Of a stretch of DNA of 64,000 bases, positions 1 through 64,000 are shown piece by piece. The notes under the pieces are model-generated. The model was not told the DNA's origin. It ran no database searches and saw only the letters and a list, made by a program, of their open reading frames with translations. The translations under genes were made by a program, and so were the position numbers. Every line of letters starts with the position of its first letter. Position 1 is the stretch's first letter. The DNA is from Cellvibrio sp. 79 (GTDB lineage Bacteria > Pseudomonadota > Gammaproteobacteria > Pseudomonadales > Cellvibrionaceae), in NCBI GenBank assembly GCA_003056245.1, contig MVDH01000001.1:739679-803678 (forward strand), written 5' to 3'.

Positions 1-9
1 TCCAGCGTT

Positions 10-1374
10 ATGTCAGGTCCACGTATTCTGGTCATTGAAGACAATCGGGAAATTCGCCTGTCCGCACATTTTGTATTGGAAGATTTTGGTTTTCAGGTGG
101 AGACTCTGGATAACCCTGCCTTAGCCAAACCCTGGTTGTTGCAACATGCGACAGATTTAATTTTGCTGGATATGAATTTTGAACGGGATACAACTTCCGG
201 CGAAGAAGGGCTGGAATTCTTGCGTTGGCTGAAACAGCAGGGAATCGAAATTCCGTTGGTGGCGATGACAGCTTGGTCCAATACCGAATTGGTAGTAAAA
301 GCCATGCAGTTGGGAGCCGGGGATTTTATTGAGAAACCCTGGAACAACCAGCGTTTGCATCAGGTGTTGCAGCAACAATTACAATTACAACAACTCGCGC
401 GCGGCAATCGCGCACTGCAACAGCGGTTGGAACAAGCGCAACCGGAATTGGTATGGCGCAGCGATGTGATGAATCGTTTAATGGAACAACTGGCCGCCGT
501 TGCATTTAGCGAAGCAAGTATTTTATTGACCGGTGAAAACGGAACCGGAAAGAGCCATTTGGCGCAGTGGATTCACAGCCAGTCTGCGCGTGCAGCGCAA
601 CCATTTATTGCCGTTAATATGGGCGCGATTCCCGAAACATTATTTGAAAGCGAAATGTTTGGCCATAAAAAAGGCGCGTTTACCGATGCAAAGGAAAACC
701 GCATTGGCCGTTTTGAATTGGCGCAGCAGGGCAGTTTGTTTCTGGATGAAATTGCGTGTATTCCCGTTGCACAACAAAGCAAATTGTTGCGCGTATTGGA
801 ATCCGGTGAATTTGAAATGCTGGGTTCCAGTCGCACGCTACGTGCTGATGTGCGTCTGCTGAGCGCGACCAATAGTGATTTCAATCAGTTAATCCGTGAG
901 GGTTCGTTCCGGCAGGATTTATATTATCGCTTGAATACCCTGGAGTTTCGTGTTCCTGCACTGCGCGAACGCGCAGAGGATATTCCTGCACTTGCCAATT
1001 ATTTTATTCACAAACACGGACAACGCTATCGCAAACCGGAGTTAGCCCTTTCTAATTGCGCGCAAAAATTATTAACCGCTTACGCATGGCCGGGAAATAT
1101 TCGCGAATTAAGCCATATGATGGAACGTGCGGTGTTATTGGCGCACACCGGAGAGCTAACAGCAGCGCAATTTAATTTGCCGGGCGCAATACAATCCCCA
1201 AATCAAACTTTGCCGATGATTACGCTTGATGAAGCGGAACAACAGCTCATTCGTCAGGCGCTTGAAAAAACGCTCAATAATAAGCAACAGGCGGCAGATT
1301 TATTGGGTATTACCAAATCATCGCTATACCGCCGGTTGGAAAAATACGGATTGATCAATCCGGGTGAAAATTAA
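10..1374 (+). CDS. Sigma-54-dependent response regulator (NtrC family)
   Basis: A 454-residue cytoplasmic two-component regulator that activates sigma-54 promoters. The N-terminal receiver (about 1-120) has acidic residues E10/D11, the phosphoacceptor Asp54 in LILLDM and a KPW lysine near 115. The central AAA+ domain has Walker A GENGTGKS (about 175-182), the sigma-54 contact loop GAFTDA (about 222-227) and Walker B SLFLDEI. A Fis-type helix-turn-helix ends the protein (about 415-450). The probable partner is the histidine kinase at 9528-10829. The probable target is the ABC export operon starting at 7317, whose promoter is sigma-54 type with a twin-dyad enhancer; both links are inference from context. 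Its stop overlaps the convergent acyltransferase stop by 4 bases. Upstream sequence is outside the window, so its own promoter cannot be judged. Confidence 0.93.
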   Translation: MSGPRILVIEDNREIRLSAHFVLEDFGFQVETLDNPALAKPWLLQHATDLILLDMNFERDTTSGEEGLEFLRWLKQQGIEIPLVAMTAWSNTELVVKAMQLGAGDFIEKPWNNQRLHQVLQQQLQLQQLARGNRALQQRLEQAQPELVWRSDVMNRLMEQLAAVAFSEASILLTGENGTGKSHLAQWIHSQSARAAQPFIAVNMGAIPETLFESEMFGHKKGAFTDAKENRIGRFELAQQGSLFLDEIACIPVAQQSKLLRVLESGEFEMLGSSRTLRADVRLLSATNSDFNQLIREGSFRQDLYYRLNTLEFRVPALRERAEDIPALANYFIHKHGQRYRKPELALSNCAQKLLTAYAWPGNIRELSHMMERAVLLAHTGELTAAQFNLPGAIQSPNQTLPMITLDEAEQQLIRQALEKTLNNKQQAADLLGITKSSLYRRLEKYGLINPGEN

Positions 1375-2543
1375 TTACGCTCAATGGGTATAGGGGCTGG
1401 TGTAGCATTAAATTGCTTGTTGTTGGATGGGAAAAGACGTGCACGCAATGTCATAAACGGTGTTTCTACCAATTTAAAAAGTATCCAGCCAGCCACAACA
1501 CTGATTAAAACAATTATTGCTATACCCCAATACCCATCAGTATTAATGCCCCTATCTTTTAAGGGCTGTTTCAGTAATTGGTATAGCGGTTTATGAATTA
1601 AATAAATCGCATAGGACCAAATGGCAAGGCTTGCTGCTCCGGGGATTCTCCAGCGATAAAGCCAGCACGATGGTGATAGTGCTGCAAGCACCAATAATGA
1701 AAAACTGATCGCCAATAACGAAAAACCAGCACTGGTGGTCCAAACATTGGTGCCAACTCCTTCCTGATAGTGAATATTCAGAAATAAGTAAAACACTATG
1801 CCACTACTGATTAAACCGGCTGCGAAAATTTGATTGCCATAACGCAATAATTTTTCAAAAGTGACCTGGTGGTAATTTTTTATTAGCGCTATTGCTATTC
1901 CCGGTAACAGCTCATCAAAACGGGAATAGCTGGGGTAATAAATAAATTCATAATAATCCATGATGTTTATCGCGGAGCCTGAATGAGCGTTGAACATGGC
2001 AAGGCGTATTGATATAGCGGCGATGAAACCTGTTCCGATAATGATCCACAAACGCAACGCATTGGCAGTCTTTGATAATGTAAATATGCAAACCAGTGGA
2101 AACAATAAATAAAATTGCTCCTCCACACACAATGACCATGAATGGGTAAATGTCTCGCCGGGACGCATCGCCAGGTTTTGGGTGAAGGTTATAAATTGCC
2201 AAAGTGGTGCAGTATAAGTACCGCTCAATGCAACAGGGATAAGAAGATACAGCGCAAACACCACGTAATAGTTTGGCAATGTACGTAACAGGCGGCGGGC
2301 ATAAAAATTTTTTAATGAAAATTCTTCTTTCCGTACATAAGCGCGCAGTATTTGGTCGCCAATCAAGTAGCCGCTGAGGACAAAAAACAGGTCTACACCC
2401 ACCCAGCCAATTCGGGTGACAAAACCAAAAAGTAATTCGTTGCTGACAACAGTTCGGTAGTGAAAAATCAGGACCAGTATGATTGCCAATGCCCTTAGTG
2501 TATCAAGACCGTGTAAGCGGTCACTGCTAACGCGATTGTTCAT
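1371..2543 (-). CDS. Acyltransferase family 3 membrane protein (OafA/YrhL-like)
   Basis: A 390-residue polytopic inner-membrane protein of the acyltransferase-3 family, which transfers acyl groups (often acetyl) to surface sugars or lipids. The first helix carries the family pattern with a histidine (RALAIILVLIFHYR), followed by GWVGVDLFFVLSGYLIG and HSWSLCVEEQFYLLFP, both typical signatures. About ten hydrophobic segments are visible. It lies downstream of the ABC export operon on the same strand, separated by about 130 bases with no obvious terminator, so it may be co-transcribed. The acceptor cannot be told from sequence. The family call is firm; the substrate is unknown. Confidence 0.88.
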   Translation of the reverse strand: MNNRVSSDRLHGLDTLRALAIILVLIFHYRTVVSNELLFGFVTRIGWVGVDLFFVLSGYLIGDQILRAYVRKEEFSLKNFYARRLLRTLPNYYVVFALYLLIPVALSGTYTAPLWQFITFTQNLAMRPGETFTHSWSLCVEEQFYLLFPLVCIFTLSKTANALRLWIIIGTGFIAAISIRLAMFNAHSGSAINIMDYYEFIYYPSYSRFDELLPGIAIALIKNYHQVTFEKLLRYGNQIFAAGLISSGIVFYLFLNIHYQEGVGTNVWTTSAGFSLLAISFSLLVLAALSPSCWLYRWRIPGAASLAIWSYAIYLIHKPLYQLLKQPLKDRGINTDGYWGIAIIVLISVVAGWILFKLVETPFMTLRARLFPSNNKQFNATPAPIPIERN

Positions 2544-2672
2544 GTTTATCCATTTTTGTGTTAAGGAAATACAAAATGTGCTTGAATTTACAGCTTAAGA
2601 AATTCTGGTGTGGATTAATACCTGAACATCCTTGTACAAGCATTAATTGTTGCGGGGGTGGAACACGGTAGA

Positions 2673-2906
2673 TTACAGGTGGGTATTAATCCATACAAAA
2701 AAAGCCACTTTATCTTGCACCAGGATGCCCAGGTTTTTTATATAAGCTTGCGCGAATGCAAGCGGCTCAATGGCTTGCACTCTTTCCGCTGTAAAAAGCA
2801 GAAAGCATATCCATAGCAATACCAGAATAACGATTAATGCATCAAGATAATTTGCTTTGCCTATAGTGGCTTTGACTGGCAATATTTTATCAGGGAGATT
2901 TTTCAT
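2673..2906 (-). CDS. Small single-pass membrane protein in the ABC export operon
   Basis: A 77-residue protein of unknown function. The ATG at 2904-2906 is preceded by GAGGAG at good spacing and sits 10 bases after the stop of the permease gene, so it is probably translated from the same message; a longer frame starting at 2936 would overlap the permease and lacks this site. One hydrophobic stretch (about residues 20-40, LDALIVILVLLWICFLLF) predicts a single transmembrane helix, followed by a roughly 35-residue tail. I recognise no family. Position suggests an accessory piece of the exporter, but that is inference only. Confidence 0.6.
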   Translation of the reverse strand: MKNLPDKILPVKATIGKANYLDALIVILVLLWICFLLFTAERVQAIEPLAFAQAYIKNLGILVQDKVAFFVWINTHL

Positions 2907-2916
2907 CCTCGACTCC

Positions 2917-5340
2917 TCAAATTTTATTGATTGCATCCTGTGGATTCAGTTTATGGACTTGCATTAATGGAATCCTGCTGGCAAATATCACCAGGATAGA
3001 AAGCGCCAGTGTTACCGTAAGCGCTATAGCACCAATACTCCAATAACTCACAATGATTAATTCATTCATGATGCCGGGTAAAAATAATATAAAGCAGATT
3101 GCTCCTAATACCAGGCCCGCACCGAGTTTTATATAAGTGTCGCGCATAAAAATCCGGGTAATACGTTGATCGTGCAAACCCAGTGCTTTCATTACCCCTA
3201 TATCATTCGTGCGTTGCAACATAACCCGCGCACTGATTGCATAAATGCTAAGGGCAGACATAATAAAGGCGAGCAAGGTTGCAGGCATAAAGTTGTACAG
3301 TAACCTTTCAAAACCACTGGCATTGCTCCCCAATGCATTTTCCATACTGTCGGATTCACTCAGCGCTACTTCCGGGTCGATACTGCGTGCTGTGTTTAAC
3401 AGCGTATCTACTAATTGATACGGATTGGTTTCTGTTTTGGCAATTAAATACATTCCGGCCCATACTGGCATTATTTGTTCCATGGGGCGATAAATGGTTT
3501 CCATTCGGCTTTCAAAAAAAGATACTGGCGGTCCATATATTAAATCGGGTGCTATACCGACAATTGTGAGTAGAGGGCCGCTTTTGTCCGGATTCAAATG
3601 CATTTTTTTTCCGACAGCAGAACCGTTAGGCGACAGTTTTTTAGCGAGTTGTGCGCTGACAATCACAACGAGTTCGGATGACTCTGTATCAGCATGCGTA
3701 AAACTGCGCCCTTCAACCAACTTCACTCCTAACGTATCAAAATGATTATTTGCAATAGGAATTTCTGTGGTTTGCAAATATTCTCCGCTTTTCGTTAAAT
3801 CAATCTCGGTACTATTAACAGTGCTTAAATATCCGAAAGAACCGGGAATAGCGGTAGCAAATGTTACTGATTGCACGCCGGGAATCCTGTTGAATTCCTG
3901 TCCGAGTTTTTCATAAAAATTAACGCGATCTGCAAGCTCTGCGTATTTTGATGGTGGAAGTTTCATATAGCTAATTAATAAATTATCGCTATTAAATCCG
4001 TAATCGGTATTGAGTACATTGTAAAACGATGAAAATGCAACACCGGTGAATAGCATAAGCACAAATGTACAAGCGACTTGCAATGCGACAACCGAGTTCA
4101 TCAGTTTTCCTGTCTGGTTGCCTGCACCGCCTTTTTTACCGGAATTAAGCTGGCGATAAAATCGCGTGCTGGTCGCCATCACCACCGGAACAATCCCGGT
4201 GATCATCCAGGCAATCAGCAAAAACAATAATCCGGCAATAACGATTGGTTGGTTAAAGGACAGCTGCCACCAGAATGGGTCCCATTCGCTCATGACAAAC
4301 CCGGTGGCGTATTCAATAGCGAGTGCACAAAATAATAGCCCCAGTGCACCAGCGAATGCGTACAGGAAAAATGATTCGATTAATGGCAACAGCATAATTT
4401 TCTTTGCGGAAATTCCGAGTGCATTTTTTATCGCCGCTTCTTTGGCGTTACTGAGCATGCGCACAATGACCAGGCTGGTCACACTAAAGCAGGACATTAA
4501 TAAGACACTGATCGCCACAACAGTCATTACCTGAATCATCAACATAACCGGAGTCGCACGCACGCGTGTAGCCGTTTCAACTTTGATCGATTTGCCCATA
4601 TAAATTGTGGTGTGGTCGCGCTCCAGTTCAGAGGCCAGGCGTTTAAATTCCTGATCAGCCTGGGCTACCGAGACACCGGGTTTTAATTTTCCCATAATAC
4701 CCAGCCAGCCTTCCGCTGCTTCAACGGTACTTTGCGGCGGTACATAGGAGAGCCAGGCTTCTTCATTAACAGGAAAACGAAAACCATCACGCATCACGCC
4801 AACAACTGTTGTCGGTTTCCCATCAACTTTTATAGTGCTGCCTACTATTGACGGATCGCCAAGAAAAATTCTTTTCCACGCAGAATAACTGATAACCAAT
4901 GCGGGTGTAGCGTTAGGTAAATCGTCACTGGGTAATAAAGTGCGACCGAGCAATGGTGCTTCGTTAGTAATTGCAAAGAGCGATGACGTCGTTGCTATGC
5001 CCCATACCTGATGGGTGCTGCTCTCAGTCGAAACCGTAAAACCGCGATCTTCCACGGTAGTGAAATGATCCAGCGATGTTTGCCGTTGTTGAAAATAATA
5101 CGCGTCGTAATTTTGCAAACCGCCATTCAAACGCTGGCGTTCGCGTTCGTAGCGACTGATATAGACAATTTTATCGCCGTCAATAAAGGGTAGGTCGGCT
5201 AGCAGGCGAGTATGTACTTGTGCATACAGAAATAGTGAAATAGCCAGGCCAAAAGAAATCGCTAACACAATAACGAAAGTATATTTTTTATCTCTATACA
5301 AGCGGACTGCCGCTTGTTTTATATCAAACATATTTACCAT
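2917..5340 (-). CDS. ABC transporter permease, FtsX/MacB type
   Basis: An 807-residue permease with the duplicated layout of large MacB-like permeases. An N-terminal membrane helix (about 20-42) is followed by a periplasmic MacB core domain, an FtsX block of about three helices near 270-400, a second helix and periplasmic domain (about 420-660), and a C-terminal FtsX block with three helices. The start is the ATG at 5340, preceded by AAAAGGA at about 8 bases. It follows the ATPase gene by about 30 bases and works with it and the membrane fusion protein as a MacAB-like tripartite pump. Such pumps move peptides, lipids, antibiotics or proteins across the envelope rather than importing nutrients. 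Substrate unknown. Confidence 0.9.
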   Translation of the reverse strand: MVNMFDIKQAAVRLYRDKKYTFVIVLAISFGLAISLFLYAQVHTRLLADLPFIDGDKIVYISRYERERQRLNGGLQNYDAYYFQQRQTSLDHFTTVEDRGFTVSTESSTHQVWGIATTSSLFAITNEAPLLGRTLLPSDDLPNATPALVISYSAWKRIFLGDPSIVGSTIKVDGKPTTVVGVMRDGFRFPVNEEAWLSYVPPQSTVEAAEGWLGIMGKLKPGVSVAQADQEFKRLASELERDHTTIYMGKSIKVETATRVRATPVMLMIQVMTVVAISVLLMSCFSVTSLVIVRMLSNAKEAAIKNALGISAKKIMLLPLIESFFLYAFAGALGLLFCALAIEYATGFVMSEWDPFWWQLSFNQPIVIAGLLFLLIAWMITGIVPVVMATSTRFYRQLNSGKKGGAGNQTGKLMNSVVALQVACTFVLMLFTGVAFSSFYNVLNTDYGFNSDNLLISYMKLPPSKYAELADRVNFYEKLGQEFNRIPGVQSVTFATAIPGSFGYLSTVNSTEIDLTKSGEYLQTTEIPIANNHFDTLGVKLVEGRSFTHADTESSELVVIVSAQLAKKLSPNGSAVGKKMHLNPDKSGPLLTIVGIAPDLIYGPPVSFFESRMETIYRPMEQIMPVWAGMYLIAKTETNPYQLVDTLLNTARSIDPEVALSESDSMENALGSNASGFERLLYNFMPATLLAFIMSALSIYAISARVMLQRTNDIGVMKALGLHDQRITRIFMRDTYIKLGAGLVLGAICFILFLPGIMNELIIVSYWSIGAIALTVTLALSILVIFASRIPLMQVHKLNPQDAINKI

Positions 5341-5369
5341 GTGCAGATCCTTTTCTATTGTTGCGCAAA

Positions 5370-6050
5370 TTAGCTAACGAGCGAACCATCGGCAAAATGA
5401 ATTGTGCGAGTAGCATCTTGAGTGTAACGCGGGTCGTGGGTAACAATGCAGACGGTTGCACCGTTTTGATGTTGTTGTTTAATTAAATCCATAACAGTTT
5501 CGGCACTTTTGGAGTCCAGGTTGCCGGTGGGCTCGTCGGCAAAAATAATGCTGGGGTTGGTAACCATTGCACGCGCTACGGCAACCCGTTGCTGCTGGCC
5601 GCCGGATAATTGTGTTGGCGAATGATTTTTGCGATGTGCCATGCCCACTTGTTCCAGACATTGAATAGCCCGTGCTTTCACTGCAGATTTTTTAGCGCCG
5701 GGGCGATAAATTAATGGCAGCATCACGTTGTCCAATACACTCATATTTTCAATCAGGTTGAACGATTGGAATATAAAACCAATTTCCTGGTTGCGAATAG
5801 TGGATAGCTCATCGCGCGATAATTTGCTGGTTTCTTTTCCTTTAAAAAAATACTCGCCTTCGGTGGGTGAATCCAGTAAACCCAAAATGGATAATATTGT
5901 GGATTTGCCTCCGCCCGAAGGGCCGGAAATAGCCAGGTATTCGCCCCGGTTAATATGAAAATTCACTTTGTTAACCGCAAACGTTTCTACTTCTTCAGTG
6001 CTAAATACTTTGGATACATCGACAACTTCAAGTAATTTTTCAGTGTTCAT
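5370..6050 (-). CDS. ABC transporter ATP-binding protein, MacB/LolD type
   Basis: A 226-residue nucleotide-binding subunit. Walker [10 protein letters not shown] lies at about 43-51, the ABC signature LSGGQQQR near 148, and Walker [14 protein letters not shown] follows, with a switch histidine in VTHDPR. Sequence and length match the LolD/MacB/FtsE group that powers FtsX-type permeases. Start ATG 6050 has AAGGAAG just upstream. It is the middle gene of the fusion protein / ATPase / permease operon, with short spacers on both sides (13 and 29 bases). Confidence 0.93.
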
Positions 6051-6063
6051 TATTTGCTTCCTT

Positions 6064-7317
6064 TTAATTCAAACGAAATGTTTGGCTTTCGCTATCCGGT
6101 ATTTCTGATAACACAATTTTATCGCCGGTATCCAGGCCATCCACTATTTGTAAATAGTGCGAGGAGAGTGCACCGGATTTAATAGTTTTAAGCGTGGCGA
6201 GGTTGCCTTCTTTATTGAGCAGGTAGACGGACATGGAATCTTTTTCTGCCATCATTGACGGGATTTCTACATACAATGTCTCGGCAATAGATTGGATATA
6301 AATAGTGCCGGTTACATACATACCAATCTTCGCGTCTTCAGGACGTTCTTCGTTGAGATAAACATCTACTTCCACCGTGCTGCCTTTAATATTCGGATCA
6401 ACACGGTGCACATAACCCTGGAATTGTTTGCGGTTAATCTGCAATTCCACTTTTTGTTGAACAGCGAGTTGTGTTGCCTGTATGGCGGGTACGTTAAGGG
6501 TGATATATACAGATTCCGGATCAACAATTTGAGCAATAGGTGTAGAGGTATTAACACCTTCACCGGGATTGAAATTGATATTTTGAACAATGCCATTACG
6601 TGTTGCACGAATAGTTAAATCATCAAATTGTTTTTTTATCCGTTCGGCTTCCTGTTGTTGCGCATTAAAACGAAACTCAGCTGCGCTGGTTTGTGCTTGT
6701 GCAATTTTATGAAAACTATTCAGTTCGAGTTGTGCAACTTCCAGCTTTCCTTCCGCTTGCTCAACACCGACTTGGGTATTCAAATATTCCAATTCCGGAA
6801 TGGGAATGACGCTGGTAGTTTTTAACCGGGTGAGGGCGTCATAACGGGTTTTGATTTGTTTGTGATCAAGCCGTGCATGGATTACAGCCGCTTTTAATTC
6901 AACCCGGCGGGCATCGAGATTTGCTATTAATAAATTGAGATCGGCCTGTGCCGCTTGTAAATCTGATTGGCTCTTCGCATAAGTAGCTGCAATCGTATCG
7001 TTGGATAACTCCAGTAGCACATCTCCTTTGGTAACTTTTTGTCCGGCTTTCACCGGCGCTTTTACGACCTGCCCTTCAACGCGTGCCACAATCCAGTCGG
7101 GATCTTTTGCTGCGATTTGACCATTGCCAACGACTTGCACGCTGAAAGGTCCGCGTTTTACTTCGCCGATACGCAGACTCTCCTTATCCAGCACAGGGCT
7201 ACCCAGATGGCCGGTCAATAAATAGTAAACAGCGATACCCACTAACACGCCGCTAGCGAGCAGTATTCGCCGGGGCGAAAAAAGTGGGAGTTGCTTGCGC
7301 TGGACAATTCTATCCAC
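6064..7317 (-). CDS. Periplasmic membrane fusion protein (HlyD/MacA-like)
   Basis: A 417-residue adaptor anchored by one N-terminal helix (ILLASGVLVGIAVYYLL), with a biotinyl-lipoyl half near 60-110, a long coiled-coil hairpin (about 110-230), a second lipoyl half (GIVQNINFNPGEGVNTSTPI) and beta-barrel segments. It links the ABC permease to the outer envelope. I place the start at GTG 7315-7317, preceded by AAGGAAG at 7-base spacing. Longer in-frame starts (to 7380) are rejected because a sigma-54 promoter lies at 7358-7373 inside that stretch and the predicted transcript begins near 7347. First gene of the ABC operon. Confidence 0.88.
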   Translation of the reverse strand: MDRIVQRKQLPLFSPRRILLASGVLVGIAVYYLLTGHLGSPVLDKESLRIGEVKRGPFSVQVVGNGQIAAKDPDWIVARVEGQVVKAPVKAGQKVTKGDVLLELSNDTIAATYAKSQSDLQAAQADLNLLIANLDARRVELKAAVIHARLDHKQIKTRYDALTRLKTTSVIPIPELEYLNTQVGVEQAEGKLEVAQLELNSFHKIAQAQTSAAEFRFNAQQQEAERIKKQFDDLTIRATRNGIVQNINFNPGEGVNTSTPIAQIVDPESVYITLNVPAIQATQLAVQQKVELQINRKQFQGYVHRVDPNIKGSTVEVDVYLNEERPEDAKIGMYVTGTIYIQSIAETLYVEIPSMMAEKDSMSVYLLNKEGNLATLKTIKSGALSSHYLQIVDGLDTGDKIVLSEIPDSESQTFRLN

Positions 7318-7357
7318 GAGGACTTCCTTAACAATCCATAAACACATATGGCACTGG

Positions 7358-7373
7358 AGCAGGTTTTGTGCCA
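7358..7373 (-). promoter_or_regulatory. Sigma-54 (-24/-12) promoter of the ABC export operon
   Basis: Read on the minus strand the sequence is TGGCACAAAACCTGCT. It has the invariant GG and GC at the correct 10-base separation and matches the TGGCAC-N5-TTGCW consensus except for C in place of the first T of the -12 element. The predicted transcript start is near 7347, about 30 bases before the GTG start of the membrane fusion gene. A twin-dyad enhancer lies about 65-100 bases further upstream. Confidence 0.75.
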
Positions 7374-7437
7374 TATGCAAAATGAATTGATTTATAAGGA
7401 AAATTTATAAATTTGCGGGGAAAGTCTGTAATAAAGA

Positions 7438-7472
7438 GTCCGAAATCGGACGAACAAAATCCGATTTCGGAC
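7438..7472. promoter_or_regulatory. Twin-dyad enhancer (UAS) for an NtrC-type activator
   Basis: Two 14-base dyads, GTCCGAAATCGGAC (7438-7451) and ATCCGATTTCGGAC (7459-7472), have centres 21 bp apart, two helical turns. Together they form a perfect 13-bp inverted repeat around a 9-base spacer. The minus-strand continuation has no T-run, which argues against a terminator. The distance to the sigma-54 promoter at 7358-7373 is typical of enhancer-binding protein sites. The binding factor is inferred to be the response regulator at 10-1374. Confidence 0.7.
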
Positions 7473-7493
7473 GTTTGCAGTATTCAACGGCAG

Positions 7494-9389
7494 TTACGTC
7501 GTCTTTGGTGCTTGCGGAGTTTGCAACTTGTTATAGAGGCGGTAGGTCTCGCTATCAATTGACATAAATGGTTTGAAGATTATCTCCTTGTTACTGGCTG
7601 TTACTTTCCAGTCTGAGGCATTTAGTTTTTTTGCGTTGAGTAATTGCTCGCGAGTGTATTCATGGTTTGGCGTGTTAACGGGAAATAACACAAAGGGTCC
7701 GGTTAATAGCGCAACCATTTCGGGATGGCTCGCGTTGAGCGGCTCCAAACGTAATGCCATATCAAAGATTATTTCAATCTGGTCGTCCTGTTTCCAGGTT
7801 CTTGATACTTCAAAAAAGCTGCCCGGTTTTAACGGGGCTTTTATTGTCTGGCCGTTGATTAAAACCCGGGTAGTATTTCCCGCCCAATGGGGAATGCGTA
7901 GTTTAATACTGAATGCAACGGGTTTTTGGGTATTCACCACAATCTTGCTGGTGTTTTCAGCAGGATAATGCGTGCGCTGTTCAATCAACACGGTTTGATT
8001 GGCAACTGGCATTTCAACGTTTGATGGAACATAGAGGTTCACAAAAAGACTATTCGCTTCTTGCAAATAAATGCTTATGCCGTAGTCAGCTGTTAATTGG
8101 ATAAACGTTCCGGAGCAGCAGGGCCATTGTTCGCCGCGATAAAATTTGGTGGCGTTGTGATGGTAATCGGCATAATAAAACGTACTGCCATCCGGCAGTG
8201 TTGGTTTTGCTCCCAGAATTGTGTTGTACAGCACTCGCTCCATACTATCGCCATAAAAACTATCTTTTGTGATTTGCAACAGGCTGCGTGCAATTTTGAA
8301 ATGGCCGTAAGTACCACACGGCGTTTCAAAGGATCGGTGCGTTTCACTCAGGGAATTAAATAATGTTTCAGTATCATCGGCGGCGAGTAATTCTTCATTC
8401 GGACCCCAGCCACCGGTTGCGTAAGATTGTTTAACAATAAAATCAAAACCATTTTTAGCCGCGCGTAAATATTTTTGCTCGCCCGTTGCATAGTAAGCTT
8501 GAATGGCAGAGTTCAAGGCGTTTACATGGCTGTAAGCATGTTTTCCTTTTAGCGGGCTGACACCGTTGGCGAGTGGGTCAAAGAGCGCATCATTTTGCAT
8601 ATAACGCAATGCAAGTTCTTTATATTGTTCGCCCATTCCGAGTTGCCAGGCGATAAATAAATTTTCCGGCAAGGTGTATGGTTCATCCCATATTTCAGCT
8701 TCCTGCGTGTAGGGGCGTTGGCGACGTTCTTCGCGAGTGAGGGATTTTTCCGGTAAGAATGGTAGTACGGATTCAGTTAATTTTGCCAATGCCTCTTTTG
8801 CTTCTATAACACCCACGTATTGAAATGCATCAATGAGGCCGATAACGAGTTTGTCGTAGGTGTATGCAGGCAGGTAATAATTTTCAAAGAATTTTTTTGA
8901 AATCGTCGGAATATATTTTTTAATTAAACCATCAACTTTTTTTGCGGTATTCACATCTTTGGTGATGGCATAACTGCGCGCCAGACCAGACACATATTGC
9001 CCGAAACTGTGGCCGGGGATGTAACCATGCCAATTCGCCGTGCTCCAATCGTTGGGATCTATATGGAAATCCCTGGAGTCATCGTACCAGCCACCCATAT
9101 CCTCACCGGGCGCTGCCTGGCCTGCTCGCGCTCTGAACGGTTTCAATAATTTGTCGTCACTGATGCCCATAAATAAATTGTGTTGGTATTTAAACTGATC
9201 TTGCAGTTTGCTTTTTTCCAACTGAATGTTTGCGTATTTGAATAATGCCAATCGCGGTGTTGTTGGCTTTTTTGGTGGGGCGATTTGCAACGCGGCGTGG
9301 CTGGAGGAAACCGCATTGCTTGAGAAAATATAGGTACCGGCAATTACGCAGGAGCTATTCAGGAACTGGCGGCGGGATAGTCTGGGCAT
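7494..9389 (-). CDS. Tat-exported DUF1680 / GH127-family glycoside hydrolase
   Basis: A 631-residue enzyme of the DUF1680 superfamily (GH127/GH146 and relatives, mostly beta-L-arabinofuranosidases acting on plant arabinans or glycoproteins). The N-terminus has a twin-arginine signal (SRRQFLNSS, then a hydrophobic stretch to about residue 33), so the folded enzyme is exported to the periplasm. An (alpha/alpha)6 barrel follows, then beta-rich C-terminal parts. Cys-rich motifs typical of the zinc/cysteine active site are seen: ETPCGTYGH near 355 and WPCCSGT near 424. The first has one residue more than the E-x-C spacing I recall for GH127, so family and specificity are not settled. It sits between the histidine kinase gene and the ABC operon on the same strand. 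Confidence 0.82.
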   Translation of the reverse strand: MPRLSRRQFLNSSCVIAGTYIFSSNAVSSSHAALQIAPPKKPTTPRLALFKYANIQLEKSKLQDQFKYQHNLFMGISDDKLLKPFRARAGQAAPGEDMGGWYDDSRDFHIDPNDWSTANWHGYIPGHSFGQYVSGLARSYAITKDVNTAKKVDGLIKKYIPTISKKFFENYYLPAYTYDKLVIGLIDAFQYVGVIEAKEALAKLTESVLPFLPEKSLTREERRQRPYTQEAEIWDEPYTLPENLFIAWQLGMGEQYKELALRYMQNDALFDPLANGVSPLKGKHAYSHVNALNSAIQAYYATGEQKYLRAAKNGFDFIVKQSYATGGWGPNEELLAADDTETLFNSLSETHRSFETPCGTYGHFKIARSLLQITKDSFYGDSMERVLYNTILGAKPTLPDGSTFYYADYHHNATKFYRGEQWPCCSGTFIQLTADYGISIYLQEANSLFVNLYVPSNVEMPVANQTVLIEQRTHYPAENTSKIVVNTQKPVAFSIKLRIPHWAGNTTRVLINGQTIKAPLKPGSFFEVSRTWKQDDQIEIIFDMALRLEPLNASHPEMVALLTGPFVLFPVNTPNHEYTREQLLNAKKLNASDWKVTASNKEIIFKPFMSIDSETYRLYNKLQTPQAPKTT

Positions 9390-9527
9390 AAATCAAATTC
9401 TTATCGTTGGGATTTATTTGTCAGACATATTATATTATTTAATTGGGGGCGTTAAATAGCTTTACCTTTTTATACTGAATGCGAGTGGGCCGTGTTCATT
9501 AATGAAAATCGCGGTCGATAAATTTGT

Positions 9528-10829
9528 TTATACCTTATTGGTGACAGGCAAACGAATTACTGCGCAAGCGCCAATACGATCCGTTCGATTGCTTAAACTT
9601 AATTGCCCACCCAATTGTTCAACGATATGCCGACACAAATTCAAGCCAATACCCTGGCCCTGGCTTTTGGTGGTGTAAAAAGGGACGAAGAGATTGTCTT
9701 CGTTGGTGATGCCCTGGCCTTGATCCAGCAGTTGGATTTCGCAGAAGTCTTGTTGTTGCACATGAATTATATTCAGGCTTAATTCGATGGTGCCGGGAAG
9801 GCTGCCTGCTTCTTCCGCATTTTTTAATAAATTGATCAGCACTTGCTGTAGTAAGACCGGATCGGATTTTATCTGGACATCGTGACCTTGCGACAGCAAT
9901 TGTTGTTGCGGAAATAATCCCTGAATTTTTTCTATTAATGAATGCAAACTAACCAGGCTTTTTTCGGTGTGGATGGGTTGCTGGAATTGCGCGTAGCGGG
10001 CAACGAAATCGCGTAAATGCTGGCAGCGTTCCTCAATAACACTCAATGCTTCTTTTTCGCGTGGCTGCGTGACTTTTTGTTGCAATGATTGGGCGAGTGC
10101 TGCTACTGGTGTGAGCGAATTGCGAATTTCGTGACTTAACACGCGAATCAATTTTTGCCAGGCTTCCTGCTCCTGGTTGCGCAGTGCGGTTTTGATATTG
10201 ATGAAAATCAGCAATTGGTTTTCTTGACCTTGATCGACAAAACGGCTGGTGCGAATCTGCCATTCCTGTTGTTTGGCTGTATCGTCAAATTGCCATTCCG
10301 ATTTCTTTATCAAACCCAGTAATTCCGGTGCTGCATGGCGCAGTGTTTGCCAGGGGCGGCCAAATAATTGTGCGAAAGCGCCATTGGCATAACTGAGTCG
10401 CTGTTTGTGATCGAACACCAGAATAGGTGTGTTCAAGTGATCGATCATTTGATAAAGCGCGAATAGTTGTTGGTTGTAATGGCTTTTATGGAGCAGTAAA
10501 GATTCGCGCAGTGCATTAAATTGTTGTTGGAATTCCGCAACTATGCCTGCTTGAAACACCGGTTTGGCGAGTATGCTGAAATCCTGGTGTTGAAGTGCAT
10601 CCAACTGCGTTCCTATGCGTTGGAAAATGGAAAAAATTTTGCTGTACAGGCCAATAAATATGCCAATAGTAACCAAAATGCTGCTGACACTGATCAATGC
10701 AACTTGCCACCAGGGCAGGGCCAATAGCAGGAGCGCGCAAAGGCTTGTTTGCAGTATCAGCAAAAAAATAAAAATGTTTTTTAACAGGGATTCCAATGAG
10801 TCGCTGGAATAGGATTGCTGCTCTTTCAT
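9528..10829 (-). CDS. Membrane sensor histidine kinase (NtrB/NtrY-like)
   Basis: A 433-residue sensor kinase. Two N-terminal transmembrane helices (about 15-60) are followed by a linker, a PAS domain (about 130-205, PILVFDHKQRLSYANGAF), a HisKA helix with the phosphorylated His233 in LSHEIRNSLTP, and an HATPase domain with the N box (NLLKNAEEAG), DQGQGI and GQGIGLNLCRHIVEQLGG. It has almost no periplasmic loop, so it probably senses a membrane or cytoplasmic signal. No response regulator is adjacent; the NtrC-type regulator at 10-1374, on the far side of the ABC operon, is the likely partner. Confidence 0.9.
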   Translation of the reverse strand: MKEQQSYSSDSLESLLKNIFIFLLILQTSLCALLLLALPWWQVALISVSSILVTIGIFIGLYSKIFSIFQRIGTQLDALQHQDFSILAKPVFQAGIVAEFQQQFNALRESLLLHKSHYNQQLFALYQMIDHLNTPILVFDHKQRLSYANGAFAQLFGRPWQTLRHAAPELLGLIKKSEWQFDDTAKQQEWQIRTSRFVDQGQENQLLIFINIKTALRNQEQEAWQKLIRVLSHEIRNSLTPVAALAQSLQQKVTQPREKEALSVIEERCQHLRDFVARYAQFQQPIHTEKSLVSLHSLIEKIQGLFPQQQLLSQGHDVQIKSDPVLLQQVLINLLKNAEEAGSLPGTIELSLNIIHVQQQDFCEIQLLDQGQGITNEDNLFVPFYTTKSQGQGIGLNLCRHIVEQLGGQLSLSNRTDRIGACAVIRLPVTNKV

Positions 10830-10972
10830 AAGGTTCGGTCAATGTCAATGTAAAGTGGCAGAACGAAATTGCCTGCCAATATAGCCCTAAGTGTGAAATA
10901 CGAATAGACTCCGCGCCTGGTTAGCTACTTTTGTGACGTTTTTTAATTTCACTGATTTTGGTAATTATCGCC

Positions 10973-12664
10973 ATGAAAAAGACATTATTTATTTTACTCG
11001 CCTGTGTATTGCCGCTTTTTTGCTATGCGGAATATCCAGCCACTGGCTATGCGCAAGTTTCTGGTGACGGCAAGGTCGCCGCGGCGAGCGTCAACCCCGA
11101 TGCGACCACTATTGCGATGGATGTAGTGAAGCGTGGCGGTAATGCGGTAGATGCGGCAATTGCGATTGCATTTGCATTGGGTGTTGTTGATCCACATAAC
11201 TCCGGCATAGGCGGGGGCTGTTTTATTTTGGTGCGGCTAGCGGATGGCCGCGTATTGGCAATCGATGGCCGTGAAATGGCGCCAGCCGCAGCGCAGCGCG
11301 ATATGTTTGTGCAGGATGGTAAAGCGAATCCGGAATTGAGCCGCACCGGTGCGCTGGCGATTGGTGTGCCGGGTTCGGTAATGGCGTTACATAAATTGCA
11401 ACATGAAGGCGGGAAACTGAAGTTTGCTGATGTGATTCTGCCAGCAGCTGACCTGGCGGAAAAAGGTTTTGCCGTTTCACCGGTGGTTGCTGATCGAATG
11501 GTAACTACGACAAAAGATTTACAAAGATTTCCTGCTACTGCCGCGATTTATCTGGATAAGTCGCGACAACCTTTTGCCGTTAATACCATTATCACCAATA
11601 AAGACCTTGCCCATACTTATCGTGAGTTAGCGCATGGAGGGCCGGATTATTTTTATCGCGGTGACTTTGCTAAAAAAACTGCAGACTGGATGAAGAAAAA
11701 TAATGGCGTGATCACGCGCGATGATTTTGCGAACTACCAAATCAAATTGCGCGAACCCATTGTCAGCCAATTTGCGGGTTATACCTTGTATGGTTTTCCT
11801 CCGCCCAGTTCCGGTGGTATTCACGTCGCGCAAATTTTAAATATCCTGGAAAATTTTGATTTGCACAAAACAACCAGTTCCGAGCGTTATCATTTGGTAG
11901 CCGAAGCAATGAAATTTGCCTTTGCTGATCGCGCCCATTGGTTGGGCGATAGTGATTTTGTCAAAGTACCGTTATCGCTAACAGATAAAGCCTACGCCAA
12001 ACGCATCGCCCAAAAAATACAATTGGATAAAGCAGTAAACAATGCTGTCCATGGTGATCCGGAGCTGGATATCCCGCATTTGATGAACAAGCACACCACC
12101 CATATTGCTGCCGCAGATCTGGATGGAAACTGGGTTGCCATTACCTCAACTGTGAATACTACCTTTGGTAGCAAAGTGGTTATTCCGGGAACGGGCATTG
12201 TGATGAATAACCAAATGGATGATTTTTCTGCACAAGCGGGCGTTGCCAATGCATTTGGTCTGGTGGGTTCGGAAGCGAATGCAATTGCCGCTAAAAAGCG
12301 CCCGTTGTCGAGTATGAGCCCAACGATTGTGTTTAAAGATAACCAGCCGGTCATGACTCTGGGTGCTGCTGGTGGGCCAACAATTATTTCGCAAGTAGTG
12401 CAAAATCTGTTGTACACGCTGGAATTTAATATGCCAGCTGAAGAAGCGATTAAGCAACCGCGCATTCATGAACAGTGGAGTCCGGATTTATTATTTGTAG
12501 AACCCACGATGCATGAATTGGTGCGCAATTCGTTGGTGCAAAAAGGCCATGAAATAAAACTTTGGCCGAATATGGGCTTTTCACAAATTATCCAGCTGCG
12601 TGATGGAAAACTGGTGCCAGTAGCTGAGCCGCGCGTAATCAATGCGGCTACCAAAACGCAATAA
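10973..12664 (+). CDS. ggt: Gamma-glutamyltransferase (gamma-glutamyltranspeptidase)
   Basis: A 563-residue periplasmic N-terminal nucleophile hydrolase that cleaves gamma-glutamyl bonds of glutathione and related compounds. The signal peptide MKKTLFILLACVLPLFCYA supports ATG 10973 over an upstream start at 10958. The self-processing site is TTHIAAAD, with the predicted nucleophile Thr375 becoming the first residue of the small subunit. The substrate loop PLSSMSPT and the glycine-rich GAAGGPTI oxyanion region are present. Length is normal for the family. It is transcribed alone, with a terminator at 12691-12723. Confidence 0.95.
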   Translation: MKKTLFILLACVLPLFCYAEYPATGYAQVSGDGKVAAASVNPDATTIAMDVVKRGGNAVDAAIAIAFALGVVDPHNSGIGGGCFILVRLADGRVLAIDGREMAPAAAQRDMFVQDGKANPELSRTGALAIGVPGSVMALHKLQHEGGKLKFADVILPAADLAEKGFAVSPVVADRMVTTTKDLQRFPATAAIYLDKSRQPFAVNTIITNKDLAHTYRELAHGGPDYFYRGDFAKKTADWMKKNNGVITRDDFANYQIKLREPIVSQFAGYTLYGFPPPSSGGIHVAQILNILENFDLHKTTSSERYHLVAEAMKFAFADRAHWLGDSDFVKVPLSLTDKAYAKRIAQKIQLDKAVNNAVHGDPELDIPHLMNKHTTHIAAADLDGNWVAITSTVNTTFGSKVVIPGTGIVMNNQMDDFSAQAGVANAFGLVGSEANAIAAKKRPLSSMSPTIVFKDNQPVMTLGAAGGPTIISQVVQNLLYTLEFNMPAEEAIKQPRIHEQWSPDLLFVEPTMHELVRNSLVQKGHEIKLWPNMGFSQIIQLRDGKLVPVAEPRVINAATKTQ

Positions 12665-12690
12665 ATTTCCAATGTGTTTTTTAAATGCCG

Positions 12691-12723
12691 AAACCGGAAC
12701 AGTTGCTGTTCCGGTTTTTTTTC
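12691..12723 (+). terminator. Rho-independent terminator after ggt
   Basis: An 11-12 bp stem (AACCGGAACAG / CTGTTCCGGTT) with a 3-base loop is followed by a run of eight T. It ends the ggt transcript and may also stop the convergent SDR transcript. Confidence 0.85.
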
Positions 12724-12741
12724 GCGCTAACCAAGTGGACA

Positions 12742-13542
12742 TTACAACCCAAAACCACCGTCGATATTCCAACTGGCACCGGTAACATACGCAGCTTCAT
12801 CGCTCGCGAGGAAGGCGGTGAGGTTAGCAATTTCTTCCGCTTTGCCGTAGCGGGGCAGGGCCATAATGTCGCGCACGCTATCAGCGAAATCGCTATTGGC
12901 GGGATTCATATCGGTGTCCACCGGACCGGGTTGGATATTATTCGCGGTAATGCCGCGCGGACCCAGATCGCGCGCAAGGCCGCGCGTGAATGTTGCAATC
13001 GCGCCTTTGCTCAACGCATAAATCGCCATTCCGGGGAAGGGCACGATGTCGGCGTTGATGCTGCCTATGTTAATAATCCTTCCACCATTTTTAATATGTT
13101 TTAGTGCTTCCTGGGTTGCGATAAAAACGCTTTTCACGTTGATCGCCAGAATCCGGTCAAACTCTTCTTCGGCAAAATCTTCCACGCTCCCAATGCCAAA
13201 TGTACCGGCGTTATTTACGAGGATATCCAGCCCACCCAATTCGGCAACGGTGGTTGTTACTGAATTTTTGATATCGCTGACGTTGGCGCTGTCCGCCTTA
13301 ATAGCGATGGCGTTGCCGCCGCGCTGGCGAATCTCGTTAACCACTTGTTGCGCGGCGTCTGCACTACTTGCGTAAGTGATTGCAACTGCAGCACCTTCGC
13401 TGGCAAGGCGCTGGGCGATGGCAGCACCGATACCGCGTGAGCCGCCGGTAACCAGCGCGACTTTGCCATTCAAACGAGTGGAAACATTGGTGGTAGAAGC
13501 AGTTGAAACGATGGTATTAGCAGATTGATTTTGGGTAGTCAT
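12742..13542 (-). CDS. Short-chain dehydrogenase/reductase (SDR)
   Basis: A 266-residue classical SDR oxidoreductase. The Rossmann motif TGGSRGIG (about 32-39), NNAG, the catalytic Ser in the GSINAD region, YALSK and the C-terminal YVTGASWNIDGG are all present. The start at 13542 follows GGAG at 7 bases; a longer frame to 13638 has no site and would run into the regulator's control region. NADP preference is plausible from the SRG after the glycine motif. It is divergent from a LysR-type gene, which probably controls it. Substrate unknown. Confidence 0.9.
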   Translation of the reverse strand: MTTQNQSANTIVSTASTTNVSTRLNGKVALVTGGSRGIGAAIAQRLASEGAAVAITYASSADAAQQVVNEIRQRGGNAIAIKADSANVSDIKNSVTTTVAELGGLDILVNNAGTFGIGSVEDFAEEEFDRILAINVKSVFIATQEALKHIKNGGRIINIGSINADIVPFPGMAIYALSKGAIATFTRGLARDLGPRGITANNIQPGPVDTDMNPANSDFADSVRDIMALPRYGKAEEIANLTAFLASDEAAYVTGASWNIDGGFGL

Positions 13543-13643
13543 GATAAGGCTCCGTTTAATGTTGGGAATCAGTAATGTTTTGCTACGAAGCCAGTTTCCG
13601 ATATTTATTTGATGGTAATTAGCCGGTAATTCAGGCAATCTTT

Positions 13644-13660
13644 TTCAACCAATAGTTGAA
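13644..13660. promoter_or_regulatory. Candidate LysR-type operator
   Basis: A perfect 6-bp inverted repeat, TTCAAC-N5-GTTGAA, containing a T-N11-A core, lies 13 bases before the LysR-type gene start in the divergent SDR/LysR intergenic region. Form and place fit a LysR-family autoregulatory site; no binding data. Confidence 0.45.
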
Positions 13661-13673
13661 GATAAGAATACTT

Positions 13674-14642
13674 ATGGAAACCCTGACCAGCATTGAATCC
13701 TTTGTGCGTAGCGCTGAAACCGGTAGTTTTTCAGCGGGGGCGCGGTTACTCGGGTTAACACCGGCGGCGGTCAGCAAGAATGTGGCGACGCTGGAACGGC
13801 AGTTGGGGATTCGCTTGTTCCAGCGCAGTACCCGTCGGCTAACGCTGACTGAAGTGGGCGAACGGTTTTTGTTGGAGGTAGGCTCGGGGTTGGAAACCGT
13901 GCAAATGGCGCTGGCAAACGCCAGCTTGAATCAGGGGAAACCGGCGGGTGTTCTGAAAGTTAGTGTGGCCTACGCGTTTGGGCTTACTTATCTATTACCG
14001 CTAATGCCTCGATTTCTGGCGATGTATCCGGATATCCAACCCGATTGGCGGTTTGATAATCGCCAGGTGGATTTAATTAATGAAGGGCTGGATGTCGCAA
14101 TCGGGGGCGGCATTGAGTTTTCTCCCGGTGTTGTCGCGCGTGAATTGGCGCGGCCAAACCTGGTGGTAGTTGCGGCTCCGGAGTTTTTGTCAGCGCGGAA
14201 CCTGCAATCAACGCAAGATATGCCCAGGTCACCCGCTGATATTCAAGGTTGGCCCGGGATTGTCCGGCGCTCTTCCAACACTGGGCGCATACAGTCCTGG
14301 CAATTGCAGACCCGACAAAATGAGCAGGCGCATGTTGAGCCTAAAGTGCAGATTGTGCTGAATGATCCCGATGCAATTTGCCAGGCCGCGGTCATGGGGC
14401 TTGGCGTTGCGCTGGTGCCTATGCCGCATGCATTACCTTATCTGGCTGCCGGGCGATTGGTGCGCCTGCTGCCCGCTTGGTATAACGATGTCGGGCCACT
14501 GGCGATTTATTTTTCCAGCGCAAAACTCTTACCGGCAAAAACCCGCGTCTTTGTAGACTTCATCGTCCAGCATTTCCGCGACCAGGACCTGGTGCGGCAC
14601 TTTGCCGGTTTTGATCCGCTTATTACTCATACTTCTGAGTAA
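13674..14642 (+). CDS. LysR family transcriptional regulator
   Basis: A 322-residue regulator. The N-terminal winged helix-turn-helix spans about 1-60 (SFSAGARLLGLTPAAVSKNVATLERQLG, then LFQRSTRRLTLTEVGE), followed by a LysR substrate-binding domain. It belongs to the group that usually regulates a divergently transcribed oxidoreductase, as here with the SDR at 12742-13542. ATG 13674 is chosen over TTG 13656 because the candidate operator ends at 13660. Confidence 0.9.
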   Translation: METLTSIESFVRSAETGSFSAGARLLGLTPAAVSKNVATLERQLGIRLFQRSTRRLTLTEVGERFLLEVGSGLETVQMALANASLNQGKPAGVLKVSVAYAFGLTYLLPLMPRFLAMYPDIQPDWRFDNRQVDLINEGLDVAIGGGIEFSPGVVARELARPNLVVVAAPEFLSARNLQSTQDMPRSPADIQGWPGIVRRSSNTGRIQSWQLQTRQNEQAHVEPKVQIVLNDPDAICQAAVMGLGVALVPMPHALPYLAAGRLVRLLPAWYNDVGPLAIYFSSAKLLPAKTRVFVDFIVQHFRDQDLVRHFAGFDPLITHTSE

Positions 14643-14723
14643 TTCCACGCATATCGTCTTTTTTCATTCTCTCGCATTATTTCTTCAGGCGTTAAGACAC
14701 CTTGATAACTGATTCCGGTGAGA

Positions 14724-15248
14724 ATGAAAAAAGTGAAATTTTTCCTCGTAGGCGTGTTCTGGTTAGCGGCTTCGGTTGTGGGTAACGACGCAGCGGCGGA
14801 GGAATTCGTGACCGCCGATTTTATCCGCTTTGCTGCCGCTAAAAGCATGAGCGAAATGGCCGCTGCAAAACTTGCCCTGGAAACATCAACCTCACCTGAA
14901 GTAAAAGCCTATGCGCAAAACCGGTTAGATGCGCAGGTGACGCTACTGGCTCCTTTGGAAACGCTTGCGCAACAGGAAGGCATTATTCTTGATCGCCAGC
15001 AACAGAGCACTTATGTTTTTATTCGTAAAGGTGAAACATTTGATACGGCTTATGCCAATAAGCGCGCGGCCGAATCAAAACGGATGGTCAAGATTGTACG
15101 TAAGGCGATGCTATCGGAGGATTTCGAGGTGCGTCGCTATGCGCAACACGCTTTGCCGATGCTGATGCAGCATTGGTATCAGGCGCAACATTTGGTTCTC
15201 GCCTTGAATAATCCCGTTTCAGCAGATTCTTTGCTGGCAACTCGCTAG
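14724..15248 (+). CDS. DUF4142 family exported protein
   Basis: A 174-residue secreted protein. A signal peptide (MKKVKFFLVGVFWLAASVVG...) precedes a helical domain like DUF4142: FIRFAAAKSMSEMAAAKLAL, then SPEVKAYAQNRL, with ferritin-like helix spacing and histidines near the end (QHALPMLMQHW). Members are periplasmic or outer-membrane-associated and functionally uncharacterised. The start is ATG 14724; a GTG two codons earlier is an alternative. The following binding-protein gene starts 49 bases downstream on the same strand and may share the transcript. Confidence 0.7.
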   Translation: MKKVKFFLVGVFWLAASVVGNDAAAEEFVTADFIRFAAAKSMSEMAAAKLALETSTSPEVKAYAQNRLDAQVTLLAPLETLAQQEGIILDRQQQSTYVFIRKGETFDTAYANKRAAESKRMVKIVRKAMLSEDFEVRRYAQHALPMLMQHWYQAQHLVLALNNPVSADSLLATR

Positions 15249-15297
15249 CCTGCTCTTATACTTGTGGGCCATAACCCATAATAATAAGGTGAGAGTT

Positions 15298-16194
15298 ATG
15301 TCGAGGTTGATGTCCGGCCTTATATCGCCACTGGTGGTCGGGTGCCTGTTTGTAATGTCAGGTGCTATTGCCTGCGCTGAAGAACTTGTTACTGCAGAGC
15401 CTGTACGAATCATCATTCCCCAAACCAGTTCACGGGAAAATATTAATCACGAAGATTATTATTTTTCGCGTTTGCTTCAACTTGCCCTCGAAAAAACCGA
15501 ATCAAGCCATGGGCCTTTTCAGATTGTGGAAGCGGACCAATGGCTGGTTGATAAGCGCCTGCGCACGGCGCTGATCCAGGGCAAAGTGGATGTGCTCTGG
15601 TCACCCGGTAGCTCTGAGTTCGAAAAACAAATGTTACCGGTGCGGGTCTCCCTGTTAAAAGACTTGAATAATTTTCGGTTGTTGCTAATACGTAAGGGCG
15701 ATCAACCGCGCTTTTCTGCCGTACATTCACTGGATGATTTGCGAAAACTAAAAGGCGGTATGAGTGCCCAATGGGCCGATGCCGGTATTATGCGCGAAAA
15801 TAATTTGCCGCTAGTGGAAGCGGTTGGTTACGGAAAATTATTTAAAATGCTGGCAGCAGGTCGATTTGATTATTTCTCCCGTGGGGTGTACCAGATCCAA
15901 CCGGAAGTGAATTTATATCCCGAACTGGAATTGCAAATTGAACAGGAGCTGATCCTGCATTATCGCAATGAAGTCTATTTTTTTGTCGACAAAGATAATT
16001 CGGCACTGGCAGCGCGGCTTGAGGCAGGCTTAAAGGCGGCGTTGGCGGATGGCAGTTTTGATATTTTATTTAATAGCATTCCCCGCTATCAGTGGGGGGT
16101 GGAATTATTAAAGAACCATAAGCGCAGGGTGCTGAACTTGAACACTGCGTCAACAACGGCTGCATCTATTAACTCCTCGTCCGCTGCTGAATAA
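15298..16194 (+). CDS. Orphan periplasmic solute-binding protein (SBP_bac_3-like)
   Basis: A 298-residue exported protein with a signal peptide (about 1-27) and an amino-acid-type periplasmic binding fold. The start at 15298 follows AAGGTGAG. It shares strongly matching stretches with the protein at 42859-43788: LFKMLAAGRFDYFSRG here against LFKMLASGRFDYFSRG there, plus VYFFVDKD against VYFFVHKD. The two are paralogues. No permease or ATPase lies nearby, so a transport role is doubtful; such orphans may deliver ligand to a sensor. Substrate unknown. Confidence 0.75.
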   Translation: MSRLMSGLISPLVVGCLFVMSGAIACAEELVTAEPVRIIIPQTSSRENINHEDYYFSRLLQLALEKTESSHGPFQIVEADQWLVDKRLRTALIQGKVDVLWSPGSSEFEKQMLPVRVSLLKDLNNFRLLLIRKGDQPRFSAVHSLDDLRKLKGGMSAQWADAGIMRENNLPLVEAVGYGKLFKMLAAGRFDYFSRGVYQIQPEVNLYPELELQIEQELILHYRNEVYFFVDKDNSALAARLEAGLKAALADGSFDILFNSIPRYQWGVELLKNHKRRVLNLNTASTTAASINSSSAAE

Positions 16195-16224
16195 CGCGCT
16201 TTTTATTTTCTTTTATCCCTGCAT

Positions 16225-16254
16225 GAAGAAAGCCGTTAACTAACGGCTTTCTTC
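16225..16254. terminator. Bidirectional hairpin terminator
   Basis: A perfect 14-bp stem (GAAGAAAGCCGTTA / TAACGGCTTTCTTC) with a 2-base loop lies between the convergent binding-protein and lipoprotein genes. U-tracts are short, so efficiency is uncertain. Confidence 0.65.
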
Positions 16255-16280
16255 ACATCAATTAAATTATCCTTACTTAT

Positions 16281-17621
16281 TTAATGGTGATGATTGCCCG
16301 CAGGTTCAGCAATACCAATCCATGCAATTTTTGCCGGCGTACCAGTTAGCTGCAGACTGCCACTTACTTTCGCTGTTTCCAGGTCAATTTGTTTTATCTG
16401 GTTTGCAATTGGATCGCTTACATAAATTTTATGGCCAGGTGTTAACGCCAACTCAAAACGGCTTCCAGCGGGCAGGGCAGTGATGTTGCTGGTAATTGCC
16501 TGGATGCGAGTGCTGATGCTCCAATTATTGGTATTCAATAAATTAATTTTTCCCTGGTTATCCAGGATCACAAATAATTCACCGTCATCTGCAAAACCAT
16601 ACGCAAGTGCAGTAGGTATTGTGGTGCTGCTGGTATCAACCCAGTTAATGGGGGTAATTGTTCCTGCGCTGGTATTGATTGCAAAAAATTGCCCGGCGGC
16701 GATGCCGACAAATTCTGTGCGATGTTCATCGCCCAATACCGTTCCTACACGTGTAGCACCGGTAAAGCTTGTCGGGTTAGCAATTTTTTTCGCGCTGAAA
16801 CTATCACCCGTTTGAGTGATAACCAAAACACCATCGGTGCAACCGAATGCAATTTGGGTTTTATTTTGCGCGCTGCCGTGTAAGCCGGGACAGGTTTCGC
16901 TAAACACTTGTTGTTCGGCGTAAATACCGTTGCTTGCTTTATAGAGGCCCACTTTATCGGGCAGGGTGCTGGTTGCCGTTAATGGATCGCGAATAGTTGA
17001 AAGTAAATAATCACCGCGTGCTTGTGCCGCGCCGTGCATATGCGTTGTGTATTCCAATGAATTGCCAGCCGTATTATTTTTAATATTGTCTTCGGTGTAG
17101 ACACCTACCTGTGCAGGTGTTGTTGTATCGCCATTTCCATCATAAAAAATAACGGATTGGGTTTCGGTCAGCGTAAAATGGGTCGGGCGTGTTTTGTCCG
17201 TGCCAAAGGCCAACCAGCGCGGGGCTTCAATAATATCGTCTTTATGATCGCCATGGTCTTCCTGCGATAAACCACTATCTATTACATTCACGCGATTAGC
17301 GAGACGCTGGATGACAAAACCATAGCGATAGCTCGGACTTGCATAGAGTGCGCTGGCGGGTTCGGTGAGCGTGTATTCTTCGAGTAGTGTTGCTCCTGTA
17401 ATATCCCAAATACCTACTTTGGGTTGATCTTTAATGGCGACTAATAAACGGCCTTGATGGGTTGGCTCGTCATCGTGATCATGATCATCTTCAATCGGAA
17501 TGGGATCGCGCTCTACAATTTTCGTGTCGCCACCACCACAACCGGTGAGCACGGCAGGAATTGCAAATGCAAATAGTAAAGGTGAAATTTTTAATGGATT
17601 GCCAAAAAGTTGCTGTAACAT
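16281..17621 (-). CDS. His-rich beta-propeller lipoprotein, probable zinc metallochaperone (AztD-like)
   Basis: A 446-residue lipoprotein; the lipobox is LTGC near residue 27. A His/Asp-rich linker (DDHDHDDEPTHQ) follows, then repeated beta-strand units of propeller type (LLVAIKDQPKVGIWDI, then further blades) and a C-terminal HHH. The gene lies downstream of the Zur-box-controlled His-rich TonB receptor on the same strand, so a zinc role is likely. Architecture fits AztD-type periplasmic zinc chaperones; that name is inference from the propeller plus His-rich loop and was not checked by alignment. The start at 17621 has AAAGG upstream and places the signal peptide at the N-terminus. Confidence 0.68.
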   Translation of the reverse strand: MLQQLFGNPLKISPLLFAFAIPAVLTGCGGGDTKIVERDPIPIEDDHDHDDEPTHQGRLLVAIKDQPKVGIWDITGATLLEEYTLTEPASALYASPSYRYGFVIQRLANRVNVIDSGLSQEDHGDHKDDIIEAPRWLAFGTDKTRPTHFTLTETQSVIFYDGNGDTTTPAQVGVYTEDNIKNNTAGNSLEYTTHMHGAAQARGDYLLSTIRDPLTATSTLPDKVGLYKASNGIYAEQQVFSETCPGLHGSAQNKTQIAFGCTDGVLVITQTGDSFSAKKIANPTSFTGATRVGTVLGDEHRTEFVGIAAGQFFAINTSAGTITPINWVDTSSTTIPTALAYGFADDGELFVILDNQGKINLLNTNNWSISTRIQAITSNITALPAGSRFELALTPGHKIYVSDPIANQIKQIDLETAKVSGSLQLTGTPAKIAWIGIAEPAGNHHH

Positions 17622-17717
17622 TTTCAGTACCTTTGTGTATTTAATTTTTTTCGGGCGTAACAAACCACTCAACGAATAAATGAGTAGGTTGTTACTTGTC
17701 AGTTTGGTGTTAATTAA

Positions 17718-20081
17718 TTAAAAACGACCGCTAATACCCAGCGCGTAGCTACGTGCTGGTAAAGGGGCTTTGTCCTTGAGGAAAGACGCATGTACACGTG
17801 CATACTCATCGGTGAGGTTGTTACCTTTCAGATAGATTTTTAACCCATCGCTGAAGGCATAACTAATTTGCGCATCAACTAATGTGTAACCCTCGGTAGA
17901 GGATTCGAGCGGCGCCGTTTTGTCTTGCTCAAAATAATGTTGGCCGCTAAGTTCTGCTCGCCATTTACCGACTTCATATTCGGCGCGTGTACCGATACGC
18001 AAGGGTGGAATACGTGGTAAATCGCCACCGTCTTTTAATTGCGCGCGAGTGTAATCAGTCGTGAAGTTTAATTTGAGCGGAGCACTCAGTTGCCAGTTGA
18101 ACTCACCTTCAAAACCATAGAGTTCGGCATCCTGCGCTTGATAAATAAATACGGGTAACTCAGCGGAGTGCTCATGTTCGTGCTCTCCGCCCGCATGCTC
18201 TTCTTCACCGTGATCATGTTCTACTTCATAAACCGCATTGGTTTCTGAAAGGTAATAATAGTTATCGTTCTGGTTGTAAAACGCGTTTAACACGAAGCCA
18301 AAGTCGCCTTCAAATTTACGTAACGATAAATCCAGGTTGTTGGAAGTTTCCAATTCCAGATCGGTGCGTGCTAAATCAAAATGGAAATGATCGTCTTCTT
18401 CGATTAATTGCAAAATCGCACCGACTTCATAAAGCCCTGAGCCGAGGTGTGGGCCAAACGCGAGTAATTCCGCCGCAGACGGTGTGCGCTCTGCATGCGT
18501 GTAAGATAAACCGATGTTGTAGCCAGAAGTGAAATCCCAAACTACGCCCGCAGATGCACTGAACGGTGTGGATTCATGATCGAAATCGAAGACGCGAATA
18601 AATTCACCGCCGTGATTATGTTCGTCGGCGTGATCGTGTTCGTTTAAATCCAGTTGGATATCATTTGCCGAAATTTTTACCTGTTCAACGCGCGCGCCCA
18701 ATTGCACTAACCAATCGCCGAAATGGCGTTCTTCCATCAACCCAAGTGCGAGCGTGTCGGTCTTACTGGGTGGCGTGAATGCCTCTTCGCCAATCGCTTC
18801 AAAATTGCTGTGTTTGTAATGCAAGCTGAGTGCGCCGCGCCATTCAGCAATGGGGTGATGAAATAATTCCCAGCGCGCTTCAGCGGTTTCGTTCTGGAAG
18901 GTTGTTCCGATAACACCATTTTCAATTTCGCTGTGTTCATAATCGGTGAAACCGAAACGCGTTTTGGTTGCGCTGAAAAAATCGTGGTCGAGTGTTAACT
19001 CGCTGATAAATTGCAGGCGATCCTGTTTTAAATCCGCATACACATCCACGTCTTCATCGCCGTGGCTGTGACCGGGAATCCCATATTGGCGTTCGAGGTG
19101 GCCGTAAGAAAGCCCGACAAAACCTTCATCCAGAATAAAACTGCCACCTACATTAATTCCTTTCGCTTCCGCAAAAGAATTGGCGAGACGACCGCTGTTG
19201 TCATGTTCATGGCCTTCTTCCGCGTGTTCTTCCGTAGATTCAATTTCAGCAGGACCGGGAATTTTGTAGTTGTCGGCATCGCGCCAGAATCCATCGAGAT
19301 GCAATCCAACGTTGCCAATACCGGAATTACCGCTGGCAGAAATGAGTTTGTCATCGGCAACGGAATCCTGCTCAAGGCGCCATTCACCGTTGGTTTCCGT
19401 ACTTTGCGGAACGCGGTCATCGACGATATTGACTACACCACCGATAGCGCCACTTCCATAAAACAAGGTCGCGGGACCACGCAGGATTTCGATTTGCCGC
19501 GCGGTAGAGGCTTCTGTTGCTACCGCATGGTCAGGGCCAACGCGGGACGCATCACCCGCATCCAGGCCATTTTGGGTAATCAATACGCGCGGGCCGTCAA
19601 GGCCGCGAATAATCGGACTGCTTGCCACCGGCCCGTAATAACTGGAGTGCACACCGACTTCATGTTTAAGCGTTTCACCTAACGTTGAAGCCTGGCGATC
19701 ACGCAGTTTGTCGGCGCTGAGCACGTTGATTGGTTGTGCGGATTCCATGGTCGATGCATGCCAGGGCAGGCCGATCACATTGACGATCTCAATACTGCTG
19801 CTCGCTAAAACCAGCTCAACTGGTCCATCACCGTCATGCACATGTAATGTTTTATGTGTGTAATCCGGCGCACGTACATGTAACTCCACATGGCCATCGC
19901 GTTGGGGGGGCAGGGTGAATTCGCCGCGCTCATTGGTTTTGGTACTGAGCTTGGTACCTACAACTTCGACGGTTGCGGAGGGAATCGGCTGACCAAGCTC
20001 GTCGCGCACATCGCCTTCAATTTGCGCAAAGCTGGATTGGCTCGCTAAAGCTATCGCGACCCACAACAGGGATTTTTTCAT
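17718..20081 (-). CDS. TonB-dependent zinc receptor (ZnuD-like)
   Basis: A 787-residue outer-membrane receptor. The order is signal peptide (about 1-20, ending SSFAQ), a carboxypeptidase-regulatory-like beta domain (about 20-100), plug with GPRVLITQNGLDAGD and YGSGAIGGVVNIVDDRVP, and a 22-strand barrel ending in aromatic F. Several extracellular-loop stretches are very rich in His, Asp and Glu (EEHAEEGHEHDN, EHDHADEHNHGG, HDHGEEEHAGGEHEHEH), as in zinc receptors of the ZnuD type. A perfect Zur core lies 65 bases upstream. ATG 20081 with AGAGG is chosen because longer starts (to 20144) come almost against the operator and have no ribosome site. Confidence 0.88.
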   Translation of the reverse strand: MKKSLLWVAIALASQSSFAQIEGDVRDELGQPIPSATVEVVGTKLSTKTNERGEFTLPPQRDGHVELHVRAPDYTHKTLHVHDGDGPVELVLASSSIEIVNVIGLPWHASTMESAQPINVLSADKLRDRQASTLGETLKHEVGVHSSYYGPVASSPIIRGLDGPRVLITQNGLDAGDASRVGPDHAVATEASTARQIEILRGPATLFYGSGAIGGVVNIVDDRVPQSTETNGEWRLEQDSVADDKLISASGNSGIGNVGLHLDGFWRDADNYKIPGPAEIESTEEHAEEGHEHDNSGRLANSFAEAKGINVGGSFILDEGFVGLSYGHLERQYGIPGHSHGDEDVDVYADLKQDRLQFISELTLDHDFFSATKTRFGFTDYEHSEIENGVIGTTFQNETAEARWELFHHPIAEWRGALSLHYKHSNFEAIGEEAFTPPSKTDTLALGLMEERHFGDWLVQLGARVEQVKISANDIQLDLNEHDHADEHNHGGEFIRVFDFDHESTPFSASAGVVWDFTSGYNIGLSYTHAERTPSAAELLAFGPHLGSGLYEVGAILQLIEEDDHFHFDLARTDLELETSNNLDLSLRKFEGDFGFVLNAFYNQNDNYYYLSETNAVYEVEHDHGEEEHAGGEHEHEHSAELPVFIYQAQDAELYGFEGEFNWQLSAPLKLNFTTDYTRAQLKDGGDLPRIPPLRIGTRAEYEVGKWRAELSGQHYFEQDKTAPLESSTEGYTLVDAQISYAFSDGLKIYLKGNNLTDEYARVHASFLKDKAPLPARSYALGISGRF

Positions 20082-20145
20082 TCTTACCTCTAAATCGGAT
20101 TCTCTATGGCGTAGCCGCCGGTTGGCGTCGTAACTTGCTGGCAAT

Positions 20146-20158
20146 GTTATACTATAAC
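20146..20158. promoter_or_regulatory. Zur box
   Basis: GTTATACTATAAC is a perfect palindrome around a central C and matches the gammaproteobacterial Zur core GTTATANTATAAC. It stands 65 bases upstream of the zinc receptor start, so zinc-replete Zur would repress the receptor and lipoprotein. It is also about 100 bases before the riboswitch on the other strand, so an effect there cannot be excluded. Confidence 0.8.
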
Positions 20159-20249
20159 GAAATTAAAAGTGAAGCCTTTTTATAAAGGTCGATTTCCTTG
20201 ACTTGTCGCTACTGTCACCGTAACTTGCGCGCCCGAGGTGTCTGATAGA

Positions 20250-20396
20250 TGTGCAAATCCATTCCGATGGATGCATCCCGGATCAGAGTCAATGGGAAGT
20301 CGGTGCGTTATTGCCTTTGGTGATACAAACCCGACGCTGCCCCCGCAACGGTAAATGCTACGATTTTTTAATCGCCATGAGTCCGATACCAGCCTC
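20250..20396 (+). ncRNA. Cobalamin (B12) riboswitch
   Basis: The conserved elements appear in order: GGGAAGTCGGTG (20294-20305), GCTGCCCCCGCAACGGTAAA (20336-20355), and the B12 box AGTCCGATACCAGCC (20380-20394). The element sits in the 5' leader of a TonB receptor, the usual place for btuB control, where bound adenosylcobalamin shuts down expression. The 5' limit is approximate. Confidence 0.93.
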
Positions 20397-20467
20397 AACA
20401 CCAGAGCTTTGCTCTTAATTATTCACGATGTCGCGGAGGGCTACATCGGTGGAAATCTGTACCTTTT

Positions 20468-20493
20468 GGGCATCTGCCCGGTATATCTTTTTT
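20468..20493 (+). terminator. Possible riboswitch expression platform
   Basis: A short GGGC-ATCT-GCCC hairpin with a T-rich tract (20488-20493) lies between the riboswitch and the receptor start. It could act as a weak intrinsic terminator. Control at the ribosome binding site (GAGGA at 20527-20531) is the alternative. Confidence 0.35.
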
Positions 20494-20536
20494 CCGCTTT
20501 CCCTCCCTCATCCCTAATTCAGGATTGAGGAATCTC

Positions 20537-22504
20537 ATGTCTAGACAATCAACCGTTAAGTTAGCAACTGTTAAGCCTGCTGCTTTTGTCATCAGTGCAT
20601 TAAGTGCAGCCATCATCAGTGCGCCCGCAGCGTTTGCTGCAACACAAAAAAATGACGAGAAGAAACTCGAAACTGTTTATGTCAGTGCGACGCGTAGTGA
20701 AACGGCGCAATTGCCAGTGGCAACGCAAATTAAAGTAATTTCTGCGGAAGAAATTCGTTTGAGTGGTGCGAAATTATTAACCGACGTACTGCGCACCCAG
20801 GCAGGTATACAACTGTCTGATATGGACGGCAGCGGTATGCGCAATGTGTCTGTTTCCATGCGTGGACTGAGCGGCGCAAATAATGTGCTGGTGTTGGTCG
20901 ATGGGCGCAAACTTAACAATCCCAGCCAGGAAGGTCCTGCGCTAAATGCCATCGCCATACGTGATATTGAACGTATTGAAATTGTTCAAGGCAGCGCGGG
21001 CGTTCTTTATGGCGACCAGGCAGTGGGCGGTGTAATTAACGTAATCACCCGTCGCGCAAGTGAAGGTGAAACATCAGGTTCTGTGGTTGCTCGTGGTGGT
21101 AGCGATAATCTGGAGGATTACGGTGTTAACCTGAGCCAGGGTTTTGCTAATGGTTTGAGCTACAACATTTCCGGACAAAAGCGTAATGCTGATAATTACA
21201 GGGACAATAACCAATCTGCCTATGAAAGTGCATTGCTCAATGTGCGTTATGAACGCGAACAAGGTTTTGTGTTTGTTGAAGGGCAACAAATCAAAGACGA
21301 TTTGCGCACGCCAGGTTCGCTTCGTGACGATCAGGTATTGATTGATCGTCGCCATACCAATTCCCCTAATGACTACAGCGATAAAGAAGCGGATACATGG
21401 CGTGTTGGTGGCGGAGTAAACCTTTCCTCCAATTGGTCATTGCAAACGGAATATTCTGATCGCAATGAAGAAGGTGAATATATGTATTCGCCTAATGCAA
21501 CCCAATATTCCATGCGTGTAAAAAGCTTAACGCCGCGTGTTGTTGGTGAATATGCGCTTGCCAACGGTCCTCTCGTTGCCACGGTGGGTTACGACGATAT
21601 TGACAGCGATTATGAAAGTAATAGTACATGGAGTCCGGTTGCATCCAACCAGCAACAACGCAGTATTTATGCGCAATTGTTGTATCCATTAATGCCGAAA
21701 TTAACAGCGACTATTGGTGCGCGTTATTCGGAGGTAGAGGACGAAAACCAACGGTTACTGGAGCAGCAAGAAGATGACCTCACTGCAAGTGAATTTGGTT
21801 TGAGTTATCAAGCAAATAATCAATGGCGTGTATTCGGTCGTTACGCGGAGAGCTTCCGTTTTGCCAACCCGGATGATAATAATCTCGTTCCAGCTGATGT
21901 AATTTTTTTAAATCCGCAAACGGGTGAATCTTTCGAGCTTGGTGCTCAATGGCAAGGTGACAAAGCCCAGGTTTCCTATACGCTTTATCACATGGCATTG
22001 AATGATCAAATTGTTTATGACCCCTTCGTACCCAATAATCAATTTTATAACGGCGCCAATATTAATCTGCCGGATTCCGAGCGTCAGGGTTTAATGCTGG
22101 ATGCTGATACGCGTTTAAGCGAAGAGTTGGCGTTGCGTTTTAATTACACCTTCACTGATGCTGAAGTTGTAGACGGTACTTACGATGGTAAAAAAGTTCC
22201 ATTTATTGCCGAAAATAGCGCATCTGCAACTATTTTATTTACGCCGGTGACTCCATTAACTTTCTCACTGGAAAGTATTTATACCGGTTCACGTTACAAG
22301 TCTGGCGATGAAAACAATACTAGTCCAACCCTTGCGCCATTAACGGTATTTAATTTGGCTGGTGTTTACACCTATCGCCAATTAGAAATAAGTGGCCGTA
22401 TCAATAACATCACCAATGAGCTTTATGCGGGTTATCATTCTACTTGGGGTCAATACCCTCAACCCGAGCGCAACTACGAAGCGAGCATTACTTATCGTTT
22501 CTAA
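20537..22504 (+). CDS. btuB: TonB-dependent cobalamin receptor (BtuB-like)
   Basis: A 655-residue outer-membrane receptor. A signal peptide runs to about residue 34 (APAAFAA), followed by a TonB-box-like ETVYVSAT, plug motifs (VLVLVDGRKLNNP, IERIEIVQGSAGVLYGDQAVGGVINVI) and a beta barrel ending in SITYRF. The cobalamin riboswitch in its leader identifies the ligand as a cobamide. Start ATG 20537 has GAGGA at 6 bases. It is followed by a strong terminator and then cobO, so B12 uptake and adenosylation genes are neighbours. Confidence 0.9.
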   Translation: MSRQSTVKLATVKPAAFVISALSAAIISAPAAFAATQKNDEKKLETVYVSATRSETAQLPVATQIKVISAEEIRLSGAKLLTDVLRTQAGIQLSDMDGSGMRNVSVSMRGLSGANNVLVLVDGRKLNNPSQEGPALNAIAIRDIERIEIVQGSAGVLYGDQAVGGVINVITRRASEGETSGSVVARGGSDNLEDYGVNLSQGFANGLSYNISGQKRNADNYRDNNQSAYESALLNVRYEREQGFVFVEGQQIKDDLRTPGSLRDDQVLIDRRHTNSPNDYSDKEADTWRVGGGVNLSSNWSLQTEYSDRNEEGEYMYSPNATQYSMRVKSLTPRVVGEYALANGPLVATVGYDDIDSDYESNSTWSPVASNQQQRSIYAQLLYPLMPKLTATIGARYSEVEDENQRLLEQQEDDLTASEFGLSYQANNQWRVFGRYAESFRFANPDDNNLVPADVIFLNPQTGESFELGAQWQGDKAQVSYTLYHMALNDQIVYDPFVPNNQFYNGANINLPDSERQGLMLDADTRLSEELALRFNYTFTDAEVVDGTYDGKKVPFIAENSASATILFTPVTPLTFSLESIYTGSRYKSGDENNTSPTLAPLTVFNLAGVYTYRQLEISGRINNITNELYAGYHSTWGQYPQPERNYEASITYRF

Positions 22505-22534
22505 TAGCAATTATCCTGTTTAATTGTTAATTTA

Positions 22535-22570
22535 ATGCCTTCAAGCGCAAGCTTGAAGGCATTTTTATTT
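22535..22570 (+). terminator. Rho-independent terminator after btuB
   Basis: A 12-bp stem (ATGCCTTCAAGC / GCTTGAAGGCAT) with loop GCAA is followed by a T-rich tract. It separates btuB from cobO, which begins 28 bases later; readthrough would be needed for co-transcription. Confidence 0.88.
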
Positions 22571-22597
22571 TTACACAGAAAACCGGTGGAATTTATC

Positions 22598-23236
22598 ATG
22601 ACTGACAACAATACCCATGACAGTGACAAAGCGAAACGTCATCAGGAACGCATGCAACAACGCAAGGAAATTGTAGATGCTGCAATTGCGCGCGCGGATG
22701 AAGAGCGCGGTGTGGTGATTGTGTTAACAGGGGATGGAAAAGGTAAAAGCTCTTCAGGCTTTGGTACAGCGTTGCGTTGTCTTGGTCATGGCTACAAAGT
22801 GGCCATCGTGCAATTTATTAAAGGCACCTGGGAGTGCGGTGAAAAGAATTTTTTAACGGAAAGTGTTTTTCGCGGAGCAAGCCCGCAACTGGAATATTTT
22901 GTGATGGGCACCGGGTTTACCTGGGAAACCCAAAATGCCGAGCAAGATCGCGCAGCAGCTGAACAGGTATGGGCCGAATGTGAACATGTTTTTCGCGATC
23001 CGGAAATTCATCTGGTTTTGCTGGATGAAATTACTTACATGCTGAATTATAAATATCTGGATAAAGATAAAGTAATCCAGGCAATTCAAAATCGTCCGCG
23101 CAACCAGAATGTCATTATTACTGGCCGCGGCGCCAAAAAATATCTGGAAGATATTGCGGATACCTTCAGTGAGGTAAAATCTGTGAAGCATGCTTTTAAT
23201 GCTGGAGTTAAAGCGCAAAAAGGAATTGAGTGGTAA
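22598..23236 (+). CDS. cobO: Cob(I)alamin adenosyltransferase, CobO/BtuR type
   Basis: A 212-residue cytoplasmic enzyme that transfers the adenosyl group of ATP to cob(I)alamin or corrinoid precursors. The P-loop is GDGKGKSSSGFG (about 45-56); VAIVQFIKG, FVMGTGFTWE and LLDEITYMLNYKYL are family signatures. The start at 22598 follows GGTGGA; an earlier frame start lies inside the terminator hairpin. It ends only 4 bases before the stop of the convergent acvB gene. Confidence 0.94.
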   Translation: MTDNNTHDSDKAKRHQERMQQRKEIVDAAIARADEERGVVIVLTGDGKGKSSSGFGTALRCLGHGYKVAIVQFIKGTWECGEKNFLTESVFRGASPQLEYFVMGTGFTWETQNAEQDRAAAEQVWAECEHVFRDPEIHLVLLDEITYMLNYKYLDKDKVIQAIQNRPRNQNVIITGRGAKKYLEDIADTFSEVKSVKHAFNAGVKAQKGIEW

Positions 23237-23240
23237 TAGT

Positions 23241-24596
23241 TTATTTCGGTTCACTCTTTGCCAGAATAAGTTGCACCAGTTTCTGGTAATCCCCATCAAA
23301 GTGATGGTCGCCGGGTAAATAAATTAATTGTTGTTTATCCGGCTTTTGTGAAATATGTTCCTGAATTTCTTCGCACAAACTTGTTTCCTGCTCACTGTAA
23401 AAACAACGCATTGGCCATTGATTCCAATCTTTCACTTCCGGATACAATGCATGTGCGGCCTGTTCCGATGTGCCTAACCACCCACTCACATGAAAAACAA
23501 AGTCCACACTGGTTGATGGATTAAGCAAATTGACACTGCTGATTTTAGCTTTAGTGTCGTTGTTGAGCTGGTTCACCATAAATGGCATAACATCAGCCCC
23601 CATTGAAAATCCTATTAATAACAAACAATTTTTATTCCAGGCGCTGGTGTAGTAATCAATGGTCGCTTGTAAATCTTTTCCAATAACCGCCTCTGATTTT
23701 TCTTCCCAAAAATAATCCAGTGAATTCCAGCCAACAACAGCAATGCCCCCTTGTGCTAATTGGTTGGCGATATCTTTATCGATATTCGCCCAACCACCAT
23801 CGCCAGAAATAACAATGGCTAATAAATCGTTATTGCTGGCGTTATTAATTGCCGGTATTTCAATTAGTGGGAGATTGGCAATGCCTTTTTTATCTTCACT
23901 ATCCAGCGGTTGATTTAATGAAGATCTGAATGATTGCTTATCTATTTGCCAGTTTTTTAGTAACGGATAATCAGGCATCCATTGTTGAATTAGCGAGTGC
24001 GTATTAAATAACCTCCACGGTGTTGCTGGAAGCAGCGTGCTACTGAGCGTTAAACGCTGTTGTTCTGCATCCCAAAATAATTGAGTACTGTTGTTACAGG
24101 GGGCAATGGGTAATGGAATTTCATTGCGCCAATCAATACTGTAAGCACCACGAAAAATTCCTTTCGGCATTTGCGTCAGCATCGCAAATAAATAACTTCC
24201 GGCAGAACCGAAGCCAGTGATGAAGGGCTGCGTAAAGCGGTGGAACTGGTGATGTTGCTGGATGTCTTGTGCGTAAACGGATAAGGGTGTTGCTGCATCA
24301 AAACAATTGGCATTTCGTTGTTTTATACCTGCCAAATAATTTTCAATCGTTAATACTGCGCTGAGTTCACCTTGTCGGCTTAGTTGGGCTGCGTATTGAT
24401 TCGCTTGTGTCTGGTGTTCTACATCAGTCAGGATCAATTGAACACCGTTAGTGCCGCCTGCATAAATTGCGGTTTCCCCAAAATCACCCCAGCGAAAATT
24501 TTCCGCTTGCGTTTGAATGATTGCCTGGGCATTACAGGCGGACGCTATAACGAGCAATAACCAAAAACTAACAGATCTTGTTGCGATGTTGATCAT
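23241..24596 (-). CDS. acvB: AcvB/VirJ family lysyl-phosphatidylglycerol hydrolase
   Basis: A 451-residue periplasmic protein with a signal peptide (WLLLVIASACNAQA) and a C-terminal alpha/beta-hydrolase domain. That domain contains SGDGGWANIDKDIA, GWNSLDYFW and a nucleophile elbow GFSMG with Ser331. AcvB-type enzymes are known to hydrolyse lysyl-phosphatidylglycerol. This gene overlaps the mprF-like synthase gene by 4 bases (ATGA), the same pairing as lpiA-acvB in Rhizobiales, which supports the call. A C-terminal His in GDHHFDGDY probably completes the triad. Confidence 0.88.
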   Translation of the reverse strand: MINIATRSVSFWLLLVIASACNAQAIIQTQAENFRWGDFGETAIYAGGTNGVQLILTDVEHQTQANQYAAQLSRQGELSAVLTIENYLAGIKQRNANCFDAATPLSVYAQDIQQHHQFHRFTQPFITGFGSAGSYLFAMLTQMPKGIFRGAYSIDWRNEIPLPIAPCNNSTQLFWDAEQQRLTLSSTLLPATPWRLFNTHSLIQQWMPDYPLLKNWQIDKQSFRSSLNQPLDSEDKKGIANLPLIEIPAINNASNNDLLAIVISGDGGWANIDKDIANQLAQGGIAVVGWNSLDYFWEEKSEAVIGKDLQATIDYYTSAWNKNCLLLIGFSMGADVMPFMVNQLNNDTKAKISSVNLLNPSTSVDFVFHVSGWLGTSEQAAHALYPEVKDWNQWPMRCFYSEQETSLCEEIQEHISQKPDKQQLIYLPGDHHFDGDYQKLVQLILAKSEPK

Positions 24597-27175
24597 TTGC
24601 TAAAGCTTCCACTAATACCGCCGGATATAGCGTTGGTGATAGTGAATATCACCGGTGCCAGATGACCACCGCGCGGCAGGGCCAAATAAACCGGATTCCA
24701 TTGCGGATGAAATTTTTCTTTATAGTGATGCAAGCCTTTAAAGTCGTAAAACTCATTACCCATTCTGAAAATCGATGACCCTAACCTGTGCCAGAATGGT
24801 GCCAGCTCATCGTCATCAAGCCCCGCCAGCGGTGCCATACCCAGATTAAATTTATAATACTGCTCTTCCTTCGCCCAGAGCATGATGTTGGAGAGTAAAT
24901 AATCCATAGCGCCTTTGGGAGCTTGATCGCTATAACGCATTAGATCGATGGAAATTTCATTGGGTAAATTGGTGTGTAACAGATTGGCAAATGCAACGAT
25001 TTGATCATCTTTGCTTACCACTGCAATGTCAAAAAAGCGCAAATAATTTTCGTCAAAGAAACCGAGTGAAAAACCTTTTTCGCGGGACTTTTTGTGATCC
25101 AGCCATTGATCTGAAACCTGCTTTAATGCAGTCAGCGACGGTTCGATATCGGCAGCGCGAATAATCCTGAAGGTAAAACCCTCTTTGATAATTTTATTAA
25201 TGGTGCTACGGAATGAGGCCCATGCATTACCTTTAAGTGCAAAATTACTTAAATCAACATGGGCCTCTTCGCCGAGTTTTATCAGGTTTAAACCTAAATC
25301 TACATACAATGGTAGATGTTCAGTAGTAATGCGATAGAAGACCGGTTTGGCTCCGTGCAAATCGGCGTGTGCACGGAATTCTTTTACCAGTTCCTTGAAG
25401 CTTGCACTGTTACCGCAAGGGTCGTTAAGTGAAATCCAGTATTTAGTGGTGGTGATATAAGCAATGAAACAATCGCGCGCTTCGCCCCAGAATAAATATT
25501 TATCACCGCTAAGACTAATGTAATGTTCAGTGTTTTTTTGTTCCTGGATAATCACTTCTGCTTCGCGCAATTCTTCGTTTGTTGGCAAATGTGGTTTGTA
25601 TTGCCCGCGCGATAATAAATAATGCAGGAGCGCGCCGCATGCGACGATGCTGATTAATAATGTTGCGCGTAAAAAGCGTGAGGCATTCGCATCCAGCTCG
25701 AACTGCCACCAGAGTTCATGCGCATAATCCACTTCCTGATAGGTAATAAAACCGATCAAAATACTTAAGCCGATGATGGCAACGATTAAAAAAATCCATT
25801 GCGGTGTAAGCAAATGCATATCCAGCTTGGACTTGCGATAAAAATACGATTTGCAGGGAATGAATAATATCAACAACACGCTGAGGAAAACGGCCTCTTC
25901 ATAATCCAACCCTTTGGTCAGGGAAAAGATAACACCGGCGGCTAGAAAAATCAGGGTCAATGGGTAGGCGGTATTAATGCGCAGCAAAATCGCGCGCGCA
26001 AGAATCAGTAAAAACACACCGATGACACTGCCCAGCAAATGGGAAAGTTCAATGAGTGGCAGGTTAATAATATCGGTCAATGTTGCCAGTCTATCGGGCA
26101 TACCCGGAGTGCTGCCGGACAACAATAAAATCCCGCCAGCCAGCAACGCAAGAAGGGATAAAAACACGGGCAAACGGCGGTGCAGGAAAATACTGGTGGT
26201 CGCAACTATATTCTGCATACGAATCACCCCGGGAATTTTCTGCCAATTCGCACGCAGCGACTGATGTTGGGTGATTGAAAATATAACCAGCGCGATTAAT
26301 AACGGTAACAGGAAATACATCAAGCGATAAGTCAGTAAAGCGATCAAGATAATCTGGTGATCATGGGCATCACCCACCAATAATAAAAATGCACTTTCAA
26401 AAATACCGATACCGCCCGGTACCTGGCTGAATAGCCCAATCAATTGGGCGAGAATATAAACCGTGAAGAACCACATAAAATGCATTTGGGTGGAAGGGTA
26501 GAGCAGGCAATAAAGCACTACACCGGCGAACAATAAATCACAAATGCCCGCAACAGTTTGCAATGCAGTAATGCGCGCGGGAGGTAAACCGATATTGATT
26601 TTCTTCCATTGAAAACGGTGGCGGCCACTTAATATTAGCGACCAATACATCACCAATAGTAAAAGTATTCCCCAAATAAACCAGGCGAGATGGCCGCCTA
26701 ATAATTCAGGGTGATTGAGTTCATTCTGCGGCAAGAAAAAATAGGCAGCACAAAGCAATGTTACTGCGCCTAATAAATACGTTGAACTTGAGAAAATAAT
26801 AATTTTGCCAATGGAGGCAGCGTTCAACCCAAGTGCAGAATAATAACGGAAGCGGATTGCCCCACCCGTTACCAGCGCATGTCCCGCATTATTGCTCACC
26901 GCGAAGCCCAGAAAACTGACGAGCAAGGTTTTATGCCAGGGAATTTTATAACCCAGATGGTACATCGCCAACAAATCGTAAGTGGCTAACACCAAATACC
27001 CGATAGCGGTAGCTCCCAATGCTAATAACAGGGTGCTCCAATGAAAATCCTGTAAAATTTCCCCGACGGTTGCCCAGGTAATGTTATAGGTGTGAATCTC
27101 TCTGCTGACCATATAAAAAGCAGCAATTGCTGCTAACAGGGAGATGGTGTTAATCAGAATGTGGGAATGTTTCAA
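24593..27175 (-). CDS. mprF: Bifunctional lysyl-phosphatidylglycerol synthase/flippase (MprF/LpiA)
   Basis: An 860-residue inner-membrane protein. The N-terminal half has about 14 hydrophobic helices (flippase, with QVPGGIGIFESAFLLL). The C-terminal domain (about 530-850) is the DUF2156 transferase, which moves lysine from Lys-tRNA to phosphatidylglycerol (FWGEARDCFIAY, SIDLMRY, LGMAPLAG). The modification gives the membrane positive charge and resistance to cationic peptides and acid. The start appears to be TTG at 27175, needed for the first helix; the next Met is 21 codons in. It is translationally coupled to acvB, which removes the same lipid. Confidence 0.92.
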   Translation of the reverse strand: MKHSHILINTISLLAAIAAFYMVSREIHTYNITWATVGEILQDFHWSTLLLALGATAIGYLVLATYDLLAMYHLGYKIPWHKTLLVSFLGFAVSNNAGHALVTGGAIRFRYYSALGLNAASIGKIIIFSSSTYLLGAVTLLCAAYFFLPQNELNHPELLGGHLAWFIWGILLLLVMYWSLILSGRHRFQWKKINIGLPPARITALQTVAGICDLLFAGVVLYCLLYPSTQMHFMWFFTVYILAQLIGLFSQVPGGIGIFESAFLLLVGDAHDHQIILIALLTYRLMYFLLPLLIALVIFSITQHQSLRANWQKIPGVIRMQNIVATTSIFLHRRLPVFLSLLALLAGGILLLSGSTPGMPDRLATLTDIINLPLIELSHLLGSVIGVFLLILARAILLRINTAYPLTLIFLAAGVIFSLTKGLDYEEAVFLSVLLILFIPCKSYFYRKSKLDMHLLTPQWIFLIVAIIGLSILIGFITYQEVDYAHELWWQFELDANASRFLRATLLISIVACGALLHYLLSRGQYKPHLPTNEELREAEVIIQEQKNTEHYISLSGDKYLFWGEARDCFIAYITTTKYWISLNDPCGNSASFKELVKEFRAHADLHGAKPVFYRITTEHLPLYVDLGLNLIKLGEEAHVDLSNFALKGNAWASFRSTINKIIKEGFTFRIIRAADIEPSLTALKQVSDQWLDHKKSREKGFSLGFFDENYLRFFDIAVVSKDDQIVAFANLLHTNLPNEISIDLMRYSDQAPKGAMDYLLSNIMLWAKEEQYYKFNLGMAPLAGLDDDELAPFWHRLGSSIFRMGNEFYDFKGLHHYKEKFHPQWNPVYLALPRGGHLAPVIFTITNAISGGISGSFSK

Positions 27176-27314
27176 TCTCTGCCCGCCCTTGGGAGTGTGA
27201 GTGACAGTCTAGCTCATGGTTTCAGGGTGCATTAGAGACATTAATTGTGTTTGCTGGTTGCGGTTTTACAGGTCGTCTAAAGTTATTTTTCGTTTTTTTT
27301 ACAGGCTGTTGTTC

Positions 27315-28805
27315 ATGGCAAATCAAAAGACTTCAATAACACCATCCGCGCGGACATTAATGGTGCAAGGCACCACTTCGGATGCCGGTAAATCTACCTT
27401 GGTCGCTGCGTTGTGCCGCATCCTGAAAAATCGCGGTGTGTCGGTTGTGCCATTCAAACCACAGAACATGGCTTTGAATTCTGCGGTGACTATTGATGGC
27501 GGTGAGATTGGCCGTGCACAAGCGTTGCAGGCCCAGGCTGCAGGGTTAGAGCCGCATACGGATATGAATCCCATCCTGATAAAACCCACGAGCGATACCA
27601 AAGCGCAAATTATTGTGCAAGGAAAAGCCATCACCGATATGGATGCTGCCGTTTATCACGATTACAAAACCCGCGCGATGGAATTTGTGCTGGATTCACA
27701 CCAACGGTTGCAACAGCAGTATCAGATTATCGTGGTAGAAGGAGCAGGAAGCCCGGCGGAAATTAATTTACGCGATCGCGATATAGCGAATATGGGTTTT
27801 GCCGAAGCAGTCGATTGCCCAGTCATTTTAATTGCAGATATTGATCGCGGCGGAGTGTTTGCACATTTGGTGGGCACATTGGAATTATTAAGTGAATCCG
27901 AGCGCGCGCGCGTGATTGGTTTTGTGATTAATCGTTTTCGCGGCGATATAGGTTTGCTGCAATCAGGCCTGGATTGGCTGGAACAAAAAACCGGTAAACC
28001 GGTGCTGGGTGTTATCCCGTATTTGCATGGGTTGTATCTGGATGCAGAAGATGCGCTTACGAATAATGCACGCAAGGTCGACGCAAAATTACGTGTGGCA
28101 GTATTAGCGTTGCCACGTATATCCAACCATACCGATTTTGATGCGTTGCGTTTACATCCGCAGGTGGATTTTAGTTGGGTAGGACCAAATCAAAAAATAC
28201 CCGGTTGCGATTTATTAATTGTTCCCGGCAGCAAAAATGTTCGTGCTGACCTGCAATTTTTGTGTGAACAAGGATGGGATATCCAGATTAAAACCCACCT
28301 GCGCTATGGCGGAAAATTAATGGGAATTTGCGGCGGTTTTCAAATGTTGGGCGAGCAAATTCATGATCCTTTGGGGATTGAATCTACGCCCGGGAGTTCG
28401 AGTGGATTAGGTTATTTTGCACTGTCGACACAGTTGGAAGCCCATAAACAATTACAGCAACGGCACGGTTTTTTATGGGATAAAAATTCGGCTGTAGCGG
28501 GTTATGAAATTCATTGCGGTGTCAGCCAGGGCGAAGCGTTGTGCAAACCTGTTTGCTATTTATATCAGGGTGATGAGTTGGTAGCAGAAGGAGCCTTGAG
28601 CAATGATGGTCAAATTCTGGGAACGTATCTCCATGGAATTTTTGATCAGCCTGTTGCACTCGTCACGCTGCTAGCCTGGGCCGGGTTGCAAGCTGCTGAA
28701 ACGCTGTCCCTCAATGAACTGCGCGAGCAATCGCTGGAGCGTTTAGCGGCGGAAGTGGAAGCAGCACTTGCGCCGGAGTTTTTATCAATCTGGTCCCACA
28801 CCTGA
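27315..28805 (+). CDS. cobQ: Cobyric acid synthase
   Basis: A 496-residue glutamine-dependent amidotransferase that amidates adenosylcobyrinic acid a,c-diamide to cobyric acid. The N-terminal ATP-binding domain has [13 protein letters not shown], followed by NPILIKP and [12 protein letters not shown]. The C-terminal class-I glutamine amidotransferase has the nucleophile Cys in [10 protein letters not shown] and the His in GTYLHGIFD. The start is ATG 27315 because MANQKT leads straight into the domain. It stands alone: the rest of the cobalamin pathway is not in the window, so a role in late assembly or salvage is the safest reading. Confidence 0.94.
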
Positions 28806-28902
28806 GTGAATAATCCAGAAAACCGGCAAGGAAAATTTTAACGGTTATACTTTCAAGAGTTTGTGCGCCAATCCAGAGGGATTGCGATTCAAGGAGCGCG
28901 TT

Positions 28903-30153
28903 ATGCGACTGATTTTCGTAATAATATTGTTGGGCATTGCTATCACGTCGCGGGCTGAGCCTGGAGATAATGAAGATCCCGTTGTTGGTACTCAGGCGGT
29001 TAATCTTGCAACCAACATTTCATCAGCGTTTAGTTCGGACCTGCCCACTGGAACGGGTCAGAGTTTGTTACCGCATTTGCAATGTATTTTTTCTGATATG
29101 AAACGCGATTTTACCGTGCAGGTTATGCCTTGGCGCCGCGCTTATCAGGATGTAAAAAGCAATCGTATCGATGGTTTTTTTACTGCAATTCCCATGCGGC
29201 AGGTTGATCCCTATGCAGTGCTTTCCGCCCCCATGGTATTGGAAAACTGGTACTGGTTTTGGCGCAGTGACACTATCGCGCCGGAATCATGGCGTGAAGG
29301 ATACAAGCTCGGTTCTATTCTGGGAAGCCAGCAGGAAACCTGGTTGGGCGAGACCGGATACACCGTGGATATGAGTGCGAATAACTTGCCGCAATTGATT
29401 AAATTATTACAAGGTAAACGGATTGATGTGATTCTGGCGGATCGCGAACATTTTATTCGTGCCGCAAAAGAATTGAAATTAAACCCTGATAATTTCCAGT
29501 CACGCTTTTTTCGGTATGTGCCGCTCGGTGTTTATTTCAATGAGCAATTCCTGAATAACAACCCGGCATTTTTATCGGTTTTCAATACCACTATCAATAA
29601 ATGTGCAACAGGGCATTTTGCCGTTTCCGATTATGAGAAGCAGCAAATCCGTGAATTATTGCAACGTAAAATTGAGCGCTGGAAGCGTTTGCCGAAGTTG
29701 GAAGAATTACTGCGTTCCCAAAATGCGAAAACTAAACGCTTGAGTAATGGAGACATTCAGGAGCGAGATAAAAAGTGGCGCACTGCCTTTCAAGCACATG
29801 ATTTTGCGTACCCGATTAAACTGATTGACCAGGAGTTATCGGCGCAACTGCGTGAAATAAAAAAACAATCCCAGGATGTTATTACCGAAATTATTGTGAC
29901 TGATGCTCGCGGCTTGAATCTGGCCATTAGCGATATGACTTCGGATTATTGGCAAGGTGATGAAGAAAAATTTACTGGAGCCTACGATAAACCGGCAACG
30001 ACACTTTATTTTGGCGATATCAATTACGATGAGTCCACCAAGCGTTTTCAAATCCATATTAGTGTGCCGTTATATACCGAGGAGAAATTTGAACCGCTGG
30101 GGGTAATGGTTTTTGGTGTGGATGTAGAGAGAATTTTATCGCAAGCGCAATAA
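28903..30153 (+). CDS. Exported binding-protein / sensor-like two-domain protein
   Basis: A 416-residue protein with a signal peptide (MRLIFVIILLGIAITSRA). The first part (about 35-245) is an SBP_bac_3-like fold (LQCIFSDMKRDFTVQVMPWRR, DGFFTAIPMRQVDPYAV, GKRIDVILADREHF). After a charged linker comes a region (about 300-415) resembling an extracellular PDC/Cache sensor (IIVTDARGLNLAISDMTSDYW, then VPLYTEEKFEPLGVMVFGVD). No kinase, cyclase or membrane anchor follows. Start 28903 has AAGGAG. I do not know a named family for this combination; the second-domain call is by motif resemblance only. Confidence 0.65.
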   Translation: MRLIFVIILLGIAITSRAEPGDNEDPVVGTQAVNLATNISSAFSSDLPTGTGQSLLPHLQCIFSDMKRDFTVQVMPWRRAYQDVKSNRIDGFFTAIPMRQVDPYAVLSAPMVLENWYWFWRSDTIAPESWREGYKLGSILGSQQETWLGETGYTVDMSANNLPQLIKLLQGKRIDVILADREHFIRAAKELKLNPDNFQSRFFRYVPLGVYFNEQFLNNNPAFLSVFNTTINKCATGHFAVSDYEKQQIRELLQRKIERWKRLPKLEELLRSQNAKTKRLSNGDIQERDKKWRTAFQAHDFAYPIKLIDQELSAQLREIKKQSQDVITEIIVTDARGLNLAISDMTSDYWQGDEEKFTGAYDKPATTLYFGDINYDESTKRFQIHISVPLYTEEKFEPLGVMVFGVDVERILSQAQ

Positions 30154-30166
30154 TATTTACTTTTAT

Positions 30167-30196
30167 AAAAAACGGCCGCAATTGCGGCCGTTTTTT
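30167..30196. terminator. Bidirectional rho-independent terminator
   Basis: A palindromic stem of about 11 bp or more (AACGGCCGCAATTGCGGCCGTT in two halves), with A-run before and T-run after, lies between convergent genes ending at 30153 and 30224. It can serve both strands. Confidence 0.85.
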
Positions 30197-30223
30197 ATCG
30201 CGCGGAAAATATTACACAAATGT

Positions 30224-31588
30224 TTATTTAATATCGCAAGCTGCCGCCGCCACGCCATTTTGCTTGAATAGTGCCCATTCCTGCATCGCGATTTGCATTT
30301 GCAGTGACGTGTCCATATTCATCGCATCGGGATAGTTGCCACCGGTGTAGCCTTGCGGGAATTGAATGGTTTGGAAATATTCGACGTTGTCCTGGCTGTA
30401 TTGCGTGCAAAGACCTTCAAATCCAAACACGGGTGGACCATAAGTTCCTTCGGAGAACGTGTAGCCGGCGGTATTGGCAAACGCGCCGCCATGGCAAGAG
30501 AGGCATGAGCTGAGTTTATTATCTACCGGGCCGGCAAGGCGGCCATTGCAACCGTAATGTTCAAAAGCGCTAATGGATTTATTCAACACACTTTGACGCG
30601 CGGGAATTGATTCTGCTTTGGGAACGGCGGGGAACGTCCAGGAATCCATGCCCCATTGCAAACCAACGGGTTTTAAATTGTCCCATACGGTTTTGCCTTT
30701 GCCGTCAATATAAGCAAAGGTGCCGTAAACCCAGCGGCTGGGTGAGCGTTCATCGACAACGGCAACATCGACTTGCACGAGGCGAACGGTTTGTACTTCG
30801 CGTTTGCATTGGAATTTATTATCGACTTCAACATGGCGATCGGCCTGCCATTCCGGGCTGCCTTTTAAATAGGAAACTTCTTCCGGGGTTGCGGTGGTAA
30901 ATAAAAATTTCACTACCACTGTACCTTGCATAAACGGCATGCCTTTCGTAGCTTTAACTCCGTTGATGGTTTCAATATTGGGCGTGCCTTTTTTGCTCCA
31001 GCTTTGGCCAATGGTATAACCGCCATAGCTGTTGTACATACCGACAGCCCAGGTTTCAAAACCTTGTTCATTGCCCGGTGTTGCACCGATGAGTGAATGC
31101 AAACCCAATCGCTCTTCGCCATAAAAATCGGTGATAACGGCGGTGCGCTCATTTGTTAAACCATGCACAAATTCGCGCCCGGTGTGTTTATCGAATGCCA
31201 TCCAGGGAATATGGAACCATTCGGTTTTGCCGTTCACTTGTACTTTAAATCCTTCCTGATTATTTAAATCAGGAGTCTGGCCCTTTTTTACATAATCGAG
31301 AATTGCATTGATGTAATTATCGTAAACACCTCCGTCTTTCCACACTGGAATTCCGGCATCGGTAAAATTTGTTTTAGTGGGCAAATCAATTCCCAACCAG
31401 GGACATTCAGCAACGCCACAGGGCTCTGGTTTTTTTTGCGGATAATCATGGCTTAATTTAAATGTTGGCCCTTGCCAACTTGCCGGAGCAGGCACCGCTG
31501 CGTTGCGATAGGCTTCGGTTTTAGCACTTTCTGCAAGTGCGCCACTGGCTGCAATACTGCAGACAATGGCAAAGATTGCTCGTTTCAT
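30224..31588 (-). CDS. Exported single-heme c-type cytochrome-like protein of unknown family
   Basis: A 454-residue periplasmic protein with signal peptide MKRAIFAIVCSIAASGALA. It has one covalent heme motif, CLSCH, near residue 363, and about eight other Cys. The upstream 340 residues do not look like a standard cytochrome domain (ECPWLGIDLPTKTNFTDAG, VTSYL-type segments, many Trp). This may be a substrate-facing or catalytic domain fused to a heme module, but I do not recognise it. It follows the nucleoside hydrolase gene by 62 bases on the same strand. An electron-transfer or oxidoreductase role is an inference from the heme motif only. Confidence 0.7.
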   Translation of the reverse strand: MKRAIFAIVCSIAASGALAESAKTEAYRNAAVPAPASWQGPTFKLSHDYPQKKPEPCGVAECPWLGIDLPTKTNFTDAGIPVWKDGGVYDNYINAILDYVKKGQTPDLNNQEGFKVQVNGKTEWFHIPWMAFDKHTGREFVHGLTNERTAVITDFYGEERLGLHSLIGATPGNEQGFETWAVGMYNSYGGYTIGQSWSKKGTPNIETINGVKATKGMPFMQGTVVVKFLFTTATPEEVSYLKGSPEWQADRHVEVDNKFQCKREVQTVRLVQVDVAVVDERSPSRWVYGTFAYIDGKGKTVWDNLKPVGLQWGMDSWTFPAVPKAESIPARQSVLNKSISAFEHYGCNGRLAGPVDNKLSSCLSCHGGAFANTAGYTFSEGTYGPPVFGFEGLCTQYSQDNVEYFQTIQFPQGYTGGNYPDAMNMDTSLQMQIAMQEWALFKQNGVAAAACDIK

Positions 31589-31650
31589 AACAAGATCCTG
31601 CTTAAAAAATATAAAGTATAAAAATATAAAAGGGCGATAAGTAAGGGCAC

Positions 31651-32673
31651 CTAGCTGGCAATTACTTCCAGGAACGTGCTGTACACCGCGCTGGCGTTTG
31701 CCGTTAATGCAACATTCACGGCATGGCCATTTTTCTGGTCGACAATGATCATTCCCGATTTATCATTTTCCTCATCGAGCTCTTGTTCAACGCGAATGGA
31801 AAATGATTCGGTGGTGATAAGTTCGGGATTGGTAATTACGCACGCGGCGAGTGGGTCCCAAAAATCCAGATAAGCGCCAATTCCACCTTTGATGGTGCTG
31901 CTCTCTAACACTTCCGTCAGAAAGTTCGCGATGGGATTATTAATTTTTGCCAGCCGTGCAACAAAATCTTTGGTGATAGGAACTTGTGATGTTGCATTCA
32001 ATGCGACCAATGTAATGGGAATTCCGCTGGAAAAAATTTCCTGCGCTCCGCGTACATCGACAAAAATATTCCACTCAGCGACTTTATTGGTGTAGTAAGG
32101 ATAATTTTGCATGGTCGGGAGAATATTTCCTAATGCTCCCGGCGTTACAAATTCCGGCAACAGGTTGCCGCCCATCATCACAATATGTTCCAGATTTTTA
32201 TCCAGTGCTGCTTGTAATTCAGGATCAGTTTTAGCCGAGTCGAACAACCGCCCCCAATTTGAACCCCCACCAATGCACAAGAGTGTGGTTGGTGCATCAC
32301 TGTTAATAAAATAATTGCGCAAAAACAGCTGGGCATCTTCCAATATTGCGGTGGGGTTTTCTCCGGGAAAGTCAGCATCGTAATGTGCGTCGGCTGCGTC
32401 CCTGGCGTCACCAGGAAATGTATTGCTATAAATCATCGGCGCTTTTGCGCCTTTTGCAATGGGAATTGTTAAAGCATCCGGCGTGTTGAGCATTGTCAAC
32501 ATATTGCTGATATTGCGCACACCTGGCGTTAAGTGAACATCACCAGTGCCTGTAACGGTAATGCCGGTCACTTCAATGGCAGGATGCTTGAGTAAATACA
32601 GCATCGCCATGTAATCATCAAAATCTGCATCGGTATCAATTAAAACACGGATTTTGTTTTCATCTTTTTTCAT
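31651..32673 (-). CDS. Inosine-uridine preferring nucleoside hydrolase family protein
   Basis: A 340-residue enzyme of the nucleoside hydrolase (IUNH) family, which cleaves the N-glycosidic bond of ribonucleosides. The calcium-binding aspartate cluster is at the N-terminus (LIDTDADFDDYMAML), a variant of the usual DTDPGxDD. TLLCIGGGSNWGRL, IVMMGGNLLPE and the late DFWDPLAACV aspartate are also present. There is no signal peptide, so it is cytoplasmic. Substrate preference cannot be read from the sequence. Confidence 0.88.
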   Translation of the reverse strand: MKKDENKIRVLIDTDADFDDYMAMLYLLKHPAIEVTGITVTGTGDVHLTPGVRNISNMLTMLNTPDALTIPIAKGAKAPMIYSNTFPGDARDAADAHYDADFPGENPTAILEDAQLFLRNYFINSDAPTTLLCIGGGSNWGRLFDSAKTDPELQAALDKNLEHIVMMGGNLLPEFVTPGALGNILPTMQNYPYYTNKVAEWNIFVDVRGAQEIFSSGIPITLVALNATSQVPITKDFVARLAKINNPIANFLTEVLESSTIKGGIGAYLDFWDPLAACVITNPELITTESFSIRVEQELDEENDKSGMIIVDQKNGHAVNVALTANASAVYSTFLEVIAS

Positions 32674-32753
32674 AACGAATCCTTATTTTTGGAAATATTT
32701 TTTAAAGGGTCCGCAAGTTAACAAACTTCCTGTTGCGCGGTATTCATTGCAAG

Positions 32754-32833
32754 CCTCAAGCGAAGCAAGCGTCAAAAAGGATAGTTGCTGAATTGATGAT
32801 GGGTTATTACGTGTTATTACGCAACGCTTGAGG
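32754..32833. repeat. Separated 9-bp inverted repeat in an intergenic region
   Basis: CCTCAAGCG (32754-32762) and CGCTTGAGG (32825-32833) form a perfect inverted pair 62 bases apart, upstream of the nucleoside hydrolase and downstream of ettA. It may be a looped operator or an RNA stem. Apart from the terminator at 32906-32941 I see nothing else in this roughly 270-base gap. Confidence 0.3.
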
Positions 32834-32905
32834 GCGTGTTATGGATATCAACAACAACGTCAGGAAAAATGAAAAGGTGATGGCGGGCGATAATTAAGAT
32901 CAGTG

Positions 32906-32941
32906 AAAAAAAGAGACCGCCAGTTGGCGGTCTCTTTTTTT
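32906..32941 (-). terminator. Rho-independent terminator after ettA
   Basis: An 11-bp stem AGAGACCGCCA / TGGCGGTCTCT with a 2-base loop is flanked by A-runs and T-runs on both sides, 3 bases past the ettA stop on the minus strand. Confidence 0.88.
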
Positions 32942-32943
32942 GT

Positions 32944-34608
32944 TTAACCTTTAAGCGGTTTGTATTTCATCCGCTGTGGTTGGGCATTTTGGCCTTTGCG
33001 CTTGATCAGGTCTTCGTGGTAGTCGGTGTAGTTACCTTCAAAGAACACGATATCCGAATCACCTTCATACGCGAGGATATGCGTTGCAATACGGTCAAGG
33101 AACCAGCGATCATGCGAGATCACCAGCGTGCAGCCGGGGAATGCCAGGATCGCATCTTCCAAGGCGCGCAGGGTTTCGATATCCAGGTCGTTTGACGGTT
33201 CGTCGAGTAACAATACGTTCGCGCCTTGCTTCAATGTATTGGCTAAATGGAAACGGCCGCGCTCACCGCCGGAAAGCTCGCCCACACGTTTTTGTTGATC
33301 GGAACCTTTGAAGTTAAAGCGGCCGATGTAAGAACGTGAAGACACTTCATAGTTACCAATCTTGAGGATATCGGAACCATCCGACACTGCTTCCCACACG
33401 GTTTTGTTGTTGTCGAGGTTATCGCGGCTTTGGTCAACAAAAGCGACTTTAACGGTTTCACCGATTACAACTTCGCCGCTATCGGGTTTTTCCTGCCCGG
33501 CAATCATCCGGAAAAGGGTGGATTTACCTGCGCCGTTACCGCCGATGATTCCCACTACCGCGCCTTTGGGCACAGTGAGGCTCAGGTTATCGATCAACAG
33601 GCGATCGCCGTACGCTTTGGAGACGTTATGGAATTCAATAACCTTATCGCCCAAACGCTCACCCGGCGGAATGTAGATTTCGTTGGTTTCGTTGCGCGCC
33701 TGGAATTCTTGTGATTGCAATTCATCAAAACGCGCCAAACGCGCCTTACTCTTGGCCTGACGGCCTTTGGGGTTTTGGCGAACCCATTCCAGTTCTTGTT
33801 TCAGGGCCTTTTGATGCGCCGCTTCACTGCGTTGTTCTTGCGCTAAACGGGCTTCTTTCTGCTCCAGCCAACTGGAGTAGTTACCTTCGTATGGGATGCC
33901 GTGGCCACGGTCCAATTCCAGAATCCAGCTAGCGGCATTATCCAGGAAGTAACGATCGTGGGTGATCGCCACGACGGTGCCGGTAAATTTTTGCAGGAAC
34001 TGCTCCAGCCAGAAAACGGATTCCGCGTCCAAATGGTTGGTCGGTTCGTCGAGCAACAACATGTCCGGGCGTGAGAGCAGCAAACGGCAAAGAGCCACGC
34101 GGCGTTTTTCACCACCGGAAAGTTTGGTTACATCGGCATCCCACGGCGGTAAACGCAGTGCATCGGCTGCTACTTCCAGGGTGTGATCCAGGTTATGGGC
34201 ATCCCACGCCTGGATGATGTCCTCGCACAATGCTTGTTTTTTGGCGAGATCATCAAAATCCGCATCGGCTTCCGCGTAAGCTGCGTAAATACGATCCAGC
34301 TCCGCCAGCGCATCAACGGCTTCACGTACGCCATCTTCCACATTGCCACGCACGTCTTTGGCGGGGTCGAGTTGCGGTTCTTGCGGCAAATAACCTACTT
34401 TGATGCCGGGCATCGGGCGGGCTTCGCCGTTAAAGTCCTGGTCTACGCCGGCCATAATTTTGAGCAGGGTAGATTTACCGGAACCGTTCAGACCCAATAC
34501 ACCAATCTTGGCGCCGGGGAAAAAGGACAGGGAAATATCTTTCAGGATTTCGCGCTTGGGCGGCACTATTTTGCCCAAGCGGTGCATGGTGTATACGTAT
34601 TGAGCCAT
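32944..34608 (-). CDS. ettA: ABC-F translational throttle protein EttA
   Basis: A 554-residue cytoplasmic ATPase that binds the ribosomal E site and gates entry into elongation according to energy state. Two ABC domains: Walker A GLNGSGKSTLLK and GGNGAGKSTLFR; signatures LSGGEKRRVALC and LSGGERGRFHLA; Walker B LLLDEPTNHLD and LLLDEPSNDLD. A linker with the arm typical of EttA lies between them. Start 34608 (MAQYVYTMHRLGK) gives the length of E. coli EttA; the frame to 34656 is not needed. Monocistronic, with its own terminator. Confidence 0.96.
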   Translation of the reverse strand: MAQYVYTMHRLGKIVPPKREILKDISLSFFPGAKIGVLGLNGSGKSTLLKIMAGVDQDFNGEARPMPGIKVGYLPQEPQLDPAKDVRGNVEDGVREAVDALAELDRIYAAYAEADADFDDLAKKQALCEDIIQAWDAHNLDHTLEVAADALRLPPWDADVTKLSGGEKRRVALCRLLLSRPDMLLLDEPTNHLDAESVFWLEQFLQKFTGTVVAITHDRYFLDNAASWILELDRGHGIPYEGNYSSWLEQKEARLAQEQRSEAAHQKALKQELEWVRQNPKGRQAKSKARLARFDELQSQEFQARNETNEIYIPPGERLGDKVIEFHNVSKAYGDRLLIDNLSLTVPKGAVVGIIGGNGAGKSTLFRMIAGQEKPDSGEVVIGETVKVAFVDQSRDNLDNNKTVWEAVSDGSDILKIGNYEVSSRSYIGRFNFKGSDQQKRVGELSGGERGRFHLANTLKQGANVLLLDEPSNDLDIETLRALEDAILAFPGCTLVISHDRWFLDRIATHILAYEGDSDIVFFEGNYTDYHEDLIKRKGQNAQPQRMKYKPLKG

Positions 34609-34863
34609 GGGGCTTAACCTCGCGGTGTGACGATTGTGTGAACATAAAATCGCCAATATCAGGGAATAAATTTCGCGGGCGTACTATAAAGAAAGCCTTG
34701 CAGTAGTGAAAGCCGGATTGGGCCTGGAGGATAAAATCATTTGGTAAATTGCCCGGATTATCTCGCACGTTGTTGTTATAAGTCCCTGCAAGATTATTCG
34801 TCATCTGGCTAAACATTCGCCCCCTTTTAAAGAAATAGGGGGCGACGCGCGGAAACGGTATGG

Positions 34864-36618
34864 CTACTCTGCATTATTGACCTCTCTTAGGGTGAATGCT
34901 TCATCGGCTCGGAGCGAGCCGGATTGCAATGGCGATGGCTGGAGCGGTTGTTGCGATTTTTTTGGGGGAGCAGAAACAAAAAATGTTGCAGTGACTTTCC
35001 CTCCGGTTGAGTTCCTTTCGGCCAGACTCTGAAATGAAGAAATACTGTTTATTATTTCCATTCCTTTAGTGGATAAGGTGTCGGCGGTAAAGATATTTCT
35101 GGAAAGCAAAGGATTTGTGAAAATTTGGGTGATGGCGTCATAAGAGATCATATGTATCAACAGATCACCAAATAATTTTCCATCATTTGCTTCTTGCGCG
35201 AATAAACCAGGAAGAAATTCCAGCGCATTAATGTCACCGTTGTAAATCCTGGATAGTGCTCCAGTTAAATTTTTATCGTTGGACAGCTCTTCGAAACCCG
35301 TTAATCTTTTAAGTTGAAATTGCTCCCGATAATCATTGTAGGAGCGCAGTCTGAAATCCCTCGCCATTTTCAAACTGAATTCCTCCGCTTGCCAGAGAAA
35401 CGCCGGAGTGTTTTGTAAGCCGATTTTGCCTGCTGGTTGACTGGAGAGATCTGTTATCACGCTATCCAAACCTTGTTGTTCAAACAGGGCATTGTTAAAG
35501 CGATAATCCCATGTCGATGAATTATTAAAGGTAATGGTATCTGGCACCATGCTGTGCCAGCGATAAAGCAGGTTAAATTCAACCGCTATCCAGTTCGGGC
35601 GATACCAGGATTGCGTTTCGGAAAAACTGCAATCCAGTTTGAAATTGGATCTGCCGGAAATGTGATTAATGTATTCTTCCAATGTTAATTTCAACAATAT
35701 CGCGATATTAATGAGTCGTGCGGTTTGAAATATCCGTTCATTAAAATAGTCTGGATCACTGGCATTCCATGCGGGATCGTACTGATAGGCGGTAACCAGT
35801 TCATCGCAAATTTTATTGTGTTGTCGTAAAAATAATGTGGTATACGCAATATAGCCGACAGAAGAGTTACCGTTTTCCAGACCCGTTACATAAAGATCTT
35901 TTTTGCGTTCGGCGCCGTTTGAGATTTTGCTTAGGAAATTATCCTGTGCGGTGATGAACTCCGTTAATTCTTCATACTCTTTTTTTACCATTAAATTTCC
36001 CTGGGCGTCGGTGGTGTACAATAAATCGGGATATTCCTCACCGCCGATCTTGCGTGCCTTTAGTTTTCCAGAACCGGGTTGGCGTAATTTTCTTGTGACA
36101 CTTTCAGTCAACCCGTAAATCTGGCAAAGATCAACCTCGTGATTTGAAGTGTTTTTGCGCCGGTCAGTCATGTCGGTGCGTAGAACACTATCGGTAAGCC
36201 ATTGCGCAAAAAACATAAAAAACAAACTATTTCTATCGGTTTTTGGTTCGACATCTACCGGGAGTTTGAATAATTCGGCTAACGCTTTTATTTCAGGTAA
36301 TTGCCTGGCGCCTGTGCTTGGCGCTATATGGCGACTATAAAATTTTTTGTTGGTGAGCGAATGCCAGGAAGTGTAATCACTAATCAGGCCGTTAGCTGAT
36401 GGGGCGGGTTGCATTGTATCGTGGTGCCATAAGCTAAATCGTCTCGGTCTGGGATCTGTTAGTGTAGCCAGGCGGTTAATTACAAATCGATTAATGTATT
36501 TGCCCAGCACCGGAGTGTTCCAGGCTAAAAGCAGTGCGTGTGTACTTACCCATTTTTTCACTGTAGCGATAACGGGGGTAGATTCAATAATGTGTTGTAT
36601 CTTCCTGAATAGACTCAT
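34864..36618 (-). CDS. Cyclooxygenase-like animal heme peroxidase/dioxygenase
   Basis: A 584-residue protein of the animal heme peroxidase superfamily, closest in pattern to prostaglandin H synthases and bacterial fatty-acid dioxygenases. Landmark matches to COX occur in order: SWHSLTNKKFYSRHIAP (COX SWEAFSNLSYYTR), FFAQ, VDLCQIYG, LRQHNKICDEL, IFQTARLINI, EFNLLYRWHSMVPD (COX EFNxLYHWHPLxPD). Tyr352 and His355 match COX Tyr385 (oxygenase radical) and His388 (proximal heme ligand). The distal pair is altered: Gln139 is kept, but Asp143 stands where COX has His207. No EGF domain and no signal peptide; the N-terminal amphipathic region may bind membrane. Divergent from two LuxR-type genes. It probably oxygenates unsaturated fatty acids; unproven. 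Confidence 0.85.
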   Translation of the reverse strand: MSLFRKIQHIIESTPVIATVKKWVSTHALLLAWNTPVLGKYINRFVINRLATLTDPRPRRFSLWHHDTMQPAPSANGLISDYTSWHSLTNKKFYSRHIAPSTGARQLPEIKALAELFKLPVDVEPKTDRNSLFFMFFAQWLTDSVLRTDMTDRRKNTSNHEVDLCQIYGLTESVTRKLRQPGSGKLKARKIGGEEYPDLLYTTDAQGNLMVKKEYEELTEFITAQDNFLSKISNGAERKKDLYVTGLENGNSSVGYIAYTTLFLRQHNKICDELVTAYQYDPAWNASDPDYFNERIFQTARLINIAILLKLTLEEYINHISGRSNFKLDCSFSETQSWYRPNWIAVEFNLLYRWHSMVPDTITFNNSSTWDYRFNNALFEQQGLDSVITDLSSQPAGKIGLQNTPAFLWQAEEFSLKMARDFRLRSYNDYREQFQLKRLTGFEELSNDKNLTGALSRIYNGDINALEFLPGLFAQEANDGKLFGDLLIHMISYDAITQIFTNPLLSRNIFTADTLSTKGMEIINSISSFQSLAERNSTGGKVTATFFVSAPPKKSQQPLQPSPLQSGSLRADEAFTLREVNNAE

Positions 36619-36891
36619 TGTCGTAGCCTCTTTTGACTGGAATAGACCGGAGCAAGTTATTGCGGTTTATTGAAAACGATTGGAAATTTTGCGTAGGTGA
36701 ATGATGGCTTTGGGATGAAAGTGTTTAATATTTCGACATACAAAAATGCTGCTGGATTAATGCAACTGTTGCTATTGCAGCTTAGTTTTATAAGAACTTT
36801 TTACTCATCCCCCATATAGGTGGCATTTGTCTATTATTTGGATTAATCTCAAATAGATTGCTTCTTCAACAGGGCACGGATGGTTTGATTG
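36619..36891. promoter_or_regulatory. Divergent control region, COX-like gene / LuxR-type regulators
   Basis: This 273-base AT-rich gap must hold promoters for both directions. I see a loose inverted repeat TGCAA-N9-TTGCA around 36761-36779 and a GATTAATC palindrome near 36841. Neither is strong enough to name as the operator. No hairpin terminator or small gene is seen. Confidence 0.4.
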
Positions 36892-38076
36892 ATGACTAGA
36901 TTTCAATTGGGCGAAAAAGAAAACCAGCTATTGCATAGTATTTATGCCGCTGCTTTAGCTCCGGAAAAATGGCGATCCGTGATTGAAACAATAATGATTC
37001 AGATTGGCTCTGACAGCGCACAATTGATTTTTTATGACTCGAAACATCCCGGCCGAAATCTGGCTGAAAACATACAAATTGATGTCCTGGGGCCGGAATT
37101 ACCAGGCTCTTTTAAAATGGATATTAATGAAATCAAAGAGTTATTTGGTGGTTGGAAGGAAGGGGCAGTAATTTGTTCGCAACCTGTTCCCTCGTATGCC
37201 GGTGGAAAAAATCCTTGTGATAACGCCCTGAATTCCTCGGGTCCTTATGCCGTTATTCCCCTTATAAATAGTTCTCATGTCGCGTCTATGCTGGGGTTTT
37301 ATTCAATTAATCAGCAATGTTGTTTATCCGCGGAAGCATTACAATTTTTACATCGGCTAGCGCCGCACTTTTCCAAAGCATTACATATTTATAATCAGGT
37401 TAGTGCTGTTAAAAATTCAAATCTATCGTTGGTTGAATCATTGAAATGTTCCCAATTGGGAATAATGTTATTAGACGATCATTTGCATGTTATCTATGCC
37501 ACAGAAGAAGCCAGGCGAATTCTTGAGAAGAATCCGGCACTTCATATTAATTGTTATGAACAATTGGAAATAAAAGATAGCAGGCAACAAATATATCTGG
37601 ATGAACAGCTGCAAAAATTATTGGCAATGACTGATGTCCCCTCGCAATCGCAAGAGTTCAACATGCCTCTGCGCGTACCGGAAAAAGTGCACCCGTTAAA
37701 ACTAACAGCTGTCTCGCTGGATAAGCGGGAGTATGTAAGTAGTAATAAGGTGCGGATCGCTATTTTTTTAAATGACCCTGATCGGATACGATTTCTCCCT
37801 TTGGATTATTTGCAGCAGGCGTTTGCATTGACGCGAACGGAAGGCGCCATCGCCCAAATGCTATTGGGTGGGGACACGATCAATGAAATAGCTGGAAAAA
37901 GACGCACATCTGTGGAGACCGCTCGCTGGCAGCTTAAATCAATTTTGCATAAAACCAACACTGGTAATCAGGCTGAGTTAACCCGGTTGCTTATGTTAAT
38001 AAGCCATGATGTTGCCAGTAATCCTTTGCTAATTGACCAACCTGTTATTCATACCACCCATTTGGGTGATGATTGA
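36892..38076 (+). CDS. LuxR-type transcriptional regulator (first of tandem pair)
   Basis: A 394-residue protein with a C-terminal LuxR/FixJ helix-turn-helix (about 330-390): FALTRTEGAIAQMLLGGDTINEIA, then SVETARWQLKSILHKT. The first 160 residues form a GAF-like sensing region with no recognised ligand pocket, followed by a PAS-like stretch (GIMLLDDHLHVIYATEEARRIL). There is no receiver or acyl-homoserine-lactone domain. It is paralogous to the next gene over its full length. Start ATG 36892 has only a weak ribosome site. Divergence from the COX-like gene suggests it controls that gene. Confidence 0.82.
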   Translation: MTRFQLGEKENQLLHSIYAAALAPEKWRSVIETIMIQIGSDSAQLIFYDSKHPGRNLAENIQIDVLGPELPGSFKMDINEIKELFGGWKEGAVICSQPVPSYAGGKNPCDNALNSSGPYAVIPLINSSHVASMLGFYSINQQCCLSAEALQFLHRLAPHFSKALHIYNQVSAVKNSNLSLVESLKCSQLGIMLLDDHLHVIYATEEARRILEKNPALHINCYEQLEIKDSRQQIYLDEQLQKLLAMTDVPSQSQEFNMPLRVPEKVHPLKLTAVSLDKREYVSSNKVRIAIFLNDPDRIRFLPLDYLQQAFALTRTEGAIAQMLLGGDTINEIAGKRRTSVETARWQLKSILHKTNTGNQAELTRLLMLISHDVASNPLLIDQPVIHTTHLGDD

Positions 38077-38131
38077 CTCTTTTTGTTTTTCTAACATTGG
38101 CGTATCTCATACCTGCCACAAGGACCGAGTT

Positions 38132-39295
38132 ATGCTTGATTACGAATTGGGTGATTACGAGAGCCAGCTCATTAGCCGGATTTATGAAGCTGCCCTGACT
38201 CCGGAATTATGGAGTGAGGTGTTGCAGTCGATAACCAATGTTTGCGGCGCCCATCAAAGCACATTGTTTTTTTATGATGCGCAATGCAGGGCAAGAAATT
38301 TTGCTGTTGCAGATAAAACACGCCGCGAGATTATCGAAAAATACCTGTGTGAATTTATTGATATTGAAGCCGCACGGATGCATTTGCAGCTATCCCGTTT
38401 AAAAGAGGGCGAAGTAGCAACTCCAGCTGATTTATTGCGTGTTACTGGAGGTAGTTATGAAGATTTGGTGGGGGCTGAATATATGGAAAAGCTCATGCCC
38501 CAATTGCAATTTTGTGCGGGTATTATTCTTCTTCATGACAATATGACTTGTTCCGGGATGGGACTCAGGCGATTCACTCCGCCTTATGAATTGGAAGATT
38601 CTGCGATAGATTTTTTGCGCCGTATTACTCCGCACCTCGTGCAAGCAATAAAAATTCATAATCACCTGAGCGAGGTCAAACAGGTAAATCAAGCGATTAA
38701 AGAAGTCTTACAGCGAATTAATCAAGGCGTTTTTTTATTGGATCATAATTTGCGTGTGATTTTTTCCAATCCGGAGGCTGCACGCATTTTGGAATCACGT
38801 GCTGTATTGGAAATTGGCAGACAGGGAAAGCTATACCTGACTGGTGAAAAAGAAAACCGGCAATTGCAGTCGGTATTTCAAAGTTTGATCCAGCCTGCGC
38901 AAGGGATGGTTCGCCAGGTGAAAAAAGCGATTTCAATGGCGACGGGGGCAAGCTGCCAATCGAAGCCTTTAAAATTAACTATTTCCCTGGTCGATACCCA
39001 AACCAACAATGAGCTCAATAAAGAAGGTATCGCGATTGCTGTATTTGTCACAGATCCCGAGCGCCCTGGTAGTTTGTCTGATACTTATATGCAGCAAGCC
39101 TATGCACTCACACCCACTGAGTGCAGCATTATGAAAACGTTACTAAAGAATAAAAATATTGGGGACATCGCTGAAATGCGCGGTACAACCCTGGAAACCG
39201 CACGTAGCCAGCTCAAGTTGATCTTGCAAAAAACAGGTACTCATTCGCAGGTCGAGCTATCCCGGTTATTGATCGCGCTAAATAATGATGTTTAG
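38132..39295 (+). CDS. LuxR-type transcriptional regulator (second of tandem pair)
   Basis: A 387-residue paralogue of the preceding gene, with the same layout: MLDYELGDYESQLISRIYEAALTPELW matches the start of its neighbour, then a GAF-like region, a PAS-like GVFLLDHNLRVIFSNPEAARIL, and a C-terminal HTH (YALTPTECSIMKTLLKNKNIGDIA, TTLETARSQLKLILQKTGTHSQ). ATG 38132 has AAGGA at about 8 bases, giving a 55-base gap after the first gene; the pair is probably one operon from a tandem duplication. Confidence 0.83.
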   Translation: MLDYELGDYESQLISRIYEAALTPELWSEVLQSITNVCGAHQSTLFFYDAQCRARNFAVADKTRREIIEKYLCEFIDIEAARMHLQLSRLKEGEVATPADLLRVTGGSYEDLVGAEYMEKLMPQLQFCAGIILLHDNMTCSGMGLRRFTPPYELEDSAIDFLRRITPHLVQAIKIHNHLSEVKQVNQAIKEVLQRINQGVFLLDHNLRVIFSNPEAARILESRAVLEIGRQGKLYLTGEKENRQLQSVFQSLIQPAQGMVRQVKKAISMATGASCQSKPLKLTISLVDTQTNNELNKEGIAIAVFVTDPERPGSLSDTYMQQAYALTPTECSIMKTLLKNKNIGDIAEMRGTTLETARSQLKLILQKTGTHSQVELSRLLIALNNDV

Positions 39296-39463
39296 TATTT
39301 CCCGCTCAGATGCTTTCAATGGTGCGTGATTGGGATGCAATTGTGAAAATTTGTAATAAGCCCCCAATTGTCGTCCTAATTCGCCAAAAACGTTAATAAT
39401 CACTCGAAAAACATGCCCTTGTGGCGGTATATTAACGACCTCAATAAATGCCGGATTCGGCAA
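39278..39463 (-). CDS. Possible small protein of unknown function
   Basis: A 61-codon frame convergent with and overlapping the end of the second LuxR-type gene by 18 bases. The product (MPNPAFIEVVNIPPQGHVF..., then ELGRQLGAYYKFSQLHP) has plausible amino-acid composition. The start would be TTG with no clear ribosome site, preceded directly by an in-frame TGA. It could be a real short gene or chance. The rest of the 39296-39577 gap shows nothing else. Confidence 0.25.
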   Translation of the reverse strand: MPNPAFIEVVNIPPQGHVFRVIINVFGELGRQLGAYYKFSQLHPNHAPLKASEREILNIII

Positions 39464-39577
39464 TCAATTATAACAACCTGATCGATAATCCAGATCAATA
39501 CTCCGGGCAATTGGAAGCCATCTGCAAAGCAGGTGAGTGAGAGCTATTACAACGAATTTTTAATGAGTGGTACCAGC

Positions 39578-41311
39578 ATGGATAAAGAGCGTATTCTGCA
39601 AGAGCTTAACCAGGGCGTTAAGTCCTGGAACCTATGGCGTAAACGCAGCGCTGTAGGTGAAATAAACCTGGACGGCATTGAGCTAACCGGTGTTAACCTG
39701 GATGAATACGACTTATCCAAAGTATCGCTCCGCAATTCGCATATCACCCATTGCAGTTTTAAAGGCGCAGACTTGATCCAAACCAATTTGCAATATTCGT
39801 TCTTGCAAAAAAATGATTTTAGTCATGCCAAATTAATCGCCGCTAATTTATGCAACACTGATTTGAGCGGTTCGATTTTATTTATGACCAATATGCTGAC
39901 AGCGAACACCCGCAATGCGCGGTTGGAAAATATTGATTTTCGCGGTCATGATATTAGCGGTTTGATGTTGCGCGATGTATCGCTTGCAGGCAGTAATCTT
40001 GAGGGGCAGCAATTAGCGCGTGTGGATTTATCCAATTCCGATCTGGAAGGTGTCAATTTACAAGGTGCAGATTTAGCCGGCACTCTATTTAACAATGCCA
40101 ACCTTACTAATGCCGATGTGCGTGGTGCAAATCTGGTCGGTGCTTTATTTAAAGCGGCAAATCTGAGCGGTATGGATTTGAGTAACCTCGATCTGACCAA
40201 AACCGATTTCACCGGCGCCAATCTTTCCCATTGCGATTTACACTCAACTAATCTCAGCAAAGCAAAACTGATCGGTGCAAATATTACCGGCGCAAAATTG
40301 TGGAAAGTGGTAACGACAGGCTGGAGTATTGCCAGTATTGAGTGTAACTATGCTTATTGGGACAAATCAGGTAAGGAAAAAACGCTTTATCGGAGCCATG
40401 AATTTGAGCGTATTTTTGCAGAAGCAATCACTATTGAATTGCGTTATCCCTATCGCCTGGTCGACCATGAATTAGCAACCTTGCCGATCTTTATTGAACA
40501 CCTTACGGCGGTGCATTGGGGCACAATTATTCGTTTGAAGTCTATTAGCGATGTGGCGGGTGGGGCGCTGGTAAAATTTGTAGTAGAGGAGGTGGGTGTA
40601 CATAACCCCACGGAATTGAAAACCCAATTGCAAGCTGAAGCAGAGCGCATCCAGCTGGCCCAGCTAATGTTGCGCACTAACACGCATTTGCATACACAAT
40701 TGAAAGAAAAAATTGGTGCGATTCGCGAAGAGTTCTGGCCGCGCCTGTTGGAATTGGCGGTAGATCATGAAAAAGATCAGGTGCGCAACCTCACCATTTT
40801 ATTTATGGATTTGAAAGGTTTTTCCAAATGGTCGGCGGATGAGCTTTCCGAGAAACTTTCTCTATTTCGTGGCCTGATAAAACCCATCCTGAAAAAATTT
40901 GCTGCTGGCCATCCCAATATGGAAGGCGATTCCCTGCGCGTTACCTTTAAAAATGCCTCTGCCGGTGTTTCCTGCGCGTGCATGATTCGCAATGTGTTGC
41001 GCGCTGCCGGTTTTGAATTGCGTATTGGTATGGAGTTGGGTGAAGTTGCCGTTGTGCATAACGAAGTGACAGATATCCCTGATCTTGAAGGTGTCGCGGT
41101 GAGTATGGCTGCGCGGATGGAAGCGGCAGCCGAACCGGGCGAGGTGCTGGTAAGCCATAAGGTCCGCCACTATGCGCAACGCAGCGACTTGTTTCAATTT
41201 ACGCCGCGTCGCGTACCGTTAAAAAAAGCAATAGGTACTATTGAACAAGGTGATTACATCGAATGTTTTGCAGTAGAAGCCACTAAAAATTTACAAGATG
41301 CATTCGCTTAA
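39578..41311 (+). CDS. Pentapeptide-repeat protein fused to a class III nucleotidyl cyclase domain
   Basis: A 577-residue cytoplasmic protein. Residues from about 25 to 230 are pentapeptide repeats of A(D/N)LxX form (GADLIQTNLQYSFL, LEGVNLQGADLAGTLFNNAN), a right-handed quadrilateral beta-helix. A mixed linker (about 250-400) is followed by a class III cyclase domain (about 405-565): LFMDLKGFSKW with the first metal Asp, and MEGDSLRVTF with the second Asp, then GMELGEVAVVHNEVTDIPD. Both metal ligands are kept, so cAMP or cGMP synthesis is possible. The start is uncertain: GTG 39533 and ATG 39563 are in-frame alternatives; none has a strong ribosome site. Single gene with a downstream hairpin. 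Confidence 0.82.
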   Translation: MDKERILQELNQGVKSWNLWRKRSAVGEINLDGIELTGVNLDEYDLSKVSLRNSHITHCSFKGADLIQTNLQYSFLQKNDFSHAKLIAANLCNTDLSGSILFMTNMLTANTRNARLENIDFRGHDISGLMLRDVSLAGSNLEGQQLARVDLSNSDLEGVNLQGADLAGTLFNNANLTNADVRGANLVGALFKAANLSGMDLSNLDLTKTDFTGANLSHCDLHSTNLSKAKLIGANITGAKLWKVVTTGWSIASIECNYAYWDKSGKEKTLYRSHEFERIFAEAITIELRYPYRLVDHELATLPIFIEHLTAVHWGTIIRLKSISDVAGGALVKFVVEEVGVHNPTELKTQLQAEAERIQLAQLMLRTNTHLHTQLKEKIGAIREEFWPRLLELAVDHEKDQVRNLTILFMDLKGFSKWSADELSEKLSLFRGLIKPILKKFAAGHPNMEGDSLRVTFKNASAGVSCACMIRNVLRAAGFELRIGMELGEVAVVHNEVTDIPDLEGVAVSMAARMEAAAEPGEVLVSHKVRHYAQRSDLFQFTPRRVPLKKAIGTIEQGDYIECFAVEATKNLQDAFA

Positions 41312-41327
41312 AAAAATACTACTCATC

Positions 41328-41364
41328 AACCTTGTTGTTATTTGCGGCGAATAACAACAAGGTT
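41328..41364. terminator. Hairpin terminator between convergent genes
   Basis: A 15-bp perfect stem (AACCTTGTTGTTATT / AATAACAACAAGGTT) with a 7-base loop is followed by TT only. It lies between the cyclase fusion and the corA gene, which converge here. Confidence 0.65.
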
Positions 41365-41422
41365 TTACGGAAGTGATAGAAATTTTTTAATGATTATTGT
41401 TGAAATAAATGTTGACCGGATT

Positions 41423-42388
41423 TTACAGCCAGCCGGATTTTTTAAAGCGGTAATAGAGATAGCTGCAAATAAGTGCAACAACAACCAGAGATACCGGATA
41501 GCCGTACTTCCATTTCAATTCGGGCATATGCTCAAAATTCATTCCCCACACCCCGACAAATGCAGTTGCCACAGCAAATATTGCAGCCCAGGCAGCAAGG
41601 CGTTTATTGACTTCGCTTTCATCGATACTCACCATGGATAAATTTACCTGGATGGCGGTACCGATAGTGTCGCGAATGGAATCAATCGATGTATTGATGC
41701 GGTAAAGGTGATCGTGTACATCGCGGAAATAATCTTTGGTATTGGAAACAATCGGAGGCACGCGTCCACCATCCAGTTTACTGACCGCTTCCATCAACGG
41801 TGCTACTGCATGTTTCAGGGTAGTCACTTTTCGTTTTAATTCGTAAAGTCGTTCGATGTTGGCGCGCTGTGAACCCTTGGTAAAAATTTGTTCTTCAATA
41901 ATTTCCAACTCGGTTTCCAACGCAACTACTACCGGAAAATAACGATCTACCACTGCATCCATTAATGCATAAAATACAAAGGCTGGTCCCTGTTTCAAAT
42001 GATGCGGTTCGCGTTCACAACGTGCGCGCACACCTAAAAATCCCTGGTGGGTGCGATTGCGTGTTGATAGCACATAATTTTCACCGACGAACACATCGAC
42101 TTCACCGATATTTATTTCGCCATCAACCATTTCTACTGTATGCATTACGGCAAATAGCGAATCGCCATATTCTTCAATCTTGGGGCGTTGGTGGCCTACC
42201 TGGGCATCTTCAACAGCCAGTTCGTGCAAACCGAACTCGTGTTGCATCTGGGTGAGCTCATCGAGGTTGGAGTCTTTTAAGGCAACCCATACAAAACAAT
42301 CGCTGATTTTGAGGTATTCACTTATATCCTCTACTGGAATGCTGCACAGTTTTTTACCTTCCTGATAGGCAACACAATTGATTAACAT
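41423..42388 (-). CDS. corA: CorA-family magnesium/divalent cation channel
   Basis: A 321-residue member of the CorA metal-ion channel family (Mg2+, sometimes Co2+/Ni2+). A long N-terminal cytoplasmic domain is followed by two C-terminal helices. The selectivity motif GMN occurs in VGVWGMNFEHMPELKWKYGYP, between helix 1 (AAWAAIFAVATAFVGVWG) and helix 2 (LVVVALICSYLYYRF). The start at 42388 (MLINCVAYQ) is preferred to 42403. Divergent from a small winged-helix gene. Confidence 0.92.
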   Translation of the reverse strand: MLINCVAYQEGKKLCSIPVEDISEYLKISDCFVWVALKDSNLDELTQMQHEFGLHELAVEDAQVGHQRPKIEEYGDSLFAVMHTVEMVDGEINIGEVDVFVGENYVLSTRNRTHQGFLGVRARCEREPHHLKQGPAFVFYALMDAVVDRYFPVVVALETELEIIEEQIFTKGSQRANIERLYELKRKVTTLKHAVAPLMEAVSKLDGGRVPPIVSNTKDYFRDVHDHLYRINTSIDSIRDTIGTAIQVNLSMVSIDESEVNKRLAAWAAIFAVATAFVGVWGMNFEHMPELKWKYGYPVSLVVVALICSYLYYRFKKSGWL

Positions 42389-42476
42389 GTAAAGTCTCCA
42401 CAAATAGAGCGTGATCTGGATGTTGTCTAGCTTAGCCGGTAGCGCTGTTTTCGTCTGCGTTATATATCAGGGGTGA

Positions 42477-42755
42477 ATGAAGATAATGAGTCATAGCAAG
42501 ACCAAAACCAGCTTTTATCGTCGAATTTATGTGACCTGGTTGATTACCCGCGGGATAAATACCGTGCCCAAAATTATCGCCGCGACCGGCATGCCGCGAC
42601 GTACTGCGCAAGATACCCTGGAGGCTATCCATGAGTTGGCGATTGAGTTGGAGAACACCAACGGTAGCTATCAGTTGATCAATTGGGGTGCGGTTAGCCC
42701 ACAGTGGGTTGAAACTAATATCAACCAACTAAAAGAAGTGCTGGCATACCCATAG
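42477..42755 (+). CDS. Small winged-helix DNA-binding protein
   Basis: A 92-residue protein with a helix-turn-helix pattern in the middle (INTVPKIIAATGMPRRTAQDTLEAI), ending in a strand-rich wing (ELENTNGSYQLINWGAVSP). It resembles small conserved gammaproteobacterial wHTH proteins of unknown target. AGGGGTGA lies just before ATG 42477; ATG 42486 (MSHSKTK) is an alternative start. Divergent from corA, which it might regulate. Confidence 0.7.
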   Translation: MKIMSHSKTKTSFYRRIYVTWLITRGINTVPKIIAATGMPRRTAQDTLEAIHELAIELENTNGSYQLINWGAVSPQWVETNINQLKEVLAYP

Positions 42756-42858
42756 CCCGCTTTTCATGAATACGAGTGCCGTTTTATTTGGGCGGGCGCC
42801 ATTTGCCAGCTTGGCTATACTCATGGGCACTGCAACAAAAAGCGGGTGAGGGTATTTG

Positions 42859-43788
42859 ATGTTACATATGGGAAGACTCCGGAAACCCGGTCGGCGACCA
42901 ATTCTGATTTCTATTCCGGGGCTAGTCTTCGCACTGGTTGCATCGATTGCAAACGCAAAAGAGCACCAGGTTCTTCTGTACTCACAAAAAGAGTTTCGGT
43001 ATCAATATTATCAAGCACTCCTGCGCCAGGCACTCAACGCAACCGAGAGTGACTATGGCACAGCAGAAATCCAGGCTTACCAGTCAAATGGTTCGGAAAT
43101 TACCGAAGCTCGCGGTATGGCCCTGCTGCAACAAAAACGTATCCATGTCACTTTTGTACCTAGCAGCCGTGAGCGGGAAGAATTATTCCGCGCAATACCT
43201 ATTCCGCTCGATCAGGGGTTGTTGGGGCTACGCTTATTACTGATTAAAGAGTCATCTCAAGCACGTTTTGATCAGATTCAAAATGAAACTGAATTGCGTG
43301 AAAAAATGCTGGGCGGATTCAATACCAATTGGTCCGATTACGGTATTTATAAAAGCAATGGCCTTAACGTATTGCCTGCAACCAAATATGAAACCCTGTT
43401 TAAGATGTTGGCGTCCGGTCGTTTTGATTATTTTTCACGGGGATTGATTGAGGTTTGGTCTGAGCTGGATAATTTTAAAAGCCAGTATCCGGATCTGCGC
43501 GTAGAAAACCGGTTCGCGTTTTATTACAACATTCCGGTGTATTTCTTTGTCCATAAAGATAGTGAGCAGCTGGCGCAACGAATTGAGGTGGGCCTTAAGC
43601 GCATCCAGGCCAGCGGTGCATTTTCCAAATTATTCCAATCTTATTATGGTGAGCACATTGTGCGTGCCAAGCTTGATAAGCGGCACATTATTATTTTGCA
43701 AAGTCCGCAGAACCCCCAGGGAATTCCGGTAGTAAAACCATTCTGGTGGCCTGCGGGGATTGCTTTCCCATTAGCAACTACCGATTAG
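42859..43788 (+). CDS. Orphan periplasmic solute-binding protein (paralogue)
   Basis: A 309-residue exported protein with a signal region ending ASIANA and an amino-acid-type binding fold. It is a paralogue of the protein at 15298-16194: both have a conserved block LFKML-A-x-GRFDYFSRG, VYFFVxKD, and the same domain order. ATG 42859 follows GAGGG at 7 bases. There is no transporter subunit nearby. Its stop overlaps the convergent SDR stop by 4 bases. Ligand unknown. Confidence 0.75.
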   Translation: MLHMGRLRKPGRRPILISIPGLVFALVASIANAKEHQVLLYSQKEFRYQYYQALLRQALNATESDYGTAEIQAYQSNGSEITEARGMALLQQKRIHVTFVPSSREREELFRAIPIPLDQGLLGLRLLLIKESSQARFDQIQNETELREKMLGGFNTNWSDYGIYKSNGLNVLPATKYETLFKMLASGRFDYFSRGLIEVWSELDNFKSQYPDLRVENRFAFYYNIPVYFFVHKDSEQLAQRIEVGLKRIQASGAFSKLFQSYYGEHIVRAKLDKRHIIILQSPQNPQGIPVVKPFWWPAGIAFPLATTD

Positions 43789-44492
43789 TGGTTAAGCGCA
43801 TGCAAATAAATATCAGGATGGCTGGATAGCGCTTGATGAACCTGTTGCGTTGCCTCATCGGCCAACACCTGGTGTGCATTTTGTTCGAGTCCATCAAAGG
43901 TGCGTTCGGCTACTACCTGTGGCGCAATCTTTGGAACATCCATCCCATTGGTCAAATCGGTATCGATAAAACCAACGTGAAGCCCGAGCACATGGGTCTG
44001 CTGTCCACTTAATTCCTGGCGCAACGCATTGGTTAATGACCAGGCTGCCGATTTGGTGGCGGAGTAGGTCGCTAATAGCGGTCCGGTTATCCAACTGGCA
44101 ATTGACAGCACATTGATAATTGCACCGCCGCCATTCGCTGCCAAAACCGGAGCAAAGGCACGGGCAAGCTTGAGTGGACCAAAGACATTGGTTTCCAACT
44201 GGCGCCGCAACATGGCCTCCGCATCTCCACTCAAAAAACCGCCGGTTTCAGCTACGCCTGCATTATTAATCAGCAGTGTTACATCCTTATAATCGCGGGC
44301 GACGCGAGCAACATCCTCGGGATTATTCACATCCAGTTTTACCGGGATAACACCCTCCAATGTGATGCTGGCTGGATTGCGGGCGGCGGCATATACCTTA
44401 TGTGCGCCGCGTGCCAGCGCTTCTTTTGCAAATGCCAATCCCAAACCGCGATTAGCACCGGTAATCAATACAACTGCGTTTTCAAGTTTCAT
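43785..44492 (-). CDS. SDR family oxidoreductase
   Basis: A 235-residue short-chain dehydrogenase. TGANRGLGLAFAKEA (cofactor), LLINNAGVAETGG, catalytic Ser in VLSIASW and YSATKSA are all seen. It belongs to the short NAD(P)-dependent group often controlled by an upstream TetR gene. Its promoter carries an operator (44509-44528) identical in its arms to that before the tetR gene upstream. Substrate unknown. Confidence 0.9.
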   Translation of the reverse strand: MKLENAVVLITGANRGLGLAFAKEALARGAHKVYAAARNPASITLEGVIPVKLDVNNPEDVARVARDYKDVTLLINNAGVAETGGFLSGDAEAMLRRQLETNVFGPLKLARAFAPVLAANGGGAIINVLSIASWITGPLLATYSATKSAAWSLTNALRQELSGQQTHVLGLHVGFIDTDLTNGMDVPKIAPQVVAERTFDGLEQNAHQVLADEATQQVHQALSSHPDIYLHALNH

Positions 44493-44508
44493 GGTAATTT
44501 ACCTTTTT

Positions 44509-44528
44509 AATATGATTTTCGTCATATT
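44509..44528. promoter_or_regulatory. TetR-type operator before the SDR gene
   Basis: AATATGA-N6-TCATATT is a perfect 7-bp inverted repeat 17 bases before the SDR start. The same arms and spacing recur at 45178-45197 upstream of the tetR gene and I saw them nowhere else in the window. Confidence 0.75.
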
Positions 44529-44570
44529 TCGACTTAAATTAAAACAGCGGTAAGCCGTTTGGTTCAGGAG

Positions 44571-45155
44571 CTAGCGTAGGTTAAAAATATTCAGTAGCCG
44601 TTGTTTTGTGTTGGCCAGGTGTTCGGTTCTTGCGTTGGGATCTTCCAGGTTGCGCGCCAGTTGGATGGTCCCAGCCAAAGCACTTACCAGGAAGAGGGCA
44701 TCGGCACGGCTTAAAGGCTGATTACTCAGGGCAATCAATTTATCTGCAAATACCTGCACTGCTCTATTTGTTTCCTGCTTGATCCCTTCCTGTTGCCGGT
44801 AAAACTCGGATCCCAATGCCGCAACCGGGCAACCTTCGCCCGTCGAACAAGCCTCCACATGGGCCTCGGACAGATAGGCATCAATATAGGCTGCTAGCGG
44901 TTTTATTCCCTGTTCGACTTGTTGCATCACTGCTACGGCAATTGTGTTGGCGCTGGTACGCCGAGCGTAATCCAATGCTTCCGCCAGAAGCGCATCGCGA
45001 TTAGGAAAGTGCGCATAAAAACCACCATGGGTCAGGCCAGCCTGCTTCATTACATCGGCAACACCCAGTGCATCAAATCCATCGCGACGAATAATCCGCG
45101 CGGCTGTTTCCAGGATGCGCTGGTGGGTGGCTTCTTTTTTGGTCAGGTTGGTCAT
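44571..45155 (-). CDS. TetR family transcriptional repressor
   Basis: A 194-residue regulator. The N-terminal HTH is ILETAARIIRRDGFDALGVADVMKQAGLTHGGFYAHFPNRDALL, typical of TetR/AcrR, and a C-terminal ligand domain contains CPVAALGSEF, as in TetR_C_33-like proteins. Start 45155 is supported because the longer frame to 45194 would lie in the operator. It sits directly upstream of the SDR gene on the same strand and carries the same operator, so it probably represses both genes until a ligand, perhaps an electrophile, releases it. Confidence 0.92.
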   Translation of the reverse strand: MTNLTKKEATHQRILETAARIIRRDGFDALGVADVMKQAGLTHGGFYAHFPNRDALLAEALDYARRTSANTIAVAVMQQVEQGIKPLAAYIDAYLSEAHVEACSTGEGCPVAALGSEFYRQQEGIKQETNRAVQVFADKLIALSNQPLSRADALFLVSALAGTIQLARNLEDPNARTEHLANTKQRLLNIFNLR

Positions 45156-45177
45156 AACGGCGTTGATCAGTGGCTTT

Positions 45178-45197
45178 AATATGATGGTAATCATATT
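45178..45197. promoter_or_regulatory. TetR-type operator before tetR
   Basis: AATATGA-N6-TCATATT, with the same arms and spacer length as the copy at 44509-44528, lies 23 bases upstream of the tetR start. This is the expected arrangement for autoregulation. Confidence 0.75.
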
Positions 45198-45306
45198 TTT
45201 GATTTAGGCATTCGACAAATAAATTTTCCCTATCAAGGAGAGTTGTTTAAGCCGGGCTGCTGTTAGCGCTCTTGAATGTTTATATTTGTAATATTTATCG
45301 CAATAG

Positions 45307-45336
45307 TTGGGTGGGTAATGAAAAATACCAACCCAA
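45307..45336. promoter_or_regulatory. Imperfect inverted repeat upstream of the GH97 gene
   Basis: TTGGGTGGGTA and TACCAACCCAA form an 11-bp inverted repeat with one mismatch and an 8-base spacer, about 75 bases before the GH97 start. It could be a sugar-responsive operator or a leader hairpin. No factor can be named. Confidence 0.35.
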
Positions 45337-45408
45337 GTCCTTTGGGGCTAGGCTTAACCTGCCTCCGCAGCCTCAATCCATAAAAACGAATAAACATAGG
45401 AGAATTCC

Positions 45409-47430
45409 ATGGCGCCTATCCGGTTGCTATCCGTCGCTTGCCTGTTAATAGCTGGGATAGCGAATGCTGAAACCTACACTGTTCAATCCCCCAATACCCG
45501 TATCCAGGTGGCGGTAACCAATGATGCTAAAGGTTTGAGTTATAGCGTCGCCTTGGATGGCAATAAAGTGATTGGCGACTCCGCGCTGGGATTAATTATT
45601 AATGATGTTGCCCTCGGCAATAACGAATTAAATTTTCTGGGCATTAATAAAGAAAAAAACAACAATTCTTTCGAGCTATTCGGTCGGGCGAAAAAAATAG
45701 TGGAAAGGTACAACAGCACCACGCTGAAATTTGCAGGCAAAGACGACCGTAAGCTTAACGTGAATGTGATTGTGCGTGCTTACGATGGCGGCGTTGCAAT
45801 CCGCTATGTGTTGCCGAATCAATCAGGTTTGAATCAATTTACTATCCAGAATGAATTAACCCGTTTTGCGTTTGCGCATAATTACACTTGCTTTGGTTTA
45901 AACCTCGGTAAATTTGCGAATAGCCATGAAGGCGAGTTCGATCCAATAAAAGCATCGAGCATTCGCGAGCATCATCTTTACGACAATCCACTCGTGTGCA
46001 AAACCGGCGTAGGTCAAACTACATTTGCGTTAGCGGAATCCGATGTGCGCGATTATCCCGGTAGTTGGTTTATGGGCCGTGGTGATGGTGGTTTAGGTGT
46101 TGATATTAAATTAACGCCGCGCTTTGATAGCCGCGCTGATGGTTTGGAAAAAGCTGCAGTGCGTGCAACGATGGATGCAAATGGAGTTAAGTCGCCATGG
46201 CGAGTGATTATGCTGGGCGACACACCCGGTGCGCTTACGCAATCCTCTTTAATTGCCGCGTTGGGTGAACCGACAACAATAAAAGATACGCGCTGGATTA
46301 AACCGGGAAAAACAGCGTGGGATTGGTGGAATGACAATCAGGTTGTGTTGGAAACCAGTTCTGTAAAACCTGGTATGAATACGGAAACCTACAAAGCCTA
46401 CATCGATTTTGCTGCAACACTCGGCCTGGAATATATTTTAATTGACGCCGGTTGGCATGAGGGTGCAGCCTGGACAAACACTCCCGGCGCCGATGTATTA
46501 AAACCTATTGAAGCGATGGATATGCCGGAAATTTTGCGCTACGCAAAAAATAAAAAGGTCGGCGTTTGGGTGTGGTTACAATGGAAACAATTGGATTGGC
46601 AAATGGAAGACGCTTTACGCACGTATGAGCAATGGGGAATTAAAGGAATTAAAGTGGATTTTATGGATAGATCCGATCAGGAAATTGTAGATTACTATCA
46701 CAAACTATTAACCATGACGGCGAAATATCACATCATGGTTGACCTGCATGGTGCTTATCCTCCCAATGGTTTGGTGCGTACTTATCCGCATTATTTAACG
46801 CAAGAAGGTGTAATGGGAGCCGAGTATAACAAATGGAGCGAACGCGTAACGGCAACACATAATGTGAGCTTGCCATTTACTCGTATGATTCTCGGTCCGA
46901 TTGATTACACACCGGGTGGCTTTCGTCACGCAACACAGGATGAGTTTCCGCAATTGCGCCGTAACACGTTGCCTTACGTAAAAACCACTCGCGGACAGGC
47001 ATTGGCGATGTATGTGGTGTATGACAGTCCATTGCAAATGCTGGCGGACTCGCCAATTAGTTACAGCAAAACAAATGGTAAATGGCCGCAACCACAAAGC
47101 GATTGGGAAGATGGGTTGGAATTTATTAAAGATGTACCCGTGACCTGGGATGAAACGCGAATTTTGCAGGGCGATATTGGTGAATATATTATTTCTGCAC
47201 GTCGTAAAGGAAAAGATTGGTACATAGGTGCAATGACTAACGAATCTGGCCGCAATGTAAATATTCCATTGAGCTTTTTGGATAAAGGCAATTACAGTGC
47301 GCAAATCTGGCAAGATGGAAAAACAATTTCTGCCCTGAATAAAAGCGAGGCAATACATACTGCTAAACAATCGATTAGCCTGACCTTGGCTGCTTCAGGT
47401 GGTGCAGTAGTTGTATTGAAAAAGCGGTAA
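45409..47430 (+). CDS. Glycoside hydrolase family 97 (alpha-glucosidase/alpha-galactosidase)
   Basis: A 673-residue periplasmic enzyme. Signal peptide MAPIRLLSVACLLIAGIANA; GH97 N-terminal beta-sandwich (about 25-280); (beta/alpha)8 barrel (about 285-560) with YILIDAGWHEGAAW, WGIKGIKVDFMDRSDQE, DLHGAYPPNGLVRTYPH and EGVMGAEYNKW; C-terminal beta domain. GH97 includes calcium-dependent inverting alpha-glucosidases of the SusB type and retaining alpha-galactosidases. The conserved glutamates (for example in MGAEYNKW) favour the SusB type, but this needs alignment. AGGAGAATTCC precedes the ATG. Monocistronic. Confidence 0.94.
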   Translation: MAPIRLLSVACLLIAGIANAETYTVQSPNTRIQVAVTNDAKGLSYSVALDGNKVIGDSALGLIINDVALGNNELNFLGINKEKNNNSFELFGRAKKIVERYNSTTLKFAGKDDRKLNVNVIVRAYDGGVAIRYVLPNQSGLNQFTIQNELTRFAFAHNYTCFGLNLGKFANSHEGEFDPIKASSIREHHLYDNPLVCKTGVGQTTFALAESDVRDYPGSWFMGRGDGGLGVDIKLTPRFDSRADGLEKAAVRATMDANGVKSPWRVIMLGDTPGALTQSSLIAALGEPTTIKDTRWIKPGKTAWDWWNDNQVVLETSSVKPGMNTETYKAYIDFAATLGLEYILIDAGWHEGAAWTNTPGADVLKPIEAMDMPEILRYAKNKKVGVWVWLQWKQLDWQMEDALRTYEQWGIKGIKVDFMDRSDQEIVDYYHKLLTMTAKYHIMVDLHGAYPPNGLVRTYPHYLTQEGVMGAEYNKWSERVTATHNVSLPFTRMILGPIDYTPGGFRHATQDEFPQLRRNTLPYVKTTRGQALAMYVVYDSPLQMLADSPISYSKTNGKWPQPQSDWEDGLEFIKDVPVTWDETRILQGDIGEYIISARRKGKDWYIGAMTNESGRNVNIPLSFLDKGNYSAQIWQDGKTISALNKSEAIHTAKQSISLTLAASGGAVVVLKKR

Positions 47431-47465
47431 AAGAAAATGATGTAAAAACAATGTGATTAAAAAAG

Positions 47466-47508
47466 AAAATGCCCGGATAGTGTTTTACTATCCGGGCATT
47501 TTTTTTGG
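47466..47508. terminator. Bidirectional rho-independent terminator
   Basis: A 16-bp stem (AAAATGCCCGGATAGT / ACTATCCGGGCATTTT) with a 5-base loop and a following T-run lies between the convergent GH97 and GGDEF/EAL genes. Confidence 0.9.
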
Positions 47509-47523
47509 TACTAAGTATTTTTG

Positions 47524-49710
47524 TTAACAACCCACAGCACGGGCGCGGGTAATACCTAATAGTTTTTCAAATTGCAAAGCAGGCATTGGTTTGCCATATA
47601 GATACCCTTGGCCTTCATCGCATTTATCATTTAGCAGTGTGCTGTGCAGATCACCAGTTTCTATACCCTCTGCAATAGTTTCCAAATTAAAGCCGCGCGC
47701 CATATCAAGGATTGCGCCCACCACGGCGGCGTCCCGTTTTGATGTCAGCATGTTTTGAACGAATGAACGATCAATTTTAATGCGTGTGAGTGGATAGGTT
47801 TTTAATAAACTGAGTGATGCGTAGCCCGTGCCAAAATCATCGAAGGCTATGCCTATACCGTAAGTTCTTAATCGTTCCAGCATGGTAAAAATAATTTCGT
47901 CGTTATCCAGAACAATATTTTCTGTTACCTCCAACTCCAGGGCTTGAGGCGGTAAACCATGTCGGTCCAATGCTTCAATAATTTCTGCCACTAAATCCCC
48001 GGTACGAAATTGTGCGCTGAATAAATTAATACCGATGCGGAAATCCGTAGCGCCATTGCGCCGCCAATAAGCAGTTTGTGCGCAAGCTTCATTGATAACC
48101 CAGGAGCCAACAGTCGCAGCCAATGGACCGGCCTCCAGTGCGGGTAAAAATGCTGCGGGTGAAAGCAGGCCGCGCTTGGGATGATTCCAGCGAATTAATG
48201 CTTCTGCGCCGGTGACAACCCCGCTGTCTAAATTAATTTGCGGCTGGTAAAACAATAAAAATTCACCTTCATCGACCGCACGGTGTAACTCCAATCCATA
48301 ACGACGGCGCGCTACCGCTTCCGCACGTAAATCAGCGGTGAATAAAAAATATTGGCCGCGCCCGGCGCGTTTTGCTTTGAATAAAGCCAGATCGGCATCA
48401 CCCACTAACTCCATTGCTTCCTGCGCCTGAGCAGGCGCGGAAGCAAGGCCGCAGCTGGCGGTGATCCTTAATAATTGTCCATGCACATTTAATGGCTGGG
48501 CAATTTGACGCAGTATGTCTGTTGCCAAACGAGTGGCTTCTTGTTGGTCTGTCAGATCCGGAATTAATAATGCAAACTCATCGCCACCCATGCGCGCCAG
48601 TGTCGATTTCGCACCACCAAGCGCACTTAATCGCCGGGCGGTTTCACGCAGGATTTCATCACCGACTCGATGGCCAAGGGTATCGTTGATGTCTTTAAAA
48701 CCATCCAGGTCAATAATAAAAACGGTTGCCGGTAGTGGCTCGATGACCGTGTCTTCTACGGCGCGATAAAAACGGGCGCGATTGGCTAGCCCGGTTAGGG
48801 CGTCCTGATTCGCTTGCTGCTGCAATAATTCTTTTTCGCGTTGATGTGCGGTTAAATCTTTCAGGATCGCTTCGAATTTCATTTGGCCGGCTTGTTTCCA
48901 GCAAAATAATGAAAAACCAAAATGCAATTCGTTGGCATCCTGGCGCTTGCCATTAATTTCGGTGGGAATTTCCATTCCATTCAGCGAGCCGGTAATAATG
49001 GCCTGGTTAATTAATTGGTTCAGGGCAGGGCGATCAGCGGGCGCAATTAATTTATCAAACAACAAAATATTTTTATCGTAACGTTCATAACCAAACGTAG
49101 TTATCGCCGCTTCGTTCCATTCAATAATACGCCGCTTTTCATCGAACCAAATCACCGGTGTTGAAGAACTCGCCGCGTAATTTTCAAAGTCCGGGCGTTC
49201 GCGTTCGCTATTAAATTTGATGCGCTGCAACTCAAGCCGATCAGTGACCATCTTGGCCAACTCTTTTAATCGATCCTGGTCGTCAGTAGAAAAATCGTGA
49301 TGGGGTTTGTCGTCGATAATGCAGAGCGCACCGAGCGCCAATCCTTCAGGAGAATAAAGGGGGACGCCGGCATAAAAGCGCAAATTGGCTGCACCGGTAA
49401 CCAACGGATTATCATGAAAGCGATCATCAGTACGTGCATCAGGAACTACCATGACATCCGGTTGATTGATAGCATGCGCGCAGAAGGATACATCGCGCCC
49501 CATATCTACTTCACCGACGCCGGTGCTGGCCGCAAAAAATACATGGTCATTGCCAATCATATTCACGGCGGAAACTGGCATATCAAACATTCGTGACGCT
49601 ATTCGGACTACCGGGTCCAGGCTTTGCAACGTTTGTTGTTCATCCAGTCCGTAATTGGCAAGTGCTGCCAGGCGTGCGGGTTCGTTAGGAAATATTGCGG
49701 GGCATTTCAT
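47524..49710 (-). CDS. GAF-PAS-GGDEF-EAL cyclic-di-GMP signalling protein
   Basis: A 728-residue soluble protein. An N-terminal GAF (about 25-165) is followed by a PAS (about 175-290), GGDEF (about 300-465) and EAL (about 475-725). The diguanylate cyclase motif RMGGDEF is intact (GGDEF at 375-379), with no RxxD inhibitory site just before it. The phosphodiesterase motif is intact EAL (Glu503, GAEALIRW), with DDFGTGYASL and ENIVLDNDE also present. It could therefore make and degrade c-di-GMP, as in many composite proteins. A 19-base palindrome stands 18 bases before the start. Membrane segments are absent. Confidence 0.94.
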   Translation of the reverse strand: MKCPAIFPNEPARLAALANYGLDEQQTLQSLDPVVRIASRMFDMPVSAVNMIGNDHVFFAASTGVGEVDMGRDVSFCAHAINQPDVMVVPDARTDDRFHDNPLVTGAANLRFYAGVPLYSPEGLALGALCIIDDKPHHDFSTDDQDRLKELAKMVTDRLELQRIKFNSERERPDFENYAASSSTPVIWFDEKRRIIEWNEAAITTFGYERYDKNILLFDKLIAPADRPALNQLINQAIITGSLNGMEIPTEINGKRQDANELHFGFSLFCWKQAGQMKFEAILKDLTAHQREKELLQQQANQDALTGLANRARFYRAVEDTVIEPLPATVFIIDLDGFKDINDTLGHRVGDEILRETARRLSALGGAKSTLARMGGDEFALLIPDLTDQQEATRLATDILRQIAQPLNVHGQLLRITASCGLASAPAQAQEAMELVGDADLALFKAKRAGRGQYFLFTADLRAEAVARRRYGLELHRAVDEGEFLLFYQPQINLDSGVVTGAEALIRWNHPKRGLLSPAAFLPALEAGPLAATVGSWVINEACAQTAYWRRNGATDFRIGINLFSAQFRTGDLVAEIIEALDRHGLPPQALELEVTENIVLDNDEIIFTMLERLRTYGIGIAFDDFGTGYASLSLLKTYPLTRIKIDRSFVQNMLTSKRDAAVVGAILDMARGFNLETIAEGIETGDLHSTLLNDKCDEGQGYLYGKPMPALQFEKLLGITRARAVGC

Positions 49711-49728
49711 TAGCGCTTCCTCATGTTT

Positions 49729-49747
49729 TTGTTTCCCATGGAAACAA
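49729..49747. promoter_or_regulatory. Perfect 8-bp inverted repeat upstream of the GGDEF/EAL gene
   Basis: TTGTTTCCCATGGAAACAA has 8-bp arms TTGTTTCC / GGAAACAA around CAT. It ends 18 bases before the start of the c-di-GMP gene, where a repressor would block the promoter. The factor is unknown. Confidence 0.5.
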
Positions 49748-49880
49748 TGGCCATGTATCAGTATAGGAAGCTAAAAATAATGACATTGTCTGACGTAATA
49801 AGAGATGCCACTTTTTTTAAAGAAATGGTTTTTTAAAACCGTAATGACCAAATTAGTTATCTGCTCATTAAGAAAACCTT

Positions 49881-50126
49881 CTAACGCGTTATTATTTTCT
49901 GATCATGCGGTGACTCATTTTTTATTCTTTCGGAATGATGCTTTCCAAATGGGTCTAATGCGACTGGCTTTTGACGGTTAGAGAAGTCTCCGGAATTAAA
50001 AAAGATCAAAGAGTTTTGATAATAATCCGGCAATTCAGTGAATATCGGTTCGGGGATGTCAAGGACTGCTTTTGCTTCTCGTTTGGATATGCCGGTTAGA
50101 AGTTTAATAAATCGTTTTATCCACAT
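49881..50126 (-). CDS. Hypothetical small protein (doubtful)
   Basis: An 81-codon frame between fusA and the c-di-GMP gene. The product is basic and hydrophilic (MWIKRFIKLLTGISKREAK..., ending SPHDQKIITR) with no recognised domain. No ribosome site is seen before the ATG. It lies in an AT-rich 560-base gap that otherwise contains only the palindrome near 49738 and the fusA terminator. It may be a decayed gene or a chance frame. Confidence 0.35.
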   Translation of the reverse strand: MWIKRFIKLLTGISKREAKAVLDIPEPIFTELPDYYQNSLIFFNSGDFSNRQKPVALDPFGKHHSERIKNESPHDQKIITR

Positions 50127-50217
50127 TAAATATGAATGAGCTAGCTAACATATTAATAAGCGGGTGAAAGAGTGTGGCCAATTCTTTCCAGTCTGTAAAT
50201 TACAATGCCTTACTCAA

Positions 50218-50255
50218 TAAAAAGCCCCGCCAGTTTTCACTGGCGGGGCTTTTTT
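50218..50255 (-). terminator. Rho-independent terminator after fusA
   Basis: A 14-15 bp GC-rich stem (AAGCCCCGCCAG / CTGGCGGGGCTT) with loop TTTTCA is flanked by A- and T-runs, 18 bases beyond the fusA stop on the minus strand. Confidence 0.9.
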
Positions 50256-50272
50256 AGAGCGCGCTAAAAATA

Positions 50273-52363
50273 TTACTTGTTAGCGGCAGCTTTCTTTTCT
50301 TTCTCTTTCGCAATTACTGCTTCAGCCACGTTAGATGGGCATGGAGAGTAGTGGGCGAATTCCATGGAGAACTGGCCACGGCCAGAAGTCATGGTACGCA
50401 GGGTACTGATGTAGCCGAACATTTCTGACAGCGGAACTTCAGCTTTAATACGTACGCCAGTCACGCCAGCTTCCTGGCCATTGATCATGCCGCGACGACG
50501 GTTCAAGTCACCGATAACATCACCTACGTGATCTTCCGGGGTGAATACGTCTACTTTCATGATTGGCTCAAGCAGTTGTGCGCCCGCTTTTGGCATAGAT
50601 TGACGGAAAGCACCTTTAGCAGCGATTTCGAACGCGATTGCTGACGAGTCCACGGCATGGAATGCACCGTCGAACAGATCGATCTCAACGTCCAATACCG
50701 GGAAGCCTGCCAATGGGCCAGTGCTCATCATAGAGGCAAAACCTTTTTCAATCGCTGGATAGAATTCTTTTGGAACGCTACCACCAACAACGGAGGTCTT
50801 GAATACGAAACCGGTATTTGGCTCGCCCGGACGGATGCGGTAATCGATCTTACCGTACTGGCCAGAACCACCTGATTGCTTCTTATGGGTATAGCTATCT
50901 TCGATCTCGCGGGTAATGGTTTCGCGGTAGGCTACTTGTGGTTGACCAACATTCAGCTCTACACCGTAGGTGCGCTTCATGATGTCCACTTTAATATCCA
51001 GGTGCAATTCACCCATGCCTTTCAGGATGGTCTCACCAGAATCCTGGTCAGTTTCAACGCGGAAAGTCGGGTCTTCAGAAACCAGCTTACCGATAGCGGT
51101 AGCCATTTTCTCGATCATGCTCTTGTCTTTCGGAGTTACAGCAATAGAGATTACTGGCTCAGGGAAGATCATCGGCTCAAGAGTACATTCGTGCTTTGGA
51201 TCACACAGGGTGTGACCGGTTTGTACGTTCTTCAAACCTACCAACGCGATGATGTCACCTGCTTGCGCGGTGGTCAGATCGGTACGGTCGTTTGCTTGCA
51301 TCTCCACCATACGGCCAACACGTTCGGTTTTGCCGGTGAATGAGTTAAGGATGGTGTCGCCTTTGTTCAGCACGCCTGAGTAGATACGTACGAAGGTCAG
51401 GGCGCCGAAACGGTCGTCCATGATCTTGAACGCCAGTGCGCGGAATGGCTCATTGGCATCAACCAGAGCAAATTGACCGTTTGGATTACCTTCTTCATCA
51501 GTCAAAGGCTGTGGGTTAACTTCGGTTGGGGCAGGCAAGTAATCAACTACACCGTCCAGCAACAGTTGCATACCTTTGTTTTTAAAAGCAGAACCACAGA
51601 AGGTTGGGAAGAATGCCAGATCGCGGGTACCTTTACGGATGCAACGCTTCAGGTCTTCAATAGAAGGTTCTTCGCCTTCCATGTAAGCCATCATCAGGTC
51701 GTCATCTTGCTCAACAGCAGTTTCAACCAATTGACTGCGGTACAACTCGACGTCATCAACCATGTCAGCTGGGATATCGACTACTTTGTAGTTTTCTGGC
51801 TGACCTGAGTCATCCCATACAAATGCTTTGCGGTTCAGGATATCTACTACACCTACGAAAGTGTCTTCGCGGCCAATAGGCAGGGTCATGATCAACGGCT
51901 TGGCGCCGAGTACGGTTTGTACTTGCTCGGTAACGCGCAAGAAGTCAGCACCGATACGGTCCAGCTTGTTTACGAAAATCAAACGGGAAACTTTAGAGTC
52001 GTTCGCATAGCGCCAGTTGGTTTCTGATTGCGGCTCTACGCCACCAGAACCACAGAATACGCCGATACCGCCGTCCAGAACTTTCAACGAACGATACACT
52101 TCCACGGTGAAATCCACGTGTCCGGGGGTATCGATGACGTTGAAACGGTGACCTTTCCAGAAACAGCTTACCGCTGCTGACTGGATGGTAATACCGCGTT
52201 CAGCTTCTTGCACCATGAAGTCGGTGGTGGATTCACCCTCGTGAACTTCACCGATTTTGTGGATTTTACCGGTGAGCTTGAGGATACGCTCAGTGGTGGT
52301 AGTTTTACCGGCGTCCACGTGGGCGAAGATACCGATGTTTCTGTAAAGGGATAAGTCAGCCAT
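50273..52363 (-). CDS. fusA: Translation elongation factor G (EF-G paralogue)
   Basis: A 696-residue GTPase. G1 [16 protein letters not shown]3 [10 protein letters not shown]4 NKLD, then domains II-V ([42 protein letters not shown]). It drives tRNA-mRNA translocation and/or ribosome recycling with RRF. It stands outside a str operon (no rpsL, rpsG or tuf beside it). The G-domain wording ([52 protein letters not shown]) differs from E. coli FusA and resembles the second EF-G (fusA2/fusB) of Pseudomonas and Vibrio. Another fusA is expected elsewhere in the genome. Confidence 0.94.
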
Positions 52364-52570
52364 AGGACTCTCGTTATGTTAAACAGGGTTAGAAAAAAGC
52401 CGGGTTTGAAAATAGCGGCGTAATATACAGGAAGTTATCCGGAAATGCCTTAAGAAAAAGAAGTCTATAAGCATTGTTTTACATTTTGGGGTGGATTGGG
52501 GTGTTTTAAAGGAATTGTGACCTCCATGTTGTAATCGGTATTGGGTGAAGTTCCGGTGTTATGGGGAGGA

Positions 52571-52599
52571 TAAAAAAAGGGCGCGATAAATCGCGCCCC
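52571..52599 (-). terminator. Rho-independent terminator after gcvP
   Basis: A 9-bp stem GGGCGCGAT / ATCGCGCCC lies 28 bases past the gcvP stop. On the minus strand it is followed by seven T. The rest of the 52364-52626 gap shows no gene. Confidence 0.85.
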
Positions 52600-52626
52600 T
52601 ATGAATGAATCAAAAATACCGGGATT

Positions 52627-55536
52627 TTAATCGATGTAATTTTCAATGCTTGGACATGAGCACACCAGATTGCGATCCCCGTATACGTTGTCGATACGAT
52701 TCACACTCGGCCACACTTTATGGTTTTTCAACCAGCTAGCGGGGCGGCCGGCAATTTCACGTGAATAGGCGCGTGTCCAGTTTTCTTCCAGCACATCATC
52801 TTGTGTGTGTGGAGCATTGTGCAATGCACTGGCTTCGGCACTGATTTCGCCGTTGATGACTTGATCGATTTCCTTGCGGATGATCAGCATCGCTTCAATG
52901 AACTTATCTAACTCAATTTTGGATTCAGATTCGGTTGGCTCGATCATCAAGGTGCCGGCAACCGGGAAGGACATGGTTGGAGCGTGGAAACCAAAATCCA
53001 TCAAACGTTTTGCAATATCTTCTTCGCTGATGCCACTTGCTTCTTTTAATGGACGCAAATCAAGCAAGCATTCATGCGCAACAAACCCATTGGTGCCTTT
53101 ATAAAGAATTGGGTAAGCCGCTTCCAATTTCTTTGCCACATAGTTTGCGTTGAGCATGGCGAATTCAGTGGCTTGACGCATGCCAACAGCACCCATCATT
53201 TTGATGTACATCCAACTAATAGGAAGAATGCTCGCCGAGCCCCAGGGCGCAGCAGAAATAGTGCCGTTATTTACGTCGGTACCCGGAACAGGTTGTACGG
53301 GGTGTGCAGCAAGGAATGGTTCCAAATGTTTGCCAACACCAATCGGGCCCATGCCCGGGCCGCCACCGCCGTGAGGAATACAGAAGGTTTTGTGCAAATT
53401 CAAATGCGATACATCGCCGCCGAATTTACCTGGTGCTGCAACACCAACCAGCGCATTCATGTTGGCTCCATCGATATAAACCTGTCCGCCAACAGCGTGG
53501 ATCATATCGCACAGCTCGGTGATGCCTTCTTCGAATACGCCGTGAGTAGATGGGTAAGTACACATGATGCACGCGATTTGATCTCCGTAAGTGGCAATTT
53601 TTTCGCGCAGGTCATCCAGGTCCACGTTACCTTTTGCATCGCAAGCGACCACCACAACTTTGTAACTCACCATTTGTGCGGAAGCAGGGTTGGTACCGTG
53701 TGCTGATGCTGGAATCAAACAGATATCACGCTGCGTTTCGCCTTTGCTTTCAAAATATTTTTTGATCGCAACAAGGCCCGCATATTCACCCTGTGAACCG
53801 GCGTTGGGCTGCAAACTGATGGCATCGTAGCCGGTACAGGCTTTGAGCATTTCTTGCAGCTCTTCAAATAATTCCTTGTAGCCTTGTGCTTGATCTATAG
53901 AAGCAAACGGATGCAACTTGCCAAATTCCGGCCAGGTGACCGGAATCATTTCTGCCGTTGCATTTAATTTCATGGTGCAGGAACCGAGTGGAATCATCGC
54001 GTTATTCAGTGCGATATCTTTTGATTCCAGACGCTTTAAATAGCGCAGCATTTCAGTTTCGCTGTGATAGGTATTGAATACCGGGTGCGTCAACACGGCG
54101 TCAGTACGCAACAAATCAGCGGGGATGGCGTTGTTGGCGGTGATATTTTTACCAGCGCGAATTTGTGCATCCAGCGAAGAAATTTCAACACCGGTTACGC
54201 CAAATACAGCGAGTAAATTTTCCAGATCGGCTGCGGTTGTTGTTTCGTTCAGGCTAATGCCAAGTGAATCATTTCCTGCCAAACGCAAATTGATTTCTGC
54301 GGCGACTGCCGCCTGGTTAATCGCTTTCTGGTTATCGCCAACATTGACGGTGATGGTGTCAAAGAAGTTTGCATTATTGATTGCAAAGCCTTTGGCTTTT
54401 AATGCTGCTGCGGCAATTGTGGTTAAACGGTGAATGCGATTAGCGATACGTTTCAATCCGTCAGGGCCGTGGTAAATCGCATAGAACACGCTCATCACCG
54501 CGAGCAACACTTGCGATGTGCAAATATTGGAATTGGCTTTTTCGCGGCGAATATGTTGTTCACGGGTTTGCATCGCCATACGCAGCGCTTGTTTGCCGCG
54601 CGTATCAATAGAAACACCAATAATCCGACCCGGTGCTGAACGTTTGTAGGCATCGCGGAAAGCAAAGAAACCGGCATGCGGGCCACCGAAACCGAGTGGA
54701 ACCCCGAAGCGTTGGCTGGTGCCGACGACAACGTCAGCGCCCATCGCGCCGGGCGATTTCAGGAGCAACAGCGCCATCAAATCACTTGCAACGGTTACCA
54801 ATGCATTTTTGCTATGAGCTGATTCTATGATTGTGGTGAGATCGCGAATTTGCCCACTCGATCCGGGATAAGAGAGAAGGGCACCGAAGTAATCGCCATT
54901 AGCCAGTTGCTCAATCGATGCAACTTCAATTTCAAAACCGAAATGCTCTGCGCGGGTCCTGACAACTTCGATGGTTTGCGGATGGGTATCTGCATCTACA
55001 AAGAACACATCGGATTTGCTCTTTTTGTTCTGGCGCTTACACATCGCCATGGCTTCAGCGGCGGCGGTACCTTCATCCAATACCGAGGCATTGGCCATTT
55101 CCATGCCGGTAAGATCGATGATCATCTGTTGATAATTAAGCAATGCTTCCAAGCGACCTTGTGCAATTTCCGGTTGGTAAGGTGTGTAGGCGGTATACCA
55201 ACCCGGATTTTCCAATACGTTGCGCAGCACTACATGGGGCACATGAGTATCGTGATAACCCATGCCGATGTAGCTTTTGAATATTTTGTTTTTGCTGGCG
55301 ATAACTTTGAGTTGCGCCAGGGCTTCGGCTTCGGTGACAGCGGTACCCAGGTTCAATTCGCCCTTCAGACGAATGGCTTCGGGGACTGTTTTATCGATCA
55401 GCTCCTTGACTGAGCTAACGCCCAAAGTTGCCAGCATAGCGGCAGTTTGTTGGGCATCCGGGCCTATGTGACGCTGGACGAACTCGTCGTGATAAGCCAA
55501 AGAGGATAGCGAAGCTGAGCGAAAATCAACTGACAT
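52627..55536 (-). CDS. gcvP: Glycine dehydrogenase (decarboxylating), P protein
   Basis: A 969-residue PLP enzyme, the P protein of the glycine cleavage system; it decarboxylates glycine and passes the aminomethyl group to the H protein. It is the fused single-chain form. The PLP lysine is Lys716 in [21 protein letters not shown] near the N-terminus and [16 protein letters not shown] near the C-terminus are conserved. gcvT and gcvH are not adjacent, so the system is split in this genome. No glycine riboswitch is visible upstream. It ends with its own terminator. Confidence 0.97.
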
Positions 55537-55739
55537 AGAGGCTCTCTGTAGATTGGAAAATAATCAAAAACGGCGGGAAAGCGGAGTGCGGGAAGGCGCC
55601 TGTTTAAAAAGGCGGCAATGGTATCAATTTGGGGCTTTTCGGGCAATCAAGGCGATAGGATTCGGGATATTTGACTGGTGAAATCCCAACAATCCGGTTA
55701 CAAAGGGCACCGCGAAACATTGAATAAGGATGACTGCAC

Positions 55740-56909
55740 ATGGTTTATAGAAATGCGATTCTTCTGGGGTTGTGCCAGTTTCTGTTGATGGTGTCTGTTG
55801 CGGTAGGGCTTTCTTTTAATGGCCTTATTGGAAAGGCTATGTCTCCGTCGCTTGCTCTGGCTACATTGCCTTACCTGACCATGACATTAACATCGGCTGC
55901 GTTAACGCTGTTGTTGCCGCGAATCTTCGCCCGTTTTGGTTATGCATGCAGCTTTGCTATTGGTGCAGCGCTCGGAGTCGCTGGCAGTTTGACGGCGGCA
56001 CTCGGGATCTGGCTTGGATCTTTCTTTATATTCTGTGCAGCAGGTGTATTGATGGGGGCTTATCAGGCCTCTGCTCTTTATTACCGGTTTGCAGCGGCCG
56101 ATTCGGTGACAGCCCAAAACCAGAAATCTACTGCTATCGCCTGGGTTTTGAATGGCGGGATTCTCGCTGCCTTATTAGGACCGTTGCTGGCGAGTAACTC
56201 TGTGCACTGGTTTGAGCCTGATTATCTTGGTTCTTATATCGCTTGTGCGATTATCGTTATTCTTGCGTTGCCGATTACTTTGTTTATGCGCTTGCCTGAT
56301 CGCCAACCCGTACCAGCGTTCACAATTCCGTTTTCAACAGTACTTGCTTTCCCAACTGCTAAAGCTGCCATCTTATTTTGCGCCGGCAGCTACGCCATGA
56401 TGATGTTGGTGATGTTGGCAAGCCCGTTGGCGATGGATCATTGCGGTTATTCTGCGGCGGACGCGGCCAGTGTGATCCAGTGGCATTTGCTGGGAATGTT
56501 CGCGCCTTCGTTGTTAACTGGAAAACTTATCGCCCGTTGGGGGGCACTCCCGGTTGCCGGTTGCGGTGCTATTGTGTTGATTTTCGGTTGTGTTATCGCC
56601 TTGTCAGGGATTCAGTTGCACTATTTTCATTGGGCGCTATTGCTGGTGGGAATTGGTTGGAACTTTATGTATATGGGCGGCAGTACAATTATCACCCAAA
56701 TAAATGATGTGTCTTTGCGGCTTAGGCTGCAGTCCTTAAATGAATTCATTACCTTTGCTGTGATGACCATTACTGCGGGTACCACCGGTTGGTTATTCGC
56801 CCATTTGGAGTGGGGCGGAGTATTGGTAGTGGCTGCTGCTTTTATTGGTGTGATGGCTTTATTCATTATTTTTGAGCGCTGGCAAGGGAACAAGAAGGTA
56901 ACAGTGTAA
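55740..56909 (+). CDS. MFS transporter
   Basis: A 389-residue inner-membrane carrier with about 12 hydrophobic helices in two halves. The first half contains GAALGVAGSLTAALGIWLGSF and the second MMLVMLASPLAMDHCGYS. The layout matches small proton-linked MFS proteins of the YfcJ/multidrug type. No binding residues allow a substrate call. It is preceded by an AT-rich leader with AAGGATG upstream and is followed by gspA after 87 bases; there is no sign that the two are linked. Confidence 0.85.
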   Translation: MVYRNAILLGLCQFLLMVSVAVGLSFNGLIGKAMSPSLALATLPYLTMTLTSAALTLLLPRIFARFGYACSFAIGAALGVAGSLTAALGIWLGSFFIFCAAGVLMGAYQASALYYRFAAADSVTAQNQKSTAIAWVLNGGILAALLGPLLASNSVHWFEPDYLGSYIACAIIVILALPITLFMRLPDRQPVPAFTIPFSTVLAFPTAKAAILFCAGSYAMMMLVMLASPLAMDHCGYSAADAASVIQWHLLGMFAPSLLTGKLIARWGALPVAGCGAIVLIFGCVIALSGIQLHYFHWALLLVGIGWNFMYMGGSTIITQINDVSLRLRLQSLNEFITFAVMTITAGTTGWLFAHLEWGGVLVVAAAFIGVMALFIIFERWQGNKKVTV

Positions 56910-56996
56910 TCTCAGGCCTGATATCATTCGGCAGCGCTGAACCACTCCGGGTTCGTGCGTTATGACAATAAGTATTCAAAAGACCTGTAAGTATTT

Positions 56997-58700
56997 ATGT
57001 ACCATGAATTTTTTGGGCTAAAAGAACCCGCCTTTTCCATCGCCGTAAACCCGCGCTACCTCTTTATGAGCGATCAGCATCGGGAGGCGTTGGCTCATTT
57101 GCTTTACGGGATTCAAAACGGCGGTTTTGTGATGCTTACCGGCGAAGTGGGTACTGGCAAAACCACAATGATTCGTTGTTTGCTGGAACAGCTCCCGGAC
57201 AATACCGATATCGCGATCATCCTTAACCCCATGGCCAGCGCACCGGAATTGTTATCCACTATCTGCGATGAGTTGGGGGTGGGATATATCGCGGATGAGT
57301 TGACGGTGAAAGTGCTTACTGATGCGCTCAATCAATTTTTGCTGGATAACCATCGCAAAGGCCGCAAAACCGTTTTATTGATTGATGAAGCCCAACTGTT
57401 AAAAGTACCGGTGCTGGAACAGATTCGTTTACTTACCAATCTGGAAACTACCACAGAAAAATTGTTGCAGATTATGTTGGTCGGCCAACCGGAATTAAAA
57501 CGATTGCTCGCCCGGCCGGCATTGCGTCAGTTATCACAACGTATTACTGCGCGTTTTCATCTTGAAGCGTTAAATCTTGTTGAGGCAAAAGCCTACATTT
57601 ATCACCGCCTCAAAGTTGCCGGGATGCCGGACCATCAAATACCGTTTAGTGATTCCATCATTAAAAAAATTCACGAATTCAGCGGCGGCATTCCGCGTTT
57701 GATTAATGTAATTTGCGAGCGATTGCTACTGGGCGCTTATGCGCAAAATCGTCATCAGGTTGATAAGCAAATTTTTGCAGCAGCCGTAAAAGAAGTCGCT
57801 GGAACAGCAACCCAGCAAGAAGAAAAAGAAGCAGCGGCAACACGAACTTCATGGCATGCGGCATTTGTGGGGATTGTTGCCGTAGTGATGGCGGCGGTTT
57901 GGTTTCTAATGCCGGATCATCCCCCTGCGCATGCGAACGCAGCCAATACGCAGCATTCTTCAATTGATGCCAGTTTGCTGGCTTCTGGAACGGTGATCGA
58001 AGCGCGACGTTTTATATCAAGTGCTGCTGCATCATCGACGCCTGCACAACCAAGTACGGATAGCCCTTTAATTGCTGTTGCAACACGTGATCAAGTGGCT
58101 GCGCAATTGGCGTTATTTAAATTTACCGGTTTAAATGCTGTCGATAAAAAATCGCCGTGTACATCGTTAAATAAATCTACTTATGAGTGTGCCAAAACCA
58201 AACTCGGTTCATGGGATGAATTAAAGGAGCTAAATCGCCCCGGCATAATGACGCTGTCAACCCCGGATAAAAAATGGGTATACGCTTTGCTGATAGGGTT
58301 GAGTGAAAACCATGCATTATTCCAGGTTGATGGAATAGAAAAAGTTATTTTATGGAGTGAGCTGGTTGCACAGTGGAACGGTGATTTTTTATATGTCTGG
58401 TCGCGCCCGGCAGGTTTTGAGGGAACTCTGCAGGTGGGTGATCGCAGCGAATTAGTAACCTGGATTGCCGAGCAATTTGCCAAACTTGACCAGCAACCCG
58501 CGCCGTTAACCCGTCAATTTTTTACTGACCGTTTGCAGAAACGAATTGAATTATTTCAGGCCAATAATGGAATTCTGCCTGATGGTGTTTTTAACGAGCA
58601 AACATTACGACGCTTGAATGAAGCGCTGGGCATGGATAAGCCGCTGGCAGAATTAAACGAACAAAAACTTCAACAACATCTCAAGGCACAAGGGCTGTAG
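56997..58700 (+). CDS. gspA: General secretion pathway protein A (ExeA-like ATPase)
   Basis: A 567-residue inner-membrane ATPase. The AAA domain (about 1-265) has Walker A GEVGTGKTT and Walker B VLLIDEAQLL. One transmembrane helix (about 285-305, WHAAFVGIVAVVMAAVWFLM) follows, then a periplasmic part ending in a peptidoglycan-binding domain (about 500-560, KRIELFQANNGILPDGVFNEQTLRRL). With GspB it helps insert the type II secretion secretin through the cell wall. The gspB start is 3 bases beyond its stop, so the two are one operon. Confidence 0.93.
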   Translation: MYHEFFGLKEPAFSIAVNPRYLFMSDQHREALAHLLYGIQNGGFVMLTGEVGTGKTTMIRCLLEQLPDNTDIAIILNPMASAPELLSTICDELGVGYIADELTVKVLTDALNQFLLDNHRKGRKTVLLIDEAQLLKVPVLEQIRLLTNLETTTEKLLQIMLVGQPELKRLLARPALRQLSQRITARFHLEALNLVEAKAYIYHRLKVAGMPDHQIPFSDSIIKKIHEFSGGIPRLINVICERLLLGAYAQNRHQVDKQIFAAAVKEVAGTATQQEEKEAAATRTSWHAAFVGIVAVVMAAVWFLMPDHPPAHANAANTQHSSIDASLLASGTVIEARRFISSAAASSTPAQPSTDSPLIAVATRDQVAAQLALFKFTGLNAVDKKSPCTSLNKSTYECAKTKLGSWDELKELNRPGIMTLSTPDKKWVYALLIGLSENHALFQVDGIEKVILWSELVAQWNGDFLYVWSRPAGFEGTLQVGDRSELVTWIAEQFAKLDQQPAPLTRQFFTDRLQKRIELFQANNGILPDGVFNEQTLRRLNEALGMDKPLAELNEQKLQQHLKAQGL

Positions 58701-58703
58701 TTT

Positions 58704-59573
58704 ATGTCACTCATTTTGGATGCCTTGAATCGCGCTGATCATGAGCGCAAAAACCAGGACGTTGTGCCTGGTTTAAATACCGTACATCCCGCGCCGGTAA
58801 TGGTTGTGGAAGAAAAGTCCGGCAATAAAAATGGATTGTACATCGCTATTTCCTTATCAATTATTGCCTTGGCTGTGAGCGTTTACTGGTTTATCGGAAA
58901 ACCCAAAGATGCTGTTGAGGCTAATGCGCAAGTGGACCATGCTCAGGCAGCAAAACCACCGGCTATAAATACAAAGCCTGCATTAACACAACAACCTGAG
59001 ACCAAAGCACCGGCTGGCGCTGATACAACAAGCCAATCGATAACAGATGGTCAATCAGTAGTAGAAAACAGATCTGCAGAATCTTTGGTCACCTCAAAAC
59101 CAACAGCAGCAGTGGAACAACTTTATTCTGCGCCGGAAACACAAGCTGCTTCTGCCGATCCAAAAGTGAATGAACTTTATTCGGCTGAGGAGCCGGCAGT
59201 TTCTGAATCTATTGAGGAACCTTTTCCTGAATCCGTACCGTTTGCAGGAGAATCCACGCATATTACTAATACTGGGCGCGGAGGTATGGAAAATTTACCT
59301 TCACGTAATTTTGCCAACATTATCAATGTGCAAGATTTTAATGAACTGCCCTGGAACACCAAGCAACAAATCCCGACCATCAGTTATCAACGACATAATT
59401 TTTTGGCGGGTGGTGTAAGCACAGTCGTTATTAATGGGCAAACGTTGGGGGTGGGTAATATTGCCGCTTCCAGCCAATTGGTTGTTCAGGAAATATTTGA
59501 GGATGGTGTAGTGCTTAAGCGAGGTAACGTGATTTTTAAATTGCGCGCACTTAATGGCTGGATCAACATGTAA
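58704..59573 (+). CDS. gspB: General secretion pathway protein B (ExeB-like)
   Basis: A 289-residue protein. MSLILDALNRADHERK is the standard GspB N-terminus; a single helix (about 52-70, GLYIAISLSIIALAVSVYWFIG) is followed by a Pro/Ala-rich periplasmic linker and a C-terminal T2SSB domain (about 215-289, GQTLGVGNIAASSQLVVQEIFEDGVVLKR). It acts with GspA in secretin assembly. The type II secretion genes gspC-N are not in this window, which is usual for gspAB. Confidence 0.92.
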   Translation: MSLILDALNRADHERKNQDVVPGLNTVHPAPVMVVEEKSGNKNGLYIAISLSIIALAVSVYWFIGKPKDAVEANAQVDHAQAAKPPAINTKPALTQQPETKAPAGADTTSQSITDGQSVVENRSAESLVTSKPTAAVEQLYSAPETQAASADPKVNELYSAEEPAVSESIEEPFPESVPFAGESTHITNTGRGGMENLPSRNFANIINVQDFNELPWNTKQQIPTISYQRHNFLAGGVSTVVINGQTLGVGNIAASSQLVVQEIFEDGVVLKRGNVIFKLRALNGWINM

Positions 59574-59587
59574 CAATATTTAACATC

Positions 59588-59620
59588 AAAAATAAAGGAG
59601 CCGGTGGCTCCTTTATTTTT
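59588..59620. terminator. Bidirectional rho-independent terminator
   Basis: AAATAAAGGAGCC and GGCTCCTTTATTT pair as a 13-bp stem, with T-run after, between the convergent gspB and bfr genes. Confidence 0.88.
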
Positions 59621-59638
59621 CGGCGATTTTTTTGGAAA

Positions 59639-60109
59639 TCAGCCTTCCATTTTGGATTGCAAATAATTCTGTATTCCGACTTTATCAATCAGGGATAATT
59701 GGGTTTCCAGCCAATCTACGTGTTCCTCTTCTGATTCAAGGATGCTTTTCAGTAAATCCCTGCTCACAAAATCGCGCACACCTTCACAGATAAGTATTCC
59801 GTCGCGCAAATCTGGAATTGCTTTCAATTCCAGTTTTAAATCGCATTCCAGCATTTCTTTAGTGTCTTCGCCGATGTGCAACTTACCTAAATCCTGCAGG
59901 TTGGGTAAACCTTCCAAAAACAGGATTCGCTCGATTAGCTTATCGGCGTGTTTCATTTCATCAATGGATTCGTGGTATTCATGATCGGCCAGTTCTTTCA
60001 GGCCCCAATCTTTATACATGCGGGAATGCAGGAAGTATTGGTTAATCGCAACTAACTCGTTTCCCAATACTTTGTTTAACACGGCAATAACTTGTGGATC
60101 ACCTTTCAT
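59639..60109 (-). CDS. bfr: Bacterioferritin
   Basis: A 156-residue iron-storage protein that forms a 24-subunit shell. Ferroxidase ligands Glu18, Glu51 and His54 are present, and later Glu and His ([12 protein letters not shown]) complete the site. Heme ligand Met52 (IDEMKHAD) is present, so this is the heme-binding subunit. Start 60109 has GGAGAA; a frame to 60175 is not needed. bfd lies 150 bases upstream on the same strand, the partner that releases stored iron. Confidence 0.96.
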
Positions 60110-60259
60110 GGCGTTCTCCTTATAACTGGCAATAAACAAAAGGAGAGTTTGGTCCTGCGGGAAGGGAGGTGTCAAGCAAAAAAGACTTCTAAGTGTTTGA
60201 TGCTGAAGGAAAAAACACTGAAAATAACAATGATTCCGTTTTTTGTTTGCGCTCTGTTA

Positions 60260-60469
60260 TCAGGCAACCGCATAGAATTGCGGCAATCCATTAATCATTG
60301 GCGTTTCGCTCAGAGCTTCGTCGAGGATTTCACGCGTCATCACAGAACATTTACCGCATTGGCTTGCAACGCCCAACGCTTTACGTAATTGGCCTAGCGA
60401 GCTTGCTCCATTGTCAATAGCTGCTTTGATTTGGCGATCAGTAATGCCTTTGCAAACACAAACGTACAT
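60260..60469 (-). CDS. bfd: Bacterioferritin-associated ferredoxin
   Basis: A 69-residue [2Fe-2S] protein. The cluster ligands are Cys4, Cys6, Cys38 and Cys41 (CVC...CGKC), exactly as in known Bfd. It reduces ferric iron in bacterioferritin for release during iron shortage. A Fur-type box lies 71 bases upstream of its start, the expected control. Confidence 0.95.
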   Translation of the reverse strand: MYVCVCKGITDRQIKAAIDNGASSLGQLRKALGVASQCGKCSVMTREILDEALSETPMINGLPQFYAVA

Positions 60470-60540
60470 GGGGAAACCTGAATTGACGAATTAGTGAGAT
60501 CAAAACGATGGTGCACAAAACATCATCAACTTAAATCTAA

Positions 60541-60559
60541 TGTGAATGATAATTCATGT
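60541..60559. promoter_or_regulatory. Fur box upstream of bfd
   Basis: TGTGAATGATAATTCATGT matches the 19-bp Fur consensus GATAATGATAATCATTATC well in its centre (AATGATAATTCAT). It lies in the bfd promoter region, so iron-bound Fur would repress bfd. Confidence 0.7.
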
Positions 60560-60719
60560 CAACAAGTGATGCGATAAATTCTTGTTTGAAATGATCTTTT
60601 ATTCGTTAATATAACCCAATTCAAGGTTGGTGATAAATGCGCCATTATTTTAGTCATAGCGACACTCTTGCGAGCGTTATATACAAAATCAATATGACAC
60701 GCACCTTGGTCTGTGTATG

Positions 60720-60756
60720 ATAGCGGCGCACTATCGATAAATATCAGCTAATCAAT
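60720..60756. promoter_or_regulatory. Possible OxyR site upstream of the peroxiredoxin
   Basis: ATAG-N7-CTAT (60720-60734) is a perfect OxyR half-site dimer; the second half (TATC-N7-CAAT) matches the ATAG-N7-CTAT motif only in part. The position about 100 bases before the peroxiredoxin start fits an activator. Confidence 0.4.
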
Positions 60757-60854
60757 AACTGGCCATAAATTGTTCATACAAATTGAATAAACTCGTGGTC
60801 GCTGAAGCAGGTATTTATTCACCGATTAACCTATCAACCATCAGGAGCATTGTT

Positions 60855-61457
60855 ATGGGCGTATTAGTAGGTAAAAAAGCACCCGATTTTACTGCAGCAG
60901 CAGTATTGGCTAGCGGCGAGATCGTAGACGGTTACAACTTTGCAGCGGCCACCAAGGGTAAAAAAGCAGTTGTGTTCTTCTATCCTTTGGACTTCACCTT
61001 TGTATGTCCATCTGAGTTGCTGGCGTTCGATCACCGCGTAGAAGAGTTCAAAAAGCGTAATGTAGAAGTAATTGGTGTGTCTATTGACTCCCAATTTACC
61101 CATAACGCATGGCGCAACACCCCGGTAAATGAAGGCGGTATTGGCCCGGTTAAATACACTCTGGTTGCTGACATCAAGCATGAAATCGCTAGAGCATTTG
61201 ATGTTGAATCTGCTGATGGTGTTGCTTTCCGCGGCACTTTTATCATCGACGAGGCTGGTGTTGTGCGTTCTCAAATCGTTAATGATCTGCCAATTGGCCG
61301 CAATATTGACGAAACCATCCGTACTGTTGATGCGCTGATTTTCCACGAGCAACATGGTGAAGTTTGCCCTGCTGGCTGGAAAGATGGTGACAAAGGTATG
61401 GACGCATCGCCAGAAGGTGTTGCCAAGTATCTGGCAGAACATGCTGACAAACTCTAA
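60855..61457 (+). CDS. Typical 2-Cys peroxiredoxin (AhpC/Prx1 type)
   Basis: A 200-residue thiol peroxidase that reduces hydrogen peroxide and organic peroxides. Peroxidatic Cys51 lies in DFTFVCPSEL and resolving Cys171 in GEVCPAGW; the C-terminal extension is present. Start 60855 follows AGGAG; the frame to 60783 adds an unneeded 24 codons. No AhpF gene is adjacent, so thioredoxin or a remote AhpF would reduce it. Confidence 0.95.
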   Translation: MGVLVGKKAPDFTAAAVLASGEIVDGYNFAAATKGKKAVVFFYPLDFTFVCPSELLAFDHRVEEFKKRNVEVIGVSIDSQFTHNAWRNTPVNEGGIGPVKYTLVADIKHEIARAFDVESADGVAFRGTFIIDEAGVVRSQIVNDLPIGRNIDETIRTVDALIFHEQHGEVCPAGWKDGDKGMDASPEGVAKYLAEHADKL

Positions 61458-61483
61458 GTTTTACTTTTAGCGTTTTGTCTTGT

Positions 61484-61513
61484 AAAAAGCCCGGCTTATT
61501 GCCGGGCTTTTTG
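61484..61513 (+). terminator. Rho-independent terminator after the peroxiredoxin
   Basis: A 12-bp stem AAAAAGCCCGGC / GCCGGGCTTTTT with loop TTATT and a short T-run, immediately before ung. Confidence 0.88.
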
Positions 61514-61542
61514 TTGGCGAGTTTATTTTGCGGGAAATTACT

Positions 61543-62232
61543 ATGTCGGAAACCACCAAAAAAATAGATCTTCATCCTAGTTGGTTGAGTCATCTTGCGG
61601 GCGAATTTGAGCAGCCTTATATGAAGCAGCTCAAGGCGTTTCTTTTGGCAGAAAAGAAGCAAGGAAAAGTGATATATCCCGCATCAAAAAATATATTCAA
61701 TGCATTTAACAGTACGCCGTTGGATCAGGTTAAGGTCGTTATCCTTGGACAAGATCCGTATCATGGCCCCAACCAAGCCCATGGTCTTTGTTTTTCGGTA
61801 CAGCCTGGTATTCCGGCACCTCCCTCGTTGCAAAATATGTTTAAAGAGTTGCACCGGGATTTAGGTATGTCCATTCCTCCCCATGGATGCCTCCAGGCTT
61901 GGGCTAATCAAGGAGTTCTACTGCTTAACGCTACCTTGACTGTGGAGCAGGCGAGGGCAGGTTCGCACCAAGGGCGAGGTTGGGAAACATTTACTGATAA
62001 AGCTATTCAGATTGTTAATGAGCAATGCCAGGGAGTTGTGTTCTTGTTATGGGGTAGTTATGCCCAAAAAAAGGCGGCTTTTATTGATCCGCGCAAACAT
62101 CTGGTTCTTAAAGCTCCACATCCCTCTCCATTGTCCGCGCATCGTGGATTTATAGGTTGCGGGCACTTCTCAAAAACCAATCACCATTTACTGCAGCTTA
62201 ATAAAGCACCAATTGACTGGCGCCTTTCTTAA
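61543..62232 (+). CDS. ung: Uracil-DNA glycosylase
   Basis: A 229-residue base-excision repair enzyme that removes uracil from DNA. Motif A is [18 protein letters not shown] with catalytic Asp71; motif B is [10 protein letters not shown] with the Leu-loop. Length and order match family 1 Ung. Start ATG 61543 is preferred to an upstream frame start. Confidence 0.97.
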
Positions 62233-62327
62233 GTACTTAGAAAATAAAACATTTATTGTTTTTTTGACTATAAGCTGAGTGTGGCATTTTCTGCCAGTTT
62301 TTACACTTTATTCCTTTCTCAAATAAT

Positions 62328-62341
62328 TGACAGCGCTGTCA
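62328..62341. promoter_or_regulatory. Perfect palindrome resembling a LacI-family operator
   Basis: TGACAGCGCTGTCA is a perfect 14-bp palindrome with a central GCGC, as in many LacI-family sites that control sugar TonB systems. It lies 270 bases before a truncated TonB receptor; the remaining part of 62233-62610 has an AT-rich leader and no gene. Confidence 0.5.
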
Positions 62342-62610
62342 CATAGTAGTAGTTTTGTGCGCAATTAAAGTGGGGTGGATGTGAGATGTGTCTCATCAAT
62401 CTACCAAATAATATTTATCAGTAAAAAACTTAACCTTTTTCTTTTGTATTTTAAAAAGTGTTCTAGAGTAAAACTCAAAATAACTAGAACAACAAAGAGA
62501 ATTCGCCTTCATTCCGAAGACGAAAATGTTTGAACACTGAGCCCAGATTGCACGGTTTCAGACATGTGTGTACCGGAAAATAATTCCTGACGATAATAAA
62601 GGAGAGCTCC

Positions 62611-62856
62611 ATGTACAAAACTATAAGCTTTAAGAAAAAACTTTTGGTTACTGCTGTGGCTTCTGCTGCTGCGGCTGCCAGCTTCAGTGGTATGACCTAT
62701 GCTCAAGATGATTCAGTTGTTGAAGAGGTAACGGTAACAGGCATTCGCGGTTCTTTGACTCGTGCGGTAGATGTCAAACGTGACGCAGCGGGTGTTGTTG
62801 ATGCGCTCAATCATTTTATGATTGTGTTTGATGAGCGCTTGGTGGATTATCGTTGA
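62611..62856 (+). pseudogene. Truncated TonB-dependent receptor remnant
   Basis: An 81-codon frame. AAGGAGAGCTCC gives a strong start. A signal peptide (ending GMTYAQ) leads into EEVTVTGIRGSLTRAVDVKRDAAGVVDAL, the typical plug entry of large sugar-type receptors, which normally continues with an aspartate-rich segment (AEDIGKFPD) and another 800 or more residues. Here the similarity stops after VVDAL and a stop follows within 18 codons. A terminator hairpin then closes the unit. A large internal deletion is the simplest reading. The product would be exported but could not form a receptor. Confidence 0.75.
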
Positions 62857-62933
62857 GTTGGCAGTTACACAGAAATTTTTACAGTCTCAAAACCGGTTGT
62901 GTCCGAGTTTAAAATAAATTGCTTGCTGCATAA

Positions 62934-62975
62934 AAAATCGCCATAACACTTTCATGTTATGGCGATTTTTATTTG
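62934..62975. terminator. Bidirectional rho-independent terminator
   Basis: A 15-bp stem (AAAATCGCCATAACA / TGTTATGGCGATTTTT) with loop CTTTCA and flanking A- and T-runs. It separates the receptor remnant from the convergent helicase gene. Confidence 0.88.
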
Positions 62976-62997
62976 ATGCTAAAATTTGATTAACTAA

Positions 62998-64000
62998 TTA
63001 ATCAGACTTCTTTGGGCGATAACCGGATTTTTTACTGGCATTGTCACGATCATTAAAGCGTGGTTTATCACGGCCACCATCTCTGTAACCACCGCCGTCA
63101 CGTCCGCCTTCTCTTGGTCCGAAATCGCGCTTTGGTTTGCCGCGACCAGGATAATCATCGCCGCCGCGTGGGCCGGTATCCAATGAAATTTCCAATGGGC
63201 GATTGCGCACACGCACTTTTTTCAGTTTAGCGAGAGTGTCTTTTGAAATACCGGTTGGCAAATCCACGGTGGAGAATTCATCGTGCAATTTAATGTGGCC
63301 AATAAAGCGGCTTTCAATTCCCGCTTCGTTAGCAATAGCACCAACGATATCACCTGGGCGCGCTTCGTGGTTGCGACCCACTTCAATGCGATAGCGATCC
63401 ATGTTCTCATCGTTGCGTTCACGGCGTGGGCGATCTTCACGTGGGCCGCGATCACGACCCCCGTCACGGCCGCCACGATCATCGCGATCACGACCGCCAC
63501 GGTCATCGCGGTCACGGCGTTCGCGCTCGGGTTTGATATCAGTAAATTTCACTTGCAGTGGGCGCTCGCGCTGCAACAGGAAGGCGAGGGCAGAGGCAAT
63601 TTCTTCCGGTGATACGTCGTTTGCGTGACTGTATTCAGCGAGCAAATCATTAAAGAAAGAGAGATCCGCTTGTTCTTTCAAGGTATCAGTAATTTGTTGG
63701 GTAAATTGATCGATACGATGTTTGGTAACGGTTGCACCACTTGGTAACTCCATCAGTGTGATGGGTTTTTTTGTGGCTTTTTCGATGGTGTAGAGCAAGC
63801 GTTTTTCACGCGGGGCAACAAACAGGATGGCTTTACCACTACGACCAGCGCGGCCAGTACGACCAATACGGTGAACGTAGGCTTCGCTATCGTAAGGAAT
63901 ATCGTAGTTCACAACGTGGCTGACACGTTCTACGTCGATACCGCGTGCAGCAACGTCAGTGGCAATAACAATATCCAGTTTGCCCGTTTTCAGGCGATCA
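62998..64000 (-). CDS. deaD: DEAD-box RNA helicase DeaD/CsdA (C-terminal part)
   Basis: The gene runs off the window end; 334 codons are visible. The frame is open to 64000 with helicase motifs V and VI ([21 protein letters not shown], then [14 protein letters not shown]). An RGG/RDD-rich low-complexity stretch, a DbpA-like RNA-binding domain ([44 protein letters not shown]) and a second Arg/Gly-rich tail follow. This matches the cold-shock helicase CsdA, involved in ribosome assembly and RNA decay. Confidence 0.92.
63436..63535. repeat. Short repeats encoding RDRDDRGG-type low-complexity sequence in deaD
   Basis: The codons for Arg, Asp and Gly repeat with a period of about 24 bases. They belong to the coding region and give the disordered RNA-binding linker between the helicase core and the RNA-binding domain. 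Confidence 0.7.

Follow-up and report, generated by a model that had tools for sequence, protein, structure and literature searches.

A cyclooxygenase-like heme dioxygenase with a distal aspartate and a changed pocket floor in Cellvibrio, an additional member of the bacterial 10S-DOX-like family

Introduction

In the standard numbering of cyclooxygenase (COX), the target of aspirin, the catalytic tyrosine is Tyr385, the proximal heme ligand is His388, and Gln203 and His207 lie on the distal heme helix. In the window, by which we mean the whole stretch of 64,000 nucleotides of Cellvibrio sp. 79 that was analysed, an earlier note had recognised a COX-like enzyme in which an aspartate takes the place of this distal histidine; it described the distal site as altered, suggested that the oxygenase chemistry may remain with the peroxidase chemistry lost or changed, and reasoned that the product would then be a fatty-acid hydroperoxide and not an alcohol. 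The locus raises the question of what kind of enzyme is encoded, whether the aspartate sets it apart from its relatives, and how much this residue can tell us about the product.

Results

A cyclooxygenase-like gene product

The gene lies at 34864..36618 on the reverse strand, as an open reading frame with an ATG start and no internal stops that encodes 584 residues. The only family found by the Pfam scan is An_peroxidase (PF03098, E 1.2e-37), the NCBIfam scan assigned no family, and the nearest chains among the PDB sequences are those of COX-2, with an E-value of 2.3e-56 for the single sequence as query and of 3.9e-106 for a profile of 75 sequences. An AlphaFold2 model, calculated from an alignment of the window protein with 74 of the 80 genome_contigs proteins, reached a mean pLDDT of 89.8 and a pTM of 0.90 (with pLDDT below 50 at residues 555-584), and Foldseek returned COX-2 as its top match (E 1.6e-33, TM 0.74/0.78, rmsd 4.6, 567 columns), with COX-1 next and then alpha-dioxygenase and peroxidases. 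The unbroken frame, the Pfam domain, the COX-2 matches and the Foldseek search agree on the bacterial COX-like enzyme that had been proposed, and the model, too, has the COX fold. So close a resemblance to COX greatly exceeds what chance would produce, and the protein is an additional member of the bacterial 10S-DOX-like family of heme fatty-acid dioxygenases, a kind of enzyme already known.

Residues around heme and substrate

Alignment with COX placed the residues expected of such an enzyme. The distal heme helix carries Gln139-Trp140-Leu141-Thr142-Asp143 (36190..36204, on the reverse strand like all residues of this protein), and Tyr352-Arg-Trp-His355 (YRWH; 35554..35565) supplies the catalytic tyrosine and the proximal heme ligand. 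Tyr316 (35671..35673) corresponds to COX Tyr348, an equivalence taken from Table 2 of PMC13049297; the terminal substrate motif DA..Q described in the same article appears as Asp494-Ala495-Ile-Thr-Gln498 (35125..35139), with its alanine at the position of COX Ser530. Around the distal residue, FFAQWLTDSVLRTD lies over FFAQHFTHQFFKTD of COX-2 with no gaps, in the pairwise as well as in the profile alignment, and Gln139 falls on Gln203, Trp140 on His204 and Asp143 on His207, while Leu141 takes the position of Phe205, the phenylalanine of the COX motif printed as F205-t-h-q-F in PMC13049297. Since the alignment is gapless here, a frameshift or a misplaced distal residue is ruled out, and by both alignments it is Asp143, and no other residue, that occupies the distal-histidine position. 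All four residues singled out by the earlier note (Gln139, Asp143, Tyr352 and His355) were found in the translated frame, as were its four COX-like motifs (at residues 162, 347, 296 and 264).

The distal aspartate among relatives

To place the aspartate among relatives, we aligned 85 distinct proteins, namely the open reading frames scoring at least 300 bits with the A1 profile, with the window protein included and six identical pairs collapsed; 19 of 110 matches, which scored lower (other heme peroxidases, fragments), were left out. The aligned bacterial COX-like dioxygenases come from Pseudomonadota, Cyanobacteria, Actinomycetota and others, and the genome_contigs records with relatives include Nitrosomonas, Nitrosospira, Synechococcus, Chroococcus, Rhodococcus and Frankia as well as Mycolicibacterium, Mesorhizobium, Ruegeria, Wenyingzhuangia and Exilibacterium. 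Gln139, Trp140, Asp143, Tyr316, Tyr352, Arg353 and Trp354 are each present in 85/85 proteins and His355 in 84/85; the DA of the terminal motif is found in 83 rows, the other two being gaps, and the last position of that motif holds Gln in 67 rows, His in 16 and a gap in two. Both QWFTD and YRWH recur in all 30 cyanobacterial loci listed, and QWFTD in nine of nine viral-contig loci. Within this sample, whose genome_contigs part comprises 80 of 98 relatives found with the patterns F[MP]FFAQW and NH[NE][IV]DL[CA]Q, a scan that favours Trp140, does not require Asp143 and would miss remote COX-like families whose distal residue is a different one, the distal aspartate is the rule among bacterial COX-like dioxygenases. 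An aspartate peculiar to the window gene is ruled out by the 85 aligned proteins and the cyanobacterial loci, and what had been taken for an unusual, altered site turns out to be the customary one of these relatives.

By genome, the dioxygenase search gave a match of any kind at E 0.001 in 18 of the 144 genomes of the window's family, where, beyond the window's own genome, four hold a full-length close relative and one (G016) a fragment. At the level of the order, 6 of 390 genomes match at E 1e-20, with its own and G016 counted; at that of the class, 2 of 369 match, its own counted; and the cyanobacterial order that was searched gave 40 of 291. Two observations on individual loci may be recorded here. 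A second copy in one Pseudomonadales genome (L026/L050) has serine at the position of the proximal ligand (YRWS) together with the distal aspartate and the catalytic tyrosine, and is the sole row of the 85 that lacks the proximal histidine. At five other loci (L108, L114, L123, L047 and L059) the stop-to-stop dioxygenase frames of 921-1060 codons are longer than most, and may include extra fused domains.

The Nostoc enzyme and a cyanobacterial orthologue

A precedent for an enzyme of this type is the linoleate 10S-dioxygenase of Nostoc punctiforme (NpDOX or 10S-DOX, UniProt B2J5P4; Brash et al. 2014 as cited in PMC13049297 and PMC9579011). It has 542 residues, Tyr342 as the catalytic residue, F143-t-d-s-F in place of the corresponding COX motif and Asp486-Ala487..Gln490 as the terminal motif, and it converts oleate and linoleate to 10S-hydroperoxides, accepting 20:2n-6 at a reduced rate (PMC13049297); it has also been employed for preparing 10-HPODE (PMC9579011). 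A genome of the order to which Chroococcus belongs holds a locus (L125, or L147 with wider flanks) whose product, likewise of 542 residues, has 17 of the 17 Nostoc landmarks taken from PMC13049297, Tyr342 among them, against 10 of 17 for the runner-up locus. One more residue differs from the printed terminal motif (IPP for IPA), as is to be expected of an orthologue. Judged by these landmarks it is a cyanobacterial orthologue of 10S-DOX. Over 528 aligned columns the window protein and this orthologue share 36% identity, and both have QW-x-TD, YRWH, the central tyrosine and DA..Q. In the passages searched, the literature gave no account of a Nitrosomonas COX-like enzyme, and the first 300,000 of 522,781 characters of a Chem. 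Rev. article make no mention of Nostoc.

In the wider locus (L147, 4688-8678), genes for a Tle1-like phospholipase, the dioxygenase and a catalase-related protein stand in a row, the latter two corresponding to the tandem reported for Nostoc. The three are found together in four of the ten cyanobacterial loci fetched (L147, L148, L150 and L151), and such loci could possibly constitute a pathway that releases, oxygenates and cleaves. We treated the tandem catalase-related hydroperoxide lyase as an accessory trait of Nostoc and not as a defining one. With the catalase-related protein of L147 as query, 103 loci were compared. Matches near the dioxygenase turned up in seven of the ten wide-flank cyanobacterial loci, the query's own included, and in 16 of 80 genome_contigs loci, where identities were 25-29%, several matches were partial and the flank was short at some loci; the nine viral loci and the four wide-flank loci of kin, L157-L160, gave none. 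Searched as genomes, the query's own (G1162) was the one positive of eight, and neither the window's genome (G000) nor six kin genomes holding the dioxygenase gave a match. As far as this search extends, we reject a catalase-related partner gene for the lineage of the window, so the hydroperoxide would be either the end product or handled by genes elsewhere.

The pocket floor and the position in the family

What marks out the window protein individually is its changed pocket floor, more than the aspartate. Where the motif of its relatives is Q-W-F-T-D it reads Q-W-L-T-D, and Leu141 is unique among the 85 rows, the other 84 having Phe at this position; Val145, at the position of COX Phe209, is shared with a minority, Val being found in 13 of the 85 and Phe in 68. 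As placed by the alignment, both floor residues thus differ from the usual ones, which makes substrate and position uncertain. The phylogeny adds to this: in a tree of 121 rows, made by a quick method and rooted at the midpoint, the window protein groups with the copy of its congener G027 (97), within a clade of proteobacterial, some cyanobacterial (Synechococcus, Chroococcus, Aphanothece) and phage proteins that is separate from the Nostoc-type clade and from that of Nitrosomonas europaea, and several forks near it have support below 95. Position and stereochemistry therefore need not be inherited from the Nostoc type. One could thus speculate that the enzyme is a dioxygenase acting at another position or on another substrate, forming for instance an 8-, 9- or 11-hydroperoxide or using another chain length. 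The two floor residues, the 36% identity to the 10S-DOX orthologue and the separate clade all point this way, and we take the idea seriously, but Tyr316 at the centre and DA..Q at the terminal end of the pocket are as in 10S-DOX, and on balance we do not expect it to hold.

The alignment column that we take to be COX Val291 holds Ile in the window protein and Arg in none of the 85 rows; in the preceding column Arg is found in 71 of the 85, and the window protein has Lys. For DOXs, a conserved Arg at the Val291 position is described (PMC13049297); it finds no clear place in our alignment, a point against the 10S-DOX-like reading.

A variable cassette with two regulators

Divergent from the dioxygenase are two genes on the forward strand for LuxR-like proteins, the first at 36892..38076 and the second at 38132..39295, with its start set by relatives in a frame that opens at 38033. 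The GerE matches score 18.1 and 16.4 bits against a cut-off of 23.5, and a PAS match in the second protein is likewise below the Pfam cut-off, so that the designation LuxR-like is a weak assignment. Outside this group, Pfam and the comparison with congeners identify conserved flanks, on the left an ABC-F-like ATPase (32944..34656, reverse strand) and on the right a pentapeptide-repeat/cyclase-like protein (39533..41311, forward strand).

Comparison within the genus, for which gene lists came from a simple longest-ORF script with approximate starts, shows how variable the site is. G027 has the dioxygenase and then the two divergent LuxR-like genes between the same ABC-F and pentapeptide/cyclase genes, with one added Sir2-like gene; the dioxygenases are 51% identical and the regulators 36% and 62%, against 81-97% for five neighbours and 59% over 85 aa for a sixth that is truncated at the edge of the fetched sequence. 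In G016 the two regulators are still there (63% and 77%), with the dioxygenase reduced to a fragment. The cassette is absent from G029 (97% complete, 7% contamination), where the ABC-F gene (99.5%) and the pentapeptide gene (97%) stand about 0.7 kb apart, and it is missing between the two flanks in G020; G014 has unrelated genes at this place, and in G022 the ABC-F gene does not adjoin the pentapeptide gene. A search with regulator 2 matched 8 of 21 genomes of the genus, of which only G000, G016 and G027 gave strong matches, at 63% or more; G019 and G025 hold a more distant pair (34-36% to regulator 2) that adjoins other genes. Being present, reduced or absent at one site among congeners, the dioxygenase and the LuxR-like pair behave as a gain/loss cassette, which has diverged further than most of the genes beside it. 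Variation in the region is not confined to the cassette, since G027 lacks at the corresponding place two genes that in the window lie to its left (30224-31588 and 31651-32673). The first of these, on the reverse strand, encodes a 454-aa protein with an N-terminus that by eye resembles a signal peptide, and has no Pfam or NCBIfam match.

The LuxR-like pair may control the dioxygenase or sense its product. A bolder version, in which the hydroperoxide made by the enzyme, or an oxylipin derived from it, is bound by one or both regulators, which then control the cassette and other genes, the whole being a mobile unit that inserts, is lost and diverges at a single chromosomal site, strikes us as rather doubtful; if true, the cassette would be a small self-contained signalling module around a COX-type enzyme.

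The same comparisons bear on whether an active enzyme is still made. The end branch of the window protein measures 0.73 in the quick tree, against a median of 0.12, and this together with the fragment in G016 means that selection may be relaxed; since G029 and G020 also lack the gene at the corresponding place, one could picture a dioxygenase decaying in the genus. Against this stand an open frame of 584 codons with the catalytic residues intact and the fact that the protein departs from just three columns that are at least 95% conserved, fewer than seven other rows do, and we regard decay as improbable.

Copies on phage contigs

Nine tailed-phage contigs of IMG/VR carry a COX-like dioxygenase (L138-L146, which are L193-L201 with different flanks; examples are L193:10001-11689 and L200:10001-11680). 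They are 46-48% identical to the window protein, and all eight uncut copies have YRWH. Two genome types were examined, one (L193) with genes for portal, head maturation protease, major head and tape-measure proteins, the other (L143/L200) with genes for major head protein, endolysin, thymidylate kinase and DNA methyltransferase; in both, a small ORF with no PHROG match, coiled-coil-like by eye, precedes the dioxygenase. The dN/dS of 0.10-0.16 between non-identical copies indicates purifying selection. The phage copy L139 has 72-73% identity with the Synechococcus copies L032 and L033. A search of 50,697 phage records for the phage dioxygenase gave no match, and the literature matches listed include no report of a phage-borne COX-like dioxygenase.

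Discussion

Considered as a whole, the evidence makes it likely that the window encodes a 10S-DOX-like heme dioxygenase that works through a radical on Tyr352, releases a hydroperoxide, probably has a weak peroxidase and sits in a cassette with its possible regulators. In such an enzyme the heme, with His355 as its proximal ligand, would be oxidised by peroxide and give rise to the radical on Tyr352, which would abstract an allylic hydrogen of a Delta9-unsaturated fatty acid; O2 would add perhaps at C-10, by analogy only, and the fatty-acid hydroperoxide would be released. With Asp143 in the distal position, the reducing half of the peroxidase would probably be weak and peroxide activation retained, and the two divergent LuxR-like genes may control the dioxygenase within their small cassette.

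By analogy, the window dioxygenase is probably a hydroperoxide producer, and to this extent homology and the Nostoc precedent (PMC13049297) bear out the earlier note. Its reason for expecting a hydroperoxide lacks such backing: Coprinopsis CcDOX1 is reported to retain the distal histidine, His-217, and also forms a 10(S)-hydroperoxide (PMC9579011), so the aspartate as cause of this product is unsupported. The suggestion that peroxidase chemistry is lost or changed divides in two, for a weak reducing half is probable and a complete loss of peroxide chemistry unlikely, because the tyrosyl radical needs a peroxide-oxidised heme, by which it arises in COX and, by analogy, in 8R-DOX (PMC13049297). 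The same article notes that there is little information on the peroxidase activity of DOXs, and its section 6 says that the distal position differs among COX, 8R-DOX or 10S-DOX.

Two further readings concern the class of the enzyme. That it is mainly a peroxidase or a hydroperoxide-metabolising enzyme might be read from the name of its Pfam domain, animal heme peroxidase, but the protein lacks the distal histidine and retains the oxygenase tyrosine together with COX-like elements of the substrate site, and lactoperoxidase and myeloperoxidase match it far less well than COX does, which leaves this very improbable. That it is a true cyclooxygenase making prostaglandin-like endoperoxides from C20 acids is scarcely credible, even though COX is the nearest solved structure and bacterial COX-like enzymes have been suggested in a review as contributors to PGE2 synthesis (PMC11941309), given YRWH instead of YHWH, the missing distal histidine, Ala for Ser530, a Pfam scan at E 0.001 without an EGF-like family, and a Nostoc relative that uses oleate and linoleate and handles 20:2n-6 more slowly (PMC13049297).

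For the 10S-DOX-like dioxygenase that we favour, the reading of the distal site is thus corrected. Since the aspartate is the rule in the bacterial relatives aligned here, the activation of COX-type enzymes that have no distal histidine is a question for the whole family and no longer a one-gene curiosity, and the homologues, the cyanobacterial loci with phospholipase-like and catalase-related genes, the regulator cassette and the phage-borne copies offer material on which it can be tested.

Comparison with known systems

Plant alpha-dioxygenase belongs to the same superfamily as the window protein, but as a match it is much weaker than COX-2 (E 2.2e-9 against 2.3e-56; TM 0.61 against 0.74). 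The fungal linoleate DOX domains (8R-, 9- and 10R-DOX, CcDOX1) are likewise heme dioxygenases that make hydroperoxides, yet they are fused to a P450-related domain, which the single-domain window protein of 584 aa is without, and they have a distal histidine (His-217 in CcDOX1, PMC9579011; in 8R-DOX according to section 9 of PMC13049297, from which section 6 differs). With mammalian COX-1 and COX-2 the protein shares the fold and the equivalents of Tyr385, His388, Gln203 and Tyr348, and it differs from them in the distal aspartate for His207, in YRWH, in Ala495 at the Ser530 column and in having no EGF-like family. From Nostoc 10S-DOX it is set apart by an identity of only 36%, measured on the orthologue L125/L147 and not on B2J5P4, by its clade, by Leu and Val in place of both floor phenylalanines, and by an arrangement in which the window's genome has no match to the catalase-related partner; it resembles this enzyme, as described in PMC13049297, in its domain, the distal aspartate of F-t-d-s-F, the Tyr348 equivalent and DA..Q, and, as seen in the orthologue L125, in YRWH.
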